A stretch of 64,000 nucleotides of DNA, from contig PDRJ01000037.1 in the NCBI GenBank assembly GCA_002748065.1, positions 1 to 64,000 on the forward strand, in the 5' to 3' direction. Both the position numbers and the translations under genes were made by a program. Within the stretch, counting starts at the first letter, position 1; every line of letters begins with the position of its first letter. Below are positions 1 to 64,000 of the stretch, piece by piece. The notes beneath the pieces are model-generated. The model saw nothing but the letters and a program-made list of their open reading frames with translations, was not told the origin of the DNA and searched no databases. The stretch comes from Bacteroidota bacterium. Lineage in GTDB: Bacteria > Bacteroidota > Bacteroidia > Bacteroidales > BM520.

Positions 1-3
1 GTT

Positions 4-252
4 TTACGTTCTGAAATATGCGTGTTTTTTATATACTTGTTTTTCATTGATACAAAATAACTTACAAAGATAATTAATCTCTAAAGTTATCTTGAACCAT
101 AATAAATTACGTCTGGAAAATCCCTCTATATCGGGGAAAGTTTGTTGTAATTCTTTGGATACATTGTCAACAACCTTTGTTCCCCATCTTGCAATTGTTA
201 ATTTTTTGGAAATACCTTTTACCAATCTCCCAATACAAATTCGGCATTTCAC
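4..252 (-). pseudogene. Truncated DUF1016 N-terminal domain (PDDEXK nuclease, YhcG-like) fragment
   Basis: 82-aa ORF with WGTKVVDNVSKELQQTFPDIEGFSRRNLLWFK, resembling the DUF1016-N motif; far too short for the family and flanked at its 5' end by a MITE-like element. Confidence 0.5.
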
Positions 253-256
253 TATT

Positions 257-411
257 TAGTGTCTGTCCATAAAGTCAGCGTTTTGAGAAGAGGCTGTCTA
301 GAAAGTTCGAATTCGAGGCTTGCGAAGGCTGAAATAGGGGAGTTTACTGGGGTAAATGACCATTTGGAAGAGAAGCGTAACGAAGAAGTCGGACTTTATA
401 GACGGACTCTA
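257..411 (+). repeat. MITE-like element, copy A (155 bp, TIRs TAGTGTCTGTCCATAAAGTC / GACTTTATAGACGGACTCTA)
   Basis: Direct alignment by eye with 5170..5323 and with the reverse complement of 22485..22639; imperfect terminal inverted repeats. Confidence 0.85.
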
Positions 412-489
412 TGTAGTATGCACCCCATAATGATGAACCACTAAAAAAGTAGGCAGATAAAACTCTTATGACGGTAAAAAGAGACACCA

Positions 490-604
490 CATGATCGCGT
501 CGGAAGACCGAAGTTGGAGGTTGAACGACAATTTTTACGAACTTTGCCGTTTAACCAAGCCAAAGGCTAACCGTTAAACCCCCAAGGCTACAAGATATAA
601 ACAG
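490..604 (+). repeat. Composite noncoding module (GAAGACCGAAGTTGGA...GCCAAAGGCTAAC...AAGGCTACAAGATATAAACAG) leading directly into the NlpC/P60 gene
   Basis: Shares segments and order with the reverse complement of 32275..32380 and with 52190..52300 and 52550..52660. Confidence 0.65.
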
Positions 605-1378
605 ATGAGATATGGAATAATTATGGTCGGAGCCGCTGCACAACGAGCAATGCCCGACCATCGCTCGGAGATGGTGAACCAACTCTTGTTTGGCGAAGTT
701 GTTGCGATGAAGACGATGGAGGGGGAGTGGATGAAGGTAGTTTCCTTTCCCGACCATTACCAAGGATATGTGATGAAGGCACATGTCCTGGAGGTGGGGG
801 AGGAGGATCCTGACGTTATTTTGCGCTGCTGTACGGCACATACCTCCGGTCATGCCACGGCCTTTTGTGTGGATGCTTCTCTCAGCCCCATAAGCCTCCC
901 CATAGGGGCTCGTCTCCATAACTGCACGGATGGCCTCTTCTCCCTGTTGGGGCATCAATGGCGCTTGTCGGGGGACTTCTTACTCCGGGACGGAGCCCAT
1001 TCCCGGGATCAGTTGGTGGCGTTTGCCCAACGTTTTCTGAATGTGCCCTATTTGTGGGGCGGGAAAACCGAGTGGGGCATGGATTGCAGCGGATTTGTAC
1101 AGGTGGTTTATCGCGTGTTTGGCCGGGAACTTCCCCGGGATGCCTGGCAACAAGCGGCCGTGGGTGTGGAGGTGCACCATCTGGAGGAGGTCCTGCCGGG
1201 CGACCTGGTTTTCTTCGGAAAAAAAGATGAGAAACCCTCCCATGTGGGGATTGTGCTGAAAAAGGGAGCGGTTATTCACTGCTCAGAAAAGGTGAAAATC
1301 GATCCATTGGATGCCCATGGTATCCTAAGCGGGACAACCTATACGCATGAGTTGAGGCGCATCCGAAGGCCGTTATAA
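605..1378 (+). CDS. NlpC/P60 family cell-wall peptidase with N-terminal SH3-like domains
   Basis: C-terminal PYLWGGKTEWGMDCSGFVQVVYRVFGRELPRDAWQQ...GDLVFFGKKDEKPSHVGIVL, the NlpC/P60 Cys-His catalytic signature. Confidence 0.88.
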   Translation: MRYGIIMVGAAAQRAMPDHRSEMVNQLLFGEVVAMKTMEGEWMKVVSFPDHYQGYVMKAHVLEVGEEDPDVILRCCTAHTSGHATAFCVDASLSPISLPIGARLHNCTDGLFSLLGHQWRLSGDFLLRDGAHSRDQLVAFAQRFLNVPYLWGGKTEWGMDCSGFVQVVYRVFGRELPRDAWQQAAVGVEVHHLEEVLPGDLVFFGKKDEKPSHVGIVLKKGAVIHCSEKVKIDPLDAHGILSGTTYTHELRRIRRPL

Positions 1379-1658
1379 TTCATAAAAACTTAACTTGTTG
1401 AAGCGTGTTTCCGTTGCTCTTCATTGTACCTTCGTGCCGGCTTTCTTCGGGAGAGTAATCGTGACGGTTGCAAAAGAAGAGAGGGAATAAGAAGGAGAAT
1501 AAAGTTAACAACTTTATTTAATTTATTGATAGATAATATTTTACTTGATAATAACTTTTGTGCTTAAGCGGTAGTTAATTTGGGGAATGTTTCTATCTTT
1601 AAAGTCTTTTTGTGGGATGTCGTATGAATCACTTTTAATAATCTATACCAACTAACTA

Positions 1659-4600
1659 ATGCTTATGAGAAATTTTAACAAAGTTTTCGTAACGATCGTG
1701 GCTTTAATGATGCTTTCGATCGGGTCATTTGCACAGATGACCACTTCCGGAATGAATGGTCGTGTAACAGGATCGGATGGATCCCTTCCCGGTGCTACCG
1801 TGGTGGCGATCCATGAACCTACCGGAACACAGTATGGAACTATTACTGACGATAATGGTTTCTATCGTATCCAGAACATGAATGTTGGGGGACCCTATAC
1901 CCTCAAGGTGACTTTTGTGGGATACCAGGAGTATCAAACTCAAGATCTCTATTTGAAATTGGGTCAAATGAAAAAGCAAAATGTCGTACTTGCGGAAAAG
2001 GCAGCTCAACTTGATGTGGTTGAGGTCGTTGGTAAATCCGGCGGAATCATTGACGGTAACCGTACCGGTGCAGAGCAAGTGGTGAATGCCCGGGAGATCT
2101 CCAAACTCCCCTCCATCAACCGTGATATCTTTGACTTTGCCCGGATGACTCCCCAGGCAAGCAGAAACGATGCCGGTGCCCTCTCCATTGCGGGGATGAA
2201 CAACCGCTACAACAGCATCATGGTGGATGGTACCGTAAACAACGACGCCTTTGGTTTGGCCGCTAACGGTCAAAATGGAGGACAGACCGGTGGTACACCT
2301 TTCTCCATTGATGTGATTGACCAGCTCCAAATTGTCCTTGCTCCTTACGATGTGCGCTATAATGGTTTTGCCGGCGGGGGAATCAACGCCGTGACCAAGG
2401 CTGGTACCAACAGCTTCAAAGGGACTGCTTACTATCTTTTCCGTAATGAAAGTCTGGCGGGTCTGACTCCCGTAGACGAAGAAGAAGGGGAGCAGGTAGA
2501 GAGAGAAAAACTGCCCGAATTTAACACCAACACCTACGGTGTGAGTGTGGGAGGCCCCTTGGTGAAGAATAAATTGTTCTTCTTCCTGAATGCAGAAATC
2601 CAACGTGACCAAACCCCCAGTCCCTTCGATTTTGCTAACTATCAAGGGAATTCAGACCGCGCTAAGATCACCGAACTGGAGAACTTTGTGAAGAATGAGT
2701 ATAATTACGATATGGGAGGCTTTGAGAATAATACGAGAGAACTGGAGGGTAATAAATTCTTCTGTCGTGTTGACTGGAATATTAACAAGGTGCATAAGTT
2801 GATGGCTCGTCATAGCTATACGAAGAACAGTGCCTTTAATCCAAGCCGTTCCAGCAATCGTAGTCTTAAGTACTACAATAATGGGGTGTTCTTCCCCAGT
2901 ACGACCAATACTTCGGCCATAGAGTTGAAGAGCAACTGGGATAATAAATCCAATAACCTGGCTCTCAGCTTCACCGCTGTCCGTGATGATAGGGATCCTC
3001 TTGGAGACCCCTTCCCCTCTGTACGGATTTATGATGGAGGTGGAACCATCTTTTTTGGTTCTGAACCCTATTCTACGGCCAATGAGTTGAGACAGGATAT
3101 CTTCAATCTTACTGATAACCTGTCGCTCTATCTCGGTTCTCATACGATAACCGTAGGAGCTAATTTCGAGTATCAGTCGGTTTACAACCTCTTCATGCGT
3201 AAGAACTTCGGGGAGTACCGTTTTGCCAGTATAGATGATTTTCTGAACAAAGCATCAGCTATTCAGTATGAGAGAGGATACTCCTTAGTAGATAATGTGA
3301 TTGGCGATGGTTCTGCTGCTGCTGCCGAGTTCTCCACTATGCAAGTGGGTGTTTATGGCCAGGATGAATGGCAGATTAACGATAATTTTAAGGTAACCGC
3401 CGGTTTGCGTTTGGATGTGCCCATGTTCCCTGAAAAATCGTTGAATGACGATCAGGCAAAACAGTTGGAAGAGAGTACGTTTGAAACCATCAAGGCTGCA
3501 TGGGGTAACGATGACCGTGTGGATCTCGAAAATCTCCAGTTTGGAAAGATGCCGACAGCTCAGCTGATGGTGAACCCCCGTTTAGGTTTTAACTGGGATG
3601 TGGATGGAGACCAAAGTACTCAACTCCGTGGAGGTACTGGTATCTTCACCTCTCGTCTGCCTCTCGTATGGCCCGGTGGTGCCTATACCAACAATGGCTT
3701 CACTATTGGTGGGGTCTATTACAAGTCAAAGTGGGGGCAGGATATTATCTTTTCACCGGATGTTGAGGCTCAATACGATAATGCTCACTTCGGTCAAGAT
3801 GATCCTGTGCCAAGCGGACAGATTGACGTCTTTGCTTCCGATTTCAAATTCCCCCAGGTGTGGCGATCTAACTTTGCCATCGACCAAAAGCTTCCTTGGA
3901 ACATGATCGGTACTCTTGAATTGCTCTATACTAAGACCCTGAATAACGTAAATTACTATAACCTAAACATTGCTCCCAATGAGGAGTTTCTGTTGACCGG
4001 GAAAGATAATCGTCCCTATTACAGCGACGAGAAGTTGGATGACCGTCTCACTCGTGTAATGTATGGAACTAACACCAATGAGGGCTATGCTTATAACCTG
4101 ACTGCTCAACTCCAGAAGCCTTTTGACAATGGCTTTACAGCCAACGTGGCTTATACCTATGGTCGTTCCATGGTGCTCAATGACGGAACCTCTTCTCAGA
4201 ACTCGTCTCAGTGGAGATACATGGAGACTGTAAATGGTCTGAATAACCTGGATCTTAGCTATTCCGATTTTGATCTTGGACATCGTGTTCTTGCATTCCT
4301 CTCTTATCGTATCGATTATGCAGGCCACATGGCTTCTACATTTAGCCTTGTTTATAACGGCCAGTCCGGTTCACGCTTTAGCTATGTCTACAATGACCGT
4401 GGAAACCTCAACGGTGAAGGTGAAAACTCAGGAAACCTGATCTTTATTCCCGAAACCGCTGATGATATTGTGCTTGTTGATTCTGAGGATGCAACGGCTG
4501 CTCAGCAGTGGGAAGCCCTCAACAGCTTTATTGAGAGTGACTCTTACCTTGCCGAGAATCGCGGTAAATACGCTGAGAGAAATGGTGCCCGTGCTCCCTT

Positions 4601-4913
4601 TACCCATATCCTTGATTTCCGTTTTGTTCAGGACTTCTATATCAAGGCCGGTGGTAAAAAGCACGATCTTCAACTTACCCTTGATATCTTCAACTTTACC
4701 AACCTGTTGAATAAAAACTGGGGACGCCGTTACTATGTGGCTTATAACTCCTATCGACTGGTTGATTTCGAGGGAATGGATGCCGATGGTACTACGCCCA
4801 CTTTCCAATATACAGGTCCTGAAAGCCGCGACGACATCTTCAATATTGATGATAGTGGTTTATCAAGTTCTCGTTGGCAAGGTCAAATTGGGGTAAGGTA
4901 TATCTTCAACTAG
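1659..4913 (+). CDS. TonB-dependent receptor, Oar-like, with N-terminal carboxypeptidase-regulatory-like domain
   Basis: 1084 aa; signal peptide, GRVTGSDGSLPGATVVAIHEPTG...GYQEYQTQDL, plug-like region and C-terminal GQIGVRYIFN. Confidence 0.88.
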   Translation: MLMRNFNKVFVTIVALMMLSIGSFAQMTTSGMNGRVTGSDGSLPGATVVAIHEPTGTQYGTITDDNGFYRIQNMNVGGPYTLKVTFVGYQEYQTQDLYLKLGQMKKQNVVLAEKAAQLDVVEVVGKSGGIIDGNRTGAEQVVNAREISKLPSINRDIFDFARMTPQASRNDAGALSIAGMNNRYNSIMVDGTVNNDAFGLAANGQNGGQTGGTPFSIDVIDQLQIVLAPYDVRYNGFAGGGINAVTKAGTNSFKGTAYYLFRNESLAGLTPVDEEEGEQVEREKLPEFNTNTYGVSVGGPLVKNKLFFFLNAEIQRDQTPSPFDFANYQGNSDRAKITELENFVKNEYNYDMGGFENNTRELEGNKFFCRVDWNINKVHKLMARHSYTKNSAFNPSRSSNRSLKYYNNGVFFPSTTNTSAIELKSNWDNKSNNLALSFTAVRDDRDPLGDPFPSVRIYDGGGTIFFGSEPYSTANELRQDIFNLTDNLSLYLGSHTITVGANFEYQSVYNLFMRKNFGEYRFASIDDFLNKASAIQYERGYSLVDNVIGDGSAAAAEFSTMQVGVYGQDEWQINDNFKVTAGLRLDVPMFPEKSLNDDQAKQLEESTFETIKAAWGNDDRVDLENLQFGKMPTAQLMVNPRLGFNWDVDGDQSTQLRGGTGIFTSRLPLVWPGGAYTNNGFTIGGVYYKSKWGQDIIFSPDVEAQYDNAHFGQDDPVPSGQIDVFASDFKFPQVWRSNFAIDQKLPWNMIGTLELLYTKTLNNVNYYNLNIAPNEEFLLTGKDNRPYYSDEKLDDRLTRVMYGTNTNEGYAYNLTAQLQKPFDNGFTANVAYTYGRSMVLNDGTSSQNSSQWRYMETVNGLNNLDLSYSDFDLGHRVLAFLSYRIDYAGHMASTFSLVYNGQSGSRFSYVYNDRGNLNGEGENSGNLIFIPETADDIVLVDSEDATAAQQWEALNSFIESDSYLAENRGKYAERNGARAPFTHILDFRFVQDFYIKAGGKKHDLQLTLDIFNFTNLLNKNWGRRYYVAYNSYRLVDFEGMDADGTTPTFQYTGPESRDDIFNIDDSGLSSSRWQGQIGVRYIFN

Positions 4914-4968
4914 TATTTATGAGAACCTATAAAAAATAGAGTCCGATGTGATATCGGCTCTGACAAAA

Positions 4969-5010
4969 AGAGAGGCTGTCCGAAACATCAGATGGCCTCT
5001 CTCTCTTTTC
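4969..5010 (+). terminator. Rho-independent terminator after the TonB receptor gene
   Basis: agagaggc ... gcctctct stem followed by a pyrimidine/T-rich tract. Confidence 0.65.
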
Positions 5011-5169
5011 CGGAATTTTCTGATCAGGGGAAGAAAGTGCTGACAGCACAAGGGCGTTATCCCCAAAGGATGGTGAAAGGGTAACCCGTTACCATTTTAT
5101 CTGCAGGTTTATCCATCATCACATCGGTGTCAAATTGAGAAGGTGTTAGCCTTTCAATGTGTGTCTATG

Positions 5170-5323
5170 TAGTGCCTGTCCATAAAGTCAGCGTTTTGAG
5201 AAGAGGCTGTCCAGAACGGTTGGATTCGAGGCTTGCGAAGGCCGAAATAGGTGAGTTTACCAAAGTAAATGACCCTCTGGAAACAAGCATAACGAAGCAG
5301 TCAGACTTTATAGACGGACTCTA
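5170..5323 (+). repeat. MITE-like element, copy B
   Basis: Near-identical in layout to copy A (257..411) including both TIRs. Confidence 0.85.
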
Positions 5324-5383
5324 TTTATAGCTATGGGCATTTCATCTTCTGTGAATGTTCATTAAAGCTTCAACGAGGGGGGA

Positions 5384-7813
5384 TTACTTCTCTTGTTTAA
5401 GGTCTCTATTTTTTACGTACTTCTCCAACCACTGGTCTTGCTCCCAGAGCAGGTGTAAGATGGATTCTTTGGCGCGGTACCCATGGCTCTCTTTGGGAAG
5501 CATGACCAGACGTGCCGGAGCACCCAATCCTTTTAGTGCATTGAAATAGCGCTCACTCTGCAGGGGATAGGTTCCGGAGTTGTTGTCATCACTTCCGTGG
5601 ATCAAGAGTAGGGGGGTGTTCATTTTATCCGCATGCATAAAGGGTGACATGGTGTTGTAAATTTCGGGCGCCTCCCAATAGTTGCGCTCTTCGCTTTGGA
5701 AGCCAAAAGGGGTCAGCGTTCGGTTGTAGGCCCCACTTCGGGCAATTCCCGCTGCAAAGAGGTCGGAGTGTGAAAGCAGGTTGGCTGTCATAAAGGCACC
5801 GTAGGAGTGCCCGCCTACCGCCACCCTGTTGCGGTCAATATACCCCAGTGCATCCACTGCATCAATGGCTGCCCGGGCATTGGCTACCAACTGCTTTATG
5901 AAGCTATCGTTGGGCTCTTCCTCTCCCTCTCCCACAATGGGGAAGGAGGCATCATCCAATACCACATAGCCGCGGGTAACCCAATAAACCATGGAACCAT
6001 AAAAGGGGTAGATGAACTCGTTGGGGTTAGAGGTGGTCTGTCCGGCACTCTTTTTATCCTTGTATTCCGTGGGGTATGCCCACATGATCATGGGCATCTT
6101 CTCCTTTTTTGTTGGGTCATAATCCACCGGCAGGTAGAGTGTTCCCGATAGCGCCACTCCATCCTCTCGCTGATATTTAATCACTTCTTTATGTACGTTC
6201 TGTAAACTTTTAAAGGGGTTCTCGAAGAAAGTGATCTGCGTCAATGCATTTCCTTTTTTCAAATTCCGAATGTAGTAGTTGGGATAGGTTGTTGGAGACT
6301 CTATTCGTACCAGGATCTTTCCCTTATCCATATCAATGGCATAGTAGAGGTTTTCCAGTTTATCGGTGTAGTTTGATTGATATAAACGTTTTGTTTTCTT
6401 CGTCTTTAGATTGATCTCATCAATAAATGGGAATTGTCCTTCGGGGGTATACCCATCGCCCATAAGATAGGCTTTGTGCCTATGGAGTGCCAATACATAC
6501 CGACCAAATTGATTCCTTTTCCGTACAAAATTTCCCGGATCGCTATACCGGTCCTGGTAATTCCGGTCAAAAAGCACTACCGCTTCCTGTTGGGGATTTG
6601 ATGGGTTGATGAGATAGGTCTTTACATTACGGGTATTCCACCAATAATCTACCACAAGAGCCACTTTATCATCTCCCCAGGTGATTCCTGAGTAGCGGTT
6701 TGGGGTTTTAAACAGCGATGTGCCCTCGCCATTAAATGGAGCTTCCAGCGTGAAGATCTCATCCCGATAGGGTACCTCTTTTTCCGGGTCTCCCTCATCA
6801 AGTGCTACAGCCCATACCAGGGTGGCTGGTTGATCTTCCCGCCATGAAAAATCTCTTTTGCCTTTTCGGGTAGCCATAAATCCTTTAGGTCGTACTTCGT
6901 CCAAAGGGGTTTGTTGGATCACCTTGACCAATTCGCCGTTATTCTTATACATTGTTGTCGTCTTGGGGAATCGGTAATAGGGTACGATGTAGGAGAAGGG
7001 CCTCTCAAGGGTTGTGACCATTACATATTCGCCATCAGGGGAGAAGGAGAAGTGGGTGTACATGGCAGCTCCTTTCCACGGGCGCTTTTGACCATCAATG
7101 CCTATTTGGTATAGCGCTGAGGTGGTCAGGGTTTCAAAATTCTGCTCATCGTTGCTGTTCTTTAGCAGGTCCTGGTAGGTTCTGTTTTGTGCCTTCTCTC
7201 CGGTACTCTCTGTAACGGTAGGTCCCTTGGGTACCACGGTTGAGGCATCAATCAGCGGATGTCTATCTTTGGGTAATAGTTTTACCAGTAGGGACTTACT
7301 ATCTTTAAACCATTTGTAAGAACTGCCGATATTGGCATTGATTGAGGCTTCGCTAAGCCGAGTGGCGGTTAAGTTTGGAATATCTACTATCCATAGCTCT
7401 ACGCCCTCTGCTGCGGTATGGGTAAAGGCCATCTTGGTTTGGTCGGGCGACCAGCTAAAATTGGATAAGCGGGCATGGGGGGGTAATCCTTCGACCTGTT
7501 GGGCCTCTTTCTCCCCTACCTTTTGTATCTTGATGTTGTGGTAGTAGGTGACCCTGCTTCCAATGTTTGTTTTGGGGTTGATTCGCAATCCTCCAAGTCG
7601 TAGCTCTCTCTCTGATAAGGCTTCAATAGATTGATAGGCCTCTCGATAGAGTAAACACATAAACTCTCCTTTGGCATCCAATCGTACCGATGGAGCCCGT
7701 GGTACATCGACCAATTCCAGGATCTCTTTGGGCGGTTTTTGATAACTTAGGGGTTCTTGGGCAAACGAAAATGTTGCAACGATTAGTGCGAAAACGAATA
7801 GGCTAATTTTCAT
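5384..7813 (-). CDS. S9 family peptidase (prolyl oligopeptidase / glutamyl endopeptidase-like)
   Basis: 809 aa with signal peptide, beta-propeller region and C-terminal alpha/beta hydrolase GGHSYGAFMTANLL ... HGSDDNNSGTYP ... ESHGY. Confidence 0.88.
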   Translation of the reverse strand: MKISLFVFALIVATFSFAQEPLSYQKPPKEILELVDVPRAPSVRLDAKGEFMCLLYREAYQSIEALSERELRLGGLRINPKTNIGSRVTYYHNIKIQKVGEKEAQQVEGLPPHARLSNFSWSPDQTKMAFTHTAAEGVELWIVDIPNLTATRLSEASINANIGSSYKWFKDSKSLLVKLLPKDRHPLIDASTVVPKGPTVTESTGEKAQNRTYQDLLKNSNDEQNFETLTTSALYQIGIDGQKRPWKGAAMYTHFSFSPDGEYVMVTTLERPFSYIVPYYRFPKTTTMYKNNGELVKVIQQTPLDEVRPKGFMATRKGKRDFSWREDQPATLVWAVALDEGDPEKEVPYRDEIFTLEAPFNGEGTSLFKTPNRYSGITWGDDKVALVVDYWWNTRNVKTYLINPSNPQQEAVVLFDRNYQDRYSDPGNFVRKRNQFGRYVLALHRHKAYLMGDGYTPEGQFPFIDEINLKTKKTKRLYQSNYTDKLENLYYAIDMDKGKILVRIESPTTYPNYYIRNLKKGNALTQITFFENPFKSLQNVHKEVIKYQREDGVALSGTLYLPVDYDPTKKEKMPMIMWAYPTEYKDKKSAGQTTSNPNEFIYPFYGSMVYWVTRGYVVLDDASFPIVGEGEEEPNDSFIKQLVANARAAIDAVDALGYIDRNRVAVGGHSYGAFMTANLLSHSDLFAAGIARSGAYNRTLTPFGFQSEERNYWEAPEIYNTMSPFMHADKMNTPLLLIHGSDDNNSGTYPLQSERYFNALKGLGAPARLVMLPKESHGYRAKESILHLLWEQDQWLEKYVKNRDLKQEK

Positions 7814-8148
7814 CTCGTTTATGGGTTTGATTAAAGGGTGTAAAATTGATCATTTTTTTTATGGTGCCTAAAGGCATTTCGCCAAAGTTACAAACTATCT
7901 TGACAACTCAAAGATGCTTAATACTGCTTCTTTTTTGTTAAACATACATAACAATGCTGAATGGTCACGTAAACAGCTCTCCTTCCTATGCCTAAAAAGA
8001 ATGAGACACACAACAGCATGGCGATAGGGGGGGGAGGTCGAAAGACCGAAGTCGGCCTCTATGGACGGATTCTAAATAGGTGCCTCCCTGAAATCTATTA
8101 TTTTATCCTAATTTTGTATGGCTAAATGAATGGGGAGCCGTTAAAAAA

Positions 8149-8886
8149 ATGATAAAAGTATTCATAATAGAAGACGAAAAGCATATTCAGGAAGAATTGA
8201 AATTGCTTTTGAAAAGATATGAAAATGTATCAGTGGTAGGGGCTTGTACTTCTGTGGCAAAGGCGTTGCAAGTATTACCGGTATTGGACCTCGATTTGGT
8301 GTTGATGGATATACAGTTGGATGATGGAAAAAGTTTCGAAATCGTTGAGAAGTTGGGCGTTATAGATTTTGAGATTGTCTTTCTTACCGCTTATGACGAG
8401 TATGCCATACGTGCTATTAAGATTGGTGCCATGGATTATTTGCTCAAGCCTGTCAATGAAGAGGAATTGTATAATGTGTTAGCCGTTTTCGACAAAAGGA
8501 AAAAACAAGCCTTAACCAAAGAGCAAACCCAACTGATACTCCAAAATTACGATGATCCAAAAGAGCTGAAAAAGATTGTCGTGCGCACCATGCACGAGAT
8601 CTTTTTTATAGAGATAGGGCAGATATATTTTTGCAAAGGAGATGGTAATTACACCACTTTTTACCTCGAAAATGATAAAAGAATAACCAGCAGCAGGCCT
8701 CTGCGCGAATATGCTGCTCTCTTACCCAACGATACATTTATAAAGACACATCAATCGTACATTGTGAACAAAAATTTCGTGAATTGTTACAAACATTCTC
8801 ATGAGATTATTATGCATGACAACACCGTCGTGCCCGTATCTATGCGACACAAGGATAATGTGATTGAACAGCTCTCTAATTTGTAG
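8149..8886 (+). CDS. LytTR-family response regulator
   Basis: Receiver domain (FIIEDEKHIQEELKLLL...VLMDIQLDDGKSFEIVEKL...YLLKPVNEEEL) plus LytTR DNA-binding domain (IYFCKGDGNYTTFYLENDKRITSSRPLREYAALLPNDTFIKTHQSYIVNKNFV). Confidence 0.92.
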   Translation: MIKVFIIEDEKHIQEELKLLLKRYENVSVVGACTSVAKALQVLPVLDLDLVLMDIQLDDGKSFEIVEKLGVIDFEIVFLTAYDEYAIRAIKIGAMDYLLKPVNEEELYNVLAVFDKRKKQALTKEQTQLILQNYDDPKELKKIVVRTMHEIFFIEIGQIYFCKGDGNYTTFYLENDKRITSSRPLREYAALLPNDTFIKTHQSYIVNKNFVNCYKHSHEIIMHDNTVVPVSMRHKDNVIEQLSNL

Positions 8887-8970
8887 GAATGGTGAATATG
8901 ACCCCAAGTCCCCCCGCCAATTCTTACCTCCATTGCGGGTAGTCGAAATCTAAGAAAAAAAATAAATCAA

Positions 8971-10851
8971 ATGAGAAAAATAATCTATTTTGTATTCCTT
9001 TTATTTGTGTTTTTAGCTGGTTGTTCATCGCCAGAGAATGTTGACTTAAACAAAATGTCTGAATATGAATTTCAAAGTTATATTCAAAAAGGTGTAGAAA
9101 GATGTGAGAATCAGCAGTTAAGTGTTCTTGATTATTTGGATAGTTTATCGGTTTCATCGGTTTTAGACGATCGCCACAAAGCACAGATAAATCTTCGTCG
9201 TACTATTTCTTTGTACTGGGAAGGCAAATTGGAGGCAGCAACTACAGCCTATAAGACCACGCTACAGCAAAATAACGGGGAGGTCAATGCGACACTTATT
9301 TCTGCGTACTACTTATTAGGTTCTATATTGCAGACAAAGAATCAGTTATATCAATCGCTCTATTATTATAATAAAGCGGGGGAGTTGTTAAGGAAATATG
9401 ATATATATCATACGCTTCCCCTGACAGCAGATAAGATGCTGATACGCATCTCTTTCTCCAATAAATATCTTAATCAGGTTAATTCTGCCAATAGGTTTAT
9501 GGATGCCGCTATTCATAAATATCATACATTGGGGGATACCAACAAACAAGAGGGGGCAAACCTCTATTTGGCCAAATGCTTTATGTTTTCCTCCAGAGAG
9601 AATCTCCATAAAGATTCGTTGGACTTCTACATTAACAAGGCCATGGAAATGGTTGGACAGGATAGCTCTGATATAGATATGGATAATCTTAATTATCTAA
9701 AAGCAGAATATTATTATAATACTCGACAAGTTGATTCTGCTTTGTTTTATATGCAACAATTATCGCAAGAGGTAAAAGATCAAGGTGTGGGTGATGAGAT
9801 TAATTTGTTGAGCATTTACAGTAGAAAAAAGCAATATGAAGCTGCAGATAAACAGTTGTTAGCTATTCAAAAATTTATGGACAAAGGCTCCCTTAATGCG
9901 GAAGACTCGCTGTCATTCTTCAACAATTTGGTTGATTATCATTTGAGTAGAAATGAATATGCTAAAACACAAAAGGCGTTTGATACCTTTCTGGATTTTC
10001 AAGCTAAATTCAATAATAGAGAGGCCAAGAAAAATATCAATGAATTGGCTTCTGTCATCGACCTGCAACAAAAGGAGGAGGAGTTGGCGAAGGTGAAAAG
10101 AGCATACGAAATCAGCTTGCAAAAGCGGAACCTCATCATCACCGTAAGTGTGTTGTTATTACTGACCATGTTGGCGTTTTTAGGCTATATGAAGTCGCAA
10201 TCTGATAGGCGTAAATTGTTTTTTGAGAATAGGGCTAATATGATGAAAATAAGGTTGTTACAAACCCAGATTAAACCCCATTTCATCTTTAATACTTTGG
10301 CCTCTATACAAAGTCTTATCAGGCTCAATCAAAACGATAGATCCATTAAGTATTTAAGCTCTTTTTCCCTGTTGCTTAGGCAGATCTTGGATTTGAGTAG
10401 AAATGCACGTATTTCGTTGGATAAAGAATTGGATATGATCAAAGCCTATGTCGAGATGCAAAAATTAAGAAAGCCTAATTTTGAGTTGAAAATAGAGCTC
10501 AGTCCCGAGGTAGAGGCTGCCAAGCATGACATGTATTTACCTGCACTTATTTTGCAACCCTTTGTAGAAAACGCCATTGTACACGGGTTTAACAACATTG
10601 ATTATAAAGGTGAAATACGTATTCGTATAGAGGATAAATTAACCTATCTGTTTGTGCGTATTAGTGATAATGGATGTGGGTTGCAACCGCAACCAACCAA
10701 CTCCAATACTTCGCATGGTATCGATATTATTCGTGAACATTTGCATACGTTGGCCAACGACTCAAAAACGCAGGCCGGTTTAGAGATAAAAAATCATACC
10801 GATACACATGGTACTTTAGTGGAGTTGAAGATTCCCCTTATGGTTTCGTAG
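8971..10851 (+). CDS. Sensor histidine kinase (His_kinase/LytS type) with periplasmic TPR region and lipobox
   Basis: LAGCSS lipobox, TPR-like repeats, one TM segment (IITVSVLLLLTMLAFLGYM), QTQIKPHFIFNTLASIQSLI His-kinase motif, C-terminal HATPase. Confidence 0.92.
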   Translation: MRKIIYFVFLLFVFLAGCSSPENVDLNKMSEYEFQSYIQKGVERCENQQLSVLDYLDSLSVSSVLDDRHKAQINLRRTISLYWEGKLEAATTAYKTTLQQNNGEVNATLISAYYLLGSILQTKNQLYQSLYYYNKAGELLRKYDIYHTLPLTADKMLIRISFSNKYLNQVNSANRFMDAAIHKYHTLGDTNKQEGANLYLAKCFMFSSRENLHKDSLDFYINKAMEMVGQDSSDIDMDNLNYLKAEYYYNTRQVDSALFYMQQLSQEVKDQGVGDEINLLSIYSRKKQYEAADKQLLAIQKFMDKGSLNAEDSLSFFNNLVDYHLSRNEYAKTQKAFDTFLDFQAKFNNREAKKNINELASVIDLQQKEEELAKVKRAYEISLQKRNLIITVSVLLLLTMLAFLGYMKSQSDRRKLFFENRANMMKIRLLQTQIKPHFIFNTLASIQSLIRLNQNDRSIKYLSSFSLLLRQILDLSRNARISLDKELDMIKAYVEMQKLRKPNFELKIELSPEVEAAKHDMYLPALILQPFVENAIVHGFNNIDYKGEIRIRIEDKLTYLFVRISDNGCGLQPQPTNSNTSHGIDIIREHLHTLANDSKTQAGLEIKNHTDTHGTLVELKIPLMVS

Positions 10852-10979
10852 TCTGTAAAACCGAATTTGCAATCATATTTCAGAAATTTGCATTCATCCT
10901 GTTCAATTTTACGTTCTCTCTTTTTGTCTGATATCGACGCTATATCTTTGTGGTAATTCACAATAAAAGCAATAAAATT

Positions 10980-11447
10980 ATGGGCGTATTAGACAGAAAA
11001 ATCACACAGTATGTAAGCTACAAAAAGACTGATGTAGAGGGGGTATCAGATTTCCTAAAGAAAAAAGTAGGCGAGAAGTATAAGGTCGTGTTTAAACAAA
11101 AAGGCAATGTTGCCAAACAAATGTTGTCCGGTGAAAAGGAAGACAATGTATTTGTTGAGAAAAACGCTTATCATCGTATACGTATAGAGTTGACGCATGT
11201 CCCTGCTAATCAAACAGAAGCTGGTAAAGAGGAATGGCTTTTTCATATCCTGAGAGCAGAGTTGAGTGGTTTTTTACGGGTTTTAGATAGAGAAACGGGT
11301 ATGATCGGCTCTTTTATCATTAGGTTGATTTATGGCAATGCTGAAGAATTTTATAGCGATGTTTTTGAGGCTTTGCATGAAGAATATGCTTTGGAAGAGA
11401 GAGAACTTAATGTGGGTGTATCGGCACTCTTTAACAAGAAGAAATGA
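10980..11447 (+). CDS. Hypothetical protein
   Basis: Intact ORF from an internal ATG (MGVLDRKITQYV...), overlapping the next gene by 4 nt; no family recognised. Confidence 0.7.
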   Translation: MGVLDRKITQYVSYKKTDVEGVSDFLKKKVGEKYKVVFKQKGNVAKQMLSGEKEDNVFVEKNAYHRIRIELTHVPANQTEAGKEEWLFHILRAELSGFLRVLDRETGMIGSFIIRLIYGNAEEFYSDVFEALHEEYALEERELNVGVSALFNKKK

Positions 11448-13036
11448 TCTCCATACAAGACCTAAGAGTGCAGTTGTATGCCGAGCACAAAAGAGATATA
11501 AGGCTCACAATAATGCGTAATGCCTTGGCCCTAGTGGCTATTATGGTCGTTGTAGCTTTGATCTATTATTTGGCCTTTGCGCAGTCCATAGCCTATTTTC
11601 AGGGCATGGTTAGTTTTTTTGATTCATCTCAAAATCCCGGTGCCGGTACGTATAAATTAATAGTGTCGCTTGTTTTTACTTCATTGCTTATCTATTGGGT
11701 GTATGATGTTGTGAAGCAATTTCAGCGCCCCAAAGAGATAGAGGCATTTATTGCCAAGATAGAGGAAGGTTGTATCGGGGCTGATATAGCTGATTATAGG
11801 GTCTATAAGATTGTGATCCCCTTGCCTAAGATCAAATTTAAGTTGAGTCCGATTACGTTTATAAGCGTGGTTTTTTCGCAAGAGCGCAAAATTTATAGGT
11901 TGCCTATTCAATCGGCATATATACCCGATGTCAAAACATATTTGAGTGGTGTGGAGCGGTCGGAAGTGCGCAAGGCTTGGTACGAGCTCTATGATGGCGA
12001 GACTACCACCTCTACAGAAACGGATAAATTGAATTCCATTCAAGAATTTCGAACTTTTGTGAAGAATGAATTGGCGGCAGAAATTGATGCCATTGAAAAC
12101 GCTAGAAAAAAGTCAAAATCAATCTACTATAAAGCGTTAGTGCCCGGTATTTTGATTGCTTTAGGATATTTGATTTTCAATCTTATGCACTCTTCAGGAA
12201 GCATTCACCTGGATTCCCAAACGCTGATCATTGGCTTTGTAAGTATCGCCGTTCTCTTCTACCTTATAATGCATGTAGGGGTGTTGCGTCCACGCCAAGG
12301 CATGGCTGTAGAACAAAGTTTTGATACACAATTCAAGACCAAAGTTTTCAATAAATTGGTACAATATATCAATCCTAAGTTTCGGTATATTATGCACGGA
12401 CATATCGATTTGCCCGAATTTCTGGAGATGGGCTTTTTTGAGCAAAAGCATTATGATCTTACCGGAAATGACCAAATTATGGGTAAACATAGCGGTGTGC
12501 CTTTTCAGTTATGTGATTTGCAAGTGCAAAGAGAGCGTCAATTTACGAGAGAAGACGAAGCTCCAGATATGGTGTTTTCGGGGCAGGTGTTTATCGCCAA
12601 GTTCCATAAAACATTGAAAGGAGAGGTCTATGTGATCTCCAGAGAGGTGGATGGCAAATTTTACGCTTCAAGTGATATCCGTCGTCATCTTAACCATTTG
12701 GGAGAAAAAGTACGCTTGGAAGACCCCGAGTTTATGAAAATGTTTGAGGTATATGCCACCGACCAGGTAGAAGCACGGTATGTGCTCTCTTCGTCGCTTA
12801 TGGAACGGATAAAAAACTTGGCCAAAGCTGACAAAAGGCATAAACTGATGATTTCCTTTAGAAATAATCGTATATCGTTGATTGATAATAGTTTAACGAA
12901 TAATTTCGAGCTGTCTATGTTCAAGTCTATTACTAAAAATGAACAAGTGGTAGCCTTTTATGAAACACTGTGTGCACAGTTGCGCATCATAGATGATTTG
13001 AAATTGAATATAAATATATGGAAAAGAGAAGTCTAA
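11444..13036 (+). CDS. DUF3137-like membrane protein
   Basis: Two pairs of TM segments and a C-terminal region FSGQVFIAKFHKTLKGEVYVISR...DPEFMKMFEVYATDQVEARYVLSSSLMERI typical of DUF3137. Confidence 0.75.
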   Translation: MISIQDLRVQLYAEHKRDIRLTIMRNALALVAIMVVVALIYYLAFAQSIAYFQGMVSFFDSSQNPGAGTYKLIVSLVFTSLLIYWVYDVVKQFQRPKEIEAFIAKIEEGCIGADIADYRVYKIVIPLPKIKFKLSPITFISVVFSQERKIYRLPIQSAYIPDVKTYLSGVERSEVRKAWYELYDGETTTSTETDKLNSIQEFRTFVKNELAAEIDAIENARKKSKSIYYKALVPGILIALGYLIFNLMHSSGSIHLDSQTLIIGFVSIAVLFYLIMHVGVLRPRQGMAVEQSFDTQFKTKVFNKLVQYINPKFRYIMHGHIDLPEFLEMGFFEQKHYDLTGNDQIMGKHSGVPFQLCDLQVQRERQFTREDEAPDMVFSGQVFIAKFHKTLKGEVYVISREVDGKFYASSDIRRHLNHLGEKVRLEDPEFMKMFEVYATDQVEARYVLSSSLMERIKNLAKADKRHKLMISFRNNRISLIDNSLTNNFELSMFKSITKNEQVVAFYETLCAQLRIIDDLKLNINIWKREV

Positions 13037-13081
13037 AAGAGGATAAATGTGGTTTAATCATGTACAAAATAGTTTAAGCGT

Positions 13082-13690
13082 ATGAAAAAGAATGTGTTTG
13101 TTTTAAGTGTAATGGGGATGATGGCCGTTCTATTTACGGCGTGCTCATCATTTAAAAGTCAAAAAATCAGCAACTCCCAAGATCTGTCAGCTGTTATGGA
13201 GATAGTAGCAAGCCATTTCCCTGATGATAACCTGTTGCATATCGCGATTCTGGCCGACGACCATTTGAGTGATAAGTTTGAGACTTTAAATGTGTATTAT
13301 TATGAGAACGATAAGGTGTATGTGGCCACGTACTACGAATTTCAAGCGGGGTGGTTAGACCCTGAAAAGTCGCCTTTTCATGGTATAAAAAAGGCATCAA
13401 ATAAGGTTAATCGTTTGAAAAAAGCAAGTGATTTTGACTTTGGTAATGTGCAAGAATTGTTGACTAAAGCGATTCTCTTTATAGAAGAAAATAGCGATGA
13501 GTTCGAGGATTTTAAATTGTATAGCATTGAGCAAGGCAGCCAACCCAATGGAGAGATGGAAACCAAATTTACTGTAAATGCTACGAAAAAAGATGAGGGT
13601 AGTACGAGACAAGGTAGAAATATTGTAACCACTTACTACGAGTTTAACTTTATCGTTGACGAACGGGGTGAAATAACATACCAAGAATAA
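13082..13690 (+). CDS. Hypothetical lipoprotein (202 aa)
   Basis: Signal peptide plus lipobox (LFTACSS); same length and layout as the next gene. Confidence 0.7.
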   Translation: MKKNVFVLSVMGMMAVLFTACSSFKSQKISNSQDLSAVMEIVASHFPDDNLLHIAILADDHLSDKFETLNVYYYENDKVYVATYYEFQAGWLDPEKSPFHGIKKASNKVNRLKKASDFDFGNVQELLTKAILFIEENSDEFEDFKLYSIEQGSQPNGEMETKFTVNATKKDEGSTRQGRNIVTTYYEFNFIVDERGEITYQE

Positions 13691-13702
13691 AACTATAAAC
13701 AG

Positions 13703-14311
13703 ATGAAACTTCAGCACTATTTTTTATACCTCATCCTATTGGTCCTGGTAACGGCTTGTGGGGGCGTTTCTTCACCCACACTGGAGATGAGCAACAAAGA
13801 GGGACTTACAGCAATTAAAAAACTCCTGATATCGCATTGGGGAGAGGATACAGATTTTGTCTCTTTAAGTCTTATTTCAGCAGATGATTATGCGCAGTGT
13901 TTGTTTGACGTGGCTCGTTTGCAGAATAAAGATCATCAGCTTATCTATATGTATATCTCCAACCAGGTGGTGACAACAGAAACATCGCTTAAAGGGGACT
14001 TACTAAAAGTTAAACCCTTAAAGGTAAAGGATATAGATATTGATTCTATAATAGCATATAAAGAAAAGGCAGCTTCTTTAATCGTTTCAAAATCAGCCGA
14101 TTTTATAGCGTTTCAGATTAAGGAGGTATCCTATTCCCTCTACTCGGATGGTAGGCAACATTGTGATTTAGAGTTGGTGGCTAAGAAAAAAGATATCTCT
14201 CCAACCATATATGGTAAGAGAGTCGCCCCCAAGTCTGCCTATTTTTCCTTTCATTTTACGGTTGATATAAGTACGGGAGAGGTGGTTTGTGTCTATGGAT
14301 TAGACGATTAA
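13703..14311 (+). CDS. Hypothetical lipoprotein (202 aa), probable paralogue of the preceding gene
   Basis: Signal peptide plus lipobox (LVTACGG); same length; comparable terminal FxFTVDxxxGE / FNFIVDERGE motif. Confidence 0.7.
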   Translation: MKLQHYFLYLILLVLVTACGGVSSPTLEMSNKEGLTAIKKLLISHWGEDTDFVSLSLISADDYAQCLFDVARLQNKDHQLIYMYISNQVVTTETSLKGDLLKVKPLKVKDIDIDSIIAYKEKAASLIVSKSADFIAFQIKEVSYSLYSDGRQHCDLELVAKKKDISPTIYGKRVAPKSAYFSFHFTVDISTGEVVCVYGLDD

Positions 14312-14376
14312 GTGTCATTTTTTTGAACTCGTTTGGGTGGTGAAAGGTTAAACTCGGTCTTTATAGACAGACGCTA
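14312..14376 (-). repeat. Short degenerate MITE-family remnant with a recognisable TIR end (…GGTCTTTATAGACAGACGCTA)
   Basis: Right end matches the family TIR; its terminal TAG (reverse strand) coincides with the stop codon of the EamA gene. Confidence 0.6.
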
Positions 14377-15243
14377 ACTAAGGAGAATGATGATGGCTCC
14401 CACAACCATGATCAACGTGGCCAGACTTCTGCGGGCTAAGTGCTTTTCCCGGAAATAGCGGCCGCCCAAGAGTGTGGCAAAGAAGACGGAGGTTCGTTTG
14501 ATGGATAATACCAGAGCCACCGCCCCGGTTTTTACGGCCAGGATGTGCGAGTAGCGATAGAGAAGGGTGAGGATTGCCACCGCAATGAGTAATTTCTGCG
14601 TTTCTCCAAATTGTTTTCTGAGCGGTTTACCCTTCTTCCCTCGTAACATAAATACCGTGAGGAAAATCAGGGTGTAAAAGAGCTGTTGTAAGGGTAAAAA
14701 GGCTTCCGGTGGGAGTTTATACCCTTTCAGCAGTGTTTTGTCGAGAATGGAGGTGGTTGAGAAGAGAAGGATGGCTCCAATAAGGTACCATTGGCTTCTG
14801 TGGCGGCGAAGAAAATAGAAGGGGGAGAGCCACTCTTTGTTCTCCAACTGAAGCAGATAGGTGCCTAACAGCAAAAGAGTCATCCCCCCAATTTCCGTGG
14901 GGGAGATTTTTTCATCCAATAAAAAGAATGCCAGGAGAGCCACGATGGCAGGGGTGAAAACCAACAGGGGAAGCGCATTGCTGATATCATTCTCTTTTAA
15001 TCCCTTCATCACCCAAAGAAAGGCCGTTGCACCCAGAAGAGATTTGAGGAATAATAGTCCGATAGCTGTAAAACTAAGGCTCGGCAGATGGACAAAAAAT
15101 AGAAAGGGGAGGGTGAAAACAGCAGTGATGGCCGAGACCATCAAAGAGAAACTTTGTGCATCATTTTTTAGGAGTGCCTTTTTCTCAAAGATTGCTGCCG
15201 TAGCAGAGCCGAGTGCGGAGATCAATGCCAGAAGTTGCCACAT
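14374..15243 (-). CDS. EamA/DMT-family transporter
   Basis: 289 aa, ~10 TM segments, duplicated EamA architecture (GSATAAIFEKKAL..., ...MVVGAIIILLS). Confidence 0.85.
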   Translation of the reverse strand: MWQLLALISALGSATAAIFEKKALLKNDAQSFSLMVSAITAVFTLPFLFFVHLPSLSFTAIGLLFLKSLLGATAFLWVMKGLKENDISNALPLLVFTPAIVALLAFFLLDEKISPTEIGGMTLLLLGTYLLQLENKEWLSPFYFLRRHRSQWYLIGAILLFSTTSILDKTLLKGYKLPPEAFLPLQQLFYTLIFLTVFMLRGKKGKPLRKQFGETQKLLIAVAILTLLYRYSHILAVKTGAVALVLSIKRTSVFFATLLGGRYFREKHLARRSLATLIMVVGAIIILLS

Positions 15244-15322
15244 AGGCGTTGGAGTTTAGTTGTTAGGGTAGTGAGAAAACCTGACTTCCAATGCACAGAG
15301 GAGTATCGTTCTTCTAAAGTTC

Positions 15323-15598
15323 TTATGGACAGACACTAAATAGCATCTCTTTGACTTGGATATGTGCTATGGCATGGAGTGCCTGGATTAGGTTCTCGCG
15401 CTCCTGTTGGCTTCCCACCAGCTCGATGAGGAGAAGACCGCCGGATCCGCAACACGCTTCTGGTGAGATATCGTGTAGCCCGATGCGGGTTCGGATGCTA
15501 CAACCGTAGCTGGTCAGGAGTTTTTGCACCTGTTGTGCCTCGTTTTTGCGATTCCCGATAAAGATTCCAAGAATTTGTATGGTTTCCATATTAACCAA
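15323..15598 (-). CDS. TM1266-like iron-only hydrogenase system regulator (copy 1)
   Basis: Small ACT-like protein IQILGIFIGNRKNEAQQVQKLLTSYGCSIRTRIGLHD..., related to two other small ORFs around hydG. Confidence 0.75.
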   Translation of the reverse strand: MVNMETIQILGIFIGNRKNEAQQVQKLLTSYGCSIRTRIGLHDISPEACCGSGGLLLIELVGSQQERENLIQALHAIAHIQVKEMLFSVCP

Positions 15599-15625
15599 TT
15601 TCTTTTTATAGGGTTGACAATGAGA

Positions 15626-15883
15626 TTAGATGGGGAAGGTCATCTCCTTAACTTCGATGCCTCCAATATGGGTTAATGCTTCAATCATCGTTTTTTGTGC
15701 CTCCTCTTCCCCTTGTAGGGTGAGTATGAGGAGGCCGATTCTTGAGCAGACAGCTTCCGACACTTCGTGGTAGCCCATGCGTGAACGGATGATATCTCCA
15801 TATTCCGATAGGATGGTTTGGGTTTTACCCGCCTCTTTGATGCGATCCTTAATAAGGATGCCTACAATTCGTAAATTATCCAT
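15626..15883 (-). CDS. TM1266-like iron-only hydrogenase system regulator (copy 2)
   Basis: LRIVGILIKDRIKEAGKTQTILSEYGDIIRSRMGYHE...IGGIEVKEMTFPI. Confidence 0.78.
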   Translation of the reverse strand: MDNLRIVGILIKDRIKEAGKTQTILSEYGDIIRSRMGYHEVSEAVCSRIGLLILTLQGEEEAQKTMIEALTHIGGIEVKEMTFPI

Positions 15884-15900
15884 AAAAGGTGATTGTGTGA

Positions 15901-17337
15901 TTAGAAGTAGAGGTCTCTCTCTCCCTGTTTGATTTTTTCTATTCGTTTTTTGATCTCTTCGGTGTTGACTTTATATGTTCCTTGCTCCAGTTGTGCCAAC
16001 TCCTCGTTAATGCGTCTCCACCCTTTTTCGGCTACAGTGTCATCGGCATAATCCGAAATATATTCAGCCAATGTGAGCATGGCATTGGGGGTGCAATATC
16101 GTTTGATAAAGCCTGGTACAGAGAACTCCATAAAGTGCTCTCCGGTACGACCCAGTCGATAACAAGCCGTGCAGAAGGAGGGAAGGTATTTGTGATCCAA
16201 TAGTTCATCAATCACATCATTGAGAGAGCGGTCATCAGAGATCTTGAACTGTTCTCGGTTGAGGTTCTGTTGCTCATTTTGTATCTTTGAGTATTCGCCT
16301 AGTTCGATTTTGGTACCGCCATCAATCTGGGAAACACCAAATTGTAAGACTTCACGTCGGATATCGGGATCCTCTCGGGCGGTTAGAATGAGGCCGGTGT
16401 AGGGAACTGCCAAGCGGAGGATGGCTACCAGTTTGGTGAAATCAGCATCGCTTACCTCATACTCGTTGGTGAGGTTTAGTTTCTGGGCGTCTTTGATGCG
16501 GGGAAAACTGATGGTGTGGGGGCCTATGTTATAACAGGCTTCCAAGTGGACGGTGTGGCGAACTAGCGCCAGCACCTCAAAACGCCAATCGTACAGACCG
16601 AAGAGCGCACCAATACCCACATCGTCAAGGCCTGCCTCTTGTGCCCTGTCCAGGGAAGTCAACCGATAGTCATAATCTCGTTTCTTTCCGCCGAGGTGAT
16701 ATCGGGCATAAGCCTCTTTGTGGTAAGTCTCTTGGAAGACTTGGTAGGTGCCAATGCCTGCATCTTTAACTGTTCTGAATCCTTCAATGTCCAGAGGGGC
16801 AGCATTGATGTTTACGCGGCGAATCTCTCCCTTATTCTTTTTTACCCCATAGGTGACTTTCACTGTATGGGCAATGTATTCCGGGCTATATTCCGGATGT
16901 TCTCCATAGACCAAAATGAGCCTCTTTTGTCCGTTATCTTCCAACGCCTCTACCTCCTTAATAATCTCTTGGTCGGAGAGGGTTTTTCGGATGGCCTCTT
17001 TGTTGGATACGCGAAAACCACAGTATTTACAGTTGTTCGTACAGCGGTTGCCAATGTAGAGAGGAGCAAAAAGGACAATACGATTGCCGTAAACCTTCTC
17101 TTTGAGCTTCCTGGCCCCCTCTTTGATCATCTCAATCTGTTCCGGTTTGTTGGCATTAACGAGGATGGCAGTTTCTGCCAACGTTAGTCGTTGCTTATCC
17201 AATGATTTTGCAATGATCTGTGCAATTTTTTCATCGGTAGCCTTGGCATTATGGAGATGGTTCCACAGTTCCTCTGCATCAATAAATGGTTGCATCCTTC
17301 TGTCAGGAATGGTACATTTTTCCGGTCTAAAGCGCAT
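15901..17337 (-). CDS. hydG: [FeFe] hydrogenase H-cluster radical SAM maturase HydG
   Basis: 478 aa; radical SAM CTNNCKYCGF motif; VFQETYHKEAYARYHLGGKKRDYDYRL; C-terminal CTACYRLGRTGEHFM. Confidence 0.95.
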   Translation of the reverse strand: MRFRPEKCTIPDRRMQPFIDAEELWNHLHNAKATDEKIAQIIAKSLDKQRLTLAETAILVNANKPEQIEMIKEGARKLKEKVYGNRIVLFAPLYIGNRCTNNCKYCGFRVSNKEAIRKTLSDQEIIKEVEALEDNGQKRLILVYGEHPEYSPEYIAHTVKVTYGVKKNKGEIRRVNINAAPLDIEGFRTVKDAGIGTYQVFQETYHKEAYARYHLGGKKRDYDYRLTSLDRAQEAGLDDVGIGALFGLYDWRFEVLALVRHTVHLEACYNIGPHTISFPRIKDAQKLNLTNEYEVSDADFTKLVAILRLAVPYTGLILTAREDPDIRREVLQFGVSQIDGGTKIELGEYSKIQNEQQNLNREQFKISDDRSLNDVIDELLDHKYLPSFCTACYRLGRTGEHFMEFSVPGFIKRYCTPNAMLTLAEYISDYADDTVAEKGWRRINEELAQLEQGTYKVNTEEIKKRIEKIKQGERDLYF

Positions 17338-17359
17338 CTTCTTATGTGTTTGTTATAGG

Positions 17360-17650
17360 TTAAAAGTTTATGTCTGACGCAGGGAAAAGCGCTGATTTAA
17401 CGTGGATGTCCCTTATTCGACCCAGTTGACCACTTAATGCTCCAAACTCATCTGTGGTGGCTTCAAGAATGATAGAGATGATTCCTATATCTTGAGTGCG
17501 AGAAGGAACTCCTTGCCTACCAATAATTAAGGAAGAGAAATTTGATAAAATCCTATTGACCGTATGAGCTTGCGCTATGTCGCGTAAAAGAATAATGATA
17601 GTGCCAATTCTCTTTTCCATCAGAATGCCTCCTTTGGGGTTGAATCTCAA
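17360..17650 (-). CDS. TM1266-like iron-only hydrogenase system regulator (copy 3)
   Basis: RIGTIIILLRDIAQAHTVNRILSNFSSLIIGRQGVPSRTQDIGIISIILEATTDEFGALSGQLGRIRDIHVKSALF. Confidence 0.72.
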   Translation of the reverse strand: MRFNPKGGILMEKRIGTIIILLRDIAQAHTVNRILSNFSSLIIGRQGVPSRTQDIGIISIILEATTDEFGALSGQLGRIRDIHVKSALFPASDINF

Positions 17651-17764
17651 TGTTACATCCTTGGCTCAGAAATAATCCTCGCGTCAGATAGGGCAAAGGT
17701 ATGCATTTTATTTTGTTTATTACAAGAGATGGATTGTATCAATTGTTATGCCAGCGTTAGAGGG

Positions 17765-18397
17765 TTACCTCTCTTGGGTATTTTGTTTGACAAAATAGGC
17801 GATCTTTTCCAAGGAGGTGATCATGTCATACTCCTCCAGATGAATCTGTTCAGGAACACGAAGCGACTTGGGCGTATAGTTCATAATCCCCTTAATGCCG
17901 ACTTTTATTAAGCGATCGACAACAGGTAAACACGCTTCCGCAGGGAGCGTTAGAATGACCATTTTAATCTGTTTTTGTGGTATGACCTCTTCCAACTGGT
18001 CAATGGAATAACAAGGAACTCCCGAAAAGCGTTTACCGGTTTTTCCCGGGTCAATATCGAAAGAAGCCGTGATGGAGAGTTTGGCTCTTTTGCCATTGAA
18101 GTAGGAGAGGATTGCACGCCCAAGATTTCCCAATCCAATAATGGCTGCATTTTGGCCGAAAGGCGTGTCCATGATGTCGCCAATTAAGTTGATGAGATTT
18201 CGGATATCATACCCTTTGCGGAGTGTGCCGGAATAACCGATAAGCATAATGTCACGGCGAACTTGTACCGGCGTGATATGTAAAAGGTTGGCAAGTTCAT
18301 GGGAAAAAATATGGGTATTCCCCTCTGTTAACTGATTGTATAATACCCTCCGATATTTACATAGCCTCTCTACCGTTTTGTTGGGTAATGTGTTCAT
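17765..18397 (-). CDS. rex: Redox-sensing transcriptional repressor Rex
   Basis: N-terminal winged-helix (LPNKTVERLCKYRRVLYNQL...HITPVQVRRDIMLIGYSG) and Rossmann domain (AAIIGLGNLGRAILSYFNG). Confidence 0.95.
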   Translation of the reverse strand: MNTLPNKTVERLCKYRRVLYNQLTEGNTHIFSHELANLLHITPVQVRRDIMLIGYSGTLRKGYDIRNLINLIGDIMDTPFGQNAAIIGLGNLGRAILSYFNGKRAKLSITASFDIDPGKTGKRFSGVPCYSIDQLEEVIPQKQIKMVILTLPAEACLPVVDRLIKVGIKGIMNYTPKSLRVPEQIHLEEYDMITSLEKIAYFVKQNTQER

Positions 18398-18529
18398 GCG
18401 ATCCTAGGGTTAAATGAGGGTTTTGTTACGCTTTCATATACAATCTTTTTCTTCTCCTCTTTGATGTTTTTCAAGAGAAGCGAAATTTGTCTTCATGCTC
18501 TCTCTTAGCAATCACGACAAACAGCTCTA

Positions 18530-18652
18530 TATGGTCTCTTCCCAATGGTCATTTACCTTAGTAAACGCCCCCTTTTTCAGCCTTTGCAAGCGTTGAATTC
18601 GAACTCTCTATACAGAGGCCGCTCAAAACTCCGACTTTATGGAGAGACTCTA
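18530..18652 (-). repeat. MITE-like element, copy D (5'-truncated/degenerate)
   Basis: CAATGGTCATTTACCTTAGTAAAC...AGCCTTTGCAAGCGTTGAATTCGAA...GACTTTATGGAGAGACTCTA matches copy C in the same orientation. Confidence 0.75.
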
Positions 18653-18700
18653 CATAGAACCGCGTAAAGGTAGCGTTTAAATGTATACTAACAAGAACTT

Positions 18701-18718
18701 CTGTGAAAAAAATAACAA
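18701..18718. promoter_or_regulatory. Candidate Rex operator CTGTGAAAAAAATAACAA
   Basis: Close to the Rex-type inverted repeat TTGTKAA-N4-TTMACAA (two mismatches) and lies between rex and the divergent hydrogenase operon. Confidence 0.45.
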
Positions 18719-19118
18719 TAGACCGTTATTGACGGGATATGGCTCTCTCTATTGCGGAGCGTAATTCGTGAGTTTATAGGGGGGTAATGGCTTCTAAGAA
18801 CCATAATGTGGGTGTAATGCTATTGGATGAATCAAGCGGTTAAAACCTATAAAAAATAATCAACTTGTTGTCTGTTAGTGATCTGTTTTCTTGTTCTTGA
18901 ACAGAGAATACTGTCGTCTGAAAGTTTTTGTAATAGGGGATAGTTGGGTAACTTAGTATGCCTGTTTAGCCGTTGGTTTTAGCCCTTCTGTTTTGTCAAT
19001 TTTAGATACAGAACCTTAAAAACAAGCGCTAAGGGATAAAACCCTTAGGTGCTATGCTTAAGAATAGAGTCGTTTTTTATGAACTTTTGGATGCTTATGA
19101 ACAGCGAAGAGATAGTTC

Positions 19119-19149
19119 TTGTAATAATTAAATAATTATGGTATATTTG
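19119..19149 (+). promoter_or_regulatory. Bacteroidetes-type promoter (TTG-N20-TATATTTG) for the hydrogenase operon
   Basis: TTG at 19119..19121 and TAnnTTTG box at 19142..19149, upstream of ATG 19170. Confidence 0.55.
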
Positions 19150-19169
19150 TGAGTTCAAAGGGGTTTGTA

Positions 19170-19415
19170 ATGAACAAAAAAGAAATTGTTATTTGTCTGG
19201 GAAGCTCTTGCTTCAGCAGATCAAATAAAATGACGGTTAGAGTAGTACAGAATTACATTGAGGAGCGTGATCTCAAAGAAGAGGTCTTTTTTCATGGGGC
19301 TCACTGTATGGGCGGATGTGACAGAGGACCATTTTTAGAAATTGATGGAAAACGGTATGAGAAGGTAACGCCTGATAATGTAATCCCATTATTGAATTCC
19401 ATATTTGGAGAATAA
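19170..19415 (+). CDS. (2Fe-2S) ferredoxin domain protein (NuoE/thioredoxin-like)
   Basis: VICLGSSCFSRSNK...FFHGAHCMGGCDRGPFLEIDGKRYEKVTPDNV with the four-Cys 2Fe-2S pattern; start assigned to internal ATG MNKKEIV. Confidence 0.88.
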   Translation: MNKKEIVICLGSSCFSRSNKMTVRVVQNYIEERDLKEEVFFHGAHCMGGCDRGPFLEIDGKRYEKVTPDNVIPLLNSIFGE

Positions 19416-19418
19416 GTT

Positions 19419-21290
19419 ATGCCTGAGATTGAACAAGAATCATTGTTTCGTATCGATAAGAGTGCATGTGTGCGCTGTTATAATTGTATGCGATCGTGTC
19501 CGGTGAATGCTATTGTAATTGAGGAGGGAAAGACGAAACCTTCGATTCTGGAAAAGCGTTGTATCGGTTGTGGCCGCTGCTTTGTAGTGTGTGATTCCGG
19601 AGCCGTGTCCTATCGTAACTCTGTGGATGAGGTTGATAAGTTTTTGCAAGGAGAGGAGGATGTGATTGCCCTGTTGGGGCCTAGTATTGCCGCTGAGTTT
19701 ACCGATATTACCGATTATCGAAAGTTGGTAGCGATGATACAAGCTTTGGGGTTTTCTCATGTTCAGGATGTCTCTTTTGGGGTTGATTTGGTTGCTAAGG
19801 GGTACGCTGAGTTTACCCGCAATTTTAAAGGGAAGTACTATCTCTTTGCCAACTGTCCCGTGGTGGTGAACCTGGTTAAGAAGTACCATCCTGATCTGTT
19901 GGGAAATATTGCTCCCTTGGTTTCTCCTCCGGTGGCCGCAGCTGGTGTGGTGAGAGAGAAGTATAAAGGTAAGGATGTGAAGGTGGTCTATTTTGGTCCC
20001 TGTATTGCCTCTAAAGATGAGATTGGGGAGTATCACGGCTCCCGGGCAATTGATGCCAACATTACCTTTTTGGAGTTGCGAGAACTCTTTAAGCGTTATG
20101 GGATTGATGAGAAGAATTATGAGTATGAGGAGTTTGATGAGCCACTGGGGTATAAAGGAGCACTCTATCCTATCTCCAATGGGATTCTTCAGGCCGGATC
20201 GATAGATGAGAGTTTGCTCTCGGGGAATGTGATCTCTGCCGATGGGCATAATGATGTGATGGAAGCCATTGAGATGTTTGAGAAACAGGGTGAAGAGATC
20301 AAGCACCATCTTAACCTGTTTTTCTGTGAAGGTTGTGTTATGGGGCCTGGAATGCAGAAGAGGGGAGAGAAGTTCTACCGTATGGCTATGATTACCGATT
20401 TTGCAAGTCGTTTGCTTCAGGATTTTGACTATACCCAGTGGCAGAAAGATATAGAACATTTTCAACTCGTAAATCTCCATCGTACCTTTGTCGCTGATGA
20501 TCAGCGCCTGGAAGAGCCTCCTGAAGAGGAAATCGCACGGATTTTGGCACTTGTAGGGAAAAAAGATGCGCCGAATGATTCTGGATGTGGTATGTGTGGG
20601 TTCCGCTCCTACCGGGAATTTGCAGTTATGGTATCACATGGCTTGGCCGAACCGGAAATGTGTGTGGACTATGCCTTGCGGGTAAAGGAGGAACGGATCA
20701 AGATATTGACAGACTCCAACCGAAAGTTGGCCCGTGATCAGCGTGCCCTACTTCGTGAAGTTAAAGAGTCGCGTCAGGAGATTAACATGGCTAGAGAAGC
20801 AAGGGAAAGAGCTGAAGTTGTCCTGTTTCAGATGAATGCAGGGGTGGTGATTGTAGATCATGAATTTAATGTGGTTGAATCAAACCAGGCCTTTATTGAT
20901 ATGCTCGGAGAAGAGACTCGGGAAATTGCGGAGATCGTTCCCGGCCTCATTGGTGCCGACCTAAAAACGTTGTTGCCTCATTCCTTTCATAATGTCTTTA
21001 ACTACGTTTTTGAACAGGATCAACCTGTATTGAATAAGGATATTCAAATGGATGAACGATTACTGAATATTTCGGTATTTCCCGTGAGAAGCAAGACCGT
21101 TGTTGGGGCCATTGTCCGTGATATGTTCCGTCCTGAAGTGCAACAGGAAGAGGTGATTAATAGAATGACAGAGGTTATTGATGAGAACCTTGCTATGGTT
21201 CAGAAAATAGGTTTTCTGCTCGGAGAGGGTGCCTCCAAAACAGAGAAGATGTTGAACTCAATAATTCAGTCTTACACAAATAAGAAATAG
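19419..21290 (+). CDS. Sensory-type [FeFe] hydrogenase (HydS-like): 2x[4Fe-4S], H-cluster domain, FeS (PF04060-like) domain, PAS domain
   Basis: CVRCYNCMRSCP and CIGCGRCFVVC ferredoxin motifs; H-cluster loops FANCPVVV, FGPCIASKDE, FFCEGCVMGPGM; GCGMCGF...C; PAS region AGVVIVDHEFNVVESNQAFIDMLGEE. Confidence 0.9.
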   Translation: MPEIEQESLFRIDKSACVRCYNCMRSCPVNAIVIEEGKTKPSILEKRCIGCGRCFVVCDSGAVSYRNSVDEVDKFLQGEEDVIALLGPSIAAEFTDITDYRKLVAMIQALGFSHVQDVSFGVDLVAKGYAEFTRNFKGKYYLFANCPVVVNLVKKYHPDLLGNIAPLVSPPVAAAGVVREKYKGKDVKVVYFGPCIASKDEIGEYHGSRAIDANITFLELRELFKRYGIDEKNYEYEEFDEPLGYKGALYPISNGILQAGSIDESLLSGNVISADGHNDVMEAIEMFEKQGEEIKHHLNLFFCEGCVMGPGMQKRGEKFYRMAMITDFASRLLQDFDYTQWQKDIEHFQLVNLHRTFVADDQRLEEPPEEEIARILALVGKKDAPNDSGCGMCGFRSYREFAVMVSHGLAEPEMCVDYALRVKEERIKILTDSNRKLARDQRALLREVKESRQEINMAREARERAEVVLFQMNAGVVIVDHEFNVVESNQAFIDMLGEETREIAEIVPGLIGADLKTLLPHSFHNVFNYVFEQDQPVLNKDIQMDERLLNISVFPVRSKTVVGAIVRDMFRPEVQQEEVINRMTEVIDENLAMVQKIGFLLGEGASKTEKMLNSIIQSYTNKK

Positions 21291-21298
21291 ATAATCTT

Positions 21299-22483
21299 GT
21301 GAATCAGGACTTTTATATAGAGATCTTTTGTCGACAACGAAATCACGATGGGGAGAGAATCTGTGGAGATGTTTTCTTGAAAAGGAGAATTAAGGAGGAG
21401 AATCGTACTATTATTGTCCTTTCTGATGGTATGGGACATGGCGTGAAAGCAAACCTCCTGGCAACGCTTACCGCTACAATGGCCATGAATTTCACCCAAG
21501 AGCATAAGGATATGGAGCGTACGGCAGATATCATTATGAATACCCTTCCTGTTTGTGCAGAACGAAAAATTAGCTATTCAACGTTTACAATTGTCGATAT
21601 CGCCCATGATGGAGAGGTTAAAATTCTGGAGTACGATAACCCCAGAGCCTGCCTTTTGCGGGGGGCAATTCCTTTGCCGGTGAAATGGGAAAAGATCGTG
21701 ATGGAAACGGAGAATAATAAGGGTAAAGTTTTGAGAATATGTACGTTCCATCCGAGAAAGGATGATCGTATTGTCTTCTACTCTGACGGTGTAGCCCAGT
21801 CGGGTCTTGGTATTGATCAATATCCATTTGGGTGGGGCGAAGAAGCAATCAATGATTATATCATTGAATTGGTGAAAAATAAGCCCGATATCGCTGCCTC
21901 TACCTTGGCTTCAAAGATTGTGACACGTGCACATAAAAATGATCATTATACCTCAAAAGATGATACCAGTTGTGTGGCCATCTATTTTAGAAACCCTCGG
22001 AAGTGTCTTGTGTGTACCGGCCCTCCCTATGAGAAGAAGAATGATAAAATTCTAGGCAACAGGGTGAGAGATTTTAGGGGTTTTAAGATTGTAAGTGGTG
22101 CGACAACTTCTGACATAGTGGCTCGAGAGCTTGGCGTTGAAATTACGGATAGCTTCGAGTTTGATGATCCTGATCTTCCTCCGGTATCCTTTATGGATGG
22201 AGTAGACCTGGTAACCGAGGGAATCCTGACCCTCAGTAAAGTTTCGGATATCCTTAAGTCCTATAGTAATGAAGTGCGCCTAGGGAATGGACCTGCCGAT
22301 CGGATTGTGAAGTTGTTGTTGCAGAGTGATGAAATTCACTTTATTATCGGAACACGGATTAATATTGCCCACCAAGATCCAAACCTTCCGGTAGATCTGG
22401 AGATTCGAAGAACTGTGATTAAGCGTATTGCCCGTCGTTTAGAGGACAAGTTTTTGAAAGAAGTTTTTCTGGATTACATATAA
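21299..22483 (+). CDS. SpoIIE/PP2C-family serine phosphatase with C-terminal extension
   Basis: IVLSDGMGHGVKANLLATLTATMAMNF ... IVFYSDGVAQSG ... DDTSCVAIYFRNP phosphatase motifs; GTG start; 8 nt after the HydS-like gene. Confidence 0.88.
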   Translation: MNQDFYIEIFCRQRNHDGERICGDVFLKRRIKEENRTIIVLSDGMGHGVKANLLATLTATMAMNFTQEHKDMERTADIIMNTLPVCAERKISYSTFTIVDIAHDGEVKILEYDNPRACLLRGAIPLPVKWEKIVMETENNKGKVLRICTFHPRKDDRIVFYSDGVAQSGLGIDQYPFGWGEEAINDYIIELVKNKPDIAASTLASKIVTRAHKNDHYTSKDDTSCVAIYFRNPRKCLVCTGPPYEKKNDKILGNRVRDFRGFKIVSGATTSDIVARELGVEITDSFEFDDPDLPPVSFMDGVDLVTEGILTLSKVSDILKSYSNEVRLGNGPADRIVKLLLQSDEIHFIIGTRINIAHQDPNLPVDLEIRRTVIKRIARRLEDKFLKEVFLDYI

Positions 22484-22484
22484 A

Positions 22485-22639
22485 TAGCGTCTGTCTATAA
22501 CGTCCGATTTCTTTGTGATGCTTCTCTTCCAAAGGGTCATTTACCCCAGTAAACTCACCTATTTTAGCCTTCGCAAGCCTCGAAGTCGAACGTTCTATAC
22601 GGCCTCTTCTCAAAATGCTGACTTTATGGAAAGACACTA
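22485..22639 (-). repeat. MITE-like element, copy C (155 bp)
   Basis: Reverse complement aligns along its full length with copies A and B; TIRs TAGCGTCTGTCTATAACGTC / GACTTTATGGAAAGACACTA. Confidence 0.85.
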
Positions 22640-22667
22640 AACAGACACTAATGCTATGCGTTAGCGT

Positions 22668-23525
22668 CTAGTTTTCTGGAGGGGTACTCCACCGGTAGAG
22701 CATTTGAATCTCTTCTGCCCAGATGGCATCGTTGGGGGTTTCCAGGATGATGGGGATATTATCAAAACGAGGGTCTTGCATCATGCGGATAAAGGGGGTC
22801 TCTCCCAAGGTGCCTTGCCCAATACTCTCATGGCGATCTACGTGGCTTCCTAACCCCTTTTTGGAATCGTTGAGGTGGATCCCTTGCAGGTAATTTGCCC
22901 CAATAATGTCATCAAACTGACGAAAGGTCTCTGCGTAGCCTTCGGGGGTAAGGAGATCGTAGCCTGCTGCCCAAGTGTGACAAGTGTCCAGACAGACTCC
23001 CACTCGTGATTGGTCTTCCACATGGTCGATAATGGTGGCAATGTGGTTGAAGTTGAACCCTAGGTTGCTCCCTTGGCCTGCTGTATTTTCGATAACGGCC
23101 GTTACTCCTTTCGTTTCTGTTAGTGCAAGGTTAATGGATTCGGCGATGCGTTTTAGGCAGTCTGGAATGGCAATGCGTTTAAGGTGGCTTCCCGGATGAA
23201 AATTTAATTTTGTGAGACCCAATTGCTCACAGCGCTGCATCTCGTCAATAAAGGCTTCTCTTGATTTATGGAGCCCCTCCTTGTCGGGATGTCCTAAGTT
23301 GATCAAGTAGCTGTCATGGGGAAGGATATGATCCGGATGAAAATTGTACTGTTTACAACGTGCCTTAAACTCTGTGATGGAGTGTTCCGAGAGTGGTTTT
23401 GCTTTCCATTGTCGTTGATTTTTGTTGAAAAGAGCAAAAGCCTTTGCTCCAATACGGTGTGCATTGACGGGCGCATTCTCCACACCGCCGGATGCTGACA
23501 CATGAGCACCTATATATTTTGTCAT
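22668..23525 (-). CDS. nfo: Deoxyribonuclease IV (endonuclease IV)
   Basis: [19 protein letters not shown]...[15 protein letters not shown]...[22 protein letters not shown]; start moved to the conserved internal Met. Confidence 0.95.
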
Positions 23526-23569
23526 AGGACAAAGATAGCGATTTACTGGTGAAGAGAATGACTGTAGGG

Positions 23570-24298
23570 TTAGATTTTTTCTGGCATGGTAAGTCCCTGA
23601 ATCACCACAGAGGCACAAAACAGCCCAAATAGAGCGGGCATATAGGAGATCGTGCCCCGTATGGATTTTTGATTCTTCGCATCATCAACCTGTTGCAGCG
23701 CCTCTTCGTTGGGCTTTTCAGAGGAGAATACCACTTTGAATCCCTCCCGGATTCCCAGCCGGTGAAGCCTTTTGCGAAAATAAAAGGCTAACTTGTCATT
23801 GTAGGAGTCTTTTACATCACTAATGGTCACTTTGCTGGGATCCAGTCTGCCCCCTGCTCCCATGGCGCAAACGATGGGAAGATGGCGCTTTAAGGCATGA
23901 AAGGTCAAAAAAACCTTAGGTGCTAAGGTGTCAATGGCATCAACCACATAGTCATAGGGGGCCTGCTCCAGCACCTCAATGATCCGATCATCCTTTAAAT
24001 ATTCATGCAAAGCAATCACCTCCACCTCGGGATTTATGTCCAACATCCGCTTTTTTAACAAATCTGCTTTCGATTGTGCTAACGTGGAGTTTAGAGCCGG
24101 TAACTGCCGGTTGAGGTTGGTTGTACTTACCGTATCACCATCCACAATGGTGAATTTTCCTATGCCTGCACGTGTCAAAGACTCAACAGCGTAGGCTCCC
24201 ACTCCCCCCAGTCCCACCACAAGGATATGGGCCTCTTGTAACTTGCGCATCTTTTCACTTCCCAACAAGAGGGTAGTTCGGTCTGTCCACTGCTCCAT
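23570..24298 (-). CDS. tcdA: tRNA threonylcarbamoyladenosine dehydratase
   Basis: ThiF/E1-like [39 protein letters not shown]. Confidence 0.92.
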
Positions 24299-24325
24299 AG
24301 GTTATCGTAAATACGGTTTTTTCGC

Positions 24326-27300
24326 TTATTTCCTTTTCTTTCTTTTGCGTTTTCGTTGAAACAACTCCTTGAAATTGTCAAACTCGGTGAAGTAGGATAT
24401 CCCTACCCCCTGAGTGTAGGGAGAGGTACTTCTGAGCACATCCCGCTCGTTGGATTTATTAAAGGCTTTGACTCTTAAGCGGCCATCTTCTGTGATTTTG
24501 ACTTCCACCGTTACATCTCCCACAACATTACTGGCATTTTGGGTATTGTCTGCGCCAATTACACCAATGTTTCCATCAATAATCACACGATCATTGAAGA
24601 GCTGCGTTCTCAATGCCACCTCCACCTCTTCCCGGGTAATCTCATCGCCGGGGCGGTAGTTTATTCCAATGTCAAAGTCTTTGCTGATTTGTGAGAGCCA
24701 GTTGCTTAATTGGTTGGTGAGAAGGTCAAATGAGGTGGCTCCCAAGCCGCTGGTGAGTGCAGAGTTGGCGTCAGAGAAGATGAAGGAGTTTAGAATAAGT
24801 AATGATAACATCTGTTGAGCCATAATGGTGTTGTTGGATGTATCAATTGTGCTGAAAATAAGGTCTCTGATGTCGTTTTCAGCATTGGGCATTGCAATGT
24901 TAAAGTCAATGATAGGATTGGATACAGAGCCTTTTAGGCCAAGGACACACTCTACGGGAACTCGTTGACTGCTGAGGGTCGTATCTGCTGTGGGAAGGCC
25001 GTTTAGCCCTGCACGAACATGATAAACCGCTTGAACATTGATTGTTGCATCATCAGGATCACCTGCGAGTTTTAGGGTGCCCCCTGGGCGGATTTCAAAT
25101 GATTTCCGGATGAGGTCTTGCAGCGTGAATAAAAAGGTTCCTCCGGCAATTTCATAGTCCCCAAAGATTTCGTAATTGTTGCGCTCATCCATAAGAAACT
25201 GAATGTCTCCGTAGCCATTGAGTTTCATCTCTCCCATATTATCCGGCAGATAGATGTAGAGGTTTGTGTTGTGATCTACCTTCATCCGAGTATCAATGGC
25301 TATGCTTCCGGATTTTTTTTGCGGTGTGAGAATTTCTCCTATCAATGTGTCGTAGGGGTTGACAAAGGTGATGAAATCGCTCATCCCCACATCTACACTG
25401 TGGGTGACAGGGATGTATAGGTCTGTTCCCTTATCGGTGTTGATATTGGCTTTCAGGTAGAGTTGGTCGAGAAGCCCTTTTATTTTGAGATTTCCGGATG
25501 AATAGATGCTTCCATAAAATTGCGCGTTATCCATACCGGTAGTGTGTAATACATTAAGCTTTTCAAAGGCCAAATCCATATCCAGGTTGAAATCTTTGAA
25601 ATGATTATGGGTGAGCCCTCCATTGATAATAAGCTGATTTGCATAGGGATCATTGATGACAAAGTCCTTAAAGGTGATGCTGTTTTTCATAAAATAAATC
25701 TCATCAGCAAAGGTGTAATCCACTTTTGTATAATCCACCTTCATCCCTGTTCTGAAGAAGAAGAGTTTTCCTGTTAACTCCGGCTCCTTAGGGGTTCCCA
25801 GCGCTTTTAATTTTCCCGATACTCTGCCATTTAGCTGGGTGGCGATACCCGTCAGCCAAGGTTTGATCACTTGGACATTAAAGTTTTTCATGCCAATGTC
25901 GAAGTCGAAATGACCGAATTGAGATGGGGCGTAGTACCCGTGAACATAGAGGGTGGTGTCAGAGCCAATATTTCCGGTATAGATGAGATCGGCATTGACA
26001 TCAATGTGTTTCCTTCGTTTATTCCAAGAGGTTTTAACAACCATATCCCCCAGGTGTTGTTTGTTCAACGTGAAATCTTTTACAAAGAGGTTCCCGGCCA
26101 GATGAGGCGTGTTATATAGGTTGGAAACATTCACAAACCCATCTAGCATACCGTTAAAACGAACCTCTTTTGGGAGGAATATGTCTAGAATCTGTAAATT
26201 CATCTGGTCAAATTTGGCATGGAGTGTGTCCAAGGGATTGCGAGAGATACTTCCATGAAAGATGAAATCCTGATTTTTACTGGTTAATCCCACATTTTTA
26301 AACTGCTTTACTTTTTCGGAAAGATGGATGTGGTTATGGGGATAGAATTGCCAAGTCGTATCTCTGAATGTTAACATATTTTCTTTCACTCCAATGTCAA
26401 TGGCCGGAAAGTTACTGAGTGATAGATAGGCGTTTAAATAGCCTTTATAATGATCTGCTTCAGAAAAGTCATCGTACTTCATGCCCACGTGTATGGAGTC
26501 TTGAATGGCCAATGCATTGATGGTGAAATTCTGAAGTCCGATGGGTACGGTATCACTTTCAGACTTCATAAGGATGATCTCTTTGCTCGCGATTGTCGTG
26601 TTGCTTTTGAGGGAGTCAAGGGTTGTTTCCATGGCTATTTCATCCATGGTAATTCCTCCAAGAAGGAGCTGTTTGGCTTGTACCCCAAGTGTGATTTCTT
26701 GAGTTTCTCCATTGTATCCTATGGCCGTGCGAGAACCTTTTGCAATGCGTAGGGGTGGAAAGAAGATGTTCAGCAGGTCATGGGTGTTTTTCCAGGTGAT
26801 CTCTGCCATAAAATCCGTTGAGGGGTAGGAAAAGAGGGCTTGTGCGCGCTTTTGCTGCATAAGCTGAGGCATGATGTTGCCGAGGTAAGAGGTGGTTGTA
26901 GAGACAAGATCTGCGTAGGGAATGCTGCTTGTGGAATATAGGTCGAAGAGATCAGACTGTATGGTGAAAACTTTGTGAAGAGTGGTGTCGGAGAAGCTTT
27001 CTTGCTTTGCAAGAAGATGATCAATCCTCATTGTTTTTCCTGCAACATCGTAAAGGAGGGTGTCCAGAGAGAGGGTTCCGTTTATCTTATCCGGTTTATA
27101 GCCATATAGGTCCGCAGAAATGGTGCCGGTGAGCATGGATTTGTGGGTGCTATCTGTGAAGTGCAGGCCGTACAAATCAGCCTTTTTAATGGCTATTGTG
27201 AGGTTGGTGTGAGGCTCATGGCTATCAAGATCTACCGTTCCTTCCACATTAACGGAGGCCAATTCATCATGCAGTACCACTTTCCCCTGTGCCGTTTGGT

Positions 27301-28783
27301 TTTCCATGGAGGCGTTGACGGCAATTTGATTCAGTTGATTCTGCATAAACCATAAGGAGTCGATGGATCCCTCTACATTGATAACCATGGTTTTGGGGTC
27401 GGTACCTCGTCCTTTCACTTTTAATTGAACATCTACGTGCTCCAATAGCTCTTGTTGCAAGGAGAGGTTTCCCAGTTGAATTTGCTTGCCCTCAATGGTT
27501 CCGTTGTAGGCGATCTCCTGAGTCATCTTGTCTTTGTAAAGATGGATATTGGTAGCTACCTCGCCCAAATTAGAGTGTAATGTTGCCTTTGAATTAAAGT
27601 TTGTAATACTTCCTGTAAAAAAGCCTTTGATGCCTCCATATTTTAGGGAATCCAGATGGGGGGGGAGTTGGAGATATCGTACGTGCTCTTTGCTCGGAAG
27701 CCGTAAGGAGGTAAGATCCTCTTGGGTACAGTAGGAGTCTTTCACATGAATATCGAAGTGTGTGTGTGCAACGTCAGGAAGGCCTCGGGTGGTAAAGTCG
27801 ACCAACAGACGGGTGTTTTTTCCCGTAAGAATTTTTAGATTCTTTGCCCCTAGGTTGGCGACACTTCCTGAGACTGATCCCGTGATCCAAAGAAAATTAT
27901 CAAGTCCTTTAAAGGGGGGGACGAAGTATACAAGATCATCCAGTGCTAGTCTGGAGGGTTTAAAGTCTCCCTTCATCTGCACATCATTCACAAAGTCACG
28001 AAATGAACCGAAATTATCGTATGTGAGGAGGTAGTCAAAATCAAGGTTTGAAGAGGGCGTCTTTAACTGCATCTCTTCCAGTTGAATTTTTTGGGAGGAC
28101 AAGGCCATTTCCCCTTTCAGCGAAGAGACGGCAAATCCACTGCCTTCTAAGAATTCAAGGTGACGTATCTTGGCTGAGATCAGGGTGTCGGTGAAGAGAA
28201 AATCTTTAATCTCTCCGTATAAATCCTGGATGATATTATGATTCCAGTCAATCCCATAGGGGATGGGTTTCTGGTTGAAGTTGCGGTGTTCGAAATGCAC
28301 TTTGTGGAGCGAGACTCGCTTCACGTTAATGCTCCAGGGGTTTGGTGATTTCTCTTTCTTGGGGGAGGAGTCCGTCTTGGAACCTAATGGCCCCAGTAGT
28401 GCCATGAGATTGGTGGTTGAGTCTCCCACCTGAGTGTGAAGCATAAACACCAGGCTATCTGTGGTTACCTCTGCCACTTGGATTTTCCGTGCTTTTAAAC
28501 GAATGCTAAACCGCGTAATATCAAGACTTTTTACCGATAGGATGGGCTTCTCATGTTTATCGTAGACCTTCAAGTTTTCCAACCCTACAGTGATGCCGGG
28601 TTTAATAGCGAGGCTCTCAATGGAGATATGAGCATTAAGTCGTTTGCTCAACAGGTTGGCCGAATAAGAGGCTAGCCTGGATTGTATGGAAGGGAGTGCC
28701 AGCAGGGAAAAAAGGAGCACCAAAGCCAGAATAAGGTAGCTTAACGTACTAAAAACTATTTTCCAACCCCTTTTTTTAATAAT
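24326..28783 (-). CDS. tamB: Translocation/assembly module TamB (start probably ATT at 28783 or 28780; ORF tool begins at TTG 28723)
   Basis: ~1480 aa AsmA/TamB-like beta-rich protein with conserved C-terminus (GGTLKLAGDPDDATINVQAVYHVRAGL...ITREEVEVALRTQLFNDRVIIDGNIGV); AGGAGG SD is 60 nt upstream of the TTG. Confidence 0.88.
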   Translation of the reverse strand: MIKKRGWKIVFSTLSYLILALVLLFSLLALPSIQSRLASYSANLLSKRLNAHISIESLAIKPGITVGLENLKVYDKHEKPILSVKSLDITRFSIRLKARKIQVAEVTTDSLVFMLHTQVGDSTTNLMALLGPLGSKTDSSPKKEKSPNPWSINVKRVSLHKVHFEHRNFNQKPIPYGIDWNHNIIQDLYGEIKDFLFTDTLISAKIRHLEFLEGSGFAVSSLKGEMALSSQKIQLEEMQLKTPSSNLDFDYLLTYDNFGSFRDFVNDVQMKGDFKPSRLALDDLVYFVPPFKGLDNFLWITGSVSGSVANLGAKNLKILTGKNTRLLVDFTTRGLPDVAHTHFDIHVKDSYCTQEDLTSLRLPSKEHVRYLQLPPHLDSLKYGGIKGFFTGSITNFNSKATLHSNLGEVATNIHLYKDKMTQEIAYNGTIEGKQIQLGNLSLQQELLEHVDVQLKVKGRGTDPKTMVINVEGSIDSLWFMQNQLNQIAVNASMENQTAQGKVVLHDELASVNVEGTVDLDSHEPHTNLTIAIKKADLYGLHFTDSTHKSMLTGTISADLYGYKPDKINGTLSLDTLLYDVAGKTMRIDHLLAKQESFSDTTLHKVFTIQSDLFDLYSTSSIPYADLVSTTTSYLGNIMPQLMQQKRAQALFSYPSTDFMAEITWKNTHDLLNIFFPPLRIAKGSRTAIGYNGETQEITLGVQAKQLLLGGITMDEIAMETTLDSLKSNTTIASKEIILMKSESDTVPIGLQNFTINALAIQDSIHVGMKYDDFSEADHYKGYLNAYLSLSNFPAIDIGVKENMLTFRDTTWQFYPHNHIHLSEKVKQFKNVGLTSKNQDFIFHGSISRNPLDTLHAKFDQMNLQILDIFLPKEVRFNGMLDGFVNVSNLYNTPHLAGNLFVKDFTLNKQHLGDMVVKTSWNKRRKHIDVNADLIYTGNIGSDTTLYVHGYYAPSQFGHFDFDIGMKNFNVQVIKPWLTGIATQLNGRVSGKLKALGTPKEPELTGKLFFFRTGMKVDYTKVDYTFADEIYFMKNSITFKDFVINDPYANQLIINGGLTHNHFKDFNLDMDLAFEKLNVLHTTGMDNAQFYGSIYSSGNLKIKGLLDQLYLKANINTDKGTDLYIPVTHSVDVGMSDFITFVNPYDTLIGEILTPQKKSGSIAIDTRMKVDHNTNLYIYLPDNMGEMKLNGYGDIQFLMDERNNYEIFGDYEIAGGTFLFTLQDLIRKSFEIRPGGTLKLAGDPDDATINVQAVYHVRAGLNGLPTADTTLSSQRVPVECVLGLKGSVSNPIIDFNIAMPNAENDIRDLIFSTIDTSNNTIMAQQMLSLLILNSFIFSDANSALTSGLGATSFDLLTNQLSNWLSQISKDFDIGINYRPGDEITREEVEVALRTQLFNDRVIIDGNIGVIGADNTQNASNVVGDVTVEVKITEDGRLRVKAFNKSNERDVLRSTSPYTQGVGISYFTEFDNFKELFQRKRKRKKRK

Positions 28784-28824
28784 TTTGTCCTCCTGATCGT
28801 TATATTAATTGATCTCCTGTTCGT

Positions 28825-29847
28825 ATGGATATAAATATTCTAGCCATAGAGTCCTCTTGTGATGATACTTCTGCCGCGGTTATTCGTAACAAAACAGTCT
28901 TGTCTAACATCATTGCTTCTCAGGATGTTCACAAGAGCTATGGGGGAGTCGTTCCGGAACTTGCCTCCCGGGCTCATCAACAAAATATTATTCCTGTAAT
29001 CCATGAAGCCTTAAAAAAGGCAAATTTAAGTAAAAATCAGTTACATGCTGTGGCTTACACGCGCGGGCCCGGACTCTTGGGTTCTCTGCTCGTGGGAGCC
29101 TCTTTTGCCAAGACTTTTGCCTTGGGATTGGGGATCCCTCTAATCGATGTAGATCATCTTGATGCCCATATCTTAGCCCATTTTGCCTATTTGCCCGGGA
29201 GAGAGTATGATCCACCCGTATTTCCTTTCTTGTGCCTCACCGTATCGGGAGGGCATACCCAGATCGTGGAGGTTAAAACACCATTTGAAATGGAGGTTGT
29301 CGGACAAACCATCGATGATGCTGCCGGAGAAGCCTTCGATAAGGTGGCTAAAATCATGGGACTGCCCTATCCTGGAGGGCCGGTTATTGACCGTTTGGCT
29401 AAGGAGGGAGACCCCTCAGCCTTTGCTTTTCCCCATCCCCGGGTTGCCGATTTTGACTATAGCTTTTCCGGTCTGAAGACCTCTTTTCTCTATTTTCTTC
29501 GGGATGAATTGAAAAAAGATCCGCAGTTTATAGAGAAAAACCGCAATGATCTTTGTGCCTCTATTCAAAAAACTATTGTAGATATTCTTCTGGAAAAGTA
29601 TGTGAAAGCAGCTCATAAGAGAGGTATCTATCACCTTGCTGTGGCTGGTGGAGTGAGTGCAAATTCCCTATTGCAGCAACAGTTGCGTACTGTTGGAGCG
29701 AAGAATCATTGTAAGGTTTATATCCCACACTTTGAATTGACTACCGATAATGCGGCCATGATCGCTATTGCCGCATATTTTAAATATCGGGAGAAAATGT
29801 TTGGTTCAGAAAAAAAGATACCCTATTCAAGAAGTAACTTAAAATAG
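28825..29847 (+). CDS. tsaD: tRNA N6-adenosine threonylcarbamoyltransferase TsaD
   Basis: NILAIESSCDDTSAAVI...GVVPELASRAHQQNI...DHLDAHILA...GGVSANS. Confidence 0.97.
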   Translation: MDINILAIESSCDDTSAAVIRNKTVLSNIIASQDVHKSYGGVVPELASRAHQQNIIPVIHEALKKANLSKNQLHAVAYTRGPGLLGSLLVGASFAKTFALGLGIPLIDVDHLDAHILAHFAYLPGREYDPPVFPFLCLTVSGGHTQIVEVKTPFEMEVVGQTIDDAAGEAFDKVAKIMGLPYPGGPVIDRLAKEGDPSAFAFPHPRVADFDYSFSGLKTSFLYFLRDELKKDPQFIEKNRNDLCASIQKTIVDILLEKYVKAAHKRGIYHLAVAGGVSANSLLQQQLRTVGAKNHCKVYIPHFELTTDNAAMIAIAAYFKYREKMFGSEKKIPYSRSNLK

Positions 29848-29854
29848 TATTGTT

Positions 29855-31897
29855 ATGAAGATGAGAATGTTTTTCTGGGTAGTCCTGATACTAAGTTCAG
29901 TGACAATTTTTGCCCAAAAAAGAGCCATGACTCCTGAAGACCTTTGGCGTCTGGGACGGGTAAGTGATATTCAAGTGAGCCCCAATGGGAAGACCATCCT
30001 CTATGGCGTTACAACTTATGATTTAGCGGAGAATAAAGGGAGTAGAGATTTGTTTACGGTGTCCGTGAAAGGGGGCGAGAGCAGGCAGGTTTCCAATTTC
30101 AAGGGGAGTGAGTACAATGGTGTATGGCGCCCGGATGGGAAAAAGATAGCTTTTATCTCAACGCAGAGTGGTTCCCCTCAAATATGGGAGTCCTCTGTGG
30201 ATGGGAAAATAAAACGGATGATTTCCGATGAAAAGGGAGGCCTTGTGGGCTTTTCTTATTCTCCTCGTGGAGATAAGATCTTGATGGTGAAGCGTGTTAA
30301 GCTTGAACGTTCTCCTCAGGAGGTTTATTCGGATATGCCGGAGAATACGGCAATGATCTTTGATGATCTGATGTATCGTCACTGGGATAGTTGGCATGAT
30401 TATGCCTATAATCATATCTTTATTGCTGACTATAAGGATGGTAAGATCTCTAAAGAGAAAGATATTATGCGATCTGAACATTTCGACTCTCCCGGAAATC
30501 CCTGGGGGGGAATGGAACAGATTGCCTGGAGTGATGATGGAATGTATGTTGCCTACACCTGTAAAAAGTTGAGGGGAAAGGATTATGCGTTGAGTACCAA
30601 TACCGATATCTACCTCTACAATGTAAGAACCGGTACGACAAAGAACATTAGTCGGGGAAATAAGGGATACGACAAGGATCCGGTCTTCTCTCCCGATGGT
30701 AAGAAAATTGTATGGCACTCAATGGAAACTCCCGGTTTTGAGGCCGATAAGGATAGAATCTTCGTCTATGACATGGCGACAGAGAAGATTATGGACTACA
30801 GCGAGGGGTTTGATCAGAGTTCTTCCCATTTTGTGTGGAGTAAGGATAGCCGTTACCTCTACTTTATCTCCGGTTATCACGCAACTTATCAGGTCTACCA
30901 GTTGGATATGGAGACCAAAGAGATCCTTCCTGTTACCGAAGGACGCCATAATTATCAGGAGTTACAGGTGGCCAATGGTAAGACGCTCGTGGGGACAAAG
31001 ATGGCCATGGATATGCCTACAGAAATCTACGCGATCTCTCTGGATGGAGGGAAAGAGAAGGCGTTGACCTTTACCAATAAACATGTGCTTAAAGAGTTTG
31101 AAATGGGGAAAGTTGAATCACGTTGGGTGGAGACCACTGATGGAAAACAGATGTTGGTGTGGGTCATCTATCCTCCTTTCTTTGATGAGCATAAAAAATA
31201 CCCGGCACTGCTCTATTGCCAAGGAGGGCCACAAAGTGCGGTGAGCCAGTTTTGGTCTTACCGTTGGAACTTCCAGATGATGGCTGCCAACAATTGCATT
31301 GTGGTGGCTCCCAACCGTCGCGGTCTTCCCACTTTCGGTCAGGAGTGGAACGACCAAATCAGCGGGGATTATGGTGGACAGAATATGAAAGATTACCTGA
31401 GCGCCATTGACGCCCTGGCCAAAGAGCCCTATGTCGATGAAGAGAACCTCGCTGCTGCAGGAGCAAGTTATGGGGGCTATTCCGTTTTCTGGTTGGCCGG
31501 AAACCACGATAAGCGCTTTAAGGCCTTTATCGCCCATTGTGGTATCTACGACTTTACCAGTATGTACGGATCTACAGAGGAGTATTTCTTTGTGAACCAC
31601 GACTACGAAGGAGCCTACTGGCAGCAACCGGTACCCAAAAGTTACGATTTCTCCCCCCATCTTTTCATCCATAAGTGGGATACTCCCATTTTGATCATCA
31701 CGGGAGCCAATGATTTCCGGATTCCCTATACGCAGAGCCTTGAGGCCTTTAATTCCGCCCGGCTTCGCGGTATTCCCAGCCGCCTGCTCTTCTTCCCCGA
31801 TGAGTCGCATTTTGTGCTTAGGCCGCAGAATAGCGTGGTATGGCAGCGGGAGTTTGGTAACTGGCTCTCCACTTGGTTGAAGATGGAGGAGAAATAA
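29855..31897 (+). CDS. S9 family peptidase, dipeptidyl-peptidase 5-like
   Basis: 680 aa; WD40-like beta-propeller; catalytic GASYGGYSVFW, GANDFRIPYTQ, DESHF. Confidence 0.92.
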   Translation: MKMRMFFWVVLILSSVTIFAQKRAMTPEDLWRLGRVSDIQVSPNGKTILYGVTTYDLAENKGSRDLFTVSVKGGESRQVSNFKGSEYNGVWRPDGKKIAFISTQSGSPQIWESSVDGKIKRMISDEKGGLVGFSYSPRGDKILMVKRVKLERSPQEVYSDMPENTAMIFDDLMYRHWDSWHDYAYNHIFIADYKDGKISKEKDIMRSEHFDSPGNPWGGMEQIAWSDDGMYVAYTCKKLRGKDYALSTNTDIYLYNVRTGTTKNISRGNKGYDKDPVFSPDGKKIVWHSMETPGFEADKDRIFVYDMATEKIMDYSEGFDQSSSHFVWSKDSRYLYFISGYHATYQVYQLDMETKEILPVTEGRHNYQELQVANGKTLVGTKMAMDMPTEIYAISLDGGKEKALTFTNKHVLKEFEMGKVESRWVETTDGKQMLVWVIYPPFFDEHKKYPALLYCQGGPQSAVSQFWSYRWNFQMMAANNCIVVAPNRRGLPTFGQEWNDQISGDYGGQNMKDYLSAIDALAKEPYVDEENLAAAGASYGGYSVFWLAGNHDKRFKAFIAHCGIYDFTSMYGSTEEYFFVNHDYEGAYWQQPVPKSYDFSPHLFIHKWDTPILIITGANDFRIPYTQSLEAFNSARLRGIPSRLLFFPDESHFVLRPQNSVVWQREFGNWLSTWLKMEEK

Positions 31898-31917
31898 CCG
31901 TTTGTCTATTTTTCTTT

Positions 31918-32274
31918 CTAGAACGTCAACACCTTATCGCTCTCTATCACCCATTCTGCTAAGGCTTGCATGGTTGATTTTTCCGCCCCTTCAAAATAGG
32001 GGTGGTTCTTATAGATGCCACAACGCGACATGCAGGTGCCACAAACCTTGACAGGAACGCCCTTTGCGATCAACTCTTTTAACAGTTGTGATAGGTCTTG
32101 GTCGTAGTTTTCCGGTGGCTTGCAGACATCTCTTGCCATGTCTACGGAATCGTTCATTAAAAAGATACGTACCTCCGCTTGATTCTTATGGAGGGTTTTG
32201 GCCAGTCGAAGTCCATTCCATGTTACATCGGTGTTGTCGTAAGGATCTCGATTGAAAATGATCAGTGTTTTCAT
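31918..32274 (-). CDS. DsrE/DsrF-like family protein
   Basis: TLIIFNRDPYDNTDVTWNGLRLAKTLHKN...VKVCGTCMSRCGI...STMQALAEWVIESDKVLTF. Confidence 0.85.
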   Translation of the reverse strand: MKTLIIFNRDPYDNTDVTWNGLRLAKTLHKNQAEVRIFLMNDSVDMARDVCKPPENYDQDLSQLLKELIAKGVPVKVCGTCMSRCGIYKNHPYFEGAEKSTMQALAEWVIESDKVLTF

Positions 32275-32382
32275 TTGTTTATATTTTGTAGCCTTTGGCT
32301 TTTAGCTGTTAGCCTTTGGCTTGGGTTAATGGCAACGTTTACAAAAAAGGTCTTCCAACTTCGGTTTTCCGTTCCCATAATC
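32275..32382 (-). repeat. Composite noncoding module copy directly upstream of the DsrE gene
   Basis: Reverse complement contains CCAAGCCAAAGGCTAACAGCTAAAAGCCAAAGGCTACAAAATATAAACAA-ATGA, matching the leader at 555..604. Confidence 0.65.
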
Positions 32383-32447
32383 GTTCTGCGGTATGGTTAA
32401 AAATTAGTTATGGATGTTTTTTCTCTGTTTACGATGATATCGTATCA

Positions 32448-33083
32448 TTACCGCATGTCAATAAGCTCCACATCAGGATGTTTGGAAGGGTCAAACGTGA
32501 AAATGGATACATCGTTAATCTTCCCGGTGAGGAATTTATTGATGATATAGTGAACGTTTCCTTGTGTGCTAAAAAGGGTGATCTGGATGGGCTCCATGGT
32601 GCTCTCATCAATCTCCAACTGAGCCGAAGAGAAAGGCATCTCCTTCTCTTTGGGGGTGAGGTCGATCACATGGATGGCCTTGGGCCCCACACGGTAAGTC
32701 CGGTTGTACGTAGCTGTAAAATTCTCTCGGTAAGAGGAGAAGATCGTGGTAGGGAGAAAGGCATCTTCGCTCTCTTCCAAAGTGTTCAGTTGCACCTCTT
32801 CCACCTCCGGGATATAGGTCCATAGGGATACGCCGTCACAGATGAATACCTGTCCCGCCATCTCAAACCGGAACTTATCTCCTTTCATCTTTAGGGTTCC
32901 GTGGTGGCGTTTATGGGCGGGCTGTTGCCCCTCCTCGAAACGGTATTCAAATGCCACTGTCAAGGATGTTTCGTCTGTGATCCGTTGGTAGAATTGCGCA
33001 AGAATTTCGTCGGCTCTGTTTTGGGAAACTGCCGATAGGGTGGCCAACAAGAGGGCAATAAGAGAGATGAGTACTCTTTTCAT
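32448..33083 (-). CDS. LolA-like outer-membrane lipoprotein carrier family protein
   Basis: Signal peptide, FEYRFEEGQQPAHKRHHGTLKMKGDKFRFEMAGQVFICDGVSLWTYIPEVEEVQLN; start at internal MKRVLISL. Confidence 0.82.
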   Translation of the reverse strand: MKRVLISLIALLLATLSAVSQNRADEILAQFYQRITDETSLTVAFEYRFEEGQQPAHKRHHGTLKMKGDKFRFEMAGQVFICDGVSLWTYIPEVEEVQLNTLEESEDAFLPTTIFSSYRENFTATYNRTYRVGPKAIHVIDLTPKEKEMPFSSAQLEIDESTMEPIQITLFSTQGNVHYIINKFLTGKINDVSIFTFDPSKHPDVELIDMR

Positions 33084-33113
33084 AATGATTCTTTTTAGGG
33101 GTGAAGGCACACC

Positions 33114-35561
33114 TTAAAATAGCGGTGGGTTTTCCTTTTCTCCTTCACGCGCATAAAGATCTTTCAAAAATTGTTCCAAAGCCATCTCTGAGCCTACTCT
33201 GACTTCACGGGCTTTGCTCCCTTCAGAAGGTCCCACGATACCTGCCAACTCCAGTTGGTCCATAATTCTCCCTGCCCTGTTGTAGCCCAATTTTAACTTG
33301 CGTTGGAGTAGGGAGGTGGAGCCTTGTTGGTTCATTACAATGATTTGTGCAGCCTCTTCAAAGAGAGGATCTCTTTCACTGCTGTCAAATTCGGGGGATT
33401 CACTTCCTTCTTCGTCAGGAACTTCCGGAAGTGCAAAGGCCTCAGGATAGCCCCGTTGGGTGCCGATAAAGTCGGTGATTTCTTCTACTTCGGGGGTATC
33501 TACAAAAGCGCACTGTAAACGGGTGATTTCGCTCCCCGTACTTAGGAGCATATCGCCTCGCCCCACTAGTTGGTCCGCTCCGCCGCTGTCAAGAATGGTA
33601 CGGCTGTCCATTTTCGATACCACCCGGAATGCGATACGTGCCGGAAAGTTGGCTTTGATGGTTCCCGTAATGATATTGACCGAAGGGCGCTGGGTGGCGA
33701 TGATCAGGTGGATGCCGATGGCTCGCGCTAACTGTGCCAGCCGGGTGATGGGCGCCTCCACCTCTTTGCCGGCAGTCATAATCAGGTCGGCAAACTCATC
33801 CACAATCAATACAATATAGGGAAGATAACGGTGACCCTCATTGGGGTTTAATCGTCGCTTGATAAAACGCTCATTGTACTCTTTGATGTTCCGAACCTGG
33901 GCATCCTTCAGCAGGTTGTAGCGATTATCCATTTCGATAAGCAACGAATTAAGGGTGCGCACCACCTTTCGGGTATCCGTGATGATGGCCTCTTCCGAAT
34001 CGGGGAGCTTGGCCAGGTAGTGTCGCTCAATGCGGTTGAAAAGGGTGAGCTCTACTTTCTTAGGGTCCACCAACACAAGTTTGAGCTCACTGGGGTGTTT
34101 TTTGTATAAAAGGGAGGTCAAGATGGCGTTCAACCCCACCGATTTACCCTGTCCGGTGGCCCCGGCAATGAGCAGGTGCGGCATTTTGGTCAAATCCGCC
34201 ACAAACGATTCGTTGGCGATGGTTTTGCCTAACCCGATGGGGAGTTGGAATTTACTCTCCTGAAACCGGGCACTGTTGATGATCGACCGCATGGAGACGA
34301 TTTGAGGCTTTTGGTTGGGCACCTCAATGCCGATGGTTCCCTTTCCGGGAATGGGCGCAATAATACGGATGCCCAGTGCTGAGAGGCTGAGGGCAATATC
34401 ATCCTCCAGGTTCTTGATCTTACTGATTCGTATGCCGGGGGCGGGAATGATCTCATACAGGGTGATGGTAGGCCCTACGGTCGCTTTGATGTGCTCAATG
34501 CTGATGGCATAGTTGTTCAAGGTGCTGACAATATTGTTCTTGTTCTCCTCCAACTCCTGCTTGTTGATACTCACATCCTCTTTGTCATATTTTACCAGAA
34601 AGTCGGCTTTGGGAAAGATGAAGTCCGGAAGATCAAGGCGGGGGTCATACTCTGACTCAATGTGGTAGTGTGATTGTCTGTCAGGACGTTTAATGGTCTC
34701 CTCCTTCTTTATCTCCTCAACGCTAAGCGTGATTTCCTGTTCTTCCTCCTCTTTTTTCTCCTGTGGCTCCTTCATAGGGGGCATCTCAAGTTCAATGCTC
34801 CCCGACAAGGGAAGATCCTCTTTCTCCGGCTCTTCATCCTCCTCCCTAACAGCAAATTCATGGGTGTTATAAAGATCTTCTTTGGGGAGTGGGGAACCGC
34901 TGGTCTCTTTTTCCGATCTCTCTTTATCCTCTTCCTCCTCCTCCCTCTCTCTTCGTTTGAGGGAGAGAAAGATTTTGTGGATATTTAATCCCATGATGAG
35001 ATAGGTAAAAAGGAGAAATAAGAGAAGAACGATGAGAAAGGGTTTCCCAATGGCCTTTATCAGTAACTCTTTGAGGTAGAGTCCCAGAGAACCTCCCAGT
35101 ATCATCCATGGCTCTGTATGGAAAAGGAGCGACATCGTTATGGGGAGCCAACAGAGCCAAAAAAGCGAATGAGTGATAATCCGGTACGTCTTTATGGGGC
35201 GGTTTTTGAAGGTTCGCTTGATGCCGGTGAGCAGTGCCCATAGGGCAAAGGCATAGGCACCTATGCCAAAGGAGAGGGTGATAAAAAACTCTCCTATCTT
35301 TTGTCCAAAGTATCCCGCCGCATTTTGAATGCCCGCTCCCACCACAAGGTAGTTCCATAGATAGGAGGTGAATGAGGTGGTAAGATAGAGCGCAATGATG
35401 ATCAGAAGAACTCCCGTAATGAGGATGAACCGTTCATCTTTCAAGAGGGAAGGACCTTTTTTTTGCTTTGAGGGCGTAGAAAGATTCTTCCCTTTTTGTT
35501 TCTCTTTTTTCGGGGAGGAGTCCTTTAATACATTCTTTTTTATGGCATTGGATTTCGACAT
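33114..35561 (-). CDS. ftsK: DNA translocase FtsK
   Basis: N-terminal TM domain, HLLIAGATGQGKSVGLNAILTSLLYKK, C-terminal gamma domain SLLQRKLKLGYNRAGRIMDQLE. Confidence 0.96.
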   Translation of the reverse strand: MSKSNAIKKNVLKDSSPKKEKQKGKNLSTPSKQKKGPSLLKDERFILITGVLLIIIALYLTTSFTSYLWNYLVVGAGIQNAAGYFGQKIGEFFITLSFGIGAYAFALWALLTGIKRTFKNRPIKTYRIITHSLFWLCWLPITMSLLFHTEPWMILGGSLGLYLKELLIKAIGKPFLIVLLLFLLFTYLIMGLNIHKIFLSLKRREREEEEEDKERSEKETSGSPLPKEDLYNTHEFAVREEDEEPEKEDLPLSGSIELEMPPMKEPQEKKEEEEQEITLSVEEIKKEETIKRPDRQSHYHIESEYDPRLDLPDFIFPKADFLVKYDKEDVSINKQELEENKNNIVSTLNNYAISIEHIKATVGPTITLYEIIPAPGIRISKIKNLEDDIALSLSALGIRIIAPIPGKGTIGIEVPNQKPQIVSMRSIINSARFQESKFQLPIGLGKTIANESFVADLTKMPHLLIAGATGQGKSVGLNAILTSLLYKKHPSELKLVLVDPKKVELTLFNRIERHYLAKLPDSEEAIITDTRKVVRTLNSLLIEMDNRYNLLKDAQVRNIKEYNERFIKRRLNPNEGHRYLPYIVLIVDEFADLIMTAGKEVEAPITRLAQLARAIGIHLIIATQRPSVNIITGTIKANFPARIAFRVVSKMDSRTILDSGGADQLVGRGDMLLSTGSEITRLQCAFVDTPEVEEITDFIGTQRGYPEAFALPEVPDEEGSESPEFDSSERDPLFEEAAQIIVMNQQGSTSLLQRKLKLGYNRAGRIMDQLELAGIVGPSEGSKAREVRVGSEMALEQFLKDLYAREGEKENPPLF

Positions 35562-35653
35562 GCTTCTCTTACATTAGAGTACAAATATAGGAAATAGGGA
35601 GGAATAACGTTGAACTATTTTGTTTATGGGATGTTCTTTGAAAAAGAGGAGGC

Positions 35654-36583
35654 GTGATGCGTGTGCTATGGTGGATGCTGGGGTTTAGCTTTCTGCTGAT
35701 AAACAGTTATAGTCAAGAGATAATGAAAGAGGTGGAGTTAACCTCAATGGAGAGGTATGTTATAGAGGAGAGAGGTACAGAGCCTCCCTTTTCCGGGGTG
35801 TATGTGGATTTTAAAGAGGCAGGATCGTATCATTGTAAGCGTTGTGGAGCTTTGCTCTACCGCTCAGAGGATAAATTCGACTCCCATTGTGGCTGGCCTT
35901 CCTTTGATGATGAGGTGGAGGGTGCTGTTCGGCGTCTACCCGACGAGGATGGGCGACGTACAGAGATTCGTTGTGCCGCCTGTGATGCCCACCTGGGACA
36001 TCTCTTCCTGGGGGAGAGGCTGACTCCTAAAAATGTGCGTCACTGCGTGAATAGCGTCTCACTCAATTTTGTATCACTAAAAGAAAATCAAACCGTAAAG
36101 ATGGAACGTGCAATCTTTGCCTCGGGCTGCTTCTGGGGAACCGAATACCATATGTCTCGAAAGAAAGGGGTGGATGCTACTACCGTTGGATATATTGGAG
36201 GAAAGGTAAAAAATCCTGATTATCAAATGGTATGTAGTGGCTCAACGGGGCATCAGGAAGCGGTAGAGGTATGGTTTAACCCGGAGGAGGTCTCTTACCG
36301 GGAACTGCTGATCCTCTTTTTTGAAACCCACGACTTCACACAGACAAATGGTCAAGGGCCGGATCTTGGAGAGCAATACCTCTCTCGTATCTTTTATGTG
36401 AATGACATGCAGCAACAAGAGGCCGAGAAGACTATTGCCTATCTCCAGGAAGTCAAAGGATACAAGGTGGCCACAAAGGTGCTTCCGGCCACGGAATTTT
36501 ATCCCGCAGAGTCCTACCATCAGGATTACTATACAAAGAAAGGATCTACCCCTTATTGCCATGCCTGGCGTCCTATCTTTTAA
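35654..36583 (+). CDS. msrBA: Bifunctional peptide-methionine sulfoxide reductase MsrB-MsrA
   Basis: MsrB motifs (SHCGWPSFDDEV, CAACDAHLGHLF, RHCVNSVSLNF) followed by MsrA GCFWGTEYHM...VGYIGG. Confidence 0.94.
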   Translation: MMRVLWWMLGFSFLLINSYSQEIMKEVELTSMERYVIEERGTEPPFSGVYVDFKEAGSYHCKRCGALLYRSEDKFDSHCGWPSFDDEVEGAVRRLPDEDGRRTEIRCAACDAHLGHLFLGERLTPKNVRHCVNSVSLNFVSLKENQTVKMERAIFASGCFWGTEYHMSRKKGVDATTVGYIGGKVKNPDYQMVCSGSTGHQEAVEVWFNPEEVSYRELLILFFETHDFTQTNGQGPDLGEQYLSRIFYVNDMQQQEAEKTIAYLQEVKGYKVATKVLPATEFYPAESYHQDYYTKKGSTPYCHAWRPIF

Positions 36584-36641
36584 GCGGTTAACCTGAGTGC
36601 GATTGAAAAATGTTCCAGGAGATGGATGGTGATTGTGATGA

Positions 36642-37787
36642 TCAAAGATCCAGGCTCTTGAATGACTTGCCTGTTGATGGGTAAGAAATCCCGGTATGTG
36701 CGGTACAAATAAGGTGACTTTTTTCGAATTTGCGGATTTCTTTCGCAGCTTCTACAGTCTTGGCGTGGTTCATATTAAAAGGACGATAAAAGGGCTTTAT
36801 AGATCCATTTTGGGCAATCACAGCATCACCACTGATGAGAATATCTTCATTAATTTGATACATGACATGCCCAATGGTGTGGCCGGTTGTATAAAGCGTT
36901 TTTACGATCGTTTGATCGATCATAACGGTTTGCTGGTCTTCCAGCAATCTATACTCTCTTGTGATTGTAGGATTTCTATAGCATATCATCCGTTTTCTTT
37001 GGCCGTTGATTAAGGGCTCTTCCGCTCTTCCCAAATAGCAGGTTGCCTTGGGGAAGAGGGGAAGGCCTTTTGCGTGGTCCGGATCGCTGTGTGTAAGGAA
37101 CACGGTGGTAATATCTCCGGGATCGATCCCTAATTTTGATAACTCTTCCACTATTTTATGATCACCGTATCCGGTGTCAAAACAGAGGGTTTGATGAGCT
37201 GTTTTGTAAATAAAGAAATTTACATCCCTGTTTTTTACCGCAAATAGAGCCTCAGTGATCCTTTGGGTTTCCACGGGATAAAAGAAGGCATGGTAGATAG
37301 CCCCTAACTTGGGCAATACCGAATGGGTTTGCTTTTTATAGCGAAGATAGGTTTCACCGAAAGCCTTTGTTAAGAGACGATCCTCTTTTCGTAGCAGAAG
37401 TTTTAAGATTCCATAGCTGAGGGGGATGGTGGCTAAAAGTAACCATGATTGTATGATAAAACATAGGCCACTTACGACAAATAGAATGCCTGAATAGATG
37501 GGATTTCTTACAATTCCATAGGGCCCCTTGGTGGCCAGAATACCTTTTAGGATGCACTTGTCCACCTCCTTGCCGGCAGCTATCCATAAATATAGGCCAA
37601 ATAGGATGCATAGCCCCCCAAAAACATAGCATAACCCTTGATGAAACATCACATACTCCGGATAGATGAAGGTAAAGCCTCCGGCTATTCCCAGAAGTAG
37701 GAGGTTTGAGACGCCATACAGGGGACCAACTCCCCAGAATGACATGGGAGGCTTTGTTTGTTTGTGATTCCGGTTTTTCTTACTCAT
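36642..37787 (-). CDS. Fusion of isoprenylcysteine methyltransferase/PEMT-like membrane domain with metallo-beta-lactamase hydrolase
   Basis: N-terminal TM region with TKGPYGIVRNPIYSG...EDRLLTKAFGETYLRYKK; C-terminal MBL motifs FLTHSDPDHAKGLPLF, TGHTIGHVMY, ISGDAV, AHTG. Confidence 0.85.
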   Translation of the reverse strand: MSKKNRNHKQTKPPMSFWGVGPLYGVSNLLLLGIAGGFTFIYPEYVMFHQGLCYVFGGLCILFGLYLWIAAGKEVDKCILKGILATKGPYGIVRNPIYSGILFVVSGLCFIIQSWLLLATIPLSYGILKLLLRKEDRLLTKAFGETYLRYKKQTHSVLPKLGAIYHAFFYPVETQRITEALFAVKNRDVNFFIYKTAHQTLCFDTGYGDHKIVEELSKLGIDPGDITTVFLTHSDPDHAKGLPLFPKATCYLGRAEEPLINGQRKRMICYRNPTITREYRLLEDQQTVMIDQTIVKTLYTTGHTIGHVMYQINEDILISGDAVIAQNGSIKPFYRPFNMNHAKTVEAAKEIRKFEKSHLICTAHTGISYPSTGKSFKSLDL

Positions 37788-37936
37788 CGCCTTTCGTATC
37801 TCTTGAATATGGGGGTGCGAACGTTTCCTTAGATCTGCGTTAGCGCGCTTCTTTATGGTTTATGTCCGTTCATTCGGGATGGGGAATGACAACACACAAA
37901 GGTAATGAAATTAAGGGAATTGGAGAAATCACAAAA

Positions 37937-37965
37937 CCCCATAGCGGCCATTGGCTGCCATGGGG
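37937..37965 (-). terminator. Probable intrinsic terminator downstream of the DUF4412 gene
   Basis: CCCCAT...ATGGGG stem; minus-strand transcript continues GGGGTTTTGTG. Confidence 0.5.
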
Positions 37966-37998
37966 CTTGTCAGAAAGAGTCTTGTGAGAGGGTTCCGC

Positions 37999-38676
37999 TT
38001 ACATCCCTCCGAACATGCTTTTCAGTTCTTCTTCTGTAACCTCTTGATATTCGTCTGAAAGGATAAAGTCACTCTTCTTTACATTCCCTTTCTTCACTTT
38101 CATGACAGAAAATTTCATCTTCATCTGTCCCATATCCATAATGTACTCAAAGGGGAAACCTTCAATGCCTTCAAACTCATTGTTAAAATCCATAGCAGGA
38201 CTATAGATCTCATCGGTGTAGTAAACGTCTGTTTCAATCTCCTGACCTGTTTCCAGGGTCATGGAGACGGTAGCCATTTTACATTTGTATCCCGCAATCT
38301 CTTTGGTGTCGCCGGTTTTCTCTATCACCGGTTTGGGGGCTTCTTCCTTTTTTTCTCGTATCATTTCCGCATCCATGATAATCTTGAATTTTTTTCCCAT
38401 AGCCTCCATAAAGGTGATCATGCTTCGTTCTTTTGCATTAATGATCTCCCCTTGGGTATAGAGGTTGGTGGTCATCTCCATTTTGCCCATGTAGTCCTTG
38501 GTTGTAAAGGTCATAATAGTTGGCAACTGAGCCTGCATCATGGGGTCTAATTCTACACCAGGATAGGTGATTTGGTAGGTGATTACCCCCTTAAAGGGTT
38601 TTTGAGCTTGGGCAGAGGGCGTAAATGCAAAGAGAAAGGCAACTGCTGCAAGCAGAATGGTAATTCTGTTTTTCAT
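37999..38676 (-). CDS. DUF4412-like secreted protein
   Basis: Signal peptide MKNRITILLAAVAFLFAF; FKGVITYQITYPG...IAGYKCKMATVSM...DVYYTDEI; start at internal Met. Confidence 0.75.
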   Translation of the reverse strand: MKNRITILLAAVAFLFAFTPSAQAQKPFKGVITYQITYPGVELDPMMQAQLPTIMTFTTKDYMGKMEMTTNLYTQGEIINAKERSMITFMEAMGKKFKIIMDAEMIREKKEEAPKPVIEKTGDTKEIAGYKCKMATVSMTLETGQEIETDVYYTDEIYSPAMDFNNEFEGIEGFPFEYIMDMGQMKMKFSVMKVKKGNVKKSDFILSDEYQEVTEEELKSMFGGM

Positions 38677-38708
38677 CGTTATCTGTTTTAGTGTGAGTAA
38701 ATGCAAAT

Positions 38709-40259
38709 TTATTGAATATTTCGTAATAATTTGTCCCATCGGATCTTGCCATTAAAGAGGCTTCGGTTTTTATCCAGTGAGAGCCATACGAAGGAGGCTT
38801 TTCCCACAATATGGTCTTCGGGTACATATCCCCAGAAACGACTGTCGGCACTGTTATGACGGTTATCCCCCATCATCCAGTAGTAGCCCATCTTTGGGGT
38901 GTAGGTATTGGTCTCTTCTCCATTGATAAAAATCTTTTCCCCCTTGACCTCAAGGGTATTACCCTCATAAACGGTGATCATTCGTTGGAAAAGTGGGAGG
39001 TTTTTTATGTTCAATTCGATGGGAACACCGGCTTGAGGGAGTGTAAGGGGACCATAGTTGTCCACCGTCCATTGGTAGTTGGTGTCGTAGGGGAAAAGGT
39101 ATTGTTGTGCACCGGATTGGAAGTAGTCCGATGCGGGCGTAGTGTGTTTTTTCACCTCCATCACATTGGGGAGTGCGGCAATCTTCTTCGCCGATTCCGG
39201 TGTCAGGGTGAGGATATATTCGTTGGTGAGCGTGTTGTACGAAGGTTTCTCCGTGATATCCAGCTCTTTTAGGATGCGATGATTGATGGATTGTCCATTG
39301 GTTTTAACACGATAGGAGAGCTGTTTGATCCCCGGATCTTGGTTCTCTTTACCGTTTACATAGACAACAGCATCTCTAATTTCAATCTCATCACCTGGTA
39401 TTCCAATACAGCGTTTAATATAGTTTTCTCGCTTATCTACCGGGCGATAGATGATGTTGCCAAAATTTCTTTTATCGTTGTTTACCCGTTTTCTTCCGTA
39501 TTGCCGCACCAGGGAGTAGTAGCTGGCGTTGCTTTGAAAGTTGGTGGAGACTGTATCTCCTTCGGGGTAGTTAAAGACTACCACGTCGTTGTTTTTTACT
39601 TTGCCAAAGCCGGGATAGCGGTAGTAGGGGAATTTGATCCACCGGAGGAATGACTTGCGGTCCTTTGAGAGTGGCATGGTATGGTGTACAAAGGGGAAGG
39701 CGAGGGGGGTCTCCGGTGCCCGTGGCCCGTAAGCTACTTTGCTTACAAAGAGGAAATCGCCTACGAGCAGTGATTTTTCCATGGAGGAGGTGGGGATTGT
39801 ATAGGCCTCAAAGAGAAACATTCGGATGATGCTGGCTGCCACTACCGCAAAAATGATCGCATCCGTCCATTCGCGGGCGCTGCTCTTTTTATATGGGGGG
39901 AGGTCGTCGGGATGAGTGTAATGCTCTTTGGAGCTTATGCCTAAGTAGGGAAGGTAGACAAACCCGAAGATTGCGGCTAGTGCTTGTCGACCAAGATCCT
40001 GCTTCTTATAACATTTGGCTGTTTCCACCTCCAGGAGGAAGATCATAAAATAGGCAATAAAGGGAAGGAATATCAGGATAAGCCACCATAGTGGTTTTTT
40101 GACAATCTTCAGCCAGAGATAGTAGTTATAACCGGGTATCAGGGATAGATAACCGGCGTACCCGGCCTCTTCAAAGGTTTTGTATGTAAATACGGGAAAA
40201 AAGAGTTTAACGAGTAGGAAGGAGAGAATGATGCTATCCATAACTATATAAGTGTTCAT
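38709..40259 (-). CDS. lepB: Signal peptidase I (Bacteroidetes long form)
   Basis: IPTSSMEKSLLVGDFLFVSK, KNYIKRCIGIPGDEIE-type motif, MGDNRHNSADSRFWGYV. Confidence 0.95.
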   Translation of the reverse strand: MNTYIVMDSIILSFLLVKLFFPVFTYKTFEEAGYAGYLSLIPGYNYYLWLKIVKKPLWWLILIFLPFIAYFMIFLLEVETAKCYKKQDLGRQALAAIFGFVYLPYLGISSKEHYTHPDDLPPYKKSSAREWTDAIIFAVVAASIIRMFLFEAYTIPTSSMEKSLLVGDFLFVSKVAYGPRAPETPLAFPFVHHTMPLSKDRKSFLRWIKFPYYRYPGFGKVKNNDVVVFNYPEGDTVSTNFQSNASYYSLVRQYGRKRVNNDKRNFGNIIYRPVDKRENYIKRCIGIPGDEIEIRDAVVYVNGKENQDPGIKQLSYRVKTNGQSINHRILKELDITEKPSYNTLTNEYILTLTPESAKKIAALPNVMEVKKHTTPASDYFQSGAQQYLFPYDTNYQWTVDNYGPLTLPQAGVPIELNIKNLPLFQRMITVYEGNTLEVKGEKIFINGEETNTYTPKMGYYWMMGDNRHNSADSRFWGYVPEDHIVGKASFVWLSLDKNRSLFNGKIRWDKLLRNIQ

Positions 40260-40367
40260 TTATATATAGATGGCAAAGATGCGGATATCTTTTCTATTTG
40301 TTACACCCTATAATGTTAAAAAGCATTAAAAAGTGTGTCGTTGGGATTCGGGAGACCCTAAAATAAT

Positions 40368-40397
40368 AAAAAGAACCCTCGTGAGAGAGTTCTTTTT
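40368..40397 (-). terminator. Rho-independent terminator downstream of the T9SS cargo gene
   Basis: AAAAAGAAC...GTTCTTTTT inverted repeat. Confidence 0.7.
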
Positions 40398-40424
40398 ATA
40401 GTAATGGTTAAAGATTTTAGTTCG

Positions 40425-43283
40425 TTATTGAACAACAATCTTTTGGGTAGAGATTCCATGGGAAGTCTTAATCTGTACAAAGTAGATACCTGCATCAAAT
40501 TCAGCTGCATTTACCACATAGTGTTTGGCATCCACATTGGTGGAGACTAGCGTTTGGCCAGCCAGGTTCATGATGCGTATGTTCTCAATATTTTCATTGG
40601 ATTGAATATTCATCGCATCAATAGCAGGATTCGGATAAATGGCCACAAAGATTGTCTCTTCTTCAACACCTGTATAGAGAACCATTAGTACGGGAATCTC
40701 TTTCAATGGGAGCGAAGGATCGTTAGCGAAGACCTTAACGGTAGCTTCGTAATTTTCTCCGGATACGGGGTTTTCCAATGCACTAGGATCAAAAGTTACC
40801 GTAATGTCATAATCTTCAGTGGGGGCTACAAGTCCATTTTGGGGGTCGAAAGAGAGCCACTTTTCACTGGTTGTTTTTGTTCCTTCAAGGACAAAGAACA
40901 TGGATTTTTCAGTGATACCTAAATCGGTGATTTTTGTCCACTCCATTCCACCGAAGAATCCGGGTTGGTCTTGGAGAACAGCTACGTCTTCAACGGGAGA
41001 GGAGCCCATGTTCCAGTTCCAACGGTGACCCTGAAGGTTTGAAGCCTCTTCATACCATGCATAGATGGAAATCCAGTAGCGTCCGGCACCCAGGGTGGGG
41101 GGAAGAGCAAGAGCTAAGTCCTGGCTGGCATAATCTGTCCATGGAATAATCTCTTCATAGATCACCTGGCCGGGTGCGCCAAATGCATCGCTATAAAAGG
41201 TTACGCCAAATCCTGAAGGAGGATCTACGGTTGATTCATCCGGGAAACCTTCACTATGGATGAATTCAACGTTCCATACTTCACCGCAAGGAATGAAAAA
41301 GTCATCCGCTGCGTTGACAAGGTTTTGTCCGGCGGGAAGTGCACCAAATCCATTGGAAACAAGACCGCTTCCCGATGGGTTAATATTGGCATTATCCCAA
41401 AGCATGTCACGATCTTTACCCGATTGGTATTCGCTGGGCATGTTGTTGCTTTCAGCAGATACAAGATGAGCGATACCTTGAGGTGCCTCCTTGAAGATAT
41501 GGGGGGCTGATGCATAAGATTGTACTCCTTCTGCATAGTCTGTGAAAATCTCGAAGATGAGGTCTGCGTTTCCTTCGTTAGCGATATTTAATACCTCTTC
41601 CTGTGTGGTACCAAATGGAACTTGAGCGTTGAGCTCTTCCGGTGTTACCACCATTTGTGGCATACCTGCGTCAATAACGACAGTGATGGGGCCTTCGGGA
41701 TCTGATTCCCCTTCGGGGTAAACGGCAGTCACCACGTAGGCGTATGAACCCGGATCAAGTGGGCCATCCTCAAATGTAAGCTCGGTAATCTCCTCTGCAA
41801 TGCGATTTCCGTCACGATAGAGATTATATCCGATAAGATCACGTGTCTTAGCTGGGGTATAAACGTTTTTGTTTATGGTGTTCAGGGCAAGGTCAAGTTT
41901 TACAGGTTGGAAGTTTTTCTCCACAGCCACATGGTTGAAATGGTTCATGTTGGCAAGGTCCTTTGCCGAAGCTTCTGCGCCATAAATGGCAAAACAAACC
42001 TCTTCCAGGTCACCGTTTGCGCTGACCACATCCTGAGTCCAGGTTGTATAACCTGTCTCGAATCCATCACCCGGATTTCTCCAGCAGGCGGGGGTTTCAT
42101 TCTCAATGCCTGCCCGCTGTCCGGCAAAACATTGAATCTCTTCTGTACCGTAATCAAGTTGCATGTTATAGCCAATCCAGTAAGTACCGGCTTCAAGAGC
42201 AATAGCATCCGTTAATTCGGCTTCGAAAATGCCGTTTTCATCGGGTGCAACTGCTGCTGTGGTAGTAGAGTAGAGTGGTGTCTCAACGGGCATACCATTC
42301 TCATCAGCAAAGATAGAGACGTTGAAGGCCCGTGGATCTGTGTTTCCCACATGATTTGAATTGTAAGAATAGAGGAAAGCAACTTTGTTGATGGTGGCAT
42401 CCGTTTGAAGTACGAAATCCGCAGCTACTTCTGAGTCGTAAACATCATAATCTGATTCAAAGTCCTGTGCAGATTTTCCGTAACCCTCACCCAATTGATC
42501 CAGCTGATCCCACAGGACAGAGGATTGTTGTGTTCCAGGAGCATCCCATTGGAGGTTTACAAACCAGTCATCAAATACAGTAGCTGTAAGGTTTACAGGA
42601 GGTTCACCATTTCCGCCAAATCCTACTTCAACGAGATCGATGTCATCAACGTAGTATCTGGGTGTTCCTTCTTGATCCCATGCATAAAAGTTTGCTGCAC
42701 CCAACTGGTTGAGATTGTTCTCTCCCAATGCGCCTTTACTCCATTGCCATGAAACATACTCCTGGCCGTCGATGACAATCTTAGCCTCGTCATAAGTTAA
42801 GTTGATCAAGTTCTCGATGGTAAACCATGTGTCGTAATTGAAGTTGAAAGTCGCTGCATTTTCTCCTCCGGCATTGATTTTCCCTTCTCCGTTGGGCGCA
42901 AAGAAGACCTCCAGGCCCCACTTGGAATTCTGTCCGTTGAAAAGTTGCAGTACGTTGTAATAGCCAATAAATCCTTGGGGGACGTAAATGTTGAATTGTA
43001 AATTGTAGTTCCCTTCTGTCAGATCTCCCAGAGGAAGTACACAGTCATTTCCGGTCTCAATGACAACACTCTTTGTGCCACTTTGAGCCTGGTCGGCAGA
43101 GATAAAAGGATCTTCACCGCCACCGGGTGCATTACTCCAGGTAGTCCATAAGTCAGGGTTTTGCGCAGCAAGCTGCTCTCCTACGTTGTAGGATTCAAAA
43201 TCATCAGGTAACGCTGTGGGTGCTTGTGCCATCATCGTAAAACCAAGCACTAAGCTCATTACCAGTAGTGTAAGTTTTTTCAT
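40425..43283 (-). CDS. Secreted T9SS type A sorting-domain protein
   Basis: Signal peptide, jelly-roll/choice-of-anchor-like N-terminus, FnIII-like segment, C-terminal VAIYPNPAIDAMNIQSN...LAGQTLVSTNV...GIYFVQIKTSHGISTQKIVVQ. Confidence 0.9.
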   Translation of the reverse strand: MKKLTLLVMSLVLGFTMMAQAPTALPDDFESYNVGEQLAAQNPDLWTTWSNAPGGGEDPFISADQAQSGTKSVVIETGNDCVLPLGDLTEGNYNLQFNIYVPQGFIGYYNVLQLFNGQNSKWGLEVFFAPNGEGKINAGGENAATFNFNYDTWFTIENLINLTYDEAKIVIDGQEYVSWQWSKGALGENNLNQLGAANFYAWDQEGTPRYYVDDIDLVEVGFGGNGEPPVNLTATVFDDWFVNLQWDAPGTQQSSVLWDQLDQLGEGYGKSAQDFESDYDVYDSEVAADFVLQTDATINKVAFLYSYNSNHVGNTDPRAFNVSIFADENGMPVETPLYSTTTAAVAPDENGIFEAELTDAIALEAGTYWIGYNMQLDYGTEEIQCFAGQRAGIENETPACWRNPGDGFETGYTTWTQDVVSANGDLEEVCFAIYGAEASAKDLANMNHFNHVAVEKNFQPVKLDLALNTINKNVYTPAKTRDLIGYNLYRDGNRIAEEITELTFEDGPLDPGSYAYVVTAVYPEGESDPEGPITVVIDAGMPQMVVTPEELNAQVPFGTTQEEVLNIANEGNADLIFEIFTDYAEGVQSYASAPHIFKEAPQGIAHLVSAESNNMPSEYQSGKDRDMLWDNANINPSGSGLVSNGFGALPAGQNLVNAADDFFIPCGEVWNVEFIHSEGFPDESTVDPPSGFGVTFYSDAFGAPGQVIYEEIIPWTDYASQDLALALPPTLGAGRYWISIYAWYEEASNLQGHRWNWNMGSSPVEDVAVLQDQPGFFGGMEWTKITDLGITEKSMFFVLEGTKTTSEKWLSFDPQNGLVAPTEDYDITVTFDPSALENPVSGENYEATVKVFANDPSLPLKEIPVLMVLYTGVEEETIFVAIYPNPAIDAMNIQSNENIENIRIMNLAGQTLVSTNVDAKHYVVNAAEFDAGIYFVQIKTSHGISTQKIVVQ

Positions 43284-43599
43284 TTGTTGAAATATTTAAT
43301 TAAACATAGTTTGAGTTTTCACCTTTGTTCGTGGATAAACACACCACATGCACCCCCTGTAGAGGGGGTCTCTCCTATAACTTCACGAAAGTAGAAAAAA
43401 AAATGGAAATAGAGAGCTCTGCGGTCTACTTTTAACATAAATTAAGGGATACTTTGGGTGAAATCCAGTGAAAACTGCTCTGTGGATTGGATATTTCGGA
43501 TTAAGCAGTGCCATCCCTAAAGGGTCAGGTAACGCCCCTATCTCAAGAGCAAACAAAAACGATGAGATATGGTTAAACGCTTGTTTCAAGGGACTTAAA

Positions 43600-43632
43600 T
43601 AGCGTCCGTTCATAAAGTCCGACTTTTTCGAC
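43600..43632. repeat. Solo MITE-family TIR (TAGCGTCCGTTCATAAAGTCCGACTTTTTCG)
   Basis: Matches the family TIR consensus but lacks the element body downstream. Confidence 0.55.
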
Positions 43633-43958
43633 GTTAATTTTGAACGTAATCTTTAAAATAGTTACTGAAAATCAAAGGAATATAGGATTTATCCATCTAA
43701 ACCCTTTGCAAAAAAAAACGGGATAAAGTGTTTGCGAAAGTCGAGTGAGTAAATGCAACAGTTTTCACTCTTTTCAAAATGTAGGGTAGTGGAATAAAAG
43801 AGAGAGAAAAAAGTTCGAAAGTGTTAGCTCTTTTAGGAGAAAGTATTTGCCTTTTCTTTTTGTCAAAAAATAGGGGGTGAAACATTTAACACTGCCACGA
43901 AGGGATGCATTAAAAATTATCATGTACATTTGTCACCGATTTAACATACAGTAATACC

Positions 43959-45296
43959 ATGTTTGAAAGTTTAAGTGATAGATTAGAACGGTCGTTTAAG
44001 ATCCTTAAAGGGCAGGGTCATATTACCGAAATTAACGTGGCAGAGACCTTGAAGGAGGTTCGTCGGGCCTTGTTGGATGCGGATGTGAGTTTTAAGGTGG
44101 CCAAGAGTTTTACCGAGGATGTGAAGAAGAAAGCCTTGGGTCAGAAGATCTTAACATCGGTCTCCCCCGGGCAGTTGATGGTGAAGATTGTGCATGATGA
44201 GCTTACCTCTCTGATGGGGGGTGAAGAGGCTCCCCTCTCCCTGGAAGGACGCCCCAATGTGATTCTTATTGCCGGATTGCAGGGTTCCGGTAAGACCACG
44301 TTCTCTGCCAAATTGGCCCACTTTTTACAAACAAAAAAGAAGAAAACGGTTCTCCTTACTGCTGCGGATGTGTATCGTCCTGCGGCTATCGACCAGTTGA
44401 AGGTGTTGGGCGAGCAGGTGGGAGCTGAAGTATACAGCGATTTGGAGTGTAAAGATCCGGTGAAGATTGCCACAGATGCCATTCAATATGCTAAAAGTAA
44501 AAATCTGGCTACGGTGATCATCGATACGGCAGGGCGTTTGGCTGTGGATGAGATGATGATGAAAGAGATTGCTGCCGTGAAGAAGGCCGTAACTCCCCAA
44601 GAGACCCTCTTTGTGGTGGACTCTATGACGGGACAGGATGCCGTGAATACGGCTAAAGCCTTTAATGAAAGACTTGATTATGAGGGAGTTGTTCTTACAA
44701 AGTTGGATGGTGATACTCGTGGTGGGGCTGCGTTGACCATTCGTGCGGTGGTGGATAAGCCTGTGAAGTTTGTGGGACTGGGGGAAAAGATGGATGCCTT
44801 GGATGTGTTCTATCCCAAACGGATGGCTGACCGTATCCTCGGGATGGGGGATATCGTCTCTTTGGTGGAAAAGGCGCAAGAGCAGTTTGATGCGGAACAG
44901 GCACGAAAACTCCAAAAGAAAATTGCGAAGAATCAATTTAACTTCGATGATTTTCTCTCTCAAATACAGCAGATTAAGAAGATGGGTAACGTGAAGGACC
45001 TGATGGGGATGATCCCCGGGATGGGAAAAGCGTTGAAAAATGTGGATATTGATGACGATGCTTTCAAAGGGATTGAGGCGATTATTCGCTCCATGACCCC
45101 CGAGGAACGTGCTAATCCCGTTATCCTTAATGGAAGTCGCCGGAGAAGAATCGCCAACGGTTCCGGAACCTCTGTTCAAGAGGTTAATCAGTTGATCAAG
45201 CAATTTGGAGAAACGCGCAAGATGATGAAGGCGATGACCGGGGCAGGAGGGAAGAATATGATGCGCATGATGCGGAATATGCCCCGTCCTCGATAA
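43959..45296 (+). CDS. ffh: Signal recognition particle protein Ffh
   Basis: GLQGSGKTTFSAKLAHFL, DTAGRLAVDE, KLDGDTRGGAAL, methionine-rich C-terminal M domain. Confidence 0.97.
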   Translation: MFESLSDRLERSFKILKGQGHITEINVAETLKEVRRALLDADVSFKVAKSFTEDVKKKALGQKILTSVSPGQLMVKIVHDELTSLMGGEEAPLSLEGRPNVILIAGLQGSGKTTFSAKLAHFLQTKKKKTVLLTAADVYRPAAIDQLKVLGEQVGAEVYSDLECKDPVKIATDAIQYAKSKNLATVIIDTAGRLAVDEMMMKEIAAVKKAVTPQETLFVVDSMTGQDAVNTAKAFNERLDYEGVVLTKLDGDTRGGAALTIRAVVDKPVKFVGLGEKMDALDVFYPKRMADRILGMGDIVSLVEKAQEQFDAEQARKLQKKIAKNQFNFDDFLSQIQQIKKMGNVKDLMGMIPGMGKALKNVDIDDDAFKGIEAIIRSMTPEERANPVILNGSRRRRIANGSGTSVQEVNQLIKQFGETRKMMKAMTGAGGKNMMRMMRNMPRPR

Positions 45297-45323
45297 CATT
45301 GTTTTACCTTAAATTATTACATA

Positions 45324-46205
45324 ATGCAGCTTATAGACGGAAAAGAGGCTTCCAATGCCATTCGTAACCAAATTAAAAGCAAGGTAGCACAGCTTATCGA
45401 TGCCGGTGAGCGCGCCCCTCATTTGGCCGCTGTTTTGGTGGGGGAAGATCCTGCCAGTCAAACTTATGTGGCCAGTAAAGAGAAATCCTGCCAAAAGGTG
45501 GGGATCACTTCGACCCTTTATCGCCTCCCGGAAAAGACCACACAGGATGAACTGCTCGGGGTGATTGATTTTATCAACCAGGATGAGGATATCGATGGGG
45601 TAATTGTGCAGCTTCCCTTGCCCGGGCATATTGATAAGGACACGATTATCCAGGCAATCTCTCCGGCTAAGGATGTGGATGGTTTTCACCCTATTAACGT
45701 GGGGAAGATGGTTGCCGGGTTGCCCACCTATTTGCCTGCCACCCCGTTGGGGATTATGATGCTTCTGGAACACTATGGTATTGAGACTTCCGGGAAGCAT
45801 TGCGTGGTGCTTGGACGCTCTAATATTGTGGGAACTCCTATCAGTATTATGCTTTCCCGTAAGTCGGAACCGGGAAACGCTACCGTTACAATGCTGCATA
45901 GCCGTTCACAAAATATCCAAGAGATTATTTCGGAAGCGGATATTGTGATTGCTGCTTTGGGAAAACCCCTCTTTCTGAAAGCCGATATGGTAAAGAAAGA
46001 TGCCGTGATTATTGATGTGGGGATCCATCGGGTTCCCTCCGAGAAGACCAAATCCGGATTTCGGTTGGTCGGTGATGTGGATTTTGACGAAGTGGCCAAA
46101 AAAGCTTCTTGGATCACACCCGTTCCGGGAGGCGTAGGGCCTATGACCATTACCGGCCTCTTGGTGAATACCATGAAGGCGTATGAAAAAGAGGTTTACC
46201 CGTAA
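45324..46205 (+). CDS. folD: Bifunctional methylenetetrahydrofolate dehydrogenase/cyclohydrolase
   Basis: YVASKEKSCQKVGI, VQLPLPGHID, KDVDGFHPINVG, GRSNIVGTPISIML, TPVPGGVGPMTI. Confidence 0.97.
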   Translation: MQLIDGKEASNAIRNQIKSKVAQLIDAGERAPHLAAVLVGEDPASQTYVASKEKSCQKVGITSTLYRLPEKTTQDELLGVIDFINQDEDIDGVIVQLPLPGHIDKDTIIQAISPAKDVDGFHPINVGKMVAGLPTYLPATPLGIMMLLEHYGIETSGKHCVVLGRSNIVGTPISIMLSRKSEPGNATVTMLHSRSQNIQEIISEADIVIAALGKPLFLKADMVKKDAVIIDVGIHRVPSEKTKSGFRLVGDVDFDEVAKKASWITPVPGGVGPMTITGLLVNTMKAYEKEVYP

Positions 46206-46443
46206 TTGATGCAAGGTGTCTTGACCTGGCTTGGAGCGCTTGCACTGTGATAAAGTTAAGGGGTCTAATTCTTGAAAGAATATTGAAGGCGAATTGTTAA
46301 CGGCGGAAATGGTCGCTCTTGGTGCTGGTAAGATCTTTTGTGTTTTGATGCTCTAATAGGGCTTGCCTTCAATGTGGGCTTGGAAATGAACCTCTTTTTA
46401 GCGGTTAACCGTATGGTTATTGGGAACTGTAAAATGAATTTGA

Positions 46444-48372
46444 ATGTTGAAAAAACAGTGGATTAGCCTGTTGGCTCTTGGGATCCTCTTCCTCTTTTTT
46501 TCGTCCGTTTTACAGGCACAGAATAGGCGGGCAAAGCGTTTTTTTGAACGTGCTGAAGCGGCTTTACAGGCGTATGATTACGGTAAAGCCTTGGCTTTTC
46601 TGGATAAGGCGGTGGATGCAGACTCTCTCTATTTTGAGGCTTGGCAGATGATGGGCGATCTTTCTCTGTTGGAGGAGGATGAATTTCGGGCAATTCATGC
46701 TTATCGTAAGGCATTGGCTTCTCGGGAGGGGGCTCCCAAAGACATGCTGATGACATTGGCGCGGTTGGAGTGGTCGAAAGGTTATTATGAGGAGGCTGAT
46801 GCGCACTTTTCTCAGTATGCTCAGAAGGGTGAGTTGAGCGAAAGAACAGCCTGTTTTCTGGAAGAGATGCATGAGCGTATCGCCTTTGCTCGCGAGCTTA
46901 TGGCGCATCCCGTACCCTTTGACCCACAAAACCTTGGTCCTGAAGTGAACTCCCCTTATGATGACTATATCAATGCGGTGAGTGTGGATGATCGCGTGAT
47001 GATGCTGACCGTAAAGGCACCCTCTTCGTACCATTACCCTTTTGGCGATGAATACCGCACAGAGGATTTTTACCTATCTCGTAGAGATTCCGCAGGGTGG
47101 GGGAAGGCAACGAGTTTGGGACCTCCTGTGAATACTCGGGGGAATGAGGGGGCCCTATCTCTTTCGCCGGATGGGCAGTTTCTCCTTTTTACCGGGTGTG
47201 ACCGTCCGGATAATAATGGGCGTTGTGACCTTTATCTTTCGTATCGTGAGGGGGATTGTTGGAGCGAAGCCGTCAACTTGGGACGGATGGTCAATAGCGA
47301 TTATTGGGAGGCACAACCTGCGATCTCTTCCGACGGAAAGACCCTCTATTTTGTGAGCAACCGCAAAGGGGGGCATGGGGAGACCGATATTTGGCGTACG
47401 ACCATCAATAGGGATGGCTCCCTTTCCAAACCGGAGAATATGGGGGATGTGATTAATACAAAGGGGAGTGAGATGGCACCCTATATTCATCCTGATGGAA
47501 ATACGCTCTATTTTGCTTCTGATGGCCACCTGGGTATGGGGGGGAAGGATCTCTTTGTGAGTAGGCGCATAAAGGGAAATGAGTGGAGTAAACCCGAAAA
47601 TCTGGGTTATCCGGTGAATACCTGGGCCGATGAGTTGTCGTTGATCGTGGCGCCGGATGGGAAAAGAGCCTATTTTTCGTCGGATAAACGTGAGGGAGAG
47701 GGAGGCTATGATGTGTATGTCTTTGCTCTTCCGGAAGAGGTAAGACCTACCCCTGTGACCTATCTGAAGGGGCGGGTTTATGACCGTGAGACGGGAGTGC
47801 CGCTGCAAGCCGATTTTGTGCTTTCCGATGTGGTTACCGGAGAGGAGCGGGTGGCCTCTTTTTCTGATAGGGAGGACGGCACCTTTCTGGTGTGTATTCC
47901 CGGAGGGTGCGACTACTTTCTGCATGTGGTGAAGGAGGGTTATTTGTATTATTCGGATAGCTTTTTTCTGCAGGAAGAGAACTCTGTGTTGCATCCCTTT
48001 GAAAAGGATGTGCCCCTCGTGCCTTTAAAAAAAGGAAATGTGTTGGTTACTCGGAATATCTTCTTCGATACGGATAGGTATGAGGTGAAAGAGGTTTCCC
48101 TGCCGGAGTTGCTGATGGTAAAACAGCTCCTGGATGATAATCCGGGGGTGAAAATGGAGGTTGTGGGACATACGGATAGTATGGGAACACCCGATTACAA
48201 CAGGCGGTTATCAGAGAACCGGGCAAAAGCAGTGGTGGAGAAACTTCTTGGCTTGGGCATTTCAGCGGATCGATTGTCTTACAAAGGGATGGGGAGTACC
48301 ATGCCGGTGGATGTCAATAACACTCCGGAGGGACGAGCAAAGAATCGTCGTACGGAGTTTGTGATTCAGTGA
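46444..48372 (+). CDS. OmpA-family outer-membrane protein with TPR, PD40 repeats and carboxypeptidase-regulatory-like domain
   Basis: SPDGQFLLFTG / SSDGKTLYFVSN / HPDGNTLYFASDG / APDGKRAYFSSD repeats; C-terminal VVGHTDSMGTPDYNRRLSENRAKAV. Confidence 0.92.
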   Translation: MLKKQWISLLALGILFLFFSSVLQAQNRRAKRFFERAEAALQAYDYGKALAFLDKAVDADSLYFEAWQMMGDLSLLEEDEFRAIHAYRKALASREGAPKDMLMTLARLEWSKGYYEEADAHFSQYAQKGELSERTACFLEEMHERIAFARELMAHPVPFDPQNLGPEVNSPYDDYINAVSVDDRVMMLTVKAPSSYHYPFGDEYRTEDFYLSRRDSAGWGKATSLGPPVNTRGNEGALSLSPDGQFLLFTGCDRPDNNGRCDLYLSYREGDCWSEAVNLGRMVNSDYWEAQPAISSDGKTLYFVSNRKGGHGETDIWRTTINRDGSLSKPENMGDVINTKGSEMAPYIHPDGNTLYFASDGHLGMGGKDLFVSRRIKGNEWSKPENLGYPVNTWADELSLIVAPDGKRAYFSSDKREGEGGYDVYVFALPEEVRPTPVTYLKGRVYDRETGVPLQADFVLSDVVTGEERVASFSDREDGTFLVCIPGGCDYFLHVVKEGYLYYSDSFFLQEENSVLHPFEKDVPLVPLKKGNVLVTRNIFFDTDRYEVKEVSLPELLMVKQLLDDNPGVKMEVVGHTDSMGTPDYNRRLSENRAKAVVEKLLGLGISADRLSYKGMGSTMPVDVNNTPEGRAKNRRTEFVIQ

Positions 48373-48548
48373 TTTGCTGAGGAGTGTTGGAGGCCTGTCC
48401 GGGCGGACTGTCTGGGGGATGCATAGAGAAGATAGAGGGAGCGTTTTACGCCTCTCGGGAAGGTAGATGTACCTTAAAATGGTTAAAATATTTTTTCTTT
48501 TGCCTTGATTGTCTTAAATTTGCACGCGATTTTTAACAAGATTATTAT

Positions 48549-50486
48549 ATGATTCATATTACATTACCCGATGGTTCGGTGAAAGAGTATGCCGCCGGTT
48601 CTTCTGCAATGGACGTGGCTATGAGCATCTCGGAGGGGCTTGCTCGCAATGTGCTTGCTGCGAAGGTAAATGGAGAGGTGCAAGATGCTTTACTCCCTAT
48701 CCATGAGGATGTAACGCTAGAACTTCTCACATGGAACGACCCAGAAGGTAAGGCCACCATGTGGCATTCATCAGCACACCTAATGGCTGAGGCGGTGGAA
48801 CAACTCTATCCGGGGGTTAAGTTCGGAATCGGCCCGGATATCGAAAATGGATTTTATTACGATATTGATTTTGGGGAGTACTCCATCACGGATGCAGATC
48901 TGGTGAAGATAGAGAAGCGGATGTTGGCACTTGCCAAAGAGAAGCAGACTTACATCCGTAAAAATGTTTCCAAGGAGGGGGCCCTCTCTTATTTTACGGA
49001 GAAAGAGGATCCCTATAAGTTGGAACTTATTGGTGAATTGGAGGATGGGCAGATCACCTTTTATGAGAGTGGAACCTTTGTGGACCTTTGCCGTGGGCCC
49101 CACCTTCCCAGTACCGCGCCCATTAAAGCGGTTAAGTTGCTTAGCATTGCCGGAGCCTATTGGCGTGGCGATGAAACCCGGAAGCAATTGACACGAATCT
49201 ATGGAATTACGTTCCCTAAGAAAAAAGAGCTTACCGAATATCTTGAGATGTTGGAGGAGGCTAAAAAACGGGATCACCGTAAGTTGGGGAAAGAGCTTGA
49301 AATCTTTACTTTCTCGCAGCAGGTGGGACTGGGGTTGCCTCTGTGGCTTCCCAAAGGAGCGGAGCTTCGTTCCCGTCTTGAAACATTCCTTAAGGAGGTT
49401 CAGCGTAAAGCCGGATATCAACAGGTGATCACCCCCCATATTGGTAATGTAAACCTGTATAAAACCTCTGGACACTACCAGAAATATGGAGAGGATAGTT
49501 TCCGCCCCATTACCACTCCGGTAGAGGGGGAAGCGTATTTCCTTAAACCCATGAACTGTCCGCATCATTGTGAGATCTTTGCTTCCAAGCCGCACTCCTA
49601 TAAGGATTTGCCCATTCGTTTAGCAGAGTTTGGTACCGTGTATCGTTATGAGCAGAGTGGGGAGTTGCATGGGTTGACACGGGTGCGTGGTTTTACCCAG
49701 GATGATGCCCACATCTTCTGTACTCCGGATCAGGTGAAAGAGGAGTTTAAGAAGGTGATGGATATCGTGATGTATATTTTTAAAGCGCTTGATTTTAAAG
49801 ATTTTATCACCCAGATATCCCTCCGTGATCGGGATAACCTTGAGAAGTATATCGGTTCGGAAGAGAATTGGGAGAAAGCGGAGCGTGCCATTATGGAGGT
49901 TGCGCAAGAGCGTGATTTGGAGACTGTTGTGGAGTATGGTGAAGCGGCATTCTATGGTCCTAAGATGGACTTTATGGTGCGTGATGCCCTGGGACGTAAG
50001 TGGCAGTTGGGGACGATCCAGGTTGATTATAACCTTCCGGAACGTTTTGGGCTGGAGTACACGGGTAGTGATAACGAAAAACACCGTCCGGTGATGATCC
50101 ATCGTGCCCCCTTCGGCTCCATGGAGCGTTTTGTGGCGGTATTGATGGAACATTGTGCCGGAGATTTCCCTCTTTGGCTCGCTCCGGAGCAGGTGGTGAT
50201 CCTCCCCATTAGTGAAAAATATAACGACTATGCAGAAAAACTTTTAAATCTGCTAAATAATTCAGATATTCGCGCCCAAGTTGATTGGCGGGCAGAGAAG
50301 ACGGGTAGAAAGATTCGCGATGCAGAGCTTAAGAAGATTCCGTTTATGCTGGTTGTCGGTGAAAAAGAGGAGAGTGATCATCTCGTCTCTGTGAGAAAAC
50401 GTGGAGAAGGGGATCTGGGGACAATGAAGGTAGAAGCGTTTGTCGACCTGTTGCATCGTACCGTAAAGAAGATGATGGAAGGGTAA
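48549..50486 (+). CDS. thrS: Threonyl-tRNA synthetase
   Basis: TGS domain, [24 protein letters not shown], class II aaRS motifs, anticodon-binding C-terminus. Confidence 0.97.
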
Positions 50487-50542
50487 ATTTTTGTAAAACC
50501 CATTCTATATTTTTTGTTTAATTAAAGATAGGAGATTTAGCC

Positions 50543-51094
50543 ATAGCACATTATCGAGGCAGAGGAAGAAGACCTCATCGTAGGAACATAGAGAATCCAC
50601 ATCGGATCAATAAATTTATAACCGCCCCGGTTGTCCGCGTGGTCGGTGAAAACGTGGAGTCGGGAATCATGAACCTTCGTGATGCATTGGCATTGGCAGA
50701 GAGTCAAGAGCTGGATCTTGTGGAGATCTCTCCCAATGCAAATCCCCCCGTTTGTAAAATTATCGATTATAAAAAGTTCCTCTACGAACAGAAAAAAAAG
50801 CAGAAAGAGATTAAGGCAAAGACCGCTAAAGTGGTGGTGAAGGAGATTCGTATGGGACCTAATACCGATGAGCATGATTTTAATTTTAAGTTGAAACATG
50901 CAATCAATTTCCTGGAAGAAGGGGCAAAGGTGAAGGTAGATGTGTTTTTTAAAGGCCGTTCCATTATTTATAAGGACAAAGGAGAGATTATTCTCCTGAA
51001 ATTTGCCAAAGAACTTGCCGAATACGGCAAGGTAGAGCGAATGCCCAAGTTGGAAGGAAAACGAATGATAATGATTATCGCTCCCAAAAAGTGA
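50543..51094 (+). CDS. infC: Translation initiation factor IF-3 (predicted AUA start at 50543; ORF tool begins at GTG 50639)
   Basis: In-frame upstream peptide (I/M)[40 protein letters not shown] continues IF-3 homology; AGGAG 8 nt before [32 protein letters not shown]. Confidence 0.93.
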
Positions 51095-51138
51095 TAATCT
51101 TTTGTAAATAGTACTATTAACGGTTAAAAATTGTATCA

Positions 51139-51333
51139 ATGCCGAAAATGAAGAGTAAAGCCAGTGCAAAAAAACGGTTTACGTTTACTGGCAGCGGAAA
51201 ATTGAAAAGAAAGCATGCGTACAAGAGCCACATTCTGACTAAAAAGTCAAAGAAAAGAAAGCGTAACCTTCGCTACTTTTCTATCGTGGACAGTACAGAC
51301 GCCGCAAACGTAAAAGAGATGCTTTGTAAGTAA
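51139..51333 (+). CDS. rpmI: 50S ribosomal protein L35
   Basis: [45 protein letters not shown]. Confidence 0.97.
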
Positions 51334-51405
51334 ATCAATGAATGTTAAACTTACTTTCAGCTTTTAAGCACTTGAAAAGGTCGCTGAAGTAAAAAAAATG
51401 AAGTA

Positions 51406-51750
51406 ATGCCAAGATCAGTAAATGCAGTAGCTTCCCGACAAAGAAGAAAAAAAATACTGAACCGTACAAAAGGTCAGTTCGGGAGAAGAAAAAATGTCTG
51501 GACGGTCGCCAAGAACTCTTGGGAAAAAGGTCAACAGTATGCCTACCGCGACAGACGCAACAAGAAACGCAATTTCCGCGCACTTTGGATCCAGCGGATT
51601 AACGCAGCAGCTCGTGAACACGGAATGTCTTATTCTGCTTTCATGGGAAAAATACATGCCAAGAACATCGAAATAAGCCGCAAAACACTCGCGGATTTGG
51701 CTATGAATAATCCGGAAGCATTTAAGGCTATCGTGGATGCCGTGAAGTAG
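51406..51750 (+). CDS. rplT: 50S ribosomal protein L20
   Basis: [73 protein letters not shown]. Confidence 0.97.
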
Positions 51751-51787
51751 ACAGCTCCTATTTCTTATATAATTTCTATAGCAGAGG

Positions 51788-51828
51788 GAAGCTCTTGTAA
51801 TTTTTTTTACGGGAGCTTCTTTTTTTTG
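51788..51828 (+). terminator. Rho-independent terminator after rplT
   Basis: GAAGCTC...GAGCTTC stem followed by TTTTTTTT. Confidence 0.8.
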
Positions 51829-51848
51829 CAATGAGTAATTGTTTTAGA

Positions 51849-52146
51849 ATGTGATAATGTGGTAATATGATAATGTGGTAATGTGATAATGTGGTAATGT
51901 GATAATGTGGTAATGAGGTAATGCGGTAATGTGGTAATGTGATAATGTGGTAATGTGATAATGTGGTAATGTGGTAATGTGGTAATGTGGTAATGTGATA
52001 ATGTGGTAATGTGGTAATGTGGTAATGTGGTAATGTGGTAATGTGGTAATGCGGTAATGTGATAATGTGATAATGTGATAATGTGATAATGTGGTAATGT
52101 GGTAATGTGGTAATGTGGTAATGTGGTAATGTGGTAATGTGGTAAT
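51849..52146. repeat. ~300-bp octamer tandem repeat (TGTGGTAA / TGTGATAA units)
   Basis: About 37 consecutive 8-bp units with few substitutions. Confidence 0.95.
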
Positions 52147-52195
52147 GAAGACGGAAGACGGAAGACGGAAGACGGAAGACGGAAGACCGAAGTCG
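52147..52195. repeat. Heptamer tandem repeat (GAAGACG)x~7
   Basis: gaagacggaagacggaagacggaagacggaagacggaagaccgaagtcg, directly abutting the octamer array. Confidence 0.9.
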
Positions 52196-52320
52196 GGAGA
52201 CCGAAGAAGGAAGAGGGAAGTTGGAAGTCGATTTTTTGCGAACGTTGCCGCTAAAACAAGCCAAAGGCTAACAGCTAACTAACAGCTAAAAGCCAACAGC
52301 CGGTAAGCCCCGTAGGGGGA
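52196..52320 (+). repeat. Composite noncoding module, copy 3
   Basis: GGAAGTTGGAAGTCGATTTTTTGCGAACGTTGCCGCTAAAACAAGCCAAAGGCTAACAGC...AAAAGCCAACAGCCGGTAAGC repeated almost identically at 52560..52675. Confidence 0.9.
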
Positions 52321-52480
52321 TAGGTTCGTTACAACACCAAACAAGGCCCCCTTCTCTGTGGCAACGCCTTTGTAACAGCACCATAGTAATCACCTCCAAA
52401 GAGCTCCGTAGGAGCGACACCTTTGTAACAGCAATGATGCCCCCTCCCACCCAAACCCCGTAGGGGTGACACCTTTTTAC
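52300..52480 (+). repeat. Cluster of short CCGTAGGRGYGACACCTTTGTAACAGCA repeats
   Basis: Copies near 52308, 52409, 52456, plus a fourth near 52666. Confidence 0.75.
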
Positions 52481-52535
52481 GATTAGTAATTAGGAATTAC
52501 CTGGATATTATACGATTATCTTTTTTTTAAATGTG

Positions 52536-52690
52536 ACAATGCGGCGATATGGTAATGAAGTCGGGAGACCGAAGAAGGGAGAGGGAAGTTGGAAGTCGAT
52601 TTTTTGCGAACGTTGCCGCTAAAACAAGCCAAAGGCTAACAGCTAAAAGCCAACAGCCGGTAAGCTCCGTAGGGGTGACACCTTTTTTGT
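52536..52690 (+). repeat. Composite noncoding module, copy 4 (with a degenerate stub of the octamer repeat)
   Basis: AATGTGACAATGCGGCGATATGGTAATGAAGTCGGGAGACCGAAGAAGGGAGAGGGAAGTTGGAAGTCGATTTTTTGCG..., same order of parts as copy 3. Confidence 0.9.
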
Positions 52691-52811
52691 AATTCATTCG
52701 TCGGTAGCCCTTTTGGGGAGATAAAAAACGTTACCAGACACGCATATTCTGGAATATGACCTTTTCAATAATAAGCCATTAATGCCTTTTCCTATCGAAT
52801 TTAGATCCGTT

Positions 52812-53378
52812 CTATAGCAAAATGATGATATAAATGAGAGGGATGGCGATGCCTGCCAAGGTCCAAATAAGGCCGCGCCGTGTGATGCCGTATTTTCCCT
52901 TAATCATAAAGATTCCTGAGAAGGCTAACCAGATTAGCCCTACGGCAAAAAAATCGGAAAACCATGTCCAATATTTGATGGGATCATAGTGTAGGTAGGT
53001 GAACTCACCGAATATGGGGCGACGTTTTACGCGCTCAACGACCCCCTTCCCCGTGGGCATATCCATCACCACATTCCCCCCTTTGATGAAGATCTTTAGC
53101 GTGTGGTCGTTGGGGAAATAGTGCTTTTTATATTTATGCTCCAGGTCTAGTGCTTGCATAAGTTGCATTACCTCCTCGTCGGAACTCTCCTTTCCGCTCT
53201 CCAAAGGTTCTACCTGCACCTCCTCTGTGGTGATTTTATATTTGGGATCCCATATCTCCATGTGATTCATCCCTATCCCTGATAGGGCATAAATAAGGGT
53301 CATTGCAAAGAAAAAAAATCCTGCATCGCGATGGGTGACCCGTAAAAATTTTCGGAATTTCATACTGTTGTAATACAT
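52812..53378 (-). CDS. PepSY-associated TM-helix domain protein
   Basis: FLRVTHRDAGFFFFAMTLIYALSGIGMNH...YLHYDPIKYWTWFSDFFAVGLIWLAFSGIFMIKGKYGITRRG. Confidence 0.85.
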   Translation of the reverse strand: MYYNSMKFRKFLRVTHRDAGFFFFAMTLIYALSGIGMNHMEIWDPKYKITTEEVQVEPLESGKESSDEEVMQLMQALDLEHKYKKHYFPNDHTLKIFIKGGNVVMDMPTGKGVVERVKRRPIFGEFTYLHYDPIKYWTWFSDFFAVGLIWLAFSGIFMIKGKYGITRRGLIWTLAGIAIPLIYIIILL

Positions 53379-53381
53379 AAA

Positions 53382-53409
53382 AAGGAGTATTTCCAGAAAA
53401 ATACTCCTT
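53382..53409 (-). terminator. Rho-independent terminator between the two minus-strand genes
   Basis: AAGGAGTAT...ATACTCCTT with a T-run on the minus strand. Confidence 0.75.
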
Positions 53410-53433
53410 CAATTACACTATTGTAATGATAAT

Positions 53434-54024
53434 TTACTTGACCTCATCAATGGTTTCGCAAGCAATACTAAAGAATGAGAGGTATCCTTCCTCGCTATTT
53501 TTCAATTTCTCTCTCATGGCATTAATCTGCTCCATAGCATGGTCGTTCTCATCATGATCTTCGCCCTCTTTTGCCTCTTTTTCGTGGTCGGCTCCCCCTG
53601 TATGGATCTTCTTTTCGGACTCTTTGTGGCTCTCTGCTTCTACTTCTGCTTGCCACTCGTCAAGGTAGGTTTTATCAACTTTAAGCTCCTCTACAAGGCC
53701 GGTAACGACGACCACTGATCCTTCCAATTCTTGTTTGAATGCAGGGATGTTATCGTCGGCTGTAACTTTCACGCGATCCTCGCAGTCGGGATGCATCAGG
53801 AAAAGACGTTTTCCGCCGTGTTTACACACGTGTGCAACCTCTCCTTTAATACGTACCTGCTTGCCCGTGAGACTCTTTGGGGCTTTAAGAAAAGTCGGTA
53901 CGTCAACTTCAATGATTGAAGAGGTCTCTTTGGCTGCACTCTCTTTGTTTGTAGACTGGGTTCCGCTATTGTTGCAGGCCATGAACAGAACTGCAATTAG
54001 GAAAAAAGGGAATAACTTTCTCAT
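53434..54024 (-). CDS. Lipoprotein with OB-fold-like domain and His/acid-rich segment
   Basis: MRKLFPFFLIAVLFMACNN lipobox; SLTGKQVRIKGEVAHVCKHGGKRLFLMHPDCEDRVKV; start at internal Met. Confidence 0.7.
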   Translation of the reverse strand: MRKLFPFFLIAVLFMACNNSGTQSTNKESAAKETSSIIEVDVPTFLKAPKSLTGKQVRIKGEVAHVCKHGGKRLFLMHPDCEDRVKVTADDNIPAFKQELEGSVVVVTGLVEELKVDKTYLDEWQAEVEAESHKESEKKIHTGGADHEKEAKEGEDHDENDHAMEQINAMREKLKNSEEGYLSFFSIACETIDEVK

Positions 54025-54095
54025 AGATGCTATCTTTAGGGTATTAAAAATGATTTTCTTATGGGACAAAGGTAGGAAAAAAGTTGGAATACTAT

Positions 54096-54842
54096 TTACT
54101 CCTTGTTCCATATTTTCCACGCTTTTTTTGCTTGTTCCTCTAGCATGCCCCACCCGTTAATGATCTGACAACCTTGCTTTTCTGCTATCGTTAGCAGTTG
54201 TGTTTTTGGGGGATTGTAAATTAAATCGATGACGGTAACCCCTTTCCGAAGGAAATAGGAGGGGAGGGGGGGCATCGCTTCTGTATGGGGAAACATGCCC
54301 ACAGGGGTGGTGTTGATCACCAGGTCTATCTCCTGAGACAGTGTCGGCGTAAGTTCTTCGTATGATCGTTGCTGTAGGGTCGGTTGCGCCTTTCGTGAGA
54401 CGGAGATATAGGGGATGTGGCTTTTTTGCAGCACATGACAGATCGCATGGGCGGCTCCTCCTGTTCCTAAAACGAGAGCATGGTGAAAATGGTTCCCTTG
54501 TTGTTCCAGTATTTTTTGAAAGCCATAGGTGTCGGTATTGTGCCCGTGGAGGGTGATCTTGTGGGCGTCTCGTTGAATCACGACGGTGTTGACAGCTTTG
54601 ACGTGCTTTGCCTCCGCGGAGAGCGTATCAAGAAAGGGGATAATGGTTTGCTTGTAGGGGATGGTTACGTTGACCCCACGAAGATCCGGCATCTTATGCA
54701 CCAGGTCCAGAATGGCCGAGGCTTCTGCTAGCTCGAAACAGTCGTAGGTGTGCGAAAGCCCTTCTCGTTGAAAGAAATTATTAAAGAAAGCAGGAGAGAA
54801 GGAGTGTGTTAGCGATCTTCCGATGAGTCCGTATTGTGCCAT
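54096..54842 (-). CDS. aroE: Shikimate dehydrogenase
   Basis: YGLIGRSLTHSFSPAFFNNFF...GVNVTIPYKQTI...HGHNTDTYGF...LGTGGAAHAI; start overlaps the stop of the upstream gene. Confidence 0.94.
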   Translation of the reverse strand: MAQYGLIGRSLTHSFSPAFFNNFFQREGLSHTYDCFELAEASAILDLVHKMPDLRGVNVTIPYKQTIIPFLDTLSAEAKHVKAVNTVVIQRDAHKITLHGHNTDTYGFQKILEQQGNHFHHALVLGTGGAAHAICHVLQKSHIPYISVSRKAQPTLQQRSYEELTPTLSQEIDLVINTTPVGMFPHTEAMPPLPSYFLRKGVTVIDLIYNPPKTQLLTIAEKQGCQIINGWGMLEEQAKKAWKIWNKE

Positions 54843-55777
54843 TAGCTTGTTGAATGAGGATGTTTTTTTGCTAAAAGCTCGATAACAGTGATGGAGGCAA
54901 CACCTAAGGTGATCCAGATAAGGGCAAATAAAACCTCTCGGGAGAAGCTTTCCGGAAAGTATTGTTGATAGTTGACGATGATTTGGCTTCCATCCTTGAG
55001 AAGAGCCTCTCCCGATGCGTTCGTCAAATATACAGGGCGTTGCCAAGGCCATAAGATTCGTAATGAGCCGAGAATAAAACCGGTGAGAAGCGCAATGGTC
55101 TGATTGCGGTATTTTCTTAATACGAGCGATAGAAGGTGGGAGAAGGCCAACAGTCCTAAGGCAGCTCCAATGATAACAGGGATCAAGATTTGCAGATTGA
55201 GTTCGTTGACTGCATCAATCATTACTAACTGATAATTGCCCATGACAAAGAGGATGAAGGAGCCCGATAAACCGGGAAGAATCATGGAACAGACGCCCGC
55301 AGCACCACATAACAAAAGGTAGAGGAAGCTGTCATTCTCTGTGGCCGGATTTAATAATGAGATAATGATAGCAATACTTAGCCCTGTAAAAAGGCTTATT
55401 ATTACGCTCTTATGCCATTTTGATACGGTTTTCCCCACGAAATAGACGGATGCCAACACCAGGCCAAAGAAGTAGGCCCATACGTACACCGGATAGTGGT
55501 TGAAGAGGTAGTCAAACAACCGAGCCAGAGAGAGGATGGCAATGGCTACCCCTCCAAAGACCGTAATCAAAAACCAGAGGTCTGTCTCTTTTGCAAAGGC
55601 TTTGAACTTTCCGGATATCAACAGTTTGAACGTCCTTATATTGAACGATTTAATGGCATTGATAAGTCGTTCAAAGATGTTGGTAATAAGGGCAATAGTG
55701 CCACCGGATACGCCGGGAATTACGTTGGCAGCTCCCATGGCAATACCTTTTAGTAGAAGGGTGAGATAGGTTTGCAT
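54842..55777 (-). CDS. DUF368 domain membrane protein
   Basis: GIAMGAANVIPGVSGGTIALI...MILPGLSGSFILFVMGNY...LLTGFILGSLRILWPW. Confidence 0.92.
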   Translation of the reverse strand: MQTYLTLLLKGIAMGAANVIPGVSGGTIALITNIFERLINAIKSFNIRTFKLLISGKFKAFAKETDLWFLITVFGGVAIAILSLARLFDYLFNHYPVYVWAYFFGLVLASVYFVGKTVSKWHKSVIISLFTGLSIAIIISLLNPATENDSFLYLLLCGAAGVCSMILPGLSGSFILFVMGNYQLVMIDAVNELNLQILIPVIIGAALGLLAFSHLLSLVLRKYRNQTIALLTGFILGSLRILWPWQRPVYLTNASGEALLKDGSQIIVNYQQYFPESFSREVLFALIWITLGVASITVIELLAKKHPHSTS

Positions 55778-55781
55778 AGCG

Positions 55782-56570
55782 CTATTCGATCACGCGGTTT
55801 TGGTAATTATCAGGTAGAAAATCAAAAAAGGTGTCACCCCGTAATCCTAAACGGAGGGTCTCCATGGCAATAAGTTCATGGGGAGCAATGTTACCCAGGT
55901 TTACATGGGGACCAAAGTGTTTAATGAACCATGTCTGTTGTGATTTTTTGGGAGCTTCCCAAAGGATATCATTGGGATCCAGGTTGTTTGCCAGTCCATC
56001 AATGAGGAGCATGTCCGCGTTGCCTCTTCGGTCGAAAATTCCCACGGTTCCACTCTCTCTCGCTTCGGCAATGACTTTGAAGGATCCGGCGGCAAGTTCT
56101 CCTTTCATCATCTCAACCCACTGGTTTAATGGGATCTCCTTGTTGGCACTCTTGCTGCCCACTTCAGAGAGTACCGTATACTCCTTGCTAAATGCTTTGA
56201 TAAAACGACATTTTGCCGCATGCTTCATTGGGACGGAACCATCGGATATCTCAACGGCATTTAACCCCAGTTTTTGGATGTAGTTATAGTATCCGTCCAC
56301 GTCGTTGCGGATGGCGAAGGCCTCAAAAAGGGTTCCCCCCACGTACACTTTAAGGCCTGCCTCTTTGTAGAGCGCTATTTTCTCTTTGACGCCTGAAGAG
56401 ACGATGCTGGTACCAAAACCCAATTTAATAAAATCGGCTAATTTCCCCGCAGTCATAATAAAATCTTCAGCCTCACGGAGACTAAGTCCTTTGTCCATTA
56501 CCATGGTGATTCCTTTGTTCCTCGGGATATCTTCTCTTTCCGGAAGAAAACTAATAGCATGTTCGTTCAT
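55782..56570 (-). CDS. Phosphosulfolactate synthase (ComA family)
   Basis: GITMVMDKGLSLREAEDFI...DFIKLGFGTS...YVGGTLFEAF...VEISDGS...VIAEARESGTVGIFD...FGPHVNLGNI. Confidence 0.88.
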   Translation of the reverse strand: MNEHAISFLPEREDIPRNKGITMVMDKGLSLREAEDFIMTAGKLADFIKLGFGTSIVSSGVKEKIALYKEAGLKVYVGGTLFEAFAIRNDVDGYYNYIQKLGLNAVEISDGSVPMKHAAKCRFIKAFSKEYTVLSEVGSKSANKEIPLNQWVEMMKGELAAGSFKVIAEARESGTVGIFDRRGNADMLLIDGLANNLDPNDILWEAPKKSQQTWFIKHFGPHVNLGNIAPHELIAMETLRLGLRGDTFFDFLPDNYQNRVIE

Positions 56571-57982
56571 GATCTTTTTGGGTGTGTGTTAATGAATTTT
56601 TTGATTATAGGGTCCTTCAAAAGGATGGGATATTCGTCAAATTGGAGCATGAATAGGAGGGGCTCTGATGTGCTGCTTCCCAGGAGGAAGATTTCCGAGG
56701 CTTCTTTGGTGAACCCTTTTAGGTAGGCTAGAATGGTGAGTTTTGCTAAGAGCAGATGGTCGTTGGCATGGTGATATTTGATGCCCTCTATCAGATTGTG
56801 GAGCGACTTTACATCCGGAGGTAAGAAGCGTTGAACTTCCAGAAGACCGAGCCACGCATCTTCCTCTTCCGGGGTAATGGTGATAAGTTTATTGAATACT
56901 TCAGCGGCCTCAGGATACATGGCCATCTCATGGTAAATCTCCGCAAGATAGTAGAGGAAATCAGTGTTATACTCTTCTATTTCAATGGCTTTTTGAATGT
57001 TTGCGATGGCTTGGGGATAATTCTTAGCTTCTTCGTAGAGCATGCCGGTGGCAAACCAGGCTTCGGCAAGATTGGGATCTTGTGTGGTGGCTTTTTCGTA
57101 GTAACGGATGGCCGTTTTGTGTGCGCCCAACTGCCGATAACAATCCCCGATATAGTAGAGCCCCATGGGTTCTAAATATTCGCGAAGAATGGCCTCTTCA
57201 AAATTTGTGATGGCCTCTTTGTACTGGTGTGTATCCATTAATACCAGTGCCTTGTTATGGTATGATGCGGCAAAAGAGTCGTCAATAATAGTGGAAAAAT
57301 CATAGGCCTCAATGGCATCTTTAATTTGATTTATAGAGACATAGATGTTTCCTAAATTGAACCAGGCCACCGCTGAATAGGGATGATTGTTGATATACCG
57401 ATTGAAAAAGGATACCGCCTCCTCAAACTGTTCCAATATTTCGTAACAGAAGGCAATATCATATAGTATTTTATCCTTTTTGGGCGCAGATTTTAGGGCC
57501 TCTTTGAGATGTTTTAATGCATTGGGGTAATCGTTGAGGGTTTCGTATTCTAAGGCAATACTGGCATGTACCTCTTCGGGCTCTTCCGCATTTCTTATTG
57601 CACGCTTGAAGGAGAGGATGGCGCTCTCATGCCTCCCCTCTCTGGAGTGGATGTCTCCTACGGTGAGATGGGCATCGCTATTGCCTGGATCTATATGTAA
57701 AATATGATGGAGAATTTTCAGCGCATCAACGTTTCGATTCTGATTCATCAGGACAACAGCTTTCTTCAACAAGATTTCCGTATTCCCCGGGTAGATCCCT
57801 ATGGCCAGACTTATGGCCTTGGAAGCCCGGGTTAGTTTGTTGTTAAATAGATAATAGCTTATGATATCTTCATATTCATCTACGTCAAAGAAGTACCCAC
57901 CATTATTTTTCAGATTTGATTCGTAACGATTTATCAACTCTTTGACGTGACTCTCCTCCTCATTCTCAAAAAAGTTTCTCAT
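56567..57982 (-). CDS. Tetratricopeptide-repeat protein
   Basis: 471 aa of consecutive TPR motifs (e.g. AVAWFNLGNIYVSINQIKDAIEAYDFS, AEAWFATGMLYEEAKNYPQAIANIQKAIEI). Confidence 0.9.
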   Translation of the reverse strand: MRNFFENEEESHVKELINRYESNLKNNGGYFFDVDEYEDIISYYLFNNKLTRASKAISLAIGIYPGNTEILLKKAVVLMNQNRNVDALKILHHILHIDPGNSDAHLTVGDIHSREGRHESAILSFKRAIRNAEEPEEVHASIALEYETLNDYPNALKHLKEALKSAPKKDKILYDIAFCYEILEQFEEAVSFFNRYINNHPYSAVAWFNLGNIYVSINQIKDAIEAYDFSTIIDDSFAASYHNKALVLMDTHQYKEAITNFEEAILREYLEPMGLYYIGDCYRQLGAHKTAIRYYEKATTQDPNLAEAWFATGMLYEEAKNYPQAIANIQKAIEIEEYNTDFLYYLAEIYHEMAMYPEAAEVFNKLITITPEEEDAWLGLLEVQRFLPPDVKSLHNLIEGIKYHHANDHLLLAKLTILAYLKGFTKEASEIFLLGSSTSEPLLFMLQFDEYPILLKDPIIKKFINTHPKRS

Positions 57983-58137
57983 ATAAAGTCCTCAACAGAG
58001 AACAAAAATATAAAAAAGAAGGTATTTTAGCGACCCTTTTCTGTAACTATCTATGAATAACTTCTTCAATGCTCTTTTTTTTCAAGCTGTTTTTACGCTG
58101 GGAAAATCCTTATTTTTGCCGAAAAAAGAGGAATTAT

Positions 58138-59514
58138 ATGACATTAATTAGATCCATTTCCGGAATAAGGGGAACCATTGGAGGGGTGGTCGGCGAGGGG
58201 TTAACCCCTCCTGATCTGGTAAAATATGCCACGGCATTTGCTCAATATCTGAAGGATAAAACGCAACAATCAACGGTAAAAGTTGTGGTGGGGCGTGATG
58301 GTCGTATTTCGGGTAAAATGGTTAATGATCTTGTGTGTGCAACTCTGGTGGCTATGGGGGTGGATGTGGTGAACCTGGGGCTCTCCACTACGCCTACGGT
58401 GGCGATGAATGTGCCTCGTTTTGACGCTGATGGTGGAATAATTTTGACCGCAAGCCATAATCCTGCTCACTGGAATGCGTTAAAACTTCTTGACGAGCGT
58501 GGAGAGTTTCTGGATGCTGTAGAGGGGGAGCGTGTGTTGACTTTGGCGGAGAGTACCCCGGTTTATCCCGGTGTCGACTCTTTGGGGTTGATGAAGGAGG
58601 AGACCGATAGTGTGGAGTTTCACCTTGAGAAGATCTTAGCGTTGCCCTATGTGAAACGGGAGGCCATTGCAAAAGCGGATTTCAAGGTGGTTGTTGATGG
58701 AATTAACAGTAGTGGGGGCGTGGCCGTTCCCCAATTGTTGGAAGCGCTCGGAGTGACAGAGGTGATTACCCTCAATGGAACACCGGATGGCCATTTTGCC
58801 CACAATCCTGAACCTATTGCAGCGCATCTGAGTGATATTTGTGATCGTGTGATTCAAGAGAAGGCCCATTTGGGGATCGTGGTGGATCCGGATGTGGATA
58901 GGCTTGCCTTTGTGGATGAGAAGGGAATGCTTTGGGGGGAAGAGTATACCCTGGTGGCTTGTGCCGATTACATCCTTTCTAAAAAAGGAGGGAATACCGT
59001 CTCTAATCTCTCCTCTTCCAGGGCTTTGAGGGATCTTACGAAGCGTTTTGGCGGAGAGTATTCGGCTTCGGCTGTGGGAGAGGTGAACGTGGTGAAGAGG
59101 ATGAAAGAGACCCACGCCATTATCGGCGGAGAGGGGAATGGAGGTGTTATTCTTCCGGAACTGCACTATGGACGGGATGCCCTGGTGGGAATTGCCTTGG
59201 TGCTTTCTCTTCTGACGGAGTTGAAGCTCCCCATGTCGGAGGTGAAAAAACGCTATCCCGAGTACCATATTGCTAAACGTAAAATGCAACTTCATGCATC
59301 CACCAATGTGGATGCCCTTCTCGAGCAGGTGATGCAAGCTTATTCCTCCTATCCCATTAACACGATTGATGGTGTAAAGATTGACCTTCCCCATGGATGG
59401 ATTCATCTGCGAAAGAGTAATACCGAACCCATTATTCGCATCTACACGGAGACGAAAACCATGGGAATGTCGGATAAACTAGCAGAGGAGGTGATGGCGA
59501 AGTTGCAGCCCTAA
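58138..59514 (+). CDS. glmM: Phosphoglucosamine mutase / phosphohexomutase
   Basis: MTLIRSISGIRGTIGG...GRDGRISGKMV...LTASHNPAHWNALKLL...DPDVDRLAFVDE; start set at internal ATG. Confidence 0.92.
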   Translation: MTLIRSISGIRGTIGGVVGEGLTPPDLVKYATAFAQYLKDKTQQSTVKVVVGRDGRISGKMVNDLVCATLVAMGVDVVNLGLSTTPTVAMNVPRFDADGGIILTASHNPAHWNALKLLDERGEFLDAVEGERVLTLAESTPVYPGVDSLGLMKEETDSVEFHLEKILALPYVKREAIAKADFKVVVDGINSSGGVAVPQLLEALGVTEVITLNGTPDGHFAHNPEPIAAHLSDICDRVIQEKAHLGIVVDPDVDRLAFVDEKGMLWGEEYTLVACADYILSKKGGNTVSNLSSSRALRDLTKRFGGEYSASAVGEVNVVKRMKETHAIIGGEGNGGVILPELHYGRDALVGIALVLSLLTELKLPMSEVKKRYPEYHIAKRKMQLHASTNVDALLEQVMQAYSSYPINTIDGVKIDLPHGWIHLRKSNTEPIIRIYTETKTMGMSDKLAEEVMAKLQP

Positions 59515-59578
59515 GGGGGATGAGTGAACATTTCCTTGGAGTTTAGCGTATCTTTGTAGCTACAGAAGGGAACATTAG

Positions 59579-61039
59579 ATGCAGAAAAAGAGAGAAGAAT
59601 ACGATTTGTTGGGGCAACGAGAGATGGATGCCGATGCCCTTTATGGGATTCATTCGTTGCGAGCGAAGGAGAATTTTCCAGCACGGGAGTTGTTCCATCC
59701 GGAGTGGTATAAGAGTGTTGGTATTGTAAAAGTAGCTGTATATCAAACTATTGAGCGTTTTAGAGGGGCGCTTATCTCCAAATATCAACGGGAAACATTT
59801 CCCTTTTATCTTCCTTCACAGCAGGTGCTTGAAGCCCTTCAAGCCGCTGCGCTTTACGTGGCGGAGGGTAATGGCTATTCCCATATGATTGTTCCGGCTC
59901 TGACAGGTGGTGGCGGTACCAGTCAACACATGAATGTGAATGAAATTATCACCAATAGGGCTCTATTGTCGTTGGGGAGTGAGAGGGGAAATTATAAGAT
60001 GATAGACCCCTTTGAAGATGCCAATATCTTTCAGTCTACCAACGATGTGATGCCTACGGCGCTTCATGTGGCAGTGATGCGTCGCTTGAAGCATTTGGAG
60101 AAGGCCATTAACCAATTGCGTGCGGAGGTGGAGAAGAAGGAGTCTCGTTATCGTGATGTGTTGCGATTGGGCTACACTCAGATGCAGGAGGCGGTGCCGT
60201 TGTCATGGGGTAAGTTTTTTAGTGCCTATAGTGATGCCTTTTCTCGTGATTGGTGGCGGGTCTCTAAGGCTTTTGAGCGCATTAAGGTAGTGAATCTTGG
60301 CGGGAGTGCTGTGGGAACCTCTTTGGGGGTCCCCCGGTTTTACCTGATGGAGGTGGTCTCTACGCTTCAGAAACTCACAGGACTGCCTGTGGCCAGGGGC
60401 GAGAACCTTGTAGATGCTACGGCAAATCATGACGCACTGGTGGAGGTTCACGCCATCCTGAAGGCGATGGCGGTGAACCTTGAGAAGATGGCCTCGGATC
60501 TTCGCCTGCTCTCCTCCGGCGTGGTAGGGGCTAAGGGGTTGACAATTCCTGCTGTGCAGGCTGGAAGTACCATTATGGCTGGGAAGGTGAACCCTGTAAT
60601 TCCTGAATTTGTGATCTCTGCTGCACATAAGGTGTATGCCAACGATCAGCTTCTTAGCCATCTTGTGGGGCAAGGATCGCTTGAGTTGAATGCTTATCTG
60701 CCTCTGATAGGCCACACTCTTTTGGATTCGTTGGATCTTCTTGTGGAGGTTTCAGCTGTGGCCGCAGAGAAGTTGGTCTCCTCTCTTGAAGTGGATATTG
60801 TGGAGAGTGAAAAGGAGGTTTTTTTCTCTCCTTCGGTGACCGTAGCCTTGAATCCGATCATTGGATATCATAAATCCACATTGTTGGCACGAAAAATGAT
60901 AGAAGAACGTCTGGATGTCTTTGAAGCTAACGAGAAGTTGAGGGTTGTGCATCCCGATAAGCTCAACGTGTTGATGAAACCCAATTATCTGTTGCAAGCG
61001 GGTTTTACCATGAATGATGTGATGAAACATGATGAATAA
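59579..61039 (+). CDS. aspA: Aspartate ammonia-lyase
   Basis: Fumarase/aspartase family; GSTIMAGKVNPVIPEF signature; located directly upstream of hydF. Confidence 0.9.
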   Translation: MQKKREEYDLLGQREMDADALYGIHSLRAKENFPARELFHPEWYKSVGIVKVAVYQTIERFRGALISKYQRETFPFYLPSQQVLEALQAAALYVAEGNGYSHMIVPALTGGGGTSQHMNVNEIITNRALLSLGSERGNYKMIDPFEDANIFQSTNDVMPTALHVAVMRRLKHLEKAINQLRAEVEKKESRYRDVLRLGYTQMQEAVPLSWGKFFSAYSDAFSRDWWRVSKAFERIKVVNLGGSAVGTSLGVPRFYLMEVVSTLQKLTGLPVARGENLVDATANHDALVEVHAILKAMAVNLEKMASDLRLLSSGVVGAKGLTIPAVQAGSTIMAGKVNPVIPEFVISAAHKVYANDQLLSHLVGQGSLELNAYLPLIGHTLLDSLDLLVEVSAVAAEKLVSSLEVDIVESEKEVFFSPSVTVALNPIIGYHKSTLLARKMIEERLDVFEANEKLRVVHPDKLNVLMKPNYLLQAGFTMNDVMKHDE

Positions 61040-61053
61040 GAAGACGTAGCACA

Positions 61054-62286
61054 ATGATGGCGAAAGGAAAAGAGGCAAAACCTCATATTGGTATTTTTGG
61101 AAGACGAAATAATGGAAAGAGTAGTCTGATTAATGTGTTGGCAGGACAGGAGGTCTCTATTGTGTCTGATTTTGCGGGAACAACCACTGATCCCGTCAAG
61201 AAGTCCATGGAGATAACCGGTCTTGGTCCTTGTGTGTTGGTAGATACCGCAGGAATCGATGATACCGGTACATTGGGCTCAAAGCGCATTGCCTCTACTT
61301 TGAAGATGTTGGATACAATTGATTTGGCGCTTCTGGTGGTGCTTTCCGGTCAATTCGATAGGGTGGAGCAGGAGCTTGTGGCGCAATTTAAAAAGCGTGC
61401 CGTTCCTTTTTTGATCGTGATTAATAAGAGTGATCTCTCTTTCCCTGAGGATGAGTTTGTGACCCTGTTAACGACGCAGTACAAGGTGCCTGTGGTGGTA
61501 TTTAGTGCCCAAAAGAATCCCGATCTTGCTGCTATCGTGTCCGTGATTCGTAAGGAATTACCTGAATCAGCTTATAAAACAACCTCTCTTATTGGGGATG
61601 TGGTGCAGTATGGGGATGTGGTGCTTTTGATTGTTCCCATTGATACGGAGGCTCCGGAAGGACGATTGATTCTGCCTCAAGTACAGACCATTCGCGATGC
61701 GTTGGATAACGATTGTATCTGTGTGGTGTGTAAGGAGCGTGAATTGGATATGATTCTTGAAAACCCCTTCTTCAAGCCTGCCTTGGCGGTCACCGATAGT
61801 CAAATCTTTTTAAAGGCAGATGCTTCTATTCCTTCAGATATTCCCCTGACAAGTTTTAGTATTCTCCTGGCACGCCAGAAGGGGGATTTTTCCAGTTACC
61901 TGAAGGGAACACCCAAGATCGCTTCGTTGAAAGACGATGATCGCATATTGATTTTAGAGTCGTGTACGCATCATGTGAGTTGTGATGATATTGGACGAAT
62001 GAAGATTCCTCGTTGGATTAGTAATTTTACGGGAAAGCGGCTTCATTATGAGGTGGTTTCCGGATTAAACCGTTTGCCGAGGGATATTCGGGATTATGCA
62101 CTTGTGGTGCAGTGTGGCGGTTGCGTGTTGACCCGTCGGCAATTACTAAACAGGTTAAGGCCTGCTGTGGAGGCCGGGGTTCCCGTGACCAACTATGGGA
62201 TGGCCATAGCTTGGGTACATGGAATCTATAACCGTTCCGTTGCACCTTTTGTGGAGATTGATAATCAAACTGATAACTATTTATAA
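61054..62286 (+). CDS. hydF: [FeFe] hydrogenase H-cluster maturation GTPase HydF
   Basis: GRRNNGKSSLINVLAGQEVSIVSDFAGTTTDPVKKSMEI, VDTAGIDD, C-terminal ESCTHHVSCDDIGR...VQCGGCVLTRRQL cluster ligands. Confidence 0.95.
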   Translation: MMAKGKEAKPHIGIFGRRNNGKSSLINVLAGQEVSIVSDFAGTTTDPVKKSMEITGLGPCVLVDTAGIDDTGTLGSKRIASTLKMLDTIDLALLVVLSGQFDRVEQELVAQFKKRAVPFLIVINKSDLSFPEDEFVTLLTTQYKVPVVVFSAQKNPDLAAIVSVIRKELPESAYKTTSLIGDVVQYGDVVLLIVPIDTEAPEGRLILPQVQTIRDALDNDCICVVCKERELDMILENPFFKPALAVTDSQIFLKADASIPSDIPLTSFSILLARQKGDFSSYLKGTPKIASLKDDDRILILESCTHHVSCDDIGRMKIPRWISNFTGKRLHYEVVSGLNRLPRDIRDYALVVQCGGCVLTRRQLLNRLRPAVEAGVPVTNYGMAIAWVHGIYNRSVAPFVEIDNQTDNYL

Positions 62287-62298
62287 GAACCTATAACT

Positions 62299-63081
62299 AT
62301 GAAAAAAATTGCTATTCTTTCGGTCCTGTTTCTATTGGCCTTTTCCCTATTTGCTCAGCGTAAACCTGAGATTACCATAGAGCAGTATTACCACATTCAA
62401 AGGGGGGGCGTATGGTTTAACTCTATGGGAAGAAATTTCCACCCTATTACCATGGGTGAAAAGAAAACAGAGGCGATGGCCATATACAACTCGTTGAATG
62501 AGCCTCTTATTCTCACTTGTGACCCTCTTCCTAAAGGATTCTCCCTGAAATTTGAACACGACACGATACCGGCAAAGACAGAATCCAAGATCTTCGTGAC
62601 GTTGGATACGAAGAAATATGGAAAATATGGTCCTCAGCTTGATTATTTTTACGTAAGGTCTTCGGAGCCCAATAGGCATCCTTATCGTCTATTAATGACA
62701 CCGAACGTTCAAGAAGATTTTTCTGCTCTTACCGAGAAGGAGTTGGAGAAGGCGCCCGTGGCATCGTTTGATAAGACCGTATCTGCTTTTGATACTTTGC
62801 CGCAAATGTCAGTGCATAAGGACTCCTTTCTGTTGACGAATAAGGGGAAATCGGATCTCTATATTCGTAATGTGCGTGCCGGGTGTGGTTGTACTCATAC
62901 AAAGACTTCCCAGGATACCATTCGTCCGGGCGAGGTTGCGGAACTCTCGTTTGAATACCGAACTTTGCGTAAAAAGGGTGCTCAGGATAGTCGAATTACC
63001 ATTGTGACCAATGATCCTAAAACCCCTCAAATCACCTTGCATATCAAGGGGGAAGTGGTTATTGAAGAGGAGGAAAAGTAG
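62299..63081 (+). CDS. DUF1573 domain secreted protein
   Basis: Signal peptide; DSFLLTNKGKSDLYIRNVRAGCGCTHTKTSQDTIRPGEVAELSFEYRT. Confidence 0.85.
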   Translation: MKKIAILSVLFLLAFSLFAQRKPEITIEQYYHIQRGGVWFNSMGRNFHPITMGEKKTEAMAIYNSLNEPLILTCDPLPKGFSLKFEHDTIPAKTESKIFVTLDTKKYGKYGPQLDYFYVRSSEPNRHPYRLLMTPNVQEDFSALTEKELEKAPVASFDKTVSAFDTLPQMSVHKDSFLLTNKGKSDLYIRNVRAGCGCTHTKTSQDTIRPGEVAELSFEYRTLRKKGAQDSRITIVTNDPKTPQITLHIKGEVVIEEEEK

Positions 63082-63082
63082 G

Positions 63083-63787
63083 ATGAATATCGTGGTAAGT
63101 GGGGCAAGTAGTGGCATCGGTAGCCAAATTGCCCGAATTGCAGCGTTAGATAGTGCGAACCTGGTGGTAGCAATTGCCAGAGATGAAGCTCGGCTTGAAG
63201 CTCTTCGGAGCGTGGTGATGCATGATAATCCGGAAGCCCGGTTTTATCCGTTGTCTTTTGATCTGGCAGAGGGTGATTATAAGGATCTCTCTCATGAAAT
63301 CTTTGAGTATGCCAATAAGTTTGACCTCTTGATTAACAATGCGGGGAGCTTGATTAATAAGCCATTGTTGGAGTCCTCGGCTGAGGATTTTGACGCCATG
63401 TACAAAGTGAATAGTCGGGCGGTATACCTCCTTTCTAAAACGTTGCTTCCCCGAATGCCTAAGGGGTCGCAGATTATCAATATCAGTAGTATGGCGGGGT
63501 ATCAGGGGAGTGATAAATTTCCCGGATTAGGACTTTATGCTGCCACAAAAGGGGCCGTTGCTATTTTGACAGAAGCCATGGCTGTGGAGTGGAGCTCTTT
63601 GGGCATTACGGTGAACTGTCTTTGTCCGGGGGCTGTAAATACGGAGATGTTGAGGGAGGCCTTTCCCGGATATCAGGCCTCGGTCTCTCCGGAAGAGATG
63701 GCCAATTTTATCCTAAATTTTTCAAAATCTGCTCCCGGAGTGATGAATGGAAAGGTTGTTCCGGTAGCGTTGTCTTCGGCTAAGTAG
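63083..63787 (+). CDS. SDR-family oxidoreductase
   Basis: MNIVVSGASSGIGSQIAR...LLINNAGSL...NISSMAGYQGSDKFPGLGLYAATKGAV; start at internal Met. Confidence 0.93.
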   Translation: MNIVVSGASSGIGSQIARIAALDSANLVVAIARDEARLEALRSVVMHDNPEARFYPLSFDLAEGDYKDLSHEIFEYANKFDLLINNAGSLINKPLLESSAEDFDAMYKVNSRAVYLLSKTLLPRMPKGSQIINISSMAGYQGSDKFPGLGLYAATKGAVAILTEAMAVEWSSLGITVNCLCPGAVNTEMLREAFPGYQASVSPEEMANFILNFSKSAPGVMNGKVVPVALSSAK

Positions 63788-63890
63788 AGGCTGTCTATAA
63801 CGTCCGACTTCTTTGTGATGCTTGTCTTCCCAATGGTTATTTACCCCGGACGTTTAAAACCGTTATTACGTGCATAGAAGGCCGTTTATG
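63785..63890 (-). repeat. MITE-like element, copy E (left part; body diverged or truncated)
   Basis: TAGAGGCTGTCTATAACGTCCGACTTCTTTGTGATGCTTGTCTTCCCAATGGTTATTTACCCC matches copy C (22485..) in the same orientation. Confidence 0.7.
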
Positions 63891-64000
63891 ATCAGGGTGT
63901 AAGTTCCTCTGGGTATGATGCGCTGGGTGCTGTGCACCGCTTATGGTTTCGTTGTATTTTTCACGATTTAGTGCACCACCGCGTAGGAGATCCGTACGTA

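Follow-up and report, generated by a model that had tools for sequence, protein, structure and literature searches.

The window, a stretch of 64,000 nucleotides at the start of contig C46 of a 2.33-Mb genome assembled in 55 contigs (G000), contains a family of MITEs of ~155 bp (Table 1). The three full-length copies align end to end as the initial annotation had proposed. The degenerate copy that it placed at 18530..18652 and the partial copy at 63785..63890 also are genuine, with the profile matches delimiting the intervals in Table 1. The element was described as lacking a convincing gene, which is correct: the longest open reading frame over copy 1 specifies 61 aa and extends beyond the element. 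The 20-bp TIR pattern produced 13 matches in the window compared to 0.14 expected from shuffled sequences, and an extra third TIR-like repeat is positioned 31 bp inward of the left end of the MITE. An open reading frame at 63011-63787 stops inside the TAG of an element end (63785-63787), and a second at 21299-22483 stops 2 bp short of another element (22483-22485); stop codons may be supplied, or followed, by element ends.

Table 1. MITE copies, relics and associated features in the 64-kb window. R1 is a covariance model of the hairpin core that was seeded with two G000 sequences.
Feature	Position	Strand	Details
Full-length copy 1	257..411	+	TIRs 257-276 and 392-411
6-mers flanking copy 1	253-258, 410-415		TATTTA (253-258), TATGTA (410-415)
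ERIC-like hairpin unit within copy 1	289..409	+	Outer stem, junction GAGGCTTGCGAAG/AAGCGTAACGAAG, inner stem, apex GGAGTTTACTGGGGTAAATGA
Full-length copy 2	5170..5323	+	R1 60.6 bits
6-mers flanking copy 2	5166-5171, 5322-5327		TATGTA (5166-5171), TATTTA (5322-5327)
Weak solo TIR relic	8055..8074	-	TIR pattern, 3 mismatches
Solo TIR relic	14357..14376	-	TIR pattern, 1 mismatch
Solo TIR relic	15319..15338	-	TIR pattern, 3 mismatches
Degenerate copy without right end	18535..18651	-	Profile match, model 2-117, 90 bits
Full-length copy 3	22485..22639	-	R1 74.7 bits
Solo right-end relic	43600..43630	-	TIR 43600-43619; TIR pattern and profile
Right-end fragment	63785..63849	-	Profile match, model 91-155, 52 bits

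Copy numbers in G000 rest on searches and on sampled stretches. The genome-wide search for further copies that had been recommended was performed by BLAST and returned at least 52 matches to the 155-bp element, the best of which were 94-97% identical; the value is a lower bound as 40 of 217 first-look candidates were scored. The TIR pattern (≤3 mismatches) matched 371 times in G000 compared to six times for the reversed pattern. As each element has two ends, and as solo relics and internal repeats also contribute matches, the genome holds very roughly 180 MITEs. None were found in the two searched genomes of the same genus and the family therefore looks like a lineage-specific expansion or acquisition. 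The window element also had no match in plasmids. Within the order, numerous genomes spread over many families are enriched in the TIR, about equally on both strands and with reversed controls near zero. Two further contigs of G000, C2 (1-98) and C14 (1-98), start inside the same element at an identical point, which indicates that the assembly is interrupted at the repeat; the same effect could have removed autonomous copies from the assembly.

The outer bases of 57 near-complete copies in G000 form a 6-mer, TANNTA, on either side of the element. In 37 of these copies the two central bases agree between the left and right sides, compared to 8.8 when the right sides were shuffled (maximum 19 in 10,000). 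Among 37 elements with the same ends in 12 other genomes the 6-mer is identical on both sides in 29, the corresponding duplication statistic being 30 of 37 versus 11.9, and many copies in Marinilabilia salmonicolor possess matching 6-mers (e.g., TCATTA/TCATTA, TACTTA/TACTTA, TAAGTA/TAAGTA). Thus, the duplicated target is the 6-bp TANNTA, and the TA duplication assigned in the initial annotation corresponds to the outer part of this 6-mer. Head-to-tail tandem copies, which are frequent, have a single TANNTA in common where they meet; this arrangement would be expected from insertion of a new copy into the target duplication of a pre-existing one. A base-precise empty site was looked for by comparing two Marinilabilia genomes and none was found, the flanks having diverged: L207 and L276 are common to both genomes, L288 and L265 occur in one genome only and have no base-precise junctions in the other, and L227 and L263 gave one-sided matches only.

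Copies 1 and 2, which have the same orientation, are flanked reciprocally across positions 253-5327: the left 6-mer of each is the right 6-mer of the other. They are the only reciprocal pair among the seven copies with two different well-formed 6-mers, and the chance of this arrangement is ~0.03 per given pair. As a lead, the pattern suggests that the 4.75-kb segment between the two copies, whose genes we take from their sequence to be putative NlpC/P60-like and SusC/TonB-type genes, entered through a circle that recombined into a resident copy, or by composite transposition.

Six elements from other families resemble the window MITE both inside and at the ends. Of 393 genomes of the order, 18 contain matches to a pattern composed from the inner letters, and the reversed control gave none. 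The aligned sequences fold as one long hairpin with an outer stem of ~25 bp and an inner stem of ~10 bp in which the junction (RAGGCTTGCGAA / RAGCGTAACGAA) and the apex (GGAGTTTAC-nnnn-GTAAATGA) are constant. The initial annotation recognized the MITE, but missed this conserved interior of ~122 nt with two strongly covarying stems. In a 23-sequence alignment (A2), 89.7% of cells pair and 32 of 47 pairs are changed on both sides, yielding a covariation score of 0.469 compared to 0.15 for shuffled sequences and 0.10-0.12 when the alignment was slid by 1-3 columns. As the search pattern required the letters of junction and apex, their invariance in A2 is in part imposed, and the variable stems provide the unbiased test; these stems hold the covariation, with 31 of 35 pairs changed on both sides. 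The fold of copy 1 has a z-score of -4.8 as RNA and -4.3 as DNA, and its hairpin scores 102.7 bits with R1, a model of whose seed copy 1 is part. That the junction and apex stay constant while stems and ends change freely points to structural selection, and not to shared ancestry of the ends, as what maintains the core. The core had no match in viral contigs, literature searches with the core motif letters found nothing relevant, and Rfam scans of the window and of core-bearing loci gave no known RNA above the gathering score at the element.

The core also occurs within other termini. It is bounded by TAGTCTTTGCACGAAAACT in G280 and G192, by TAGTGCTTGTAAGAAAACCC in G334 and by TAGTGTCTATTAGAAAACTC in G250, whereas the outer arms in rumen Alistipes and Rikenellaceae MAGs are GAGAGTGAATAAAAAGATG or GAAGTTGTATAACAAGAGC, and the hairpin is present without the extra left TIR in G109, G137, G363, G317, G091, and G073. 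The R1 model detected the hairpin with E-values of 1e-7 to 1e-13 in 12 genomes of a distant family of the same phylum (f136), which we infer to be Chlorobiaceae; ends there include GGGCACCTCTATTTATT in G599. The types GAGAGTGAATAAAAAG and AGAGCCTGGTCCACCAGG also are found around the core. Conversely, TIRs of the window type enclose unrelated cores in MITEs of G053, G022, G347, and G307. Core and ends therefore are separable modules, and because the same core recurs with other terminal repeats in other bacteria, it seems capable of exchanging the transposase ends that it carries. The alternative cores in G053 (L051, L077-L080), G307 (L061-L067), and G022 (L035-L038) are palindromic and differ from that of the window, as exemplified by CCACGAATTGCACGAATTTACACG..AATTCGTGCAATTAGTGG in G053.

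The core might instead be a functional structured RNA, either an sRNA or a 3′-UTR element, that is flanked by transposon ends in some genomes. At four of eight loci from the phylum-level search a match to Rfam sX9 (RF02228) coincides with the element in register with the apex. This match covers the apex and one arm of the phylum-level copies on the opposite strand, but the best score of 32.8 is below the gathering score of 44 and neither the window nor the Bacteroidales copies matched sX9 in Rfam scans. The sX9 family appears in a list of the 20 bacterial sRNAs with the highest prevalence (PMC9029176). The top strand of the core folds more stably than the bottom strand in 22 of 23 sequences, and an orientation-dependent effect on mRNA stability via RNase E has been argued for ERIC in Yersinia (PMC2229807). 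Against a dedicated RNA, the copy number is high and dispersed, and no orientation to the upstream gene dominates (18 '<E<', 13 '>E>', 29 convergent) on the basis of crude gene calls. An asymmetry between G-U and A-C pairs was considered as a strand test and rejected: the excess (95 versus 31) is due to fixed G-U pairs and vanishes in the variable stems, where G-U (28 cells) and A-C (29 cells) are equally common (21/16 and 7/13), such that an RNA role is not favored over a DNA role. Overall, a primarily RNA identity for the core is judged unlikely.

Known since 1990-91, ERIC repeats are in wide use for typing strains. To place ERIC, the primer stretch of the ERIC-PCR literature was used; 5395 of 5426 E. 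coli genomes contain this stretch, and it holds the core apex (CAGGAGCTTACATAAGTAAGTGACTG versus CAGGAGTTTACTTTTGTAAATGACTG), with the differing stem letters constituting a compensated change. ERIC, also termed IRU or RU-1, is a 127-bp multicopy, intergenic palindrome similar in size to the MITE with TA at both ends. The apexes correspond (GGAGCTTACATAAGTAAGTGA in ERIC versus GGAGTTTACnnnnGTAAATGA in the MITE), with CAG/CTG adjacent and GAGCG after the apex, whereas the outer stem, the ends and the core junction are different. The apex motif GGAGNNTACN{4,5}GTANNTGA, which is present in ERIC and in the window core, occurs 28 times in G000, 9, 14, and 29 times in three f136 genomes, and is absent from four relatives and from reversed controls. 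By our own estimate the chance of the 14 fixed apex letters in a given 127-bp sequence is ~2e-6, a value that is a guide only as the motif was written post hoc. The R1 model located ERIC at the correct place with a weak score of 16.9 bits (E 0.0027 in 3.4 kb). The link to ERIC is strong by motif and weak by model score.

Other enterobacterial repeats connect to the core through the sX9-like copies, one of which has 80-91% identity across 45-60 bp with repeats from Escherichia, Klebsiella, Citrobacter, Salmonella, and Aeromonas. This second enterobacterial palindromic repeat, which is related to the core but distinct from ERIC, is present in 5395 of 5426 E. coli genomes in a median of five places and scores 27 bits with R1 (E ~3e-6). 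One copy is located in E. coli at L321 (469-589), and another occupies the phnC-phnD gap in Citrobacter (L322, 472-592). The apexes of the Bacteroidota core, the sX9-like repeats and ERIC conceivably are convergent, for example as binding sites for common host factors, which would agree with the weak model score of ERIC and with its different junction and outer stem. However, the 14 fixed letters occupy the right structural place beside a covarying neighbor pair, and the intermediate repeats bridge phylum-level copies and enterobacteria at the identities noted above. Convergence therefore is improbable, and the cross-phylum set of palindromic repeats that contains the core very probably includes ERIC, as a less certain member than the other repeats. 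Target duplication has been reported for ERIC; a 2007 review names no ERIC transposase and describes mobilization of such repeats as lacking experimental support (PMC2229807). The Correia/CREE repeats of Neisseria and RUP of pneumococcus likewise are high-copy, intergenic MITEs of 100-160 bp with TIRs ending in TA (PMC2229807). They differ from the window MITE in TIRs, transposase families and target rule. A core of the present kind is not known from either.

Transposases of the DDE_Tnp_1 type were searched in 12 TIR-enriched genomes of the order. At two loci a transposase gene is enclosed by MITE ends: L114 (G307, 504-2145) and L120 (G096, 500-2145). Each is ~1.64 kb with TAATTA at each end, and they derive from two other families of the order, which probably is Bacteroidales. 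The transposases are 443 aa each, 61% identical to each other, match DDE_Tnp_1, a domain of IS4/IS5-type transposases, and score 373 (372.6) and 332 bits with the NCBIfam ISNCY model NF033593 for which the cut-off is 325. A matching end also is present near further ISNCY_1 relatives at L132 (a perfect TAGTGTCTGTCCATAAAGTC), L135, L140, and L142. The L114 element interrupts a gene: excision of the IS with one TAATTA restores a continuous frame in which a Pfam DuOB match (E 2.8e-10) spans the junction and reaches the end of the profile, thereby fixing the 6-bp duplication for the IS. Thus, the search for a transposase with the same TIRs, of IS630 or other affiliation, that the initial annotation had advised identified an ISNCY-family enzyme in other genomes. 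No ISNCY transposase was detected in G000, and movement of its copies consequently would have occurred in trans; the copies may be orphans, or assembly may have dropped an IS present in several copies. An IS4-like fragment in G000 (L110) was considered as partner and was ruled out: a MITE copy has inserted into the fragment, which thus served as a target. At this site (G000:C34:1055-1386, L110/L007) the MITE lies inside the transposase fragment and the flanks, TAAATA and TATTTA, differ.

L114 and L120 have the same ends and the same 6-bp TANNTA duplication as the MITE. Unlike these ISNCY elements, the MITE lacks a transposase, and no derivation from either IS can be seen in its inner ~115 bp. 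It could be proposed that the MITEs are ordinary internal-deletion derivatives of ISNCY elements in which the palindrome is a meaningless remnant of sub-terminal repeats. The identical ends and duplication agree with this origin, as do the MITEs of G053, G022, G347, and G307, whose unrelated cores between the same TIRs show the core to be dispensable for mobilization by the ISNCY transposase. Nevertheless, the core is not visible in the full-size elements, is common to elements with entirely different ends and to other phyla, and combines covarying stems with constant loops, which renders simple internal deletion distinctly improbable: the MITE body is more than a shrunken IS. Affiliation with Tc1/mariner/IS630 and its TA duplication, proposed in the initial annotation and in keeping with the TA at both termini and with the precedent of RUP and IS630-Spn1 (PMC2229807), is very improbable indeed because the two bases between the TAs also are duplicated and the only transposase found between the ends in the DDE_Tnp_1 search of 12 genomes is of ISNCY type. 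What stands of that first reading is the MITE itself, in view of its TIRs, target duplication, many copies, absence of a gene and full-size relatives with the same ends elsewhere.

The most probable explanation, held with good confidence, is that a DDE transposase of the ISNCY family (NF033593) recognizes TAGTGTCTGTCCATAAAGTC-type ends, moves the MITEs in trans and inserts them at TANNTA with a 6-bp duplication, and that their body is a ~122-nt hairpin module with interchangeable ends belonging to the cross-phylum set that very probably includes ERIC. Directly evident from sequence are the common ends and duplication of IS and MITE, the reading frame regained at one IS insertion, the covarying core and its occurrence within different ends; movement in trans, common ancestry of the cores and any role of the core are inferred. 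In this mechanism a transposase from an IS elsewhere in the cell would bind the ends, insertion at TANNTA with a 6-bp stagger would follow, and repair would duplicate the target. Once inserted, mostly between genes, the hairpin would fold in RNA or in extruded DNA. The core may make insertions tolerable at the RNA level, or may be a DNA hairpin that serves the host or movement; by analogy with ERIC an effect on mRNA stability is plausible. ERIC has its own outer arms around a 127-bp repeat, whereas the arms of the 155-bp MITE are ISNCY-type TIRs. More tentatively, and with rather less than even confidence, ERIC, the sX9-like repeats and hundreds of Bacteroidota and Chlorobiota MITEs could form a single ancient superfamily of common descent, in which a self-preserving structured hairpin core has survived by repeatedly swapping its outer stem for the terminal repeats of resident transposases, ISNCY and others. 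The MITE is a close parallel to ERIC for which a specific transposase family, an end sequence and a 6-bp rule for the target can be named, so that its movement is directly testable. The element also provides a case of a miniature transposon with a conserved interior and changing ends, and it is suggested that a mobile repeat may underlie some of the many Rfam sX9 'sRNA' annotations.

Two individual loci are of additional note. A longer variant of the MITE at L031 (G018:C176, 1376-1607) has TACTTA flanks and interrupts a frame; the frame joined across the element gives matches to Sigma54_DBD and GIY-YIG domains, which is an unusual combination. At L170 (G109), a group II intron domain match is located near a solo hairpin (2646-2732).
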